Assembly: GCF_000568255.1 (NCBI RefSeq)
Contig: NZ_KK037166.1
Coordinates: 6,042,580 to 6,081,382, forward strand
Reading direction: 5' to 3'
DNA: 38,803 nucleotides
Origin: Kutzneria sp. 744
GTDB lineage: Bacteria; Actinomycetota; Actinomycetes; Mycobacteriales; Pseudonocardiaceae
Position numbers and translations under genes: made by a program. Of the stretch, positions 1 to 38,803 are shown in pieces; position 1 is the stretch's first letter; the number at the start of each line of letters is the position of its first letter. Under the pieces are notes generated by a model that was given only the letters and a program-made list of their open reading frames with translations, was not told the DNA's origin and ran no database searches.

Positions 1-1
1 C

Positions 2-2488
<2,487 letters not shown>

Positions 2489-2652
2489 CTGTGCCTTTGG
2501 CGCCGCCTTCGGCGTCGCGGCGAGGCCGCTCGTGACCGGCGCCTCGCCCTTGCTGGGTTTCGACCGCCGCGTCGGCTCGGTGGTGGGATTGCGTCGGGTG
2601 GCGGCGATCGAAATCCAGCAACCGTGCGAAGCACCGGCGCGGCCTCGCGGCT

Positions 2653-2683
2653 CCCGGATGACCGGCGCGGCCGGTCATCCGGG
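2653..2683 (+). terminator. Strong hairpin after clpB
   Basis: Perfect 13-bp stem (CCCGGATGACCGG with its complement) around a 5-nt loop, in the 274-bp gap between clpB and the next gene. There is no U-tract, as is usual for actinobacterial terminators. The rest of the gap (2489-2762) shows no gene. Confidence 0.7.
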
Positions 2684-2762
2684 ACAGCCGTCACCCCCTC
2701 CGGCGAGAACTGACCCACTAGTGATCTTCGTAATCCGCCGGTCGGCCGCTACCCTGCCTGTT

Positions 2763-3482
2763 GTGATACCTGCGTGGGTCTGGTTCACGGCGTTCGTCGT
2801 CCTGGCGGTGGCCGGGTTGGCACTGCTGGCGACAGACCGCGCCCAACGGACGGCTCGTAACCGAGAGCGACGTCGTTGGGCGGGGTTGCGCGGCTGGCAG
2901 TTCGCCGAGACAGACCACGTGCTGCCCACCCGCTGGCACCACGGGGCCATCGCCTACTACGGCAGCGGGGTGGCCCGCGACGTCGTCGCCGGCTCCACCT
3001 TCACCGCCGACGGGCGGCGCCAGGTGTACGTGCTCGACCTGGAGAACGGCGGCAAGGTCAACTCGGTGCTGGTCGGCATCCGCTGCCGCCGCACCCACCC
3101 CGTCGTGGTCGAGCTGTGGCTGCCCAGCGTCCCCTTCCAGCGGGAACAGATGCCCGACCTGCTCGGCCCGGTCGGCCAGCGCTACGCCTTCGTGTCCGAC
3201 CTGACCGCCGCCCGCATGCTCATCACGCCCGACCTGGTCGAGGCGGCCGAGGAGATCGGCGGCGACGTCACCGTGGTCTGGCTGGAGGAGGACTGGGTGC
3301 TCGCGGCCGCGCCGCCCGGGGCCAGCCCGGCCCGCCTCGAACGGCTGCTGCGCGACGTCGGCGAGCTGGCCGACGTGGTCGACCCTTTCGACGCTGACAC
3401 GCCCAGTGACGAGGCGTCCGACGACAACCCGGGCGGCGGCGAGGTCTACCGGCCCTCGTTCGGCGGCCGCAACCCGGCCTGA
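2763..3482 (+). CDS. Membrane-anchored or secreted conserved protein, Rv0383c-like
   Basis: A 239-residue protein from a GTG start; the open frame extends further upstream but lacks coding character there. An N-terminal hydrophobic segment (about residues 4-24, [19 protein letters not shown]) is followed by basic residues and then a soluble domain, suggesting a single-pass anchor with most of the protein on the cytoplasmic side. The C-terminus is acidic and low-complexity ([17 protein letters not shown]). Position between clpB and pyrE and the general sequence character match Rv0383c of M. tuberculosis, annotated there as a conserved secreted protein of unknown function. I see no catalytic motif. 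No convincing ribosome-binding site supports the start. Confidence 0.8.
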
Positions 3483-3528
3483 CGGCGAGGGATACGCCCG
3501 GTGCCGACTCGCCGGTACCGTGCCGGCC

Positions 3529-4308
3529 ATGGCCACCTGTCTCGTCACCGGATCCACCTCTGGGATCGGCGCCGCCTTCGTGCGCCGGTTCGCCTCCGAC
3601 GGCGACCGCCTCGTGCTGGTCGCCCGCACCGAGTCCCGGCTGGTCGAGCAGGCCGAGGAGCTCAAGCGCCGGTTCGGCGTCGACGCCGAGGTGCTGCCGG
3701 CCGACCTGGGCACCGAGGATGGCCGGGCGGCCGTGGAGGCCCGGCTGCGCGACGCCTCCCGCCCGGTCGACGTGCTGGTCAACAACGCCGGCTTCGGCAC
3801 CTCCGGCGAGTTCTGGACCTCGCCCGTCGAGGACATGCAGCAGCAGTTGGACGTCAACGTGACGGCCGTGATGCGCCTGACCCACGCCGCGCTGGCGACC
3901 ATGGTCCCGCGCCGCGCCGGGGCGATCATCAACGTGTCCAGCGTCGCCGGCTTCATGCCCGGCCGCGGCTCCACCTACTCGGCCAGCAAGGCGTACGTCA
4001 CCGCCTTCACCGAGGGGCTGTCCATCGCGCTGACCGGCTCCGGCGTGCGGCTGATCGTGCTGGCCCCCGGCTTCGTGCGCACCGAGTTCCACCAGCGCGC
4101 CGGCATCGACATGAGCAAGACGTCCGAGCTGTGGTGGCTCGACGCCGACCAGGTGGTCAGCGAGTGCCTGACCGACCTCGGCCACGGCAAGGCGGTCAGC
4201 ATTCCCGGCTTCCAGTACAAGGCCGTGGTCGGGCTGTCGCGGCTGGTGCCGCGCGGATTGGTGAGAAGGATCGCCGGGCGGGTCGCCGCCGGACGCGACC
4301 GGACATGA
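3529..4308 (+). CDS. Short-chain dehydrogenase/reductase (SDR), classical
   Basis: A 259-residue NAD(P)-dependent oxidoreductase of unknown substrate. The N-terminal cofactor motif is TGSTSGIG (residues about 7-14), followed by [10 protein letters not shown] and the catalytic Ser in INVSSVAGF with YSASK carrying Tyr and Lys. Typical length for a classical SDR. The ATG at 3529 begins directly with the Rossmann strand (MATCLVTGS), the usual arrangement. The stop lies 4 bp before the pyrE start, so the two are probably cotranscribed, although the reaction does not obviously belong to pyrimidine synthesis. Confidence 0.92.
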
Positions 4309-4312
4309 GAAG

Positions 4313-4873
4313 GTGTGGACCCGTGCGAGTGGAATCTCCGGCGAAGTCGAACTGGCCCGTCTTGTCTCTGAGCTGGCCGTCGTGCACGGCCGTGTCACCC
4401 TGTCTTCCGGCGCTGAAGCCGACTACTACATCGACCTGCGGCGCGCGACGCTGCAGCACGCGGCAGCCCCGCTGATCGGCAAGCTGCTGCGGCAGCTCAC
4501 CGCCGACTGGGACTACGTCGCCGCTGGCGGCCTCACCCTCGGTGCCGACCCCGTGGCGTGCGCGATGATGCACGCCGCCGCGGCCGACGGCGACGTGCTC
4601 GACGCGTTCGTGGTGCGCAAGGAGACCAAGGCGCACGGCATGCAGCGGCGGATCGAAGGCATCGAGGTCGCCGGGCAGCGGGTGCTGGCCGTCGAGGACA
4701 CCTCCACCACCGGCGGCAGCGTGCTCACCGCCGTGGAGGCGCTGCGCGAGGCCGGCGCGACGGTGGTCGGCGTGGCCACGGTTGTCGACCGCAACACCGG
4801 GGTACGTGAAGCCATCGCGGAGGCCGGTCTGGAGTACCGGTACCTTCTCGATCTCTCGGATCTCGGTCTGTAG
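4313..4873 (+). CDS. pyrE: Orotate phosphoribosyltransferase
   Basis: Cytosolic enzyme joining orotate and phosphoribosyl pyrophosphate to give orotidine 5'-phosphate in de novo UMP synthesis. The 186-residue length is right for the family. The phosphoribosyltransferase signature VLAVEDTSTTGGS (about residues 124-136) provides the two acidic residues and PRPP loop; DYYIDLRRATL near the N-terminus and the catalytic-loop region VRKETKAHGMQRRIEG are also present. The GTG at 4313 is the most upstream start that does not overlap the SDR. The location matches Rv0382c (umpA/pyrE) in the mycobacterial block. Confidence 0.95.
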   Translation: MWTRASGISGEVELARLVSELAVVHGRVTLSSGAEADYYIDLRRATLQHAAAPLIGKLLRQLTADWDYVAAGGLTLGADPVACAMMHAAAADGDVLDAFVVRKETKAHGMQRRIEGIEVAGQRVLAVEDTSTTGGSVLTAVEALREAGATVVGVATVVDRNTGVREAIAEAGLEYRYLLDLSDLGL

Positions 4874-4883
4874 GAGACGTCCT

Positions 4884-5402
4884 TTGCTCGCTGTCCTGGC
4901 CGTCGTGGTCGTGCTGCTGGTCGCTGCGCTCGGCGTCTCGTTGAGCCACAACAGATTCACCGCGCAGCGCGGGGCGGTCGAGCGGCAGTGGCAACGGGTG
5001 GACCGCGAGCTGCAACGTCGGCACGACCTGATCGGCGGCATCGTCGCCGTGACCAAGGCCGGCGGCGTGAACGTGAGCACCATCGTGCAGGCGCGGTCGA
5101 TGGCCATGGCCAGCCGCGGCGCCGGGCCGGTCGCGCAGGGCGTGGCCGAGCACCGGCTGCACGAGGAGTTGACCAGCTTCCTGGCCGCTGTGCCGGCGGG
5201 GCTGCGTGAGGGCCGGGACTTCGGGCTGTTGTGGGAGCAGATGGGTGAGAGCGACGAGCGGGTGGCGGCGGAATCCCGTGACTACAACGACAGCGTGCAC
5301 GCGCTGAACAGCCGGATCGTCGCCTTCCCCAGCAACATCGTGGCCGGCGTGGGCAAGGTGGGCCGGGCGCAGTACTTCCTGCCGGGCGGGCGAGCCCGGT
5401 GA
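4884..5402 (+). CDS. LemA-like membrane protein
   Basis: A 172-residue protein starting at TTG, chosen because an AGGAGA ribosome-binding site lies across the pyrE stop codon (4872-4877) at good spacing and because the start leads straight into a hydrophobic helix (LLAVLAVVVVLLVAALGVSL). The rest is helical, with the LemA-like pattern NRFTAQRGAVERQW..VDRELQRRHDLIGGIV, and ends with YNDSVHALNSRIVAFPSNIVAG, the conserved C-terminal LemA motif. LemA proteins are N-terminally anchored helical bundles of poorly defined function. It overlaps the following SpoU gene by 4 bp (GTGA), implying translational coupling. Confidence 0.82.
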   Translation: MLAVLAVVVVLLVAALGVSLSHNRFTAQRGAVERQWQRVDRELQRRHDLIGGIVAVTKAGGVNVSTIVQARSMAMASRGAGPVAQGVAEHRLHEELTSFLAAVPAGLREGRDFGLLWEQMGESDERVAAESRDYNDSVHALNSRIVAFPSNIVAGVGKVGRAQYFLPGGRAR

Positions 5403-6070
5403 GCGAGGATTCCTTGCCCGACAGCGAGTTGGGCCCGACCGAGTGGGTGCCGGCCGGCACCGAGGTCGGCGTCGGGCCGTGGGAGGGACCGTGGCCTCCT
5501 GACGCCCGCTACGACCCCGAGTTGCTGGCCGAGGGCGACCGGCGCAACGTCGTCGACCACTACCGGTACTGGCGGCGCGAGGAGATCGTCGCCGACCTCG
5601 ACCGCCGCCGGCACCCGTTCCACGTCGCCATCGAGAACTTCCAGCACGACCACAACATCGGCACCGTCGTCCGCACCGCCAACGCCTTCGCCGCCCAGGC
5701 CGTGCACATCGTCGGGCGGCGGCGGTGGAACCGGCGCGGGGCCATGGTCACCGACCGGTACCAGCACCTGCACCATCACGAGGACGTCGAGTCGCTGGTG
5801 GCCTTCGCGCGGGCGGAGCGGCTGGAGATCATTGCCGTGGACAACACCCCCGGCTCCGTGCGTATCGAGAACACCGCGCTGCCCCGGCGGTGTGTGCTGC
5901 TGTTCGGGCAGGAGGGGCCGGGGCTGTCCGCCGCCGCCCAGGCCTCCGCCGACATGGTCGTGTCGATCGCCCAGTTCGGGTCCACGCGGTCGGTCAACGC
6001 CGGTGTCGCCGCCGGCATCGTGATGCACACGTGGGTGGCGCAACACGCCGACCTTCATACGTCCTGGTGA
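5399..6070 (+). CDS. TrmH/SpoU-family RNA 2'-O-methyltransferase (intact copy)
   Basis: A 223-residue SAM-dependent ribose methyltransferase of the SPOUT class, matching the position of Rv0380c. The three knot motifs are present: motif 1 HNIGTVVRTANAF, motif 2 LLFGQEGPGLS, motif 3 SIAQFGSTRSVNAGVAAGIVMH, together forming the trefoil-knot SAM site and catalytic Arg/Asn residues. An N-terminal extension (about 60 residues, acidic and Trp/Pro-rich) precedes the catalytic domain. The GTG start overlaps the LemA-like stop by 4 bp. RNA target unknown. From base 5608 onward the gene is duplicated in tandem immediately downstream. Confidence 0.93.
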   Translation: MSEDSLPDSELGPTEWVPAGTEVGVGPWEGPWPPDARYDPELLAEGDRRNVVDHYRYWRREEIVADLDRRRHPFHVAIENFQHDHNIGTVVRTANAFAAQAVHIVGRRRWNRRGAMVTDRYQHLHHHEDVESLVAFARAERLEIIAVDNTPGSVRIENTALPRRCVLLFGQEGPGLSAAAQASADMVVSIAQFGSTRSVNAGVAAGIVMHTWVAQHADLHTSW

Positions 6071-6606
6071 TCACGGTGTCTGCGGAATCGATCAAGCGAT
6101 TTGACCGAAGGGAGCACCGGCACCCGTTCCACGTCGCCATCGAGAACTTCCAGCACGACCACAACATCGGCACCGTCGTCCGCACCGCCAACGCATCGCC
6201 GCCAGGCCGTGCACATCGTCGGGCGGCGGCGGTGGAACCGGCGCGGGGCCATGGTCACCGACCGGTACCAGCACCTGCACCATCACGAGGACGTCGAGTC
6301 GCTGGTGGCCTTCGCGCGGGCGGAGCGGCTGGAGATCATTGCCGTGGACAACACCCCCGGCTCCGTGCGTATCGAGAACACCGCGCTGCCCCGGCGGTGT
6401 GTGCTGCTGTTCGGGCAGGAGGGGCCGGGGCTGTCCGCCGCCGCCCAGGCCTCCGCCGACATAAAAAGTGTCGATCGCCCAGTTCGGGTCCACGCGGTCG
6501 GTCAACGCCGGTGTCGCCGCCGGCATCGTGATGCACACGTGGGTGGCGCAACACGCCGACCTTCATACGTCCTGGTGATCACGGTGTCTGCGGAATCGAT
6601 CAAGCG
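5608..6606 (+). repeat. Tandem partial duplication of the SpoU gene
   Basis: Copy 1 is 5608-6098 (491 bp) and copy 2 is 6117-6606 (490 bp), separated by 18 bp of unrelated sequence (6099-6116). Each copy carries the SpoU catalytic domain from HPFHVAIENF onward, the stop codon and 28 bp beyond it. The copies are otherwise identical by eye apart from two small scarred sites in copy 2: near 6195-6203 (a substitution and two single-base losses) and at 6463-6467 (AAAAA where copy 1 has GGTC). Confidence 0.95.
6117..6606 (+). pseudogene. Truncated, frameshifted second copy of the SpoU methyltransferase
   Basis: Lacks the first 70 or so codons of the intact gene and has no start signal of its own. 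Net loss of two bases near 6195-6203 moves the frame within motif 1 (RTANA then shift), and the GGTC to AAAAA change at 6463-6467 adds one base, shifting it again just before motif 3. The three SPOUT motifs therefore lie in three different frames and no functional knot can be made. The near-identity elsewhere implies a very recent duplication, or an artefact. Confidence 0.9.
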
Positions 6607-6620
6607 CGCACCATGGGTCG

Positions 6621-7703
6621 GTGACGGATTCCCCCGCGCTGTGGGCTGCCCGGGCAGGCATGGCCGAACGGGCCGTGCGGACCAGACACCTTCGGCGCCT
6701 GTGGGGCCTTCCCGGCTCCCTCATCGCCGTCACCGGCTGGCCCGCGTGGGGCCGTCGGCTGCACGTGCCCTGGCACTACTGGTGGCAGGCGCACCTGCTC
6801 GACTGCCTCGTCGACGCCCAGTTGCGGTCCCCCTCGGACGAGCGGCTGCGTGACATCTCGCGGCTGATCGACACCATCCGGCTGCGCAACGGCCGCCGGT
6901 GGCTCAACCGCTACTACGACGACATCGCCTGGCTCGGCCTGGCCCTGTGGCGGGCCGGCGAGGAGCTCGACGTCCGCCGGCCCGAGGCCCTCGACGAGAT
7001 CCGGCAGCGCCTCCGTGACGGCTGGACCGACCACGGCGGCGGCGGCATCTGGTGGCGTACCAAGGACAATCTCAAGAACGTGCCGGCCAACGGCCCCGCC
7101 GCCATGCTGTTCACCCGCCTCGGCGACCGGGCCGACCGCCAGCGCGCCATGTCCATTGTGGACTGGATCGACGAGTGGCTCATCGACCCCGACACCGGTC
7201 TCGTCCTCGACGGGCTCCGCGTCGACCCTTCCGGCGAGGTCTCCGGCATCGTCGAATGGGCCTTCACCTACTGCCAGGGCGTCTATCTCGGGGCGTGCGT
7301 CGAGCTCTTCCTCGCCACCGGCAACCAGGTGTGGGCCACCCTCGCCCGCCGCACCGTGCTCGCCGTCGCCGAGCACATGGTCGGCGAGGGCGGTGTCCTG
7401 CCCGGCAACGGCGGTGGCGACGGCGGCCTGTTCGCCGGCATCCTCGCCCGCTACCTCGCCCACGCCGCCATCGTCCTCGACGACAAGGAAGCCGCCCAGA
7501 TCGTCTACCTCTCGGCCGACTCCGCCTGGCGCAACCGCGTCGACCTCCGCAGCGGCCCCCTGTTCGGCCCCGAGTGGGTCATGCCCGCCACCCCCGGCCG
7601 CCGCCGCCCCGAACGCGACCTCTCCGTCCAACTCTCCGCCTGGATGCTCTTCGAGGCCGCCGCCACCCTGGAACGCAACGACGTGCATCCCAACATCAGT
7701 TGA
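6621..7703 (+). CDS. Glycoside hydrolase family 76 protein (alpha-1,6-mannanase type)
   Basis: A 360-residue (alpha/alpha)6-barrel-like protein. Family GH76 cleaves alpha-1,6-mannans; in this synteny block Rv0365c is the counterpart. Hallmarks are HYWWQAHLLDCLVDAQ, then YYDDIAWLGLA with the adjacent Asp-Asp pair that is catalytic in GH76, GGGGIWWRTKDNLKNVPANGPAAML, and EWAFTYCQGVYLGACVEL. No signal peptide is visible, so a cytoplasmic role on imported or lipid-linked mannosides is possible. Start uncertain: GTG 6621 or ATG 6660 (MAERAVRTRHLRRL). The second SpoU copy ends only 15 bp upstream, so the natural promoter arrangement may have changed. Confidence 0.87.
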   Translation: MTDSPALWAARAGMAERAVRTRHLRRLWGLPGSLIAVTGWPAWGRRLHVPWHYWWQAHLLDCLVDAQLRSPSDERLRDISRLIDTIRLRNGRRWLNRYYDDIAWLGLALWRAGEELDVRRPEALDEIRQRLRDGWTDHGGGGIWWRTKDNLKNVPANGPAAMLFTRLGDRADRQRAMSIVDWIDEWLIDPDTGLVLDGLRVDPSGEVSGIVEWAFTYCQGVYLGACVELFLATGNQVWATLARRTVLAVAEHMVGEGGVLPGNGGGDGGLFAGILARYLAHAAIVLDDKEAAQIVYLSADSAWRNRVDLRSGPLFGPEWVMPATPGRRRPERDLSVQLSAWMLFEAAATLERNDVHPNIS

Positions 7704-7760
7704 CCTCCAGCCTGGTCGAGGTTGCATGGTGGAGCGATCGTCGGCTGAGCAGGGGGAATC

Positions 7761-8597
7761 ATGATCCTGGTGACCGGGGCCACCGGACGGGGTGGCGGCA
7801 GTGCGCTGAAGCAGTTGCTGGAGAAGGGCATTGCCGCAAGGGCGGTGGTGCGGGACCCGCAGCGGGCGGCGCTGCCGGTGGGTGTCGACGTGGTGGCGGG
7901 GGACCTGGCGGATCCGGGGAGCCTGGGACCGGCGCTGGAGGGTGTGGACGCGGTGTTCCTGGTGTGGCCGACCATCGCCGCCGATCACGCGGCGCCGGCG
8001 GTCATCGCGGAGATGGGGAAGCGGGTCCGGAGGGTGGTGTATCTGTCGGCCAACGGTGTCTCCGCCGATGCCACCGAAGGAATCCTCGGTTCGCACGCGA
8101 TGATGGAGCGGCTGATCGAGGGCGCGGGCGTGGAGTGGACGTTCCTGCGCCCCACGGGGTTTGCGGCGAACACCCTGGGCTGGGCCCCGCAGATCAGGGC
8201 CGAGGGGGTGGTCCGCTGGGTGCACGGGGCGGCGCGGCGGGCTCTGATCCACGAGAAGGACATCGCGGCGGTCGGCGTCCGGGCGCTGACGGAGGACGGC
8301 CTGGTCGGGGCGCGGCCGGTGCTGACGGGCCCGGCGGCGATCAGCCAGATGGAGCAGGCGCAGGCGATCGGGGCGGCCATCGGACGGCCGGTGCGCTTCG
8401 AGGAGATCTCCGACGACGAGGCGCGCAGAGGGATCTTCGCGGGGAGGCCGGCGGCGGTGGTGGACGGGCTGCTGGCGGCGCACGCGGGGTTCGTGGCCTA
8501 CCCCGAGCTGGTCAACGACACCGTGGAGCGGCTCACGGGCCGGCCGGCCCACACCTTCGCGGAGTGGGCGAAGGACCACGCGGCGGACTTCAGCTGA
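7761..8597 (+). CDS. NmrA-like NAD(P)-binding oxidoreductase (atypical SDR)
   Basis: A 278-residue protein beginning with a Rossmann motif TGATGRGGG (residues 5-13) and lacking the classical YxxxK catalytic pair at the usual spacing; this fits the atypical SDR/NmrA group acting as NAD(P)H-dependent quinone reductase or redox sensor. VVYLSANGVSAD, HAMMERLIEGAGVEWTFLRPTGFAAN and the C-terminal TFAEWAKDHAADF are typical of this group. An AGGGGG ribosome-binding site at 7751-7756 sits 4 nt before the ATG. It appears monocistronic, ending at a strong hairpin convergent with the LacI gene. Confidence 0.87.
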   Translation: MILVTGATGRGGGSALKQLLEKGIAARAVVRDPQRAALPVGVDVVAGDLADPGSLGPALEGVDAVFLVWPTIAADHAAPAVIAEMGKRVRRVVYLSANGVSADATEGILGSHAMMERLIEGAGVEWTFLRPTGFAANTLGWAPQIRAEGVVRWVHGAARRALIHEKDIAAVGVRALTEDGLVGARPVLTGPAAISQMEQAQAIGAAIGRPVRFEEISDDEARRGIFAGRPAAVVDGLLAAHAGFVAYPELVNDTVERLTGRPAHTFAEWAKDHAADFS

Positions 8598-8603
8598 GGG
8601 CCC

Positions 8604-8650
8604 ACGTGAGTGGCTCATTTCGTCCCAGGCGCTACGGGAGCCACTCACGT
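8604..8650. terminator. Bidirectional hairpin terminator, repeated element copy 1
   Basis: Perfect 13-bp stem ACGTGAGTGGCTC / GAGCCACTCACGT with a 21-nt loop between two convergent genes, so it can serve both. The same 12-bp stem recurs at 25139-25185. Confidence 0.75.
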
Positions 8651-8662
8651 AGAGCGACAAGC

Positions 8663-9664
8663 TCAGGCGCAGCCGCAGGACTGGCGGTGCATGAGCTTGG
8701 CCGGCAGGCGGACGGTCTGGGGCTCGCGGGAGGGATCCTTGATGCGGGCCAGGAGCATGCGGACGGCGGTGCGGCCGATGTCGGCGATGGGCTGGGCCAT
8801 GGTGGTCAGGGGTGGGTCGACGAGGTCGGCCCACTCCACGTCGTCGTAGCCGACGACGGCGAGGTCGGTGCCGATCTTGAGCTGACGGCGGCGGGCCTCG
8901 TGCAGGACTCCGACCATCATGGCGTTGTTGCCGGCGACGACGGCGCTGGGCGGGGCCGGCAGGGACAGGAGCTGGGACAGGGCCACGGCGCCCTGGACGG
9001 AGGTGGACTCGCCGGAGGCGACGAGGTCGGGGTCCCACGCCAGGCCGGCGCGGCCGAGACCGAGGCGGTAGCCCAAGGCCCGTTCGGACGAGGTGGTGAG
9101 GCCGGCGGCGCCGCTGATCATGCCGATGCGCCGGTGGCCGAGCTCGCCGAGGTGCTGGACCAGGGCGGACATGGCCTGCACGTTCTCGGGGCCGACCTGG
9201 TCGATGGGCTGGTTGCCGGGCAGGCGGTCGACCAGCACGGTGGGGATGTTGAGGCGGCGGAGCTCCGGCAGCACGGTGGCGACGGCGCCGGGCGAGGGGG
9301 TGAGCAGCAGGCCGTCCACCCGGCGGGCCCGCAGCATCCGGATGGAGTACTCCTCGGTTTCGGCCTCGTCGTGGGTGTCGACCAGCAGCAGGGTGTAGCC
9401 GGCGGCGGTGGCCTCGCTCTCGATGGCCTGCATGAGCTCGGCGAAGTAGGGGTTGGCGACCAGCGAGATGGCCACGCCCAGGGACCGGGTGCCGCCGGTG
9501 ACCAGCGACCGGGCGATGACGTCGCCGGTGTAGCCGGTCTTGGCCACGGCGTCGAGGACCCGCTCCTTGGTCTCCGCCGCCACCGCCCTGGTGCCGTTCA
9601 CGACGTGAGACACCGTCGTGATCGACACGCCGGCCAGTTGAGCGACGTCCTTCATGGTGACCAT
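8663..9664 (-). CDS. LacI-family transcriptional repressor
   Basis: A 333-residue regulator. The N-terminal helix-turn-helix and hinge read MKDVAQLAGVSITTVSHVVNGTRAV...A, followed by a periplasmic-binding-protein-like sensor domain (SLGVAISLVANPYFAELMQAIE..., VDGLLLTPS, GHRRIGMISG, VVAGNNAMMVG, VVGYDDVEWADLVDPPLTTM) that probably binds the imported sugar or a phosphate of it. Start ATG 9664 is supported by AAGGAA upstream; ATG 9655 is the alternative. The gene diverges from the ABC import operon across a 125-bp gap with a perfect palindrome, so autoregulation and control of the operon are likely. The C-terminus ends RQSCGCA, a Cys pair common in actinobacterial members. Confidence 0.93.
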   Translation of the reverse strand: MVTMKDVAQLAGVSITTVSHVVNGTRAVAAETKERVLDAVAKTGYTGDVIARSLVTGGTRSLGVAISLVANPYFAELMQAIESEATAAGYTLLLVDTHDEAETEEYSIRMLRARRVDGLLLTPSPGAVATVLPELRRLNIPTVLVDRLPGNQPIDQVGPENVQAMSALVQHLGELGHRRIGMISGAAGLTTSSERALGYRLGLGRAGLAWDPDLVASGESTSVQGAVALSQLLSLPAPPSAVVAGNNAMMVGVLHEARRRQLKIGTDLAVVGYDDVEWADLVDPPLTTMAQPIADIGRTAVRMLLARIKDPSREPQTVRLPAKLMHRQSCGCA

Positions 9665-9702
9665 GGCAGCATTCCTTGCGACGCTTCGTGATCGAAACAG
9701 GT

Positions 9703-9726
9703 GCAAGCGTTTGCGCAAACGCTTGC
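9703..9726. promoter_or_regulatory. LacI-type operator (24-bp perfect palindrome)
   Basis: The arm GCAAGCGTTTGC is followed by its exact complement; the core TTTGCGCAAA is the usual LacI-family central pattern. It lies between the LacI gene and the binding-protein gene and overlaps the candidate -35 box at 9723, so bound repressor would block transcription. Confidence 0.85.
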
Positions 9727-9751
9727 TGTGGACCTTACCCGCAATTAGCGT
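9723..9751 (+). promoter_or_regulatory. Candidate promoter of the sugar ABC operon
   Basis: TTGCTG at 9723-9728, a 17-bp spacer and TAGCGT at 9746-9751, followed by an AGGAGG ribosome-binding site at 9778-9783 and the ATG at 9790. The -35 overlaps the LacI-type palindrome. Confidence 0.5.
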
Positions 9752-9789
9752 CGCCGCAACCAGCACCGTCGCTGATCAGGAGGGCCACC

Positions 9790-10800
9790 ATGAGAATGGG
9801 CCTGACGATGGGGACTCTCGTCGCCATCCTGGCCGTCACCACCACGGGCTGCACGACGCAACGCTACTGGGGTGGCTCCACCGCCGTCGGGAACAACACG
9901 CAGGCGAAGATTGGACTGGTCACCAAGACCGACACCAATCCGTACTTCGTGGCGCTCCGGCAGGCGGCGCAGGCCGAGGCGGGCAAACTCGGCGCACAGT
10001 TCACGTCGCTGGCCGGCAAGTTCGACGGCGACAACGACGGCCAGGTGACCGCGATCGAGAACCTGGTGCAACGCGGCGTGAACACGATCCTGATCACGCC
10101 GAACAGCGCGACCGGCGTGCTCAGCGCGATCAAGCAGGCACGGGACAAGGGCATCATGGTGATCGCCCTGGACACCGAGACCGATCCGGCCGGCGCGGTC
10201 GACGCCACGTACGCGACCGACAACACCGCCGCCGGCCGTCAGGAAGGCCAGTACGTCAAGGCCGTGCTCGGCGACAAGCCGCCGCAGCTGCTGATGCTGG
10301 ACGGCACGGCCGGCTCCACAGTGGACACGCAGCGGCACACCGGGTTCCTGCAGGGCTTCGGCCTCTCCGACGGTGATCCGGCGATCATCGGCCACCAGTC
10401 GGTGAACGGCGACCAGAGCCAGGCCCAGCAGGGTATGGAGAACCTGCTGCAACGGGCCACCACGGTCAACGCCGTCTACACGCTCAACGAGCCGACCGCC
10501 CGCGGCGCCTACGCGGCGTTGCAGGCCCGTGGCCTGCTCAACCAGGTCGTGATGGGCTCCATCGACGGCGGCTGCCAGGGCGTGCAGGACGTCAAGGACG
10601 GCAAGTACGGCGCGACGGTCATGCAGTTCCCGGCCAAGATGGCCACGCTGGGCGTCGACGCGGCCGTCGAGTACGCCAAGAGCGGCAAGAAGCCCAGCGG
10701 CTTCCAGAACACCGGCTCCATGGTCATCACCGACCGGCCGGTGCCCGGAATCCCGTCCCAGGACACCACCTGGGGCCTGCAGAACTGTTGGGGGAAGTGA
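9790..10800 (+). CDS. Sugar ABC transporter substrate-binding lipoprotein (FrcB/RbsB-like)
   Basis: A 336-residue extracytoplasmic binding protein. The signal peptide MRMGLTMGTLVAILAVTTTGC ends in a lipobox-like Cys21, so it is probably a lipoprotein on the outer face of the membrane. The mature part has the type-I periplasmic-binding fold (IGLVTKTDTNPYFVALRQAAQAEA, QVTAIENLVQRGVNTILITPN, GIMVIALDTETDP, MGSIDGGCQGVQDVKDGKYGATVMQFPAKM). It resembles fructose/ribose-type binders. The AGGAGG site and ATG 9790 fix the start. It is the first gene of a tightly packed operon with permease, ATPase, kinases and a CoA-binding protein. Confidence 0.92.
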   Translation: MRMGLTMGTLVAILAVTTTGCTTQRYWGGSTAVGNNTQAKIGLVTKTDTNPYFVALRQAAQAEAGKLGAQFTSLAGKFDGDNDGQVTAIENLVQRGVNTILITPNSATGVLSAIKQARDKGIMVIALDTETDPAGAVDATYATDNTAAGRQEGQYVKAVLGDKPPQLLMLDGTAGSTVDTQRHTGFLQGFGLSDGDPAIIGHQSVNGDQSQAQQGMENLLQRATTVNAVYTLNEPTARGAYAALQARGLLNQVVMGSIDGGCQGVQDVKDGKYGATVMQFPAKMATLGVDAAVEYAKSGKKPSGFQNTGSMVITDRPVPGIPSQDTTWGLQNCWGK

Positions 10801-10801
10801 G

Positions 10802-11782
10802 ATGGCCACCACCGCCAACGGAACCCGGGCCAGCTTCGGCGAGTACGTGCTGCGTACGCCCGCGGTCGGCCCGACCATCGCCCTTGTCGTCGCGGTTGTC
10901 GTGTTCTCCTTGTCCACCAGCACTTTCCTGGAACTCGACAACCTCTCGCTGGTCGTCGAGCAGTCGCTGGTGGTCGGCACGATGGCCCTGGGCCAGACGC
11001 TGATCATCCTCACCGCCGGCATCGACCTGGCCAACGCGGCCAACACCGTGCTGGCCACGCTGCTGATGGCCAAGCTGGTCGTCGGCGGCGCGCCGGCCTG
11101 GCTGGCGCTGATCGTCGGCATCGCCGCGGCCACCCTGATCGGGGCGCTGACCGGCGTGCTCGTCACCAACATCAAGCTGCCGCCGTTCATCGTGACGCTG
11201 GGCCTGCTGACCATTCTCACCGCGGTCAGCCGGATCTACACCGGAGAGTCCGTGCCGGTCAGCGACTCGCTGTTGTCCTGGCTGGGCACACGGCGCTACC
11301 TGTTCGGCGGCATCGAGGTCACCTACGGCATGACCTTGGCCCTCGTGATGTTCCTCGTCGTCTGGTACGCACTGAACAAAACGGGCTGGGGCAAGCATGT
11401 CTACGCCGTGGGCAACGAGCCCGAGGCGGCCCGGCTGTCCGGGATCAACGTGCAGCGCACGGTCATCGGCGTCTACATCATCGCCGGCCTGATCTACGGC
11501 ATCGCCGCGTGGCAGGCGCTGGGCCGCGTGCCCAACGCCGACCCGAACGCCTACCAGACGGCCAACCTGGACTCGATCACCGCGGTCGTCATCGGCGGCA
11601 CGAGCCTGTTCGGTGGCCGGGGAAGCGTGCTCGGCACGCTCGTCGGCGCGTTGATCGTCACGGTGCTGCGCAGCGGGCTCACACAGGCCGGCATCGACGA
11701 CCTGTACCAGAACGTGGCGACCGGCATCCTGGTGATCGCCGCCGTCGCGCTGGACCGGTTCACGCGAGGGAGGCAGCGATGA
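10802..11782 (+). CDS. Sugar ABC transporter permease (FrcC/RbsC-like)
   Basis: A 326-residue polytopic membrane protein of the branched-chain/ribose permease family with about eight to ten hydrophobic segments. Family signatures include [14 protein letters not shown] (normally GGIDLS), [30 protein letters not shown] (the cytoplasmic coupling loop) and [30 protein letters not shown]. The start is one base after the binding-protein stop, and its stop overlaps the ATPase start by 4 bp. It forms the translocation channel for the sugar captured by the lipoprotein. Confidence 0.93.
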
Positions 11783-12125
11783 CCGAGCCGATCTTGCAGG
11801 CCAGGGGCCTGGTCAAGCGGTACGGGCGCGTGACGGCGATCGACGGCGCCGACTTCGACCTGCTGCCCGGCGAGGTCCTGGCCGTGGTCGGCGACAACGG
11901 CGCCGGCAAGTCCAGCCTGATCAAGGCGTTGTCCGGGGCCGTGGTGCCGGATGCCGGCGAGATCAAGGTGGACGGCTCGGCGGTGCACTTCCGGGCCCGC
12001 TGGACGCCCGCCGGGCCGGGATCGAGACCGTGTACCAGGATCTGGCCCTCGCGCCGGCACTGGACATCGCCACGAACCTGTTCATGGGCCGAGAGAAGCG
12101 GCTCGACGGCTGGCGCGGCCGGTAC
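11779..12125 (+). pseudogene. Sugar ABC transporter ATPase, frameshifted and truncated (FrcA-like)
   Basis: Begins normally: ATG overlapping the permease stop, [46 protein letters not shown] with an intact Walker A. After AVHFR (about 11992-11995) the correct sequence continues only in another frame ([41 protein letters not shown], with the Q-loop), consistent with loss of one G in a GGGG run. At about 12125 homology stops and low-G+C DNA begins. The ABC signature, Walker B and H-loop, roughly 140 residues, are absent. As written the gene cannot make an active ATPase, so the importer would be dead unless another ATPase substitutes. Confidence 0.9.
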
Positions 12126-12884
12126 GGTCATGATTATTTGCTAGGAGAGCAAGAGTGAGTAGGCCCCAAATCTTACTGCCTCCCCTCTTTTACCCGGGTT
12201 GGACCATATACGGGATGCTCAGCGTGACATAGCCAGCTGATTTCGTCAAACAGTGCCTGGGTAAAAGCTCGTACAGACGACAATTTAAGTGAGTAGTTTT
12301 ACGAGGTGACGCCTCAGCCAATAGGCAGAACACTAACTGCCCTGAATGCAGGTGAGTCATCCTGAAGCTCTAGGTGGGATGGCCAGTATTTAATGATCGG
12401 GCTATGGCAGAGAGTAATATGATTTCTGGCAAGTACCGGCATTACTCCGCAACTTAATGTATTTGAAAGTCTGCTTAAAGGAGTTGATCGGCCGAAGCAA
12501 ACTGGTCGTCACCTCACCTGTGTCAACGCCGCGGTCCATACAGGTTGAACGTTCATCCCGGATCGGGTGCTTCCCAATAACGAAAAACGCAACTCTGTGA
12601 CGAGTCTACTAGGAGGCGTTATTCTCCCATCCCCACTTCAGCGAGAGTTGGTCCAAGCCTCTAGAATTTATGGCGAGCTCTCAAGACCGGATCACGCCCA
12701 CCGTGCTAGGCCTCCGGGTACTTGTAAACGCTTTGCAGGGATTACCGTTCTAAGTTGTAACCTAACGCTATATTAAAGTTTGATATGTGGTATGAATGCT
12801 GATGTTGTCGTAATTCGCAAATATCCTATATGCGAACGAGATGCGCGATGATCCGGGGGCGGTTATAGGAAGTTTCACCTTCGA
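12126..12884. other. Low-G+C orphan segment 1 replacing the end of the ATPase and start of the kinase gene
   Basis: About 760 bp at roughly 45-50% G+C by eye (about 47% over two 60-base rows that I counted), against about 70% on both sides. It has frequent stops in all frames, no convincing coding frame, no terminal inverted repeats, no target duplication and no tRNA-like or phage-like features. The edges are placed by loss of protein similarity and could shift by about 10 bp. The segment substitutes for the missing ATPase C-terminus and kinase N-terminus instead of being a simple insertion. Confidence 0.85.
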
Positions 12885-13607
12885 GCGATCGCCGCTGTCG
12901 CGGTGGCCGCCCTCGGCGGCATCCCGACGTTGATCACCGGGCTCGGCGCCCATCCGCTGGCCATGCTGGCCTTGCGGGACCTGGATGATCACGGCGTGAC
13001 CGTGCTGGATCTGTTGCCGGCCAAGCAGGATCCGCCGACCGTGAGCGCCGTGACGGTGCGGGACCGGGACGGCGAGCGGACCGTGGTGTCGCACAATGCC
13101 GCCGGCACAACGATTTCCCCGCCGGTGGAGATCCTGGAGGCCGACGCCGTCCTCGTCGACGGGCACCATCCGGCGCTGGCGTTGCGGGTGGCCCGGGCGA
13201 CGGCGCCGACCGTGCTCGACGCCGGCAGCCTCAAGGACGTGCACTCCGAACTGCTGCCGCTGGTGGACGTCTGCGCCTGCTCGGCGAATTACCCTTACAG
13301 CACAAGGGAATTGCATGACCGTGGCGTGCCGGTCGTGATCCGCACCCATGGCCCCGGCGCCGTCGAATGGTCGTGTGGCGGGAAGACCGGCGTGGTCGAG
13401 GCCCAGCGGGTCGCCGCCCGGGACACCTCCGGCGCCGGCGACGTCTGGCACGGGGCGCTGACGTTCGGCATCGGCCGGTTGGGCCGTGTGCCCACCGCCG
13501 ACGACCTGCCCGGGCTGATCGACCTGGCCAACCGGGTCGCGTCGGTCAAGGTGCGCCACGTCGGCCCGCGCGGCTGGGTGGACGAGGTTCGAGGGGGCAG
13601 TTGGTGA
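12885..13607 (+). pseudogene. PfkB-family sugar kinase, N-terminus lost
   Basis: The visible frame starts in the middle of the family's A-A-x-A-x-x-A-x-x-LGG helix (AIAAVAVAALGGIPTLITGLG), so about 35-40 N-terminal residues, including the first substrate-binding strand, are replaced by the low-G+C DNA. The rest is well preserved to the C-terminal anion hole and catalytic Asp in RDTSGAGDVWHGAL. A GTG at 12903 is available but would give an incomplete protein with no evident ribosome-binding site. Intact relatives phosphorylate fructose, ribose or similar sugars, here presumably the imported one. The stop overlaps the next gene's GTG by 4 bp. Confidence 0.85.
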
Positions 13608-14230
13608 AGTTCGACGACCTGGTGGCGCGGGCCGAGCAGTTGATCGACAGCAAGGACCGATCCCTGTTGGGCATCTGCGGCGCGCCCGGCGCCGGCAAGT
13701 CCACCCTGGCCGCGCGGCTGGTCGAGGCCCTCGGCGAGGACCGGGCCGTGCTCGTCGGCATGGACGGCTTCCACTTCGCGCAGCGGGAGCTCAACCGCCT
13801 CGGCCGGGCCGAGCGCAAGGGCGCGCCCGACACCTTCGACGTCGGCGGCTACGTCGACCTGTTGGAACGGCTGCGGCTGCACGGCGACGACACCGTCTAC
13901 GCCCCCGAGTTCCGGCGCGAGATCGAGGAGCCCATCGCCTGCGCCGTCCCTGTCTTCCCGTCGGTGCCGCTCGTCGTGACCGAGGGCAACTACCTCCTGC
14001 TGCCCGACCGGCCGTGGGACGAGGTGCGGCTGCTGGTGGACGACATCTGGTTCCTCGCCCCGTCCGAGGAGGTCCGGATTGCCCGTCTGATCGCCCGTCA
14101 CGAGGCGTTCGGCCGCTCCCCCGACCAGGCCCGCGGCCGCGCGTTAGGCTCTGATCAGGCCAACGCGGTGCGGGTCAACGCCACTTCGGGGCGGGCCGAC
14201 CTCGTCATCGCTGAGGAGGAGCTGACGTGA
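13604..14230 (+). CDS. P-loop kinase, uridine-kinase-like (FrcK-like)
   Basis: A 208-residue nucleoside/nucleotide kinase-fold protein: Walker A GAPGAGKST (about residues 26-34), GMDGFHFAQRELNRLGRAERKGAPDTFDVGGY typical of the uridine kinase/pantothenate kinase-like group, VVTEGNYLLLPDRPWDEVRLLVDDIWFL, and Arg-rich lid RIARLIARHEAFGRS. Genes of this type accompany fructose ABC systems (frcK in rhizobia) and are thought to act on sugar or sugar-derived metabolites; the exact substrate here is unknown. The GTG start overlaps the kinase stop (GTGA). Confidence 0.85.
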   Translation: MKFDDLVARAEQLIDSKDRSLLGICGAPGAGKSTLAARLVEALGEDRAVLVGMDGFHFAQRELNRLGRAERKGAPDTFDVGGYVDLLERLRLHGDDTVYAPEFRREIEEPIACAVPVFPSVPLVVTEGNYLLLPDRPWDEVRLLVDDIWFLAPSEEVRIARLIARHEAFGRSPDQARGRALGSDQANAVRVNATSGRADLVIAEEELT

Positions 14231-14616
14231 TCAAGGAAATGCTGACCTCGGCCCGCACGATCGCCGTCGTCGGGCTGTCGACCCAGCCCTGGAAGGCCGC
14301 GCACTCCGTGCCGGCCTCGCTCAAGGCCGCCGGCTACAAGGTGATCCCGGTGCACCCCACCGCCACCGAGATCCTCGGCGAGAAGGCCTACCGCAGCCTG
14401 CTCGACATCCCCGAGCACATCGACATCGTCGACGTGTTCCGCCCGGCCGATGAGACCCCGGCCATCGCCGAGCAGGCCGTCCAGGTCAAGGCCGGCGCCC
14501 TCTGGCTCCAGCTGGGCATCGCCAACGACCAGGCCCGCGCCATCGCCGAGGCCGCCGGCCTGCCCTACGTCGAGGACCGCTGCATCGCCGTCGAACGCTC
14601 AACGCTCGGGCTGTAG
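14227..14616 (+). CDS. CoA-binding-domain protein (YccU type)
   Basis: A 129-residue single-domain protein with a Rossmann-like CoA-binding fold: RTIAVVGLSTQPWKAAHSVPASLKAAGYKVIPVHPT near the N-terminus, IDIVDVFRPADETPAIAEQAV in the middle and ALWLQLGIANDQARAIAEAAGL near the end, all standard for the YccU family. Function unknown; it is normally a stand-alone cytoplasmic protein. Its GTG overlaps the upstream kinase stop by 4 bp, so it is the last gene of the operon. Its 3' end overlaps a convergent gene by 18 bp. Confidence 0.9.
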   Translation: MIKEMLTSARTIAVVGLSTQPWKAAHSVPASLKAAGYKVIPVHPTATEILGEKAYRSLLDIPEHIDIVDVFRPADETPAIAEQAVQVKAGALWLQLGIANDQARAIAEAAGLPYVEDRCIAVERSTLGL

Positions 14617-14943
14617 CCGATCGGTCGGCACCGGCAGGGTGAAGTGCCGGTCGAGGCCGCTCTCGTAGCCGACGTTCTTCACCCGCACCGTGTCGGCATC
14701 CGCCTCCACCACCTGCACGGCGATCGGCTCCGCGCGGTCCGGCACGGTCAGCAACCACCGGTCGGCCAGGTAGCTCAGGCCCACCGCGTCCAGCACTGCC
14801 GCCGCGTCGTCCTCGTCGGACGGCTCCGCCAGCGCGTGGCCGAACACCGTCACCGGCTCGAAGCCGTCGCCGACCGGCCGGAGGTAGCCGAGCAGCTCCC
14901 CGTCCTCGTCCCGGTGATGGGCGATCCAGTGGTGAGGGATCAT
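14599..14943 (-). CDS. Conserved hypothetical protein, 114 residues
   Basis: A small acidic protein (MIPHHWIAHHRDEDGELLGYLRP...) with alternating polar/hydrophobic strands suggesting a beta-rich fold. No signal peptide, membrane segment or known catalytic motif. Its frame has strong GC-rich third positions and it converges on the CoA-binding gene with an 18-bp overlap at the 3' ends. I do not recognise the family with certainty; no function is proposed. Confidence 0.7.
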   Translation of the reverse strand: MIPHHWIAHHRDEDGELLGYLRPVGDGFEPVTVFGHALAEPSDEDDAAAVLDAVGLSYLADRWLLTVPDRAEPIAVQVVEADADTVRVKNVGYESGLDRHFTLPVPTDRLQPER

Positions 14944-14964
14944 CGGCCGAGTCTGGCGATTCCG

Positions 14965-15444
14965 TCAGCCGAGCGTCGAGCGGGTTTCGGCCAGCACGTC
15001 TTCGGCCAGCCTGGTCCACCGCGCGGCCAGCTCGTCGTCGCGGCCGCTGCCGTACAGGAGCTCGATCTCGAACAGGCCCTCGGTGATCAGGCCGAGGTCG
15101 TCGGGGAAGTCCACGGCCCGCAGCAGGGGCCACAGTTCGGCTCCGGCGGCCGGTTCGCCGGCGAGCAAGCGGTGGGCGATGTCGCGGGCCAGGGTCCAGA
15201 CGGCGGTGACTCCATCGAGGCGGGCGCAGCCCAGCTCGTCCAGCATGGCCACGATGAGCGGTGCGCCGTCGGAGAAGGAGATGTCCGTCGAGGCGGCGGC
15301 GAGCTCGGCCACGGCGAGGCCGTCGACGCCGGCGACGAGCAGGTCGCAGGCGAGCCAGACGCAGTCGCTGCCCTTCGCCCGGCCGAGCGCGTACTCGGCG
15401 TTGAGCAGGGTGACCCGGCGGCTCAGTTCGGCTGGCAGTTCCAC
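14965..15444 (-). CDS. Hypothetical protein, all-helical
   Basis: About 159 residues from GTG 15444; an in-frame TTG at 15480 overlapping the MarR stop (TTGA) would add 12 residues and couple the two genes. Sequence is Leu/Ala-rich and predicted helical (SRRVTLLNAEYALGRAKGSDCVWLACDLLVAGVDGLAVAELAAAS), with no membrane span or catalytic motif. It lies directly downstream of the SDR-MarR operon on the same strand and could be its last gene. Family not recognised. Confidence 0.62.
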   Translation of the reverse strand: MELPAELSRRVTLLNAEYALGRAKGSDCVWLACDLLVAGVDGLAVAELAAASTDISFSDGAPLIVAMLDELGCARLDGVTAVWTLARDIAHRLLAGEPAAGAELWPLLRAVDFPDDLGLITEGLFEIELLYGSGRDDELAARWTRLAEDVLAETRSTLG

Positions 15445-15476
15445 CGCCGAAGTGTCGCCGGACCGTCGAGCGGATT

Positions 15477-15890
15477 TCAACCGGCGAGGGCCTTGCTCAG
15501 CAGGCGCACGAGTGCCCGCTGGTCCGATTCGCTGAGCCGCGACACGGGAGAGGCGGCGGTGAGGGCCTCGATCACCTCGCGGCGGGCGGAGCGGCCGGAG
15601 TCGGTGAGGGCGAGGACGCGGTAGCGGCGGTTGGTGGGGTCCTCGGTGCGGGTGACGTAGTCGAGTTTCACCAGGCGGTCGGAGATGAAGGTGAGGCTGG
15701 AGGCCGCGCAGCGCAGGCGTTGGGCCATGACGCCCATGGTCGGCGGGTCCTCACCGGGGTCGATGGCCCAGAGGGCGTAGGCGGTGGCGAGGGTGAGGCC
15801 GAGGCGGTCGAGGGCGGCATCGGCGGCGTGGGTGGTCTCCATCATGGTTTCCCACACGGCTTCGAGCGCGGTCGACGGCGGGTTGTGCAT
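15477..15890 (-). CDS. MarR-family transcriptional regulator
   Basis: A 137-residue winged-helix protein. The DNA-binding part is TMGVMAQRLRCAASSLTFISDRLVKLDYVTRTEDPTNRRYRVLALTDSG, with the recognition helix and the charged beta-wing (DPTNRRYRVLALT) characteristic of MarR. It lies 28 bp downstream of an SDR gene on the same strand, so the pair is probably one operon read from the promoter near 16880, where two identical palindromes could be its own binding sites. Ligand unknown. Confidence 0.9.
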   Translation of the reverse strand: MHNPPSTALEAVWETMMETTHAADAALDRLGLTLATAYALWAIDPGEDPPTMGVMAQRLRCAASSLTFISDRLVKLDYVTRTEDPTNRRYRVLALTDSGRSARREVIEALTAASPVSRLSESDQRALVRLLSKALAG

Positions 15891-15918
15891 GGGCCCATGG
15901 TACGAGCGCCGAAGGCTT

Positions 15919-16836
15919 CTATGCCCGTAGCGTGGCGCCGGTGAGGGACTCGGCGGCGGCCCAGAGCCGCGCGGCCAGGTCGATGTCGCGGGCCCGGGCG
16001 GGCAGGCGGGCGATGGTGGGCGCGCCGGTGGCCTCGAAGCGTCCGGAGGGACCGTAGTACTCGCCGTTGACGGCGTCGGGGCTGGTCGCGGCGACGAGCA
16101 GCGGCTCGACGCCCTCGGCGACGTCCATCTTCGGGAACAGCGACCGCCAGTCGAACCACCTGGTGCGCGGGCGATCCCGGCCGAGGTCGCGGCCCGAGTC
16201 GAGGTTGGTCCGGGTGGAGCCGGGATGTGCCACCACGCTCAGCAGCGGCCAGCGGTGGGCCGCGGCGATCCGGGCCAGGTGTTTGGCCATGATCAGATCG
16301 GCCAACTTGGACGTCCCGTACGCGCCGAACGGCGAATACCGGCGCTCCGACTGGAGATCGTCGAGGACCAGCCGTCCCTGCACCGCCGCCGCGCTGGACA
16401 TCGTCGCCACCCGAGGCCGGTCCGCCCGCAGCAGTTGCGGCAGCAGGCCGACGGTCAGCGCGAACGGTCCGAGGAAGTTGGTGCCGAACTGGAGCTCGAA
16501 GCCGTCCTTGGTGACCATCCGCTTTGGCGGCGCCAACACGCCCGCGTTGTTGACCAGGAGGTCGATCGGACGGTCGAACCGGTCGGCGAACGGCCGCACG
16601 GTGTTCAGATCGGCCAGATCGAGGTGAGCCACGGTCAGCTTCCCGGCCGGTTCCTCCCCGAGGATCCGGTCGCGAACGCCCTCGCCCTTGACGACATCGC
16701 GCACCGCCAGCACGACCTCGCCACCGGCCATCGCCAGGCGACGGGCGATCTCCGCCCCGGTGCCACTGGAGGCGCCGGTGACGATCGCCAGCCGGCCGGT
16801 CTGGTCGGGAACCGGGTAGGGCGTAGGCCAAGGCAT
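15919..16836 (-). CDS. SDR oxidoreductase (retinol-dehydrogenase-like)
   Basis: A 305-residue NAD(P)-dependent SDR: cofactor motif TGASSGTGAEIARRL, DLLVNNAGVL, catalytic SSAAA...YGTSKLADL with the extended region typical of the WW-oxidoreductase/retinol dehydrogenase subgroup, and the long C-terminal segment (PTIARLPARARDIDLAARLWAAAESLTG). ATG 16836 is preferred over upstream in-frame codons because GGAG lies 6 nt before it. Transcribed with the downstream MarR gene; two palindromic operators flank its promoter, implying induction by a small molecule that is perhaps its substrate. Confidence 0.9.
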   Translation of the reverse strand: MPWPTPYPVPDQTGRLAIVTGASSGTGAEIARRLAMAGGEVVLAVRDVVKGEGVRDRILGEEPAGKLTVAHLDLADLNTVRPFADRFDRPIDLLVNNAGVLAPPKRMVTKDGFELQFGTNFLGPFALTVGLLPQLLRADRPRVATMSSAAAVQGRLVLDDLQSERRYSPFGAYGTSKLADLIMAKHLARIAAAHRWPLLSVVAHPGSTRTNLDSGRDLGRDRPRTRWFDWRSLFPKMDVAEGVEPLLVAATSPDAVNGEYYGPSGRFEATGAPTIARLPARARDIDLAARLWAAAESLTGATLRA

Positions 16837-16850
16837 CGCGAACTCCACTC

Positions 16851-16897
16851 TTCGAGACTCGAACTGTGCCAGCAACGGTACGCTTCGAGACTCGAAG
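16851..16897 (-). promoter_or_regulatory. Double operator flanking the SDR-MarR promoter
   Basis: The 13-bp palindrome TTCGAGACTCGAA occurs twice, at 16851-16863 and 16884-16896, with centres 33 bp apart (about three helical turns). A TACCGT -10-like hexamer on the minus strand (16880-16875) lies between them. Both copies share a downstream TGTGC, giving an extended direct repeat. Confidence 0.75.
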
Positions 16898-16903
16898 TGT
16901 GCA

Positions 16904-16926
16904 AGGACAGCGCAGGGGGCTGTCCT
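16904..16926 (-). terminator. Small hairpin after the secreted-protein gene
   Basis: Stem AGGACAGC / GCTGTCCT (8 bp) with a 7-nt loop, 12 bp beyond the stop of the minus-strand secreted-protein gene. Confidence 0.5.
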
Positions 16927-16937
16927 CGGCCGAGGGG

Positions 16938-17348
16938 CTACCGGTAGTTGGTCCAGCCGGTGCACATGAAGTGCTGGTTGTCGTCGGTGGCGCAGCCGCG
17001 GAACCAGAGCCCGGCGCGCAGGCCGGAGGTCTTGTTGGCGAAGCCCTTGCCGCGGGCGACCCAGCCGGCCCACTGGCCGGGGGCGGGGTTGGGGTGGTCG
17101 GCCTGGTCGAGGTAGACGGTCATGTTGTTCTGCTGGCCGTTGCGGAGCAGTTGGACGGCGACACCGTCGTCGCTGCCGCCCCACTGGGCGAAGGCCTCCA
17201 GCTGGCCCCAGCCGTTGGTGACCTTGCACCAGGTGAGCTGGCCGCCGCTCAAGGTGCCGTGGCCACACGGGGCCTCGGCCGGGGCCGACGGCGCCGTCAG
17301 TGCGGCGGCGGTGAGCAGCGTGGCGAGGGTGGCCATGGTCCGAAGCAT
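16938..17348 (-). CDS. Small secreted protein with four cysteines
   Basis: A 136-residue exported protein. ATG 17348 is fixed by an AGGAGG site 6 nt upstream and is followed at once by a signal peptide (MLRTMATLATLLTAAALTAPSAPAEA, cleavage likely after the final Ala). The mature part is about 110 residues, Trp/Gly/Asn-rich, with Cys in PCGHG, WCKV, RGCA and MCTGW, which could form two disulfides. Repeated GQ..N and W motifs give a beta-rich appearance. No enzyme motif recognised; function unknown. Confidence 0.75.
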   Translation of the reverse strand: MLRTMATLATLLTAAALTAPSAPAEAPCGHGTLSGGQLTWCKVTNGWGQLEAFAQWGGSDDGVAVQLLRNGQQNNMTVYLDQADHPNPAPGQWAGWVARGKGFANKTSGLRAGLWFRGCATDDNQHFMCTGWTNYR

Positions 17349-17429
17349 CTTGCGCCTCCTGACGGAACGTGCATGGGCGGTCGACCCGAAGTTAGCGTCC
17401 GAAGTGGACACTCGCACGGTGAGAAGGCG

Positions 17430-18101
17430 TCAGGCGTCGACGTGGCCCGTGATCGACTCGGGCTCGACGGGGCGACGGCTGTCCTGCCGGTAGTGGATGA
17501 TCCCGACGACGGTGGTGGTGACGACCACGCCGACGGCGATCACCAGGGCGGCGGTCTTGAGCCACGGGACCTGGTCGAGCAGGCCGGTGCCGAAGTAGCC
17601 GACGGTCATGAACACGCCGACCCAGGCGGCGGTGCTGACCACGGAGGCCAGCAGGAACTTCACGGGGTTCATCCCGGCGGCACCGGCGATGGTGGGCACG
17701 ACGGTGCGGACCCACGGCACCATGCGCGCGAGGGTGACGGCCCAGAAGCCCCACCCGTCCAACAGGCGCTGGGCCCGCTCCAGGTTGCGCTTGTTGAGGA
17801 TCTTGCCGTCGCGGCGGGCCACGAACCGGTGCCCGGTCCTGCGGGCGAACAGGTAGCCGAGCTGCCCGCCGCCGACGCCGGCGGCCCAGGCCAGGCCGGC
17901 GAAGATCCAGGCCTGGCCGGCCTGGTGCTGCTGGGCGAAGAAGATGCCGGCGGTGAACAGCAGGGAGTCGCCGGGAAACAGCAGGCCGACCAGGAAGCCG
18001 CACTCGACGAAAATGCACACGAGGGCGATCACCGTCAGCACTACGGGGCCGACGGCGTCCAGTGAACCGAAGGCCATCTCGTGCGGGTGCACGCCAGACA
18101 C
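17430..18101 (-). CDS. DedA-family membrane protein (SNARE-associated/VTT domain)
   Basis: A 223-residue polytopic protein with about five hydrophobic segments. DedA hallmarks: ECGFLVGLLFPGDSLLFTAGIFFAQ, GGGQLGYLFARRTGHRF, and the FWAVTLARMVPWVRTVVPTIAGAAGMNPVKFL motif with conserved Arg and Pro residues. DedA proteins are proton-dependent scramblases or flippases acting on undecaprenyl phosphate and phospholipids. GTG 18101 is the outermost start; an internal ATG (MAFGSLD) is possible. A second DedA gene lies at 25203-25964, which matches Rv0364 in synteny, so this one is the extra paralogue. Confidence 0.9.
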   Translation of the reverse strand: MSGVHPHEMAFGSLDAVGPVVLTVIALVCIFVECGFLVGLLFPGDSLLFTAGIFFAQQHQAGQAWIFAGLAWAAGVGGGQLGYLFARRTGHRFVARRDGKILNKRNLERAQRLLDGWGFWAVTLARMVPWVRTVVPTIAGAAGMNPVKFLLASVVSTAAWVGVFMTVGYFGTGLLDQVPWLKTAALVIAVGVVVTTTVVGIIHYRQDSRRPVEPESITGHVDA

Positions 18102-18113
18102 CCTATGTCGTCA

Positions 18114-18159
18114 GTGCGGCGGCTGTCCCCGAACCGTGTGAAGGGGACAGCCGCCGCAC
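18114..18159 (-). terminator. Very strong hairpin after the exporter gene
   Basis: Perfect 17-bp stem (GTGCGGCGGCTGTCCCC and complement) with a 12-nt loop, 11 bp downstream of the minus-strand exporter stop and upstream of the DedA gene. It fits a terminator isolating the two. Confidence 0.8.
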
Positions 18160-18169
18160 CGGATGACCT

Positions 18170-20117
18170 TTACTCCGAGTAGCCCAGCCGCACGTCGTGA
18201 ACTGCTTCCTGACCTGCGGAAACACGCAGCGCGGCGGCCACCGGCGGGTAGCCGCTGGCGATCACCGTGTAGTCCCCTTCGGACAGATCACCGAAGTTGT
18301 ACTGCCCGTCCGCACCGGTGGTGGTGGCCGCGACGACCTGCCCGTCCGGCGCGACCAGGGTCACGCGGGCGTCGGACAGCGGGTCGCCGGCGTTGTTGCG
18401 GGCGATGCCGGCCAGGGTGGCGCCGCCGGCCAGTTCGACGTCGGCCCGGGTGGTGCCGGTGTCGCCGATGCTGACGGGCATGGCGGCGGGCCGGAACGAC
18501 TCGGCGCTGACGACGAGGGTGTACTCGCCGCCGACCAGCTCGGCGAACTGGTACGAGCCGCCGCCGTCGGTGGACCGCGAGGCCACGACCTCGCCGCGGA
18601 CGTCGGCCAGCGTCACGGTGGCCTCGACCACCGGGGCGCCGCCGAGCGCCGAGACGACGCCGACCAGGCCGGCGGTGCCGGTGAGCACCACGTCGAAGCT
18701 GACCGGGGCGCCGTTGACCACGACGGTCGAGGCCTGCGGCTGGTGCGAGCCGGCCGACGCGATCAGCACGTAGGTGCCGTTGGCCGGGGCGGCCAGGTCG
18801 TAGCCGCCGTCCTGCCCGCTGACGGTCCGCCCGACCTGCTTGCCGTTGAGGTCGATCACGGTCAGCGCGGCGGAGTGCACCGGGCTGCCGTCGGGCCGCC
18901 GCACGAAGCCGGTGAGCGGAGTGCCGATCAGGGTGCCGGCCAGGTGTGTGTGACCGTTTCCGTTGCCATTGCCGTTCATGGCGTGCTTGCCGTTGGTGTC
19001 GAACGGCTCGGTGGCGCTGGCGACCGCCGCCGGCACGGGCTCATCCGTGGTCAGCACGATGCCGCCTTCCTCGGCGGCCTGCGCCTGGATGCCGGACTGC
19101 GTGCGCAGCGGCACCTCCTTGGTGAAGACCGTCAGGATGAAGGCCACGGCGGCCACGATCGCGGCGCCGATGAACACGATGTGCATCGCGTTCGTGAAGC
19201 CCTCCTGGAACGGCTGGGCCAGGATCGCCGGGTTGAGCTTCTGGATGAACGACGAGTCCTGCAGCGCCCCGCCCGCGTCGTTGCCGCCCTTGAGCGCGGC
19301 GAACAGCATGGCGTTGCTGGGGTCCTGCACGACCGACGGCGTGTGGATGGCGGTCTGGAACGCCTGCGTCGGCACGATGGCCTGGAAGGCGTCGGCGATC
19401 TTGCCGCCGACCGTGCTGAACAGCAGCGACAGGAAGACGGCGGTGCCGACGGTGCCGCCCATGGACCGGAAGAAGGTCGCCGACGAGGTGGCCACGCCCA
19501 TGTCCCGCGGCGGCACCGCGTTCTGGGTGGCCAGGGTCAGCGTCTGCATGCACAGGCCGAGCCCGATGCCGAAGATCGCCATGTAGATGTCGACCTCGAC
19601 CAGGCTGGTGTCCCAGTGCAGCTGGGTGGCGAACAGCACGGCGCCCGCCCCGAGCAGCACGGTGCCGATGACCGGGAACAGCTTGTAGCGGCCGGTGCGG
19701 GACGTGATGATGCCGGACCCGAGGGAGGCGACCATCATCGACAGCACGAACGGCAGCATCAGCAGGCCGGACTGGGTCGGGGTGTTGCCCTTCACGATCT
19801 GCAGGTACTGCGGGATCATCGCGATCCCGCCGAACATCGCCACGCCGACCAGCACGCCGGTGACCGAGGTCAGGCTGAACACCGAGCTGCGGAACAGCCG
19901 CAGCGGGATCAGGGCGTCGTCCTTGGCGTAGTGCTCGGCGACCACGAAGGCGATCAGGCCCAGGGCGCCGACGATGTAGCAGATCCAGGCGTTCTGCGAG
20001 GTCCAGCCCCATTCGCGGCCCTGCTCGGCCACGATCAGCAGCGGCACGAGGCCGATGGTGATGAAGGCCGAACCCAGCCAGTCGATGCGCCGCTTCACGC
20101 TGGCGTTGGACGTGACC
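18170..20117 (-). pseudogene. DHA2-family MFS exporter with C-terminal carboxypeptidase-regulatory-like repeats, 3' part
   Basis: This frame holds the second half of a 14-helix EmrB/QacA-type drug:H+ antiporter, starting at KRRIDWLGSAFITIGLVPLLI and running through TQSGLLMLPFVLSMMVAS, MGVATSSATFFRSMGGTVGTAVF to the last helix (HIVFIGAAIVAAVAFILTVF). After a linker with an Asn-Gly run (NGNGNGNGH) come three beta-sandwich repeats of the carboxypeptidase regulatory-like type (PLTGFVRRPDGSPVHSAALTVIDLNGKQVGRTVSGQDGGY...; second and third copies end GGSYQFAELVGGEYTLV and DGQYNFGDLSEGDYTVIAS). The gene is split from its N-terminal part (20711-21088) by low-G+C DNA that replaces about 80-90 residues, so no intact exporter can be made. 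Confidence 0.88.
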
Positions 20118-20710
20118 GGATTGGAATACACGTTTCGTTATATTGTATCGAACGGCGGCTGGCCCCGTAGATGTGCGGAAAAACGTGACTTTCCCGGTGG
20201 CGCACACTGCTTGAAATTCAGATACAGTAACCGTCTTGTCAGAGGCGCATCGACGCCCCCCGTACATATGGTCGCTTTCTTGGTTAACCCGTACTCGGGC
20301 CAAGGCCGAGCTCTGAATCCAAAACTGTGAATAACGCGAGCGCGCAGCTATTATACTGCCGCAGGCATTCCATTGATCGGCCCCACGTTTACCATTCAGC
20401 CACATAAGCGAGTCTATCTGCAAGATCGTTTATAAGACACTATTGGTCAGTCGTTTTACGTATTATCCAGGAGGTAAGCAACCTAAGTATGATCTTAAAC
20501 GTCCCACCGTGGATCAATAAGGACTTCTACAGACTCCCTTACGAATAATACCGCTCCACCCCTGTTTAAGAATGAACAAACCGTTCCACGCGTAAGTATT
20601 GTTGCTGGAGTCACATGCTTTACTAGCAGATATTGAGATGTGTTTAGCCCACCCACTCCCGCGCAAGGCCCATATGACTGGTTTATAAAGCGTTATAGCC
20701 TGCGTAATCT
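20118..20710. other. Low-G+C orphan segment 2 inside the exporter gene
   Basis: About 590 bp with G+C near half, stops in all frames, no terminal inverted repeats, no target duplication and no recognisable gene. On the minus strand the exporter reads well to AAFRAFQ (20711) and resumes at about NPVTSNASVKRRIDW (from about 20117). The intervening exporter sequence (expected about 250 bp covering helices 4-6) is missing, so this is a replacement. It resembles segment 1 in composition and lack of structure but shares no extended sequence with it. Confidence 0.85.
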
Positions 20711-21088
20711 CTGAAAGGCCCGGAACGCGGCCAGCTCGTACATCGAGGTGGAGAAGGTGCAGGCCAGCGAGCCGACCACGAAGATGATGATCGCGGCCAG
20801 GTAGAACGGCTTGCGGCCGTACATGTCGGACAGCTTGCCGTACAGCGGCGTCGCGATGGTCGAGGTGATCAGGTACGCCGTGGTGGCCCAGGCCTGCTGG
20901 TCGAGGCCGTGCAGCTGGTCGGCGATGGTCCTGATCGAGGTGGAGACGATGGTCTGGTCCAGCGCCGCCAGGAACATGCCCAGCATGAGGCCGGACAGGA
21001 TGGTGAGGATCTGGCGGTGGGTGAAGGTGCCGGGGACGTGCTCTGCCTTGGAAGTAGGCGCCGCCACCGGAGCGGCCGTGCTCGTCAT
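20711..21088 (-). pseudogene. DHA2-family MFS exporter, 5' part
   Basis: N-terminal 126 residues of the same exporter: a polar leader, then FTHRQILTILSGLMLGMFLAALDQTIVSTSIRTIADQL (helix 1 with the DHA2 LDQTIV motif), WATTAYLITSTIATPLYGKLSDMYGRKPFYLAAIIIFVVGSLACTFSTS (motif A between helices 2 and 3) and YELAAFRAFQ, where similarity ends. ATG 21088 overlaps the MarR stop by 4 bp (ATGA) with AAAGG upstream, so it is translationally coupled to its regulator. Confidence 0.88.
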
Positions 21089-21582
21089 CGTGTTGCCTTT
21101 CGCTGCTCGGCGATCGCGGTGGCCATCTGCGGTCGGTAGTTCTCGATATCGGTGTTGAGCGCGTCGAACAGCTCCACGAGCTGCTGACGGCGGTCCAGCG
21201 GCCAGGTGGCGAGCATCTGGTCGAGGTGCTGGTTGCGCTTGGTGCGCAGGTCGTCGAAGAGCTGGCGGCCGTCCTCGGTGGCGGCCAGCAGGCACGCGCG
21301 GCCGTCCATCGGGTCGGCACGCCGCTCGACGAGGCCGGCGCGGACGAGCTGGGCCACTTGTCGGCTGACCGTGGACGGGTCCGAGTGGACCCCCTCGGCC
21401 AGCGTGCTCGTCCGCTTGGGGCCGTTGATCACCAGGTGGGCCATCAGCATGTAGCCGGCCTTCTCGACGCCGTGCGGCTTGTCGGTGAACTGGTGGCTGG
21501 CCCGATCCAGCAGCCGAAGGAAGCGGACCAGCTGGAGGCCCAACTGGTCGGCGTTGTCCAGCCGCTCCTGGGTCGTCTCCAT
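21085..21582 (-). CDS. MarR-family regulator of the exporter
   Basis: A 165-residue winged-helix repressor: GYMLMAHLVINGPKRTSTLAEGVHSDPSTVSRQVAQLVRAGLVERRADPMDGRACLLAATEDG contains helix-turn-helix and wing. A strong AGGAGG site precedes the ATG. It forms an operon with the downstream DHA2 exporter and very likely represses it until a toxic ligand binds. An imperfect palindrome about 30 bp upstream is the candidate operator. The gene is intact although its partner is broken. Confidence 0.92.
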   Translation of the reverse strand: METTQERLDNADQLGLQLVRFLRLLDRASHQFTDKPHGVEKAGYMLMAHLVINGPKRTSTLAEGVHSDPSTVSRQVAQLVRAGLVERRADPMDGRACLLAATEDGRQLFDDLRTKRNQHLDQMLATWPLDRRQQLVELFDALNTDIENYRPQMATAIAEQRKATR

Positions 21583-21612
21583 GTCCTACCTCCTTCGAAG
21601 ATCGATGGTTGC

Positions 21613-21630
21613 TCCAACCAATCAGTTGGA
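21613..21630. promoter_or_regulatory. Candidate MarR operator
   Basis: Inverted repeat TCCAAC-N6-GTTGGA in the gap between the MarR gene and the divergent FAD-linked oxidase gene; its placement suits autoregulation of the MarR-exporter operon. Confidence 0.5.
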
Positions 21631-21717
21631 TAGTACAAGCATCTGCTCGTTCAGAGTAGTGGGCAAGTCCAATGGTTGTGAAACTCAACACTCGACCGGG
21701 TGACTACGGTGAAGTGC

Positions 21718-23100
21718 ATGAACGCTGTCGTTCAGGCCTTGCAGCAGGCGCTCGGCGCCGACTCCGTGCGTGTCGATCCGGATGTCACCGCCACCTACAG
21801 CCGGGACATGATGCCGCTGGCCCCGGTCGGGCGGCCGCTGGCCGTGGTGTTCCCGGAGGACGTCGAGCAGGTGCAGGCGGTGGTCCGCATCTGCGGCGAA
21901 GCCGGCGTGCCGATCGTGCCACGCGGCGCGGGCAGCGGCCTGTCGGGCGCGGCCAACGCCATCGACGGCTGCGTGATGCTGGTGACCACCCGCATGAACG
22001 CCATCCTGGAGATCGACCAGGACAACCGGCTGGCCGTGGTCGAGCCGGGCGTGGTCAACCTGGACCTGCGCGACGCCGTGGAGAAGCACGGCCTGTTCTA
22101 CCCGCCCGACCCGTCCAGCTACGACTGGTGCTCCATCGGCGGCAACCTGTCCACCAACGCCGGCGGCCTGTGCTGCGTGAAATACGGCGTGACCACGGAC
22201 TCCGTGCTGGGGCTGGAAGTCGTGCTCGCGGACGGCACGCTGTTGAAGACGGGTCGGCGCACGGTCAAGGGTGTCGCCGGCTACGACCTGACCAAGCTGT
22301 TCATCGGCAGCGAGGGCACGCTCGGCGTGATCACCAAGGCGGTGCTGTCGCTGCGGCCGCTGCCGCAGGCCCCGGCCACGCTGGTGGCGGCGTTCAGCAC
22401 CACCGCGGCGGCCGGCGTCGCCGTGACGAGCATCGTGCGCAGCGGCACCGTGCCGTCGCTGATGGAGATCATGGACGCCGTCTCCATCAAGGCCGTCGAG
22501 CAGCACCTGCGGACCGAGGTCGGCCCGCCCGGCTGCGAGGCCCTGCTGCTGTGCCAGTCCGACTCCGGCGGCGAGGTGGCCCGGCTGGAGCTGGAGAAGG
22601 TGGAACTGGCCTGCCAGGCCGCCGGCGCGGACATGACCTACGTGACGACGGATCTGGCCGAGGGCAAGATGCTGCTCACCGCCCGGCGGGCCGTGCTGAC
22701 CGCGCTGGAGGTCTACGGCGCGTGGCTGACCGACGACGTGTGCGTGCCGCGGACCGCCATCGCCGACCTCATCGCCGGCTGCCAGGTCATCGGCGAGCGG
22801 AACCGGGTCAAGGTGGCCGTGGTCGGGCACGCCGGCGACGGCAACATGCACCCGACGTTGGTCTACGACCCGGCCGACGCCGAGGAGTTCGCCCGGGCCC
22901 GCGTCGCCTTCGACGAGATCCTGGAGCTGGGCCTCGGTCTGGGCGGCACGGTGACCGGCGAACACGGCATCGGCAAGATCAAGCGGGAGTGGCTGGCCCG
23001 CGAGATCGGGCCGGTCGGGCTGGCCGTGCACCGCTCCATCAAGCAGGCGCTCGACCCGGGCAACCTGTTCAACCCGGGCTCGATGTTCGCTATGGAGTAG
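21718..23100 (+). CDS. FAD-linked oxidase, GlcD/D-lactate dehydrogenase-like
   Basis: A 460-residue flavoprotein. The N-terminal PCMH-type FAD-binding domain shows VPIVPRGAGSGLSGAANAIDGCVML, PPDPSSYDWCSIGGNLSTNAGGL, KYGVTTDSVLGLEVVLADG and GYDLTKLFIGSEGTLGVITKA; the C-terminal oxidase domain has VAVVGHAGDGNMHPTLVYD and GGTVTGEHGIGKIKREWL with metal/substrate-binding His residues, ending ALDPGNLFNPG. Such enzymes oxidise 2-hydroxyacids such as glycolate or D-lactate. No GlcE or GlcF partner is adjacent. Start ATG 21718 is preferred; GTG 21700 would add six residues. The 3' end overlaps the convergent TetR gene by 11 bp. Confidence 0.92.
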   Translation: MNAVVQALQQALGADSVRVDPDVTATYSRDMMPLAPVGRPLAVVFPEDVEQVQAVVRICGEAGVPIVPRGAGSGLSGAANAIDGCVMLVTTRMNAILEIDQDNRLAVVEPGVVNLDLRDAVEKHGLFYPPDPSSYDWCSIGGNLSTNAGGLCCVKYGVTTDSVLGLEVVLADGTLLKTGRRTVKGVAGYDLTKLFIGSEGTLGVITKAVLSLRPLPQAPATLVAAFSTTAAAGVAVTSIVRSGTVPSLMEIMDAVSIKAVEQHLRTEVGPPGCEALLLCQSDSGGEVARLELEKVELACQAAGADMTYVTTDLAEGKMLLTARRAVLTALEVYGAWLTDDVCVPRTAIADLIAGCQVIGERNRVKVAVVGHAGDGNMHPTLVYDPADAEEFARARVAFDEILELGLGLGGTVTGEHGIGKIKREWLAREIGPVGLAVHRSIKQALDPGNLFNPGSMFAME

Positions 23101-23698
23101 GGCGGAAGCCGACCTGGCGCAGCACCCGGAGCACGTGCTCACCGACGTCGTCGTGCCGGGGCGGCACCAGCATTCGGTAGAACACCGCGCCGATGATGAT
23201 GTCCACGATCACGTCGGGGTCGGCGTCGGCCGGCAGCATGCCCTCGCGGATGGCCCGCCGCACCAGGCGGACCCCGCCGTCGCGGCGCTTGGCCCCGGAC
23301 GCCGCCCAGAAGGCGTCGAACAGCTCGGGATGGCTGAAGGTGGAGCCCATCAGCTGGGCCATCAGCGGGGCCAGCCTGCGGTCGGCGATGGAGTCGGCCA
23401 TCGAGCCGAGCATCCGGGCCATCACCTCTGGGTACGGCAGCGTGTCGTACTCCTCGTCGGTGAGGTCGGGGGCGTTGCGGCCGTAGGCGATGGCCTGGGC
23501 CAGCAGCTCCTCCTTGGACGACCAGCGCCGGTAGACGGTCAGCCGGGCCACCCCGGCCCGCTTGGCGATCTGCTCGATGCTGGTGCCGTCCACGCCGCGC
23601 TCCGCGAACAGCTCCAGCGCCGCCCGCAGGATCGCCTCGTCGGCCTCGGGGTCGCGGGGCCGGCCCGCGGACTTCAGCTCGTCAGATTTTCCAGCCAC
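23090..23698 (-). CDS. TetR-family transcriptional regulator
   Basis: A 202-residue regulator. The N-terminal helix-turn-helix reads ADEAILRAALELFAERGVDGTSIEQIAKRAGVARLTVYRRWSSKEELLAQAI, the standard TetR pattern; the C-terminal ligand domain is helical (DPDVIVDIIIGAVFYRMLV near the end). GTG 23698 has AAGG upstream and overlaps the monooxygenase 3' end by 25 bp, so it is the second gene of that operon. The obvious target is the perfect inverted repeat in front of the monooxygenase. Confidence 0.92.
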   Translation of the reverse strand: MAGKSDELKSAGRPRDPEADEAILRAALELFAERGVDGTSIEQIAKRAGVARLTVYRRWSSKEELLAQAIAYGRNAPDLTDEEYDTLPYPEVMARMLGSMADSIADRRLAPLMAQLMGSTFSHPELFDAFWAASGAKRRDGGVRLVRRAIREGMLPADADPDVIVDIIIGAVFYRMLVPPRHDDVGEHVLRVLRQVGFRPTP

Positions 23699-25047
23699 GT
23701 GGTCAGCCTTGCCGGTGACAGCCGTCCCTGCCAAGCCAGGTGGCCGTCGGGGCGTACCAGCTTCACCGCCGGTCCGGTCTCGACGAGCAGGTCCTCGCCG
23801 AGGAAGCGCCGGGCCACGGCCACGTGCGGGTCGTTCTCGGCCGGCGCCACCAGCACCCAGCGACCGTCGGTCCACCGCTCGGCGATCTCCGGGTCGCGGT
23901 CCCCGTGCGGGCCCAGCGGACCGCGGCGGTAGGTGAGGGCGAGCTGGCTCCACTGCCCGAACATCTTCTTCTGCACGGCCGGGAGATTCAGCAGCGGCAG
24001 GATGACCGTGTCCCGCAGCAGGCGCCGCCAGAATCCGAGGCCCAGCGCGAACGACGTCAGCGCGCTGGTGCCGCTCAGCACCTCCTCGGCGACGCGCCGC
24101 CGTTCCCCCTGATAGGTGTCGAGCAGCCGCTCGCCGGCCCGGCCGTTGATCACCATCCCCAGCTTCCACGCCAGGTTCTCGGCGTCGCCGACGCCGGTGT
24201 TCATGCCCTGGCCGCTGAACGGGCTGTGCACGTGGGCCGCGTCGCCGGCCAGGAAAACCCGGCCACGGCGGTAGGTTTCGGCCAGCCGCCGGTGGATGGT
24301 GAACGAGGAAGTCCAGTCGCAGCCGAGAAAATCGGCCCGCAGGCCGGTCCGCGCCGGCAGCAGCGCCCGGAGCTCGGCCACCACGTCGACCGGGCCGGCG
24401 CCGGGCAGGTCGGCCTGCAACCGCCAGAGATCCTTGCCCGGCAACGGAAAAGCCGCGAACATGCCGCCGTCGCTGAGCCAGGTCGTCACGCCGCCGCGGT
24501 CCAGCGGCCAGTCCATGTGCACGTCGGCCAGCAGGAACCGTTCCGCCAGCGGCACTCCCGGGAAGTCGATGGCCATCAGCTTGCGGACCGCGCTGTGCGA
24601 GCCGTCGCAGCCCAGCAGCCAGTCGCCGCGGATCGGCTCCCCGGCGTGCACGGTGACCTCGTGCTCATCCTGCTCGACGGCGGTGACCGTCCGGCCCCAC
24701 TCCACCTTGCCGCCCAGCTCGGACAGCCGGTCCCGCAACGACTTCTCGATCTCCGACTGGCCGATCAGCGCCCCCTTGCCCCTCATGTGCTCCAGCCGCA
24801 GCGTCATCACCGGCTTGCCGCCGGCCATCGCCTTGACGAAGCCGATGTTCATGCCCCGCTCCGGCAGGTCGCCCAGCGCCCGGACCCGGTTGATCACCTC
24901 CGCCCCGCGTGGCTGCAGGCCCAGCGCCCGCGACGTCGTCGCCGGGCCCTCGGCCGCGTCCAGCACCCGCACCGGGACTCCCCGCTGCATGAGCGCGCAG
25001 GCCGCCGTCAGTCCGGTCGGGCCCGCGCCCGCGATCAGCACCGTCAT
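23674..25047 (-). CDS. FAD-dependent aromatic monooxygenase (PheA/TfdB family)
   Basis: A 457-residue flavin hydroxylase. Seen: the N-terminal dinucleotide-binding GAGPTGLTAACAL, the second FAD/NADPH site LLGCDGSHSAVRK, and GRVFLAGDAAHVHSPFSGQGMNTGVGDAENLAWKL contacting the ribityl chain. Relatives hydroxylate phenols or aromatic polyketides, including antibiotics such as rifampicin and tetracycline; the substrate here is unknown. GAGGAG lies 6 nt before ATG 25047. It leads an operon with the TetR gene and is probably induced when the substrate displaces TetR. Confidence 0.93.
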   Translation of the reverse strand: MTVLIAGAGPTGLTAACALMQRGVPVRVLDAAEGPATTSRALGLQPRGAEVINRVRALGDLPERGMNIGFVKAMAGGKPVMTLRLEHMRGKGALIGQSEIEKSLRDRLSELGGKVEWGRTVTAVEQDEHEVTVHAGEPIRGDWLLGCDGSHSAVRKLMAIDFPGVPLAERFLLADVHMDWPLDRGGVTTWLSDGGMFAAFPLPGKDLWRLQADLPGAGPVDVVAELRALLPARTGLRADFLGCDWTSSFTIHRRLAETYRRGRVFLAGDAAHVHSPFSGQGMNTGVGDAENLAWKLGMVINGRAGERLLDTYQGERRRVAEEVLSGTSALTSFALGLGFWRRLLRDTVILPLLNLPAVQKKMFGQWSQLALTYRRGPLGPHGDRDPEIAERWTDGRWVLVAPAENDPHVAVARRFLGEDLLVETGPAVKLVRPDGHLAWQGRLSPARLTTWLENLTS

Positions 25048-25063
25048 GCCCGCTCCTCAAGGG

Positions 25064-25094
25064 ATTAGTAAACAGTACAGCACTGTTTACTAAT
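25064..25094. promoter_or_regulatory. TetR-type operator, 31-bp inverted repeat
   Basis: Perfect 13-bp arms ATTAGTAAACAGT and ACTGTTTACTAAT around a 5-bp centre, 17 bp upstream of the monooxygenase start. Its A+T content stands out and probably includes the core promoter, so a bound TetR dimer would block RNA polymerase. Confidence 0.85.
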
Positions 25095-25138
25095 TGGAGC
25101 AGAAGAAACCGCCCCTGTCGAGGGGGCGGCTTGGGGCT

Positions 25139-25185
25139 ACGTGAGTGGCTTACTTACACCTGAGGCACACAGGAGCCACTCACGT
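25139..25185. terminator. Hairpin terminator, repeated element copy 2
   Basis: 12-bp stem ACGTGAGTGGCT / AGCCACTCACGT with a 23-nt loop, just downstream of the minus-strand DedA stop (25203). The stem is the same as at 8604-8650 while the loop differs in most positions. Confidence 0.75.
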
Positions 25186-25202
25186 GGCGGAGAGGGAGCC
25201 CG

Positions 25203-25964
25203 TCAGCGGATGCGGTCGATGCGCTGGGTGGCGTCCATGTCCTCGCCGCGCATGTCGAACTGCTGGGTGGCGTCCAGGGCCGGAGCCTCGGCCGCGGCGG
25301 CCTCGCGGGCGATGCGCTCGCGGCGGCCCTTGATCACCTCGAACACGATCGGGATGACCGACAGCACCGGGATGGCCACCAGGAAGATCTCCAGGTGGTC
25401 GTGCACGAGCGGGACCTGGCCCAGGAAGAAGCCGAGCAGCGGCACGACGACGGCCCACAGCACGCCGCCGAGGGCGGAGTACGTGAAGTACTTGCGCGGG
25501 TCCATCTTGCTGATGCCGGCGACGGCGGTGATGAACGTGCGCACGATGGGCACGAAGCGGGCCAGGATGATGGCCCGGGCGCCGTACTTCTCGAAGAACT
25601 CGTGGGTGTGCTCGATGTGCTTGCGCTTGAAGATCTTGGAATCGGGGTTGCTGAACAGCTTCGGGCCGATCGCGGCCCCGATGTAGTAGCCGGTCACGTT
25701 GCCGACGACCGCGCACACCGAGAGGATCACGCAGGCCAGCCAGATCGGCATGTCCACCACGTGCTGGGCGATCAGCAGGCCCAGGGTGAACAGCAGGGTG
25801 TCACCCGGGATCAGGAAGCCGATCAGGATGCCGCAGTCGGCGAAGATCAGCAGAGCCACGCCGACGAAGACGTACGGGCCCAGGCCCTGCAGGATGGTGT
25901 TGGCGTCGAGCCAACCCGGCAGGGCGACAGTGGTGGTCGTGCTCGCGAGGAACGCGGTGTTCAC
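25203..25964 (-). CDS. DedA-family membrane protein (Rv0364-like)
   Basis: A 253-residue integral membrane protein, the syntenic counterpart of Rv0364 near fba. DedA features: FADCGILIGFLIPGDTLLFTLGLLIAQ, VVGNVTGYYIGAAIGPKLF, EKYGARAIILARFVPIVRTFITAVAGISKMDPRKYFTYSALGGVLWA. Probably a lipid scramblase/flippase in the cytoplasmic membrane. The C-terminal tail is cytoplasmic and carries two similar motifs (DATQQFD and DATQRID), an oddity not seen in the other DedA protein of this window. The GTG start is the first plausible codon before the helical region. Confidence 0.92.
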   Translation of the reverse strand: MNTAFLASTTTTVALPGWLDANTILQGLGPYVFVGVALLIFADCGILIGFLIPGDTLLFTLGLLIAQHVVDMPIWLACVILSVCAVVGNVTGYYIGAAIGPKLFSNPDSKIFKRKHIEHTHEFFEKYGARAIILARFVPIVRTFITAVAGISKMDPRKYFTYSALGGVLWAVVVPLLGFFLGQVPLVHDHLEIFLVAIPVLSVIPIVFEVIKGRRERIAREAAAAEAPALDATQQFDMRGEDMDATQRIDRIR

Positions 25965-26001
25965 GATTCCCCAAGGTACAGGTGTTGGCTGAGTGTCCGA
26001 T

Positions 26002-26772
26002 TTACAGCATGCTCAGCAGCCCGGCCACGGCCCCGCCGGCCAGCCCCAACACCAGCGCGAACAGCAGGATCAGCCAGCCCGGCACCTGTCCGCGCTCGGT
26101 GCGCATCCTGGTCGTCGGCACGGCGTTGGTGGCCGTGGCCCGGGTCGGCAGCTCGGGCAGCAGGTGGTCGAACTCGCCGACCGGCGGCCCGACGGTGCTG
26201 CCGACCTCGCTGCCGGAGATCAGCCCGAAGCCGGGACCCGCGCCGACCGGCCCGTACAGGTTCTCCAGCGGCGAGAACCGCTCGGTCTCGTACTGGTGCT
26301 GCGAGTTGTTGATGCGGATGGTGGCCAGCTCGCCGGTCATGGGGCCGGAGCTGAGCTCGCGCAGCACCATCTCCTCGGTGAACGCGCCGTCCCCGGACCC
26401 GGCGGGCGGCTTCGGGTTGGCCTTGGGCTCCGCCACGGCGGCCGCGGACGCCTCGTCGCCCAGCTTGGAGTCACTCAGCTCGGAGTCGCCCGACTCGGAG
26501 TCACTCGGCTCGGAGTCGACCGGCTGCTCGGGGACGACCGGCTGCGCAGGCGCGGCGGCGTCCTGTTCCGGCGACTCGTCCTCGACGGCCGTGTCATCAG
26601 GGGCCTCGTCCGCGGCGGCCTCGTCCGAGGCGGCGGTTTCGGGCTGCTCCGGGGCCGGATCGGCGGCCTTGGTCAGCACGGCCGGCAGCGGCGGCATCGT
26701 CACCGGCGTGCTCACCGCCTGGGCCCGCAGGGCCTCCGCCAGCAGCCGCTCCGGGTCGTCGGACTTGCTCAC
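26002..26772 (-). CDS. Tail-anchored acidic protein of unknown function
   Basis: About 256 residues from GTG 26772 (GTG 26781 is an alternative). It opens with SDDPERLLAEALRAQA, followed by a long disordered Glu/Asp/Ala/Pro/Ser stretch with a repetitive serine-acid block (SDSESGDSELSDSKLGD, encoded by short direct repeats around 26465-26520), a conserved-looking core (GAFTEEMVLRELSSGPMTGELATIRINN, FSPLENLYGP), and one C-terminal hydrophobic helix (GWLILLFALVLGLAGGAVAGLLSML). The topology predicts a cytoplasmic protein tail-anchored in the membrane. It lies 10 bp after the aldolase stop and 37 bp before DedA, so it may be cotranscribed with either. Family not recognised. Confidence 0.75.
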   Translation of the reverse strand: MSKSDDPERLLAEALRAQAVSTPVTMPPLPAVLTKAADPAPEQPETAASDEAAADEAPDDTAVEDESPEQDAAAPAQPVVPEQPVDSEPSDSESGDSELSDSKLGDEASAAAVAEPKANPKPPAGSGDGAFTEEMVLRELSSGPMTGELATIRINNSQHQYETERFSPLENLYGPVGAGPGFGLISGSEVGSTVGPPVGEFDHLLPELPTRATATNAVPTTRMRTERGQVPGWLILLFALVLGLAGGAVAGLLSML

Positions 26773-26782
26773 GGCGACCACG

Positions 26783-27619
26783 TTAGTTGCTGCGGAGCAC
26801 GCCGAGCAGCCGGGTCACCTCGGCGGCGACGGCGGCCCGACCGGGGGCGAGGTACTTGCGGGTGTCCACGACCTGCGGATTGTCGGCCAGATAGGCCCGA
26901 ACGGCGGCGGTGAACGCGGTGTTCAGATGGGTGGCGATATTGATCTTCGTCATCCCCGCGCCGACCGCACGGGTGAGGTCGGCGTCGGCGACACCCGAGG
27001 AACCGTGCAGCACGAGCGGCACGCCGACCTTGTCCCGCAGCAGCCCGATCAGCTCGAAGTCCAGGACGGCGTCCCGGGTCAGCATCGCGTGCGAGCTGCC
27101 GACGGCGACGGCCAGCGCATCGACCCCGGTCGCCTCGACGAACTCGCGGGCCTGGTCCGGATCGGTGCGGGCGCCGGGCGCGTGCACGCCGTCCTTGCCG
27201 CCGACCTCGCCGAGCTCCGCCTCCACGTGCACGCCCGCGGCGTGGCAGCGCCGGACCACCTCGGCGGTCGTGCGCACGTTCTCCGCGTAGTCCAGTTTGG
27301 ACGCGTCGAACATGACGCTGGTGAAGCCCAACGCCACCGCCTCGTCCACCAGGTCCGCGCTCTCCGCGTGGTCGAGGTGCACGGCCACGCGGGTCGACGA
27401 CTGCCGGGCCACGGCCAGCGTCGCCAGCCCGATCGGGGCCAGCGAACCGTGATAGCGCACGGCGTTCTCGCTGATCTGCACCACGACCGGCGCCCCGGCC
27501 GCCTCCGCCCCGGCGACCAGCGCCTCGGCGTGCTCCAGCTGGATCACGTTGAACGCGCCGACACCCCGGCCCGCGAGGGCGGCGGCATCGACGATCTCGC
27601 CGGTCGGCGTCAGCGTCAC
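26783..27619 (-). CDS. Class II aldolase, GatY/KbaY type (tagatose/fructose bisphosphate)
   Basis: A 278-residue zinc aldolase. Family blocks in order: GAFNVIQLEHAEALVAGAE, VAVHLDHAES (first metal His/Asp), GFTSVMFDASKLDYAENV, VEAELGEVGGKDG, VDALAVAVGSSHAML (metal His), VLHGSSGVADADLTRAVGAGMTKINIATHLN (metal His and phosphate loop). GTG 27619 overlaps the nagA stop by 4 bp. As the last step of the amino-sugar operon it would split tagatose-1,6-bisphosphate (or a related ketose bisphosphate) into glyceraldehyde-3-phosphate and dihydroxyacetone phosphate. It is clearly distinct from the longer housekeeping Fba at 37726. Confidence 0.9.
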   Translation of the reverse strand: MTLTPTGEIVDAAALAGRGVGAFNVIQLEHAEALVAGAEAAGAPVVVQISENAVRYHGSLAPIGLATLAVARQSSTRVAVHLDHAESADLVDEAVALGFTSVMFDASKLDYAENVRTTAEVVRRCHAAGVHVEAELGEVGGKDGVHAPGARTDPDQAREFVEATGVDALAVAVGSSHAMLTRDAVLDFELIGLLRDKVGVPLVLHGSSGVADADLTRAVGAGMTKINIATHLNTAFTAAVRAYLADNPQVVDTRKYLAPGRAAVAAEVTRLLGVLRSN

Positions 27620-28743
27620 GAACGGTCCTCCCGTGAACCCCCGCGGTACACGTCCTGCACCCGCAATTCGTTGTCCAGCACGACAAAATCGGCCCGCAAC
27701 CCGACGGCGACGGCGCCCACGTTGTCGGCGAGACCCAGCAGCTGCGCGGGACGGCCGGCGGTCGCGGCGACGGCCTCGGCCATCGACAACCCGCACTGCT
27801 GCACGAAGTTCCGGAACGCCAGGTCCATGGTCAGGGTGCTGCCGGCCAGCGAGCCGCCGGCCAGGGTCGGCACGCCGTCCTGGACGGTGACCTCCAGCCC
27901 GCCGAGGTCGTAGACGCCGTCGCCCATGCCGGCCGCGGCCATCGCATCCGTGATCAGCAGCGTCCGGGACGGGCCGGCGTGGTGCGCGGCCAGCCGGACG
28001 GCCGTCGGGTGCAGGTGCACGAGGTCGCAGATCAGCTCGACGCTGACCCGCTCGTCGTCCAGCAGCGCGCCGATCGGGCCGGGCTCGCGGTGGTGCAGCG
28101 GCCGCATGCCGTTGAACAGGTGCGTGGCCACCGACGCGCCCGCGTCCACCGCCGGGACGACCTGCGCCTCGGAGGCGTCGGTGTGTCCGATCGCGACGAT
28201 GACCCCGTTGTCCACCAACAGTTTCGTGGCCTCGACCGCGCCCTCCAGCTCCGGCGCGATGGTCACCATCTTGATCGTGTCTTCGCCGGCCGCCAGCAGC
28301 GCGCGCACGGAGTCGAGGTCCGGTGGCCGCAGGACCCGGGGGTCGTGCGCGCCGCAGCGGGCCGCCGACAGGAACGGGCCCTCCAGGTGGATGCCGGCGA
28401 CGTCCCCGCCGCGCACCAGGTCCCCGAGCTCTTCGATCTGCCGGGCCAGCTCCTTGATCGGCCGGGACACCAGGCTGGCGATCGTGGTGGTGGTGCCGTG
28501 CCGGCGGTGCGCCGCGATGGCCAGGCCCGGGTCGTGGCCGGTGAACGCCCGACCGCCGCCGCCGTGGCAGTGCACGTCGACAAAACCCGGCACCAGCCAG
28601 CTGCCGCCGAGGTCGACAGTGGCATCGGCTCGCTTGCCGGCGCCGACGGCGTCGATCCGGCCGTTCGCCACCGACACCCAGCCGGGGTCGAGCACGCCGT
28701 CGGGTGTGAGCACCCGACCGCCGGCAAGCACCAGGTCACCCAC
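27616..28743 (-). CDS. nagA: N-acetylhexosamine-6-phosphate deacetylase (NagA/AgaA)
   Basis: A 375-residue amidohydrolase-superfamily enzyme that removes acetate from GlcNAc-6-P or GalNAc-6-P. Motifs: LVPGFVDVHCHGGGG (metal HxH), VAGIHLEGPFLSAARCGAH (catalytic-site Glu), VIVAIGHTDASEAQ (His), ATHLFNGMRPLHHREPG (His), LLITDAMAAAGMGDG (catalytic Asp). GTG 28743 has a GGAGGG site 5 nt upstream and shares its G with the stop of a tiny upstream ORF (TAGTG), so translation is probably coupled to it. The neighbouring AgaS-like isomerase and GatY-like aldolase favour the galactosamine branch. Confidence 0.92.
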   Translation of the reverse strand: MGDLVLAGGRVLTPDGVLDPGWVSVANGRIDAVGAGKRADATVDLGGSWLVPGFVDVHCHGGGGRAFTGHDPGLAIAAHRRHGTTTTIASLVSRPIKELARQIEELGDLVRGGDVAGIHLEGPFLSAARCGAHDPRVLRPPDLDSVRALLAAGEDTIKMVTIAPELEGAVEATKLLVDNGVIVAIGHTDASEAQVVPAVDAGASVATHLFNGMRPLHHREPGPIGALLDDERVSVELICDLVHLHPTAVRLAAHHAGPSRTLLITDAMAAAGMGDGVYDLGGLEVTVQDGVPTLAGGSLAGSTLTMDLAFRNFVQQCGLSMAEAVAATAGRPAQLLGLADNVGAVAVGLRADFVVLDNELRVQDVYRGGSREDRS

Positions 28744-28850
28744 TAGCCCTCCACGGCAGTGTCCATGCCGCCCGTCCCGGGCGGGGCCGTGGACGCCACG
28801 AGGCCGGCCTCTTCGGCTCGGACGGCCATGCCACTGAAAAGACGTGTCAT
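28743..28850 (-). CDS. Micro-ORF of 35 codons bridging the ROK kinase and nagA
   Basis: On the minus strand an ATG overlaps the ROK stop (ATGA) and the frame runs 35 codons to a TAG that shares a base with the nagA GTG (TAGTG). The peptide begins MTRLFSGMAVRAEEAG and ends MDTAVEG; it has no membrane segment or signal peptide. It fills the otherwise non-coding 103-bp gap exactly and includes the GGAGGG that serves nagA. The double overlap suggests a translated coupling ORF, though random occurrence at this G+C cannot be excluded. No family recognised. Confidence 0.55.
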   Translation of the reverse strand: MTRLFSGMAVRAEEAGLVASTAPPGTGGMDTAVEG

Positions 28851-29794
28851 GTCCGTCCTTCACCTCCAGAGGCCGGCGCGTCCACGGCATCAATAGCCAT
28901 CAGTGCGGCTCCCAGACAGCCTGCCTCATCGCCGAGGGCGGCGAGCAGCAAATCGGGCTGCCGTTGGAACACGATCAGTTCCGCCAGCCGCTTGCGCAAC
29001 GGCTCGATGAGCAGATCACCCGCCAGTGCCAGGCCGCCGCCCAGCACCACGGCCTCCGGCCCGAGCAGCGTGGCGGCGATCAGGATGCCCTTGGCCAGGG
29101 CGTCGACGGCGTCGTGCCAGACGGCGACGGCGTCCGGATCGCCGGCCCGCACCAGGTCGGCCACCACCGAGGCCCGGTCGACCTGCTGGCCGGTGCGGGC
29201 CGAGTAGCGCCGGGCGATCGCCGCCGAGGAGGCCACGGCCTCCACACAGCCGCGCTGCCCGCAGCCGCACGGCTCGCCGTGGCCGACATCGACGTGCCCC
29301 AGCTCGCCGCCGTGGACGTGCAGCCGGCCGCCGATCATCAGCGCGGCGGCGATGCCGGTGCCGATGGGCATGATCACGACGTCGGTCAGGCCGCGGGCGG
29401 CGCCGAGCCGGTGCTCGGCCAGCCCGCCGGCCCGCACGTCGTGGCCGAAGCTCACGGGCAGGCCGGTCCGCTCGGCCAGCAGCAGCCGGAACGGGAAGTC
29501 CCGCCAGCCGAGATTGGCCGAGAAGACGCCGATGCCCTCGGCCTCGTCCACCACGCCCGGCACGACCACGCCCACGGCGTCGACGGGATGGTCGACGGCC
29601 CCGCGCAGCTCGTCCACCAGCTCGACGATCGCGCTGACCACCGCATGCGCGGTGCCCGTGCCGTCCTCACCGCGTGGGGTGACGCGGCGCCTGCTGGTCA
29701 CCACGGTCGCCGCGGTCGGCGTGCCGGATACCAGGGCGGCCTTCATGTCCGTGCCGCCGACGTCGACGGCCACCACGTACCTAGTGCGAGCCAC
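28847..29794 (-). CDS. ROK-family sugar kinase
   Basis: A 315-residue ASKHA-fold kinase that phosphorylates a free hexose or N-acetylhexosamine on O6. ATP motif DVGGTDMKAAL at the N-terminus, catalytic Asp in FGHDVRAGGLAEHRLGAARG, GTGIAAALMIGG, and the ROK zinc signature ELGHVDVGHGEPCGCGQRGCVEAVAS with one His and three Cys. No DNA-binding domain, so it is an enzyme and not a NagC/Mlc-type repressor. Within the operon it most likely makes GalNAc-6-P or GlcNAc-6-P for NagA. GTG 29794 lies 15 bp after the isomerase stop. Confidence 0.92.
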   Translation of the reverse strand: MARTRYVVAVDVGGTDMKAALVSGTPTAATVVTSRRRVTPRGEDGTGTAHAVVSAIVELVDELRGAVDHPVDAVGVVVPGVVDEAEGIGVFSANLGWRDFPFRLLLAERTGLPVSFGHDVRAGGLAEHRLGAARGLTDVVIMPIGTGIAAALMIGGRLHVHGGELGHVDVGHGEPCGCGQRGCVEAVASSAAIARRYSARTGQQVDRASVVADLVRAGDPDAVAVWHDAVDALAKGILIAATLLGPEAVVLGGGLALAGDLLIEPLRKRLAELIVFQRQPDLLLAALGDEAGCLGAALMAIDAVDAPASGGEGRT

Positions 29795-29809
29795 GAGCGG
29801 AGATAAGCA

Positions 29810-30691
29810 TTATTGGTCTACACCTCGCAAGACAACCGAGCGGGTGAGATGCCGCGGCTGGTCCGGGTCGAGGCCCTGGTCCAGGGCGATCGCCACGGCC
29901 AGTCGCTGAACGGTCACGAGTTCGGCCATCGGGTCGCGGTCGCCGGCGCGGAACCGGCCACCGGTGGCGGCCACCTGCTCGGGCAGCCCCTCGGGGGCGG
30001 TCCCGAACATCCACGCCATCCGGTTGGGGCCGGTGATGCTGATCGGGCCGTGCCGGTACTCCATGGCCGGGTAGGCCTCGGTCCAGGCCCCGGCCGCCTC
30101 GCGCATCTTCAGCCCGGCCTCCAGGGCCAGGCCGTTGGTCCAGCCGCGGCCCAGGAACGTGAACTGCTCGACGTCGAACAGCTCCTCGTCCAGCGGCTCG
30201 ACGACGGCCAGTTCGACGTCGGCGATCGCCCGGCCGAGATCCTCGCCCAGGCTGGCACGCAGCAGGGCCAGCGCGGTCGTGGCGAACCGCGTCTGCACCA
30301 CCGACCGCTCGTCGGCGAAGTCCAGCACCACCAGCTCGTTCGCCTTGTCGACGATGGGCGTGTCCGGATCGCCGATCAGCGCAAGGGTCGGCGTCTGCCC
30401 GCGCAGCCGGTCCAGCGCGTCCAGCACCTCGGTGGTCGTGCCGGAGCGGGTGATGGCCACGACCCGGTCGTAGCGCCGCGAGAACGGGAACTCGGAGGCG
30501 GCGAAGGCGTCGGTCTCCCCCTGGCCGGCGGCCTCCCGTAGCTGGGCGTAGGACTGGGCGACGAACCACGACGTGCCGCACCCGATCACCGCGACGCGCT
30601 CGCCCGGCGCTGGCAGACTGTCGGGCGCCAGCGTGACGGCCCGCCGCCAGCAGTCCGGCTGCGAGATGATCTCGGTCTCGACGAAGTGCAC
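29810..30691 (-). CDS. agaS: SIS-domain aminosugar isomerase/deaminase (AgaS-like)
   Basis: A 293-residue protein with two sugar-isomerase domains: RVAVIGCGTSWFVAQSYAQLREAAGQ and AITRSGTTTEVLDALDRLR in the first, FLGRGWTNGLALEAGLKMREAAGAWTEAYPAMEYRHGPISI in the second, the latter being the GlmS/AgaS-type catalytic block. It would convert galactosamine-6-P to tagatose-6-P plus ammonia, or glucosamine-6-P to fructose-6-P. GTG 30691 is chosen for its GAGGGGG site 4-5 nt upstream and start VHFVETEIISQPDCW; ATG 30712 is an alternative. First gene of the operon, divergent from DeoR. Confidence 0.85.
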   Translation of the reverse strand: MHFVETEIISQPDCWRRAVTLAPDSLPAPGERVAVIGCGTSWFVAQSYAQLREAAGQGETDAFAASEFPFSRRYDRVVAITRSGTTTEVLDALDRLRGQTPTLALIGDPDTPIVDKANELVVLDFADERSVVQTRFATTALALLRASLGEDLGRAIADVELAVVEPLDEELFDVEQFTFLGRGWTNGLALEAGLKMREAAGAWTEAYPAMEYRHGPISITGPNRMAWMFGTAPEGLPEQVAATGGRFRAGDRDPMAELVTVQRLAVAIALDQGLDPDQPRHLTRSVVLRGVDQ

Positions 30692-30712
30692 AGTGCCCCC
30701 TCGACTGCTCAT

Positions 30713-30767
30713 AGCTGTCCGAAACACAGGGTACTCGTGCACAAACACGCAATGAAGGGGTCTGTGG
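30713..30767. promoter_or_regulatory. Divergent promoter region of the amino-sugar operon and deoR
   Basis: A short intergenic gap with two direct AAACAC-containing repeats (CGAAACACAGG and ACAAACACGC) about 20 bp apart, a plausible binding array for the DeoR repressor. AAGGGG sits before the DeoR ATG. Confidence 0.45.
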
Positions 30768-31532
30768 ATGAATCGGTACGAGCGGCTCACCGCCCTGCTG
30801 GAGCTGCTCGCCGAGCGGGGCCGGGTGGAGGTCGACGACATCGCCGAGGAGCTCCAGGTCTCCGCCGCGACCATCCGCCGCGACCTCGACCACCTCGCCG
30901 AGCAGCAGCTGCTCACCCGCACCCGCGGCGGTGCGGTCGCCCACGCCGTGTCCTACGACCTGCCGCTGCGCTACAAGACCGCCCGGCACGCCGACGCCAA
31001 GCTGCGCATCGCCCGCGCCGCGGCCGCGCTCGTGGAGAAGGGGGCGGTGGTCGGGCTGAACGGCGGCACCACCGCGACCGAGGTGGCGCGGGCCCTGGCC
31101 GCCCGGTCCGAGCTGGACCTGACCATCGTCACCAACGCGCTGAACATCGCCAACGAGCTGACCGTCCGGCAGCAGATCAAGCTGGTCGTCACCGGCGGCG
31201 TGGTGCGGCCGCAGTCCTACGAGCTGATCGGGCCGCTGGCCCGGCTCATCCCCGACGAGCTGACGCTGGACGTGATCTTCCTCGGCGTCGACCACGTGGA
31301 CCCCAAGCTCGGCGCGTCGGCCCGCAACGAGGGCGAGGCCGCCATCAACCGGCTGTTGGCCGAGCGGTCCGGGCGTGTCGTGGTGGTGGCCGACTCGTCC
31401 AAGCTGGGCGGCTCGGCCTTCGTGCGGATCTGCCCCATCGAGCAGGTCGACGGCCTGATCACCGACACCGAAGCCGACGATGCCGTGGTCGCGCAGTTCC
31501 GCGACCACGGCATCGACGTGCAGTTGGTCTAG
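30768..31532 (+). CDS. DeoR-family repressor (AgaR/GlcR-like)
   Basis: A 254-residue regulator. N-terminal winged helix RYERLTALLELLAERGRVEVDDIAEELQVSAATIRRDLDHLAEQQLLTRTRGGAV is the textbook DeoR signature; the C-terminal DeoRC sensor domain (VVGLNGGTTATEVARAL, LTIVTNALNIANEL, VVTGGVVRPQSYELIGPLA, DVIFLGVDHVDPKLGAS, VVVADSSKLG) binds a sugar phosphate. It faces the amino-sugar operon across 76 bp, so it probably represses agaS-ROK-nagA-aldolase until a phosphorylated amino sugar or tagatose phosphate accumulates. An IS element lies 23 bp after its stop. Confidence 0.93.
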   Translation: MNRYERLTALLELLAERGRVEVDDIAEELQVSAATIRRDLDHLAEQQLLTRTRGGAVAHAVSYDLPLRYKTARHADAKLRIARAAAALVEKGAVVGLNGGTTATEVARALAARSELDLTIVTNALNIANELTVRQQIKLVVTGGVVRPQSYELIGPLARLIPDELTLDVIFLGVDHVDPKLGASARNEGEAAINRLLAERSGRVVVVADSSKLGGSAFVRICPIEQVDGLITDTEADDAVVAQFRDHGIDVQLV

Positions 31533-31571
31533 CAGTTGGTCCAGCTCGGGGTCTAGGGCCTGTTTCAGATG

Positions 31572-32012
31572 TCAGAGCCACTCGTTGATCGCCGCGATAA
31601 CGACCGTGGCCTCATACCGGACAGCGAGCTTGTCGTACCGAGTGGCCACGGCCCGGTTCCGCTTGAGTCGGTTGATGCCGCACTCCACAGCATGCCGCCG
31701 CTTGTAGATCTCCTTGTCGAACGCCGGCCGACGACCACCACGCGCACCACGGTTCTTGCGATGGAGGATCTGGTCCGCCTTCTCCGGAATCGTGCACCGA
31801 ACACCCCGCCGCCGCAGGTAGCAGCGATTGGCGCGGGAGCCGTACGCCTTGTCCCCCAAGACCCGATCCGGGCGCGTCCGCGCCCGCCCCCGACCCAGAC
31901 GGGGCACCCTGATTCGCTCCAACACCGTCTGGAACTGCGGCGAGTCACCCCGCTGCCCGGCCGTGACCACGACCGACAACGGCTTCAGCCCCTGCTCGGT
32001 CGCCAGGTGCAC
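31572..32012 (-). CDS. IS5-family transposase, OrfB (catalytic C-terminal part)
   Basis: Continues the transposase after the frameshift: [26 protein letters not shown], the second catalytic Asp in [13 protein letters not shown], and the Glu in [33 protein letters not shown], completing the DDE triad. Similarity extends upstream of the first ATG (LTTKVH), so translation is expected by frameshifting from OrfA and not independently. Confidence 0.88.
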
Positions 32013-32020
32013 CTTCGTGG

Positions 32021-32446
32021 TCAGCCCGCCCCGGGACCGGCCGATCCCATGGTCATCCGGCTCGGTGTCGACTCCACCCGGAGATTCACGCTGGTCAGCC
32101 CCTTTTTACGCGCGCCAGCGGCATGCTGGTGCGCGCGAGCCACAGTGGAGTCGACGCTCACATCCCAGGTGATCAGCCCGGCCGCGTCAGCCTCGGCCTG
32201 CAACCGGGTCAGGATCTGTTTCCAAGTCCCGTCGCGCTGCCAGCGTCGGAACAGGCCATACACGGTCTGCCACGGCCCGTACCGGTCCGGCAGGTCTCGC
32301 CACTGCACACCCGTCCGCACCCGGAACCGGATCCCGTTGATGAGTTGCCGTTTCGGGTGTTTGGGCGGGCGTCCAGACTTCTTGCCCTTGGGTAGCAAGG
32401 GTTCCAGCTTTGCCCACTGCTCGTTCGTCAGATCACCACGACCCAC
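32021..32446 (-). CDS. IS5-family transposase, OrfA
   Basis: A 141-codon frame with the N-terminal part of the transposase: [71 protein letters not shown] is the DUF4096-type domain, followed by the first catalytic Asp in [23 protein letters not shown]. The last 15-20 residues are out of the family frame ([16 protein letters not shown]); the proper continuation [21 protein letters not shown] is in the other frame. A ribosomal frameshift around 32050-32080 would fuse the two, the usual strategy in this group. Confidence 0.88.
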
Positions 32447-32488
32447 CCGAAGATCATCTCAAACCGAGATCAACTTCTGAAACAGGCC

Positions 32489-33046
32489 CTAGTTGGCCAT
32501 CGCCTTCTGCAGGGCGTCCAGCGCGCGGCTGGCCGTGGACTTCACGGTGCCCTTGGAGATGCCGGTGGCGTCGGCGATCTCGGCCTCGGACAGGTCCCCG
32601 TAGTAGCGCAGCACGAGCACCTCACGCTGGCGCGGCGGCAGCTTGGACAGGGCGTTGACCACGGCCTGGTGCTCGGCCGTCAGCATCGCCAGGCTCTCCG
32701 CCGAGCGGGCGTTGGCGGTGTGCGGCGGGGTGTAGTCGCGGGCGGTCTTGCGGCGGCGCAGCACCGACCGGCTGCCGTTGACCACCGCGGTCCGCAGGTA
32801 GCCGACCGCCGCCTGGGCGTCCCGCAGGCCGCCCCAGTTGCGGTGCAGGCCGGTGAAGGCCTCCTGCACCACGTCCTCGGCCGTCGCCGGCTCGTCCACC
32901 AGCAGGATCGCCAACCGGACCAACCGCATCCGGTGCTGGCGGTAGAGGTCCTCCAAGGTCAGCGGGGCAGCCGTGGAAGGTTCCGGGCCGTCCACCGCCC
33001 GGAGGCTGGAGAGGGTCCGCTCAACGCTGTTCGGCTGCACGTCCAC
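32489..33046 (-). CDS. ECF RNA polymerase sigma factor (SigE-like)
   Basis: A 185-residue group-4 sigma factor from GTG 33046; ATG 33073 would add nine residues but leaves only 36 bp for two divergent promoters. Region 2 is LEDLYRQHRMRLVRLAILLVDEPATAEDVVQEAFTGLHRNW; region 4 is ALSKLPPRQREVLVLRYYGDLSEAEIADATGISKGTVKSTASRALDAL, with the -35 recognition helix. No anti-sigma factor gene is adjacent. The last base of its TAG stop is contributed by the IS; the pre-insertion site would have given the same stop, so the protein is unchanged. A YciI-like gene diverges from it. Confidence 0.9.
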   Translation of the reverse strand: MDVQPNSVERTLSSLRAVDGPEPSTAAPLTLEDLYRQHRMRLVRLAILLVDEPATAEDVVQEAFTGLHRNWGGLRDAQAAVGYLRTAVVNGSRSVLRRRKTARDYTPPHTANARSAESLAMLTAEHQAVVNALSKLPPRQREVLVLRYYGDLSEAEIADATGISKGTVKSTASRALDALQKAMAN

Positions 33047-33109
33047 GGCGGCGAGAATACCCAACCGGTGCATTAGTTTGATTGGCGAATGCTCACAAGG
33101 GAGGTAACG

Positions 33110-33391
33110 GTGCCCAAGTACGCCGTCGAGTACAGCTACATCGAGGACGTGCCCCGCCGGCACGCCGTCCGGCCGGAGCACCGCGACTACCTGCGCGCAC
33201 TGGCCGAGCAGGGCAAGGTGCTGGCCGCCGGGGCGTGGACGGCGGACGACGGCGGGCTGCTGGTCTTCGAGGTCGACGACGAGGCCGAGATGCAGAAGGT
33301 GCTCGACAACGACCCGTACAAGGCGGCCGAGGTCATCGCCTCGACCAAGGTGACCGCCTGGACCCCGGTCCTGGGCGTCTGGCTGGACTGA
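33110..33391 (+). CDS. YciI-like (YCII-domain) protein
   Basis: A 93-residue ferredoxin-like-fold protein: YAVEYSYIEDVPRRHAVRPEHRDYLRALAEQGKVLAAGAW with the conserved His/Asp pair, GLLVFEVDDEAEMQKVLDNDPYKAAEV, and WTPVLGVW, all typical of the YCII family. Some members are dehydrochlorinases or dioxygenase-like, most are uncharacterised. GTG 33110 follows AAGGGAGG by 5 nt. It diverges from the ECF sigma gene and converges on an SDR gene with only 3 bp between stops. Confidence 0.9.
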   Translation: MPKYAVEYSYIEDVPRRHAVRPEHRDYLRALAEQGKVLAAGAWTADDGGLLVFEVDDEAEMQKVLDNDPYKAAEVIASTKVTAWTPVLGVWLD

Positions 33392-33394
33392 GTT

Positions 33395-34288
33395 TTACCG
33401 GGCGCGCCGGCTCTCGAAACCGGCGGCGCCGCCCGGGCCGACCGGCCGCGAGGCTTCCGCGCCACGGACCTTGATGTCCTCCAGCGCGGCCTGGTCGGCG
33501 TCCTTCGCGCCCATCGCCGAGATCGGCAGCGACAGCTGGTTGACGATGCCGCGGAACAGCTTGAGGCCGCCGACCCAGCCCGGCACGTGGATGGCCTTGG
33601 CCCGGCGGTTGATGCCCGCGACCACGGCCTTGCCCACGTCGGACACCTGGTAAGTGCGGCCCAGCGGGCCGGGCAGGCGGCTGCGCATCTTGCCGAACAC
33701 GGGGTGCTGGTCGGCGCTGGTGACCATGTCGGTGGCGATCCAGGAGAAGTACGCGGTGCCCACATCCACGCCGAGATGGCGGACCTCGGCCCGCAGGCTG
33801 TCGGAGAAGGCGTCGACGCCGGCCTTGCTGGCTGCGTAGGCGGCCATGCCGGGGGCGTGTGAGATGGCGGCCAGCGAGGACACCACCAGGCAGTAACCGC
33901 GGCTGGCGATCAGGTGGGGCAGGCAGACGCGCACGGTCCGCCACACCCCGAGCAGGTTGATCTCGATGGTCCGCTCGAACGCCGCCGGGTCGATGGAGCG
34001 GACGAAGCCGGTGGGCGCGATGCCGGCGTTGGCCATCACCACGTCGATCCGCCCGTAGCGCTCCATCACGCCGCCGACCGCGGTTTCCAGGGCTTCCCAG
34101 TCGGTGACGTCGGCCTCCCAGGCGCCGGCGTCCGGGCCGCACTCCTCGGCCGTCGCCGCCAGCAGCTCCTTTTCCAGCCCGACCAGGGCGACCTTGGCCC
34201 CGAGCGCCGCCAGGCGGCGCGCCGTCTCGGCCCCGATGCCCCGGGCCGCGCCGGTGATCAGCACAACCTTGCCGGCCATGGTGTTCAT
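33395..34288 (-). CDS. SDR oxidoreductase with C-terminal extension
   Basis: A 297-residue classical SDR: VVLITGAARGIGAETARRLAALGAKVAL, DVVMANAGIAPTG, VVSSLAAISHAPGMAAYAASKAGVDAF (catalytic Ser, Tyr, Lys), and a long C-terminal tail (GGLKLFRGIVNQLSLPISAMGAKDADQA...) that resembles mycobacterial SDRs linked to lipid metabolism. GAGGAGG lies 11 nt before ATG 34288; in-frame GTG 34294 has better spacing and is a real alternative. Promoter region carries a possible TetR-type motif. Confidence 0.9.
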   Translation of the reverse strand: MNTMAGKVVLITGAARGIGAETARRLAALGAKVALVGLEKELLAATAEECGPDAGAWEADVTDWEALETAVGGVMERYGRIDVVMANAGIAPTGFVRSIDPAAFERTIEINLLGVWRTVRVCLPHLIASRGYCLVVSSLAAISHAPGMAAYAASKAGVDAFSDSLRAEVRHLGVDVGTAYFSWIATDMVTSADQHPVFGKMRSRLPGPLGRTYQVSDVGKAVVAGINRRAKAIHVPGWVGGLKLFRGIVNQLSLPISAMGAKDADQAALEDIKVRGAEASRPVGPGGAAGFESRRAR

Positions 34289-34338
34289 GCCCACACGCGC
34301 CTCCTCGCCGACTGCCTCTAGGGGCACCGTAACGCAAC

Positions 34339-34364
34339 CTACCGTCAGTAAGCTACTGGCGAGT
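34339..34364. promoter_or_regulatory. Possible TetR-type operator in front of the SDR
   Basis: Two adjoining related half-palindromic motifs, CTACCGTCAGTAAG (34339-34352) and CTACTGGCGAGT (34353-34364), about 50 bp upstream of the SDR start. They resemble sites seen before actinobacterial lipid-metabolism genes; no cognate regulator is next to it. Confidence 0.35.
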
Positions 34365-34856
34365 TCAATACGCTGCACGGCGAACGGCCGGGGCGCGCGG
34401 GAGTCGGCGGAGGGTGCGGAAGGGAAGTTGGAAGTGGCAAAAAATCGCCCTCGGCCTCGACATATGTCGGGGGTCGGTGAACGATGTTTCCCGGTTCCCC
34501 TTCAACCGTTCGAACCCTTCCCGCGGGGCCGTCAAGGTCCGATGTTCCGATCTTCACCGCGATTCGAACATAGTCCTGAACCAGCCCGCGCTGCCGGGCG
34601 TGATCGTCCGGGGCAGACCCTTCGGCCCGAACTGCCGGTCACCCCTTTCCGGATCGGCCCTGCGACCGTACGATCACGGAAAGTCAACTGTGAATGATGC
34701 GATCGATATCTGAATGAGCTGGGTTGACGGGATAGCGCTGGCTACGGTGAGAGAGGAAGAGCCTGCCAGGGGTGACGGGCTACCGGACGAAACGACAGGA
34801 AACGAACTGTCTCCGCTACTGGGAGGGCGGGGTACGGGGGAGACGAGGGGCGCAAG
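34365..34856. other. Intergenic region without a convincing gene
   Basis: About 490 bp of somewhat lower G+C between the divergent SDR and MFS genes. Short open frames here lack actinobacterial codon bias. A 12-bp palindrome CGACATATGTCG is at 34459-34470 and a TTGACG -35-like hexamer at 34724-34729; no clear -10 at normal spacing. Confidence 0.5.
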
Positions 34857-36089
34857 TTGGAGGGGACCGGGCGCGCTGCCAGGTACCGGGACGTTTTCGC
34901 CAACGGCGAGTTCCGGGCCTTGTGGCTGGCCGAGCTCGTTTCCACCGCGGGCGATCAGATCGCCCGCGTCGCATTGTCACTTCTTGTGTTCGATCGAACA
35001 CGCTCCGCTGCACTGGCCGCGCTGACCTTCGCGTTGACCATGCTGCCGGCGTTGTTCGGGCCCCTGCTCGCCGGCCTCGCGGACCGTTATCCGCGGCGCA
35101 ACGTCATGATGACCGCCGATATCACGCGCGCGGCGCTGATGGCGATCATGGCGGTGCCGGGAGTTTCGCTCATAGCGCTTTTTGCCCTGCTTTTCATCAC
35201 TCAGCTGCTCGGTTCGCCGTCGAATGCGGCGCGCGGAGCCCTGTTGGCCGATGTTCTTTCGGGTGACGAACTCACCGTGGGGCAAAGCCTGCGGGCGGTG
35301 GTCGGCCAGATCTCGCAGGTCGCCGGATTCGCCGGCGGCGGTTTCCTGGTCACCCTGCTGACGCCGTACGGCGCGCTGGCCGCCAACGCGGTGAGCTTCG
35401 CCGCCTCGGCGGCCCTGATCATGCTCGGCGTGCGGCCGCGGCCGGCGGTGGGCTCGGGCGGTGAGCAGATGTCGCTGTGGACATCGACCCGCCGGGGAGC
35501 CCGACTGGTGTGGGCCGACCGGCAGCTGCGCACGCTGGCCTTGATGATCTGGATGATCGGCCTGCCGGTGGCGGCGGAGGGGCTCGTCGTGCCCTACCTG
35601 TCGGCCCTGGGACACACGCCGACGCCGAATCCGGTGGATGTGGGCTGGCTGCTCGCGGCCACGCCGGTCGGCGCCATCGTCGGCGCGCTGATCATCACGC
35701 GCGTGCCGCCCGAGCAGCGGCTACGGCTGATCGGTCCGCTGGCGGCCCTGTCGGGGCTGCCGCTGTTCATCTGTGCGCTGGAGCCCGATCTCGTGGTCTC
35801 CTGCGTGTTGTTCGCGCTGTCCGGGGTGGCCGCGTCCTACATGGTCGTAGCGCCGCCCGCGTTCATTCAGCGCACACCCGTCGTCGGCAGGGGGCAGGCG
35901 ATCGGGTTGATGTCCTCGGGAGCGATCGCGGCGCAAGGCGTGGCCGTGGCGCTCGCGGGGGTGCTGGCAGACGGGATGGGGCCGGCCGGCACCATCGCGA
36001 TCGCGGGCCTGGCGGCAGTGCTCGCCGGGCTCGGGCTCTCCGTCGCCTGGCGGCGGAGCCGGCTTGAAGAGGTCGGTCATGCTGCCTAG
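34857..36089 (+). CDS. MFS transporter, EntS/MFS_3-like
   Basis: A 410-residue, 12-helix transporter. N-terminus YRDVFANGEFRALWLAELVSTAGDQIARVALSLLVFDRTRSAALAALTFALTMLPALF and LAGLADRYPRRNVMMTADITRAALMAI (motif A between helices 2 and 3) are characteristic of the enterobactin-exporter/macrolide-efflux subgroup. TTG 34857 is the start, with AGGGG 6-7 nt upstream. No regulator or biosynthetic gene is adjacent, so the cargo is unknown. It ends at a strong terminator. Confidence 0.9.
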   Translation: MEGTGRAARYRDVFANGEFRALWLAELVSTAGDQIARVALSLLVFDRTRSAALAALTFALTMLPALFGPLLAGLADRYPRRNVMMTADITRAALMAIMAVPGVSLIALFALLFITQLLGSPSNAARGALLADVLSGDELTVGQSLRAVVGQISQVAGFAGGGFLVTLLTPYGALAANAVSFAASAALIMLGVRPRPAVGSGGEQMSLWTSTRRGARLVWADRQLRTLALMIWMIGLPVAAEGLVVPYLSALGHTPTPNPVDVGWLLAATPVGAIVGALIITRVPPEQRLRLIGPLAALSGLPLFICALEPDLVVSCVLFALSGVAASYMVVAPPAFIQRTPVVGRGQAIGLMSSGAIAAQGVAVALAGVLADGMGPAGTIAIAGLAAVLAGLGLSVAWRRSRLEEVGHAA

Positions 36090-36115
36090 GCGGGCCGATC
36101 GCAATCGGCCCGCCT
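36088..36115 (+). terminator. Intrinsic terminator after the MFS gene
   Basis: 12-bp perfect stem AGGCGGGCCGAT / ATCGGCCCGCCT with a 4-nt loop, starting within the stop codon. The remainder of the gap to 36302 contains no gene. Confidence 0.8.
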
Positions 36116-36302
36116 CGCCATGGCAGAAGAGCTCTATGAGGGCTCCCAGCCTCTCGGCGGCGACACCGTCATCTGACGCACCCCCTCCCGAGCCGGCATT
36201 GCGGGCTTCGCCGCCGTCAGTGTGCACTCCGGCTACGCACTTTGCCAGCCATCTGACTAGCGCCGATGCCTATTCGTGTTCCACCGTCCCGAGGGGGTCT
36301 CA

Positions 36303-37595
36303 ATGTCCAGCACTTACGTGAGGTCCATGTTCTCCGGATGGCAACTGTTCCAGGTGCCACGGAGAGCGATCGGTTACTTGCTGGCAGTAGACGCGGTGGC
36401 ACTACTAATAGTGCTGATATCGACACTCAATGTGACAGTGACAACGGGGGAAATTGTCACTGCGAGTGTGCTTGCCGGTTGTGGCGTGGCCCACACGGAA
36501 CTCGCGAGCGGTATCGAAAAGGCGCGCCGCGCGGCCGCCGGGCAGGGTCACGTCGATCTTGCCTCGGTCTGGGTGTTCGCCGGCGTGCTGCTGTTGCCGA
36601 CGCCGCTGATGGCCGCGGTGATCGCCGTGGTCTACGCGCATTACCAGTGGCGCAACCCGTTCGTCGGCTGGCACCGGCGGGTGTTCGGCATCAGCGTCAT
36701 GATCATCGCCGGCGCGGCCGCGGCGCGGCTGCTCGACCTGGTCGGCGGCCCCGGACACCTGTTCGGCGCGACCGTCGCCCCGCTGACCGTGCTGGTCGTG
36801 GTGGCCGCGCTGCTCACGTTCAGTGCCCTGGACGTCGCCATGATCGCCGCCCGCGTGCTGCTCTACGGCACGCCCGGCGTCACCGTGCGCAAGGGCTTCA
36901 GCGACCCGTCCAAGCACATGCTGGAGATCTCCACCCTCTTCTACGGCGCGCTGCTGGCCTTCGCGCTGTCCTACAGCCCGGCGCTGGTCGTGCTGGCGCT
37001 GCCGCCGGTGCTCATGCTGCACCGCGCTGTGCTGCTCAAGCAGGTCGAGGAGAAGGCGTCCAAGGACGCCAAGACGGGCCTGTTCAACAGCGAGGGCTGG
37101 CACAACCGGGCCAGCCGTGAGCGTTCCCGCGCGATGCGCGCGAATGACGGCTTCGGCCTGCTGATGGTCGATCTCGACCATTTCAAGAAGGTGAACGACA
37201 CCTACGGCCACGTGGCCGGCGACGCGGTTCTCAAGGCGGTCGCCGACGCCATCTCCGCCGAGGTGCGCGACTACGACTCGGTCGGCCGCTTCGGCGGCGA
37301 GGAATTCGTGGTTCTCCTACCCGGCATGTCCGAAGATGACGGAGTAGGCGTGGCGGAGCGTATCCGGCACGCGGTGACACAACTCGCGGTGGAAGCCCCG
37401 GTGGAGGGGCGCACGACCATCATCCGGAACCTGTCCGCGTCCATCGGAGTTTCGACCTTCCCCAACGCCGGCGACGACATCGAACCACTGCTCCTAGCCG
37501 CCGACGCCGCCCTCTACCAGGCCAAGAACAGCGGGCGAAATCGCGTGGTGAGCTGCACGGCCCTGGCTAAACCGGTGCTGGCGGTCGCGGCCTGA
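36303..37595 (+). CDS. Membrane-bound diguanylate cyclase (GGDEF)
   Basis: A 430-residue protein with about six hydrophobic helices in its first 250 residues (a MASE-like sensor region) and a C-terminal GGDEF domain that condenses two GTP into cyclic di-GMP. Active: metal site LLMVDLDHFKKVNDTYGHVAGDAVL, then GRFGGEEFVVLLPG with the catalytic GGEEF. RDYD five residues before GGEEF is a canonical RxxD inhibitory site, so product feedback is likely. ATG 36303 has GAGGGGG 5 nt upstream. No EAL domain is attached. In actinomycetes c-di-GMP governs development through BldD. Confidence 0.93.
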   Translation: MSSTYVRSMFSGWQLFQVPRRAIGYLLAVDAVALLIVLISTLNVTVTTGEIVTASVLAGCGVAHTELASGIEKARRAAAGQGHVDLASVWVFAGVLLLPTPLMAAVIAVVYAHYQWRNPFVGWHRRVFGISVMIIAGAAAARLLDLVGGPGHLFGATVAPLTVLVVVAALLTFSALDVAMIAARVLLYGTPGVTVRKGFSDPSKHMLEISTLFYGALLAFALSYSPALVVLALPPVLMLHRAVLLKQVEEKASKDAKTGLFNSEGWHNRASRERSRAMRANDGFGLLMVDLDHFKKVNDTYGHVAGDAVLKAVADAISAEVRDYDSVGRFGGEEFVVLLPGMSEDDGVGVAERIRHAVTQLAVEAPVEGRTTIIRNLSASIGVSTFPNAGDDIEPLLLAADAALYQAKNSGRNRVVSCTALAKPVLAVAA

Positions 37596-37680
37596 AACCG
37601 GGCATGTCGCTCGGGCGGCGCTGACTGTATCGTTCCAGCGGGCGCGTCCGCTCGGCGGTTCGCCGCCGGCGGCCGCCTCG

Positions 37681-37686
37681 TAGGAT
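37681..37686 (+). promoter_or_regulatory. Candidate -10 box of fba
   Basis: TAGGAT, a common actinobacterial -10 hexamer, 39 bp before the fba ATG, with GAGGAG at the ribosome-binding position. A GC-rich inverted repeat (GCCGCCGGCGGC) lies just upstream. The -35 is not obvious. Confidence 0.45.
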
Positions 37687-37725
37687 GGTGCGCGAAAACG
37701 TCGAAATCCCGAGGAGTGACGACCG

Positions 37726-38757
<1,032 letters not shown>

Positions 38758-38767
38758 GTCCGGACTC

Positions 38768-38803
38768 TCAGCTCTCGTCGAGCGCGTCCAGCAGCCGCTG
38801 GAC
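38768..38803 (-). CDS. 3' end of a minus-strand gene (partial)
   Basis: The last 11 codons (VQRLLDALDES then TGA) of a probable minus-strand gene that runs out of the window, converging on fba with a 10-bp gap. Codon use fits the genome. Too little to identify; a DUF3151 protein sits near fba in some relatives. Confidence 0.45.
   Translation of the reverse strand, partial: VQRLLDALDES

Follow-up and report, generated by a model that had tools for sequence, protein, structure and literature searches.

What stands in the genome of Kutzneria sp. 744 where the end of an ABC transporter ATPase gene and the start of a PfkB-family kinase gene would be expected in a sugar operon? In this study, we examined a window of 38,803 nucleotides (contig NZ_KK037166.1), the whole stretch of DNA analysed, in which the two genes are separated by about 763 unstructured letters of 49% G+C, hereafter block 1 (12126..12888, plus strand; chromosome 6054705-6055467), delimited by a generator test and a stream match. 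Our findings support a model where block 1 fills a gap in a scaffold of a draft assembly, each missing base having been drawn by a program as (rand() modulo 4), a reading to which we assign a probability of about 99%. An earlier note, made from the letters alone, had offered an engineered replacement allele, a misassembly or filled gap, captured foreign DNA, and a non-coding element as candidates. The filled gap stands, in the form of a pseudo-random fill; the three that are not artefacts are practically excluded, since the block matches the generator exactly and its stream continues elsewhere in the assembly. What that note had observed also holds, but two further filler blocks and a one-base deletion in the ATPase gene had escaped it.

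The Locus in Congeners

The similarity of congeners to the window ends at 12119 and resumes at 12890. Upstream of the first point identity to the window is 94% for G002 and 93% for G005; from the second point on it is 88% and 90%, respectively. Between the two lie 770 letters in the window versus 613 bp in G002, 613 bp in G005, and 612 bp in G006, close to the 500-600 bp of native sequence that had been estimated as lost when the segment was called a replacement. Comparison with the operon of relatives, proposed at the same time, gave contiguous sequence in the congeners: the flanks of the filler adjoin in all three, with ordinary sequence between. At the site G002 has both genes intact, with the remainder of an ABC ATPase of 276 aa (PF00005) followed by the beginning of a PfkB kinase of 281 aa (PF00294), and G005 aligns with G002 through the whole stretch, across both genes. 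What remains of the ATPase gene in the window is its start (11780..12125, plus strand, from the alignment to G002 and G005), and the PfkB-family carbohydrate kinase gene is preserved from 12889 to 13607 (plus strand, from the comparison with G002 and PF00294), about the first 43 codons lying under the filler when G002 is taken as reference. Relative to G002 and G005, the ATPase start has a one-base deletion near 11995 (11990-12000), and its frame is therefore broken ahead of block 1 too; this deletion may come from a misread run of G. The living strain probably has complete ATPase and kinase genes. The neighbouring permease has its best named match in Kutzneria sp. CA-103260 (98%). Farther along the window, about 940 bp of native-like G+C (0.66) at 31556-32494, not a generator block, correspond to 3 bases in G005, and the alignments of G002 and G006 also skip them.

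Composition and Database Searches

The abrupt fall in G+C and the end of coding similarity on both sides, as first described, are borne out by composition and by the congener alignments, which stop and resume at the block. From 12126 to 12884 the base frequencies are A.256, C.233, G.253, and T.258, and dinucleotides occur at independence (chi-square 2.7); a value as low was found in 2.2% of 2,000 simulated uniform sequences. Among 2,080 congener windows the lowest chi-square was 5.7, and equally long windows from E. coli K-12 (n=493) had a median of 29.7. Could part of the operon have been replaced by captured foreign DNA or by a new kind of non-coding mobile element? The sharp compositional change and the lack of congener similarity inside block 1 would fit such an origin, and composition alone neither settles the matter nor constitutes proof of artificial letters, because loose limits for uniform, independent letters also admit 22 of the 493 E. 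coli windows. The dinucleotide value of block 1, however, was reached by none of these windows (lowest 9.7), the collections searched returned no database match, and the letters are exactly the output of a generator whose state, recovered from block 1, predicts other blocks (see below). We thus consider this origin extremely improbable.

As for the searches themselves, the nucleotide comparison with plasmids and phages that had been suggested for the segment matched no known element, giving only chance matches of 21-33 bases, and the E. coli genomes gave no match to block 1. A single exact pattern from the block was tried on each of two further collections and was absent, from genome contigs (30 letters) as from viral contigs (20 letters). 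An insertion sequence or other mobile element was rejected: there is no transposase, there are no direct repeats, the sequence of block 1 occupies a single place in the genome, and native bases were lost rather than interrupted. This agrees with the original description, which had seen no transposase, no terminal repeats, and no target duplication. The longest open reading frame listed wholly within block 1 encodes 69 aa, no direct repeats were found in 12000-13000, and the two weak inverted repeats of that interval lie away from the block ends. A structured non-coding RNA was likewise rejected, no family scoring above threshold; a Twister-sister match at 12871-12982 stayed below it (14.3 bits versus 34) and lies mostly in the kinase gene. 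No tRNA that could offer a target site was found in the window.

A Generator behind the Letters

If a letter is the value of rand() or random() in the C library modulo 4, a lag-3/31 rule must hold, under which adding the letters found 3 and 31 places before a given one, with a carry of 0 or 1, yields that letter modulo 4. Over 756 letters of block 1 this additive-feedback rule is obeyed at 725 of 725 testable positions. With all 24 letter codes allowed, the best agreement in controls was 0.587 for native congener DNA (200 windows), 0.560 for E. coli (100 windows), and 0.566 for uniform sequences from a Mersenne twister (n=100). Under the code A,C,G,T = 0,1,2,3 the carry takes only the values 0 (548 positions) and 1 (177 positions), the share of the latter being near the quarter expected for lowest bits. 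The hidden low bit can be solved under the same code: 354 linear equations reach full rank 31 without contradicting one another, and block 1 gives 0 violations of the recurrence modulo 8. In 15 other stretches (14 distinct places) there were again 0 violations each, in the + direction as given. Across nine stretches the lag-3/31 agreement was 1.000 in seven, 0.998 in locus L051, and 0.970 at block 6214208; in these last two the shortfall comes from native letters at an edge, and the trimmed versions are without violation. Two other schemes were rejected. The complementary letter code gave 531 inconsistent equations and 451 violations, and lrand48 modulo 4 reached at best 36 of 60 letters (all 2^19 low states, 60 letters from each of nine stretches). 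Block 1 is a run of consecutive outputs, modulo 4, of a lag-3/31 generator of the rand()/random() type.

We also searched for the seed, with a positive control in which a known seed was recovered. Seed 1 was not found within 8.7e9 outputs, nor was any of 24 further small seeds within 6e8 outputs each. Stepping back from block 1 gave no match for seeds 1 to 100,000 within 6 million steps, for seeds 1.0e9 to 1.85e9 within 12 million steps, or for seeds 1 to 1.0e9 and 1.85e9 to 2^31-1 within 8 million steps. This negative outcome counts against the proposed reading, as does the shortfall of filler described below.

One Stream in the Window and across the Genome

Two further pieces of the same stream lie in the window, and the three follow one another in stream order as 6099-6120, 12125-12892, and 20102-20714. 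Agreement with the stream thus spans 12125-12892 at block 1, where a few letters at either end possibly agree by chance and the right edge can be placed only to within about 4 letters. The smallest piece, a filler block of about 20 letters (6099..6118, plus strand), was found by its stream match, which runs on to 6120, the edge being inferred; it corresponds to stream letters -20 to -1, and block 1 comes directly after, from letter 0, the two or three letters by which stream pieces overlap at their edges being taken as chance agreement. This small block separates two copies of about 489 bp (5610..6098 and 6119..6606, both plus strand, delimited by comparison of the copies and with congeners) that are 98.4% identical over 490 columns. 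Because G002 and G005 hold one copy, the flanks overlapping by 487 bases on G005, the duplication is probably false, two overlapping contig ends having been set side by side, as judged from the sequence comparison. A minimum gap fixed at 20 is a habit of some scaffolders. The second long block (20102..20714, plus strand, by stream match) starts 16 stream letters past the last letter agreeing with block 1, those 16 being absent from the window, and its site measures 272 bp in G002, G005, and G006 versus 611 in the window. At this place G002 has an uninterrupted minus-strand open reading frame of 1071 aa (L108 8480-11695), transporter-like by eye.

For the wider genome we compared 6 million stream letters with a sample of 60 stretches of 20 kb, that is, 1.2 Mb of 11.6 Mb. 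The state recovered from block 1 predicts the exact letters of other blocks, and 32 matches of at least 22 letters were found (8,894 letters), of which 29 are at least 60 letters long (8,820 letters), the two long blocks of the window included. Neither 640 kb of congener DNA nor 50 kb of E. coli DNA gave a stream match of at least 22 letters. About 0.8 chance match is expected (6.0 million stream letters x 2.33 million k-mers / 4^22), and a 22-letter minus-strand match at 6246370-6246391, isolated and out of order, is probably one; it is counted in the 32 matches and the 8,894 letters and left out of the 29. This abundance bears on the engineered replacement allele, by which scrambled DNA would have been placed on purpose in a living strain. 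A designer could indeed make a neutral spacer with a random-number function, yet 29 pieces of at least 60 letters turn up in a tenth of the genome, their lengths do not match the native ones, and the assembly is full of N runs, which leaves a deliberate construct vanishingly improbable.

The order of the pieces is informative as well. Stream index rises with coordinate in 0.20-2.21 Mb (3 pieces), 3.02-5.61 Mb (4 pieces), and 6.03-6.56 Mb (16 pieces), the second of these groups preceding the first in the stream. From 7.20 to 10.61 Mb all eight pieces lie on the minus strand, and their index decreases with increasing coordinate (the match at 6246370 aside). Some pieces are directly consecutive, as are stream letters 33782..34180 and 34181..34864. 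The stream between neighbours is often much longer than the filler there, amounting to about 6,800 letters from 6032580 to 6048678 and about 18,600 between 6085050 and 6193010; much filler must therefore have been lost, been closed later, or gone into unsampled parts. Between L017 15309 and L056 12386 (5.215-5.612 Mb) the index grows by some 12% of the distance, an indication that far more bases were formerly missing from the scaffolds than the present filler accounts for. A composition scan of the 60 loci returned 24 low-G+C stretches, of which 15 overlap generator pieces. The nine without overlap are three in L004 and one each in L026, L029, L030 (14015-15019), L031, L036, and L056 (918-2286), and low G+C alone is thus no mark of filler in this genome.

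Might the real bases under the filler be unusual, for instance an insertion or a deletion that broke the assembly? Nothing in the data points there. The filled stretch is a mere 157 letters or so longer than its counterpart in congeners, and such an excess is found at other sites: among 17 matches in 600 kb compared with G005, both flanks were placed for 12, and the filled stretch is longer than that of G005 at 11 of these 12; at 6410841 it measures 578 versus 5,249 bases in G005. We therefore hold unusual native bases at this locus to be very doubtful.

History of the Fill

The record is a single pseudo-chromosome of 11,646,492 bases (11.65 Mb) with many N runs, and the window is the exact stretch between two runs of exactly 100 N each. 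N runs that share a length of 100 commonly denote gaps of undefined size. The sampled 1.2 Mb contain 66 N runs (a few truncated where a stretch ends), of which 40 are exactly 100 long, with 29,607 N in all (2.5%); some of the 66 may be other than assembly gaps. No N occurs in 640 kb of congeners. In a published genome comparison, Kutzneria sp. 744 is given as 11.64 Mbp in 534 contigs, with a BUSCO value of 87.3%, far below the other strains compared (PMC10232511).

We propose that the generator letters replaced N characters, at the estimated gap length, in scaffolds made earlier, and that the filled scaffolds would afterwards have been arranged and inverted to form one pseudo-chromosome with new N gaps between them. 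The fill seems to predate this final arrangement, because the stream order departs from the coordinates and 7.20-10.61 Mb is reversed; the gaps of 100 N were probably added after it. The same facts bear on whether the letters were introduced in the copy of the genome that we analysed and not in the assembly work of the depositors. Our analysis rests on one copy of the record, which leaves room for this; nonetheless, a stream order that ignores the final coordinates makes the filler appear older, and N runs stay N in the same copy. An origin in the copy is accordingly very unlikely, and we retain a fill made during assembly.

In several respects such a fill resembles an ordinary N gap in a scaffold: block 1 lies between native pieces that adjoin in congeners, and the lengths are off (770 versus 613; 611 versus 272). 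Unlike in an N gap, the missing bases are written as A, C, G, and T, and they are mistaken for sequence by gene callers and readers alike. Some assemblers and 2-bit encodings swap non-ACGT letters for random bases, and the fill shares with that practice one uniform letter per missing base, taken from a library random function; here, however, the fill survived into the final sequence. A literature search on the random filling of gaps gave no relevant paper among those listed.

Implications

Block 1 is no biological feature of Kutzneria sp. 744, and its meaning is that of a data-quality warning only. Generator output that looks like sequence makes up about 0.7% of the sampled 1.2 Mb, besides the share of N, and gene calls, scans for low-G+C islands, and pseudogene counts on this assembly will be wrong at the filler. 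The lag-3/31 test is cheap, and it could flag such filler across public genomes.
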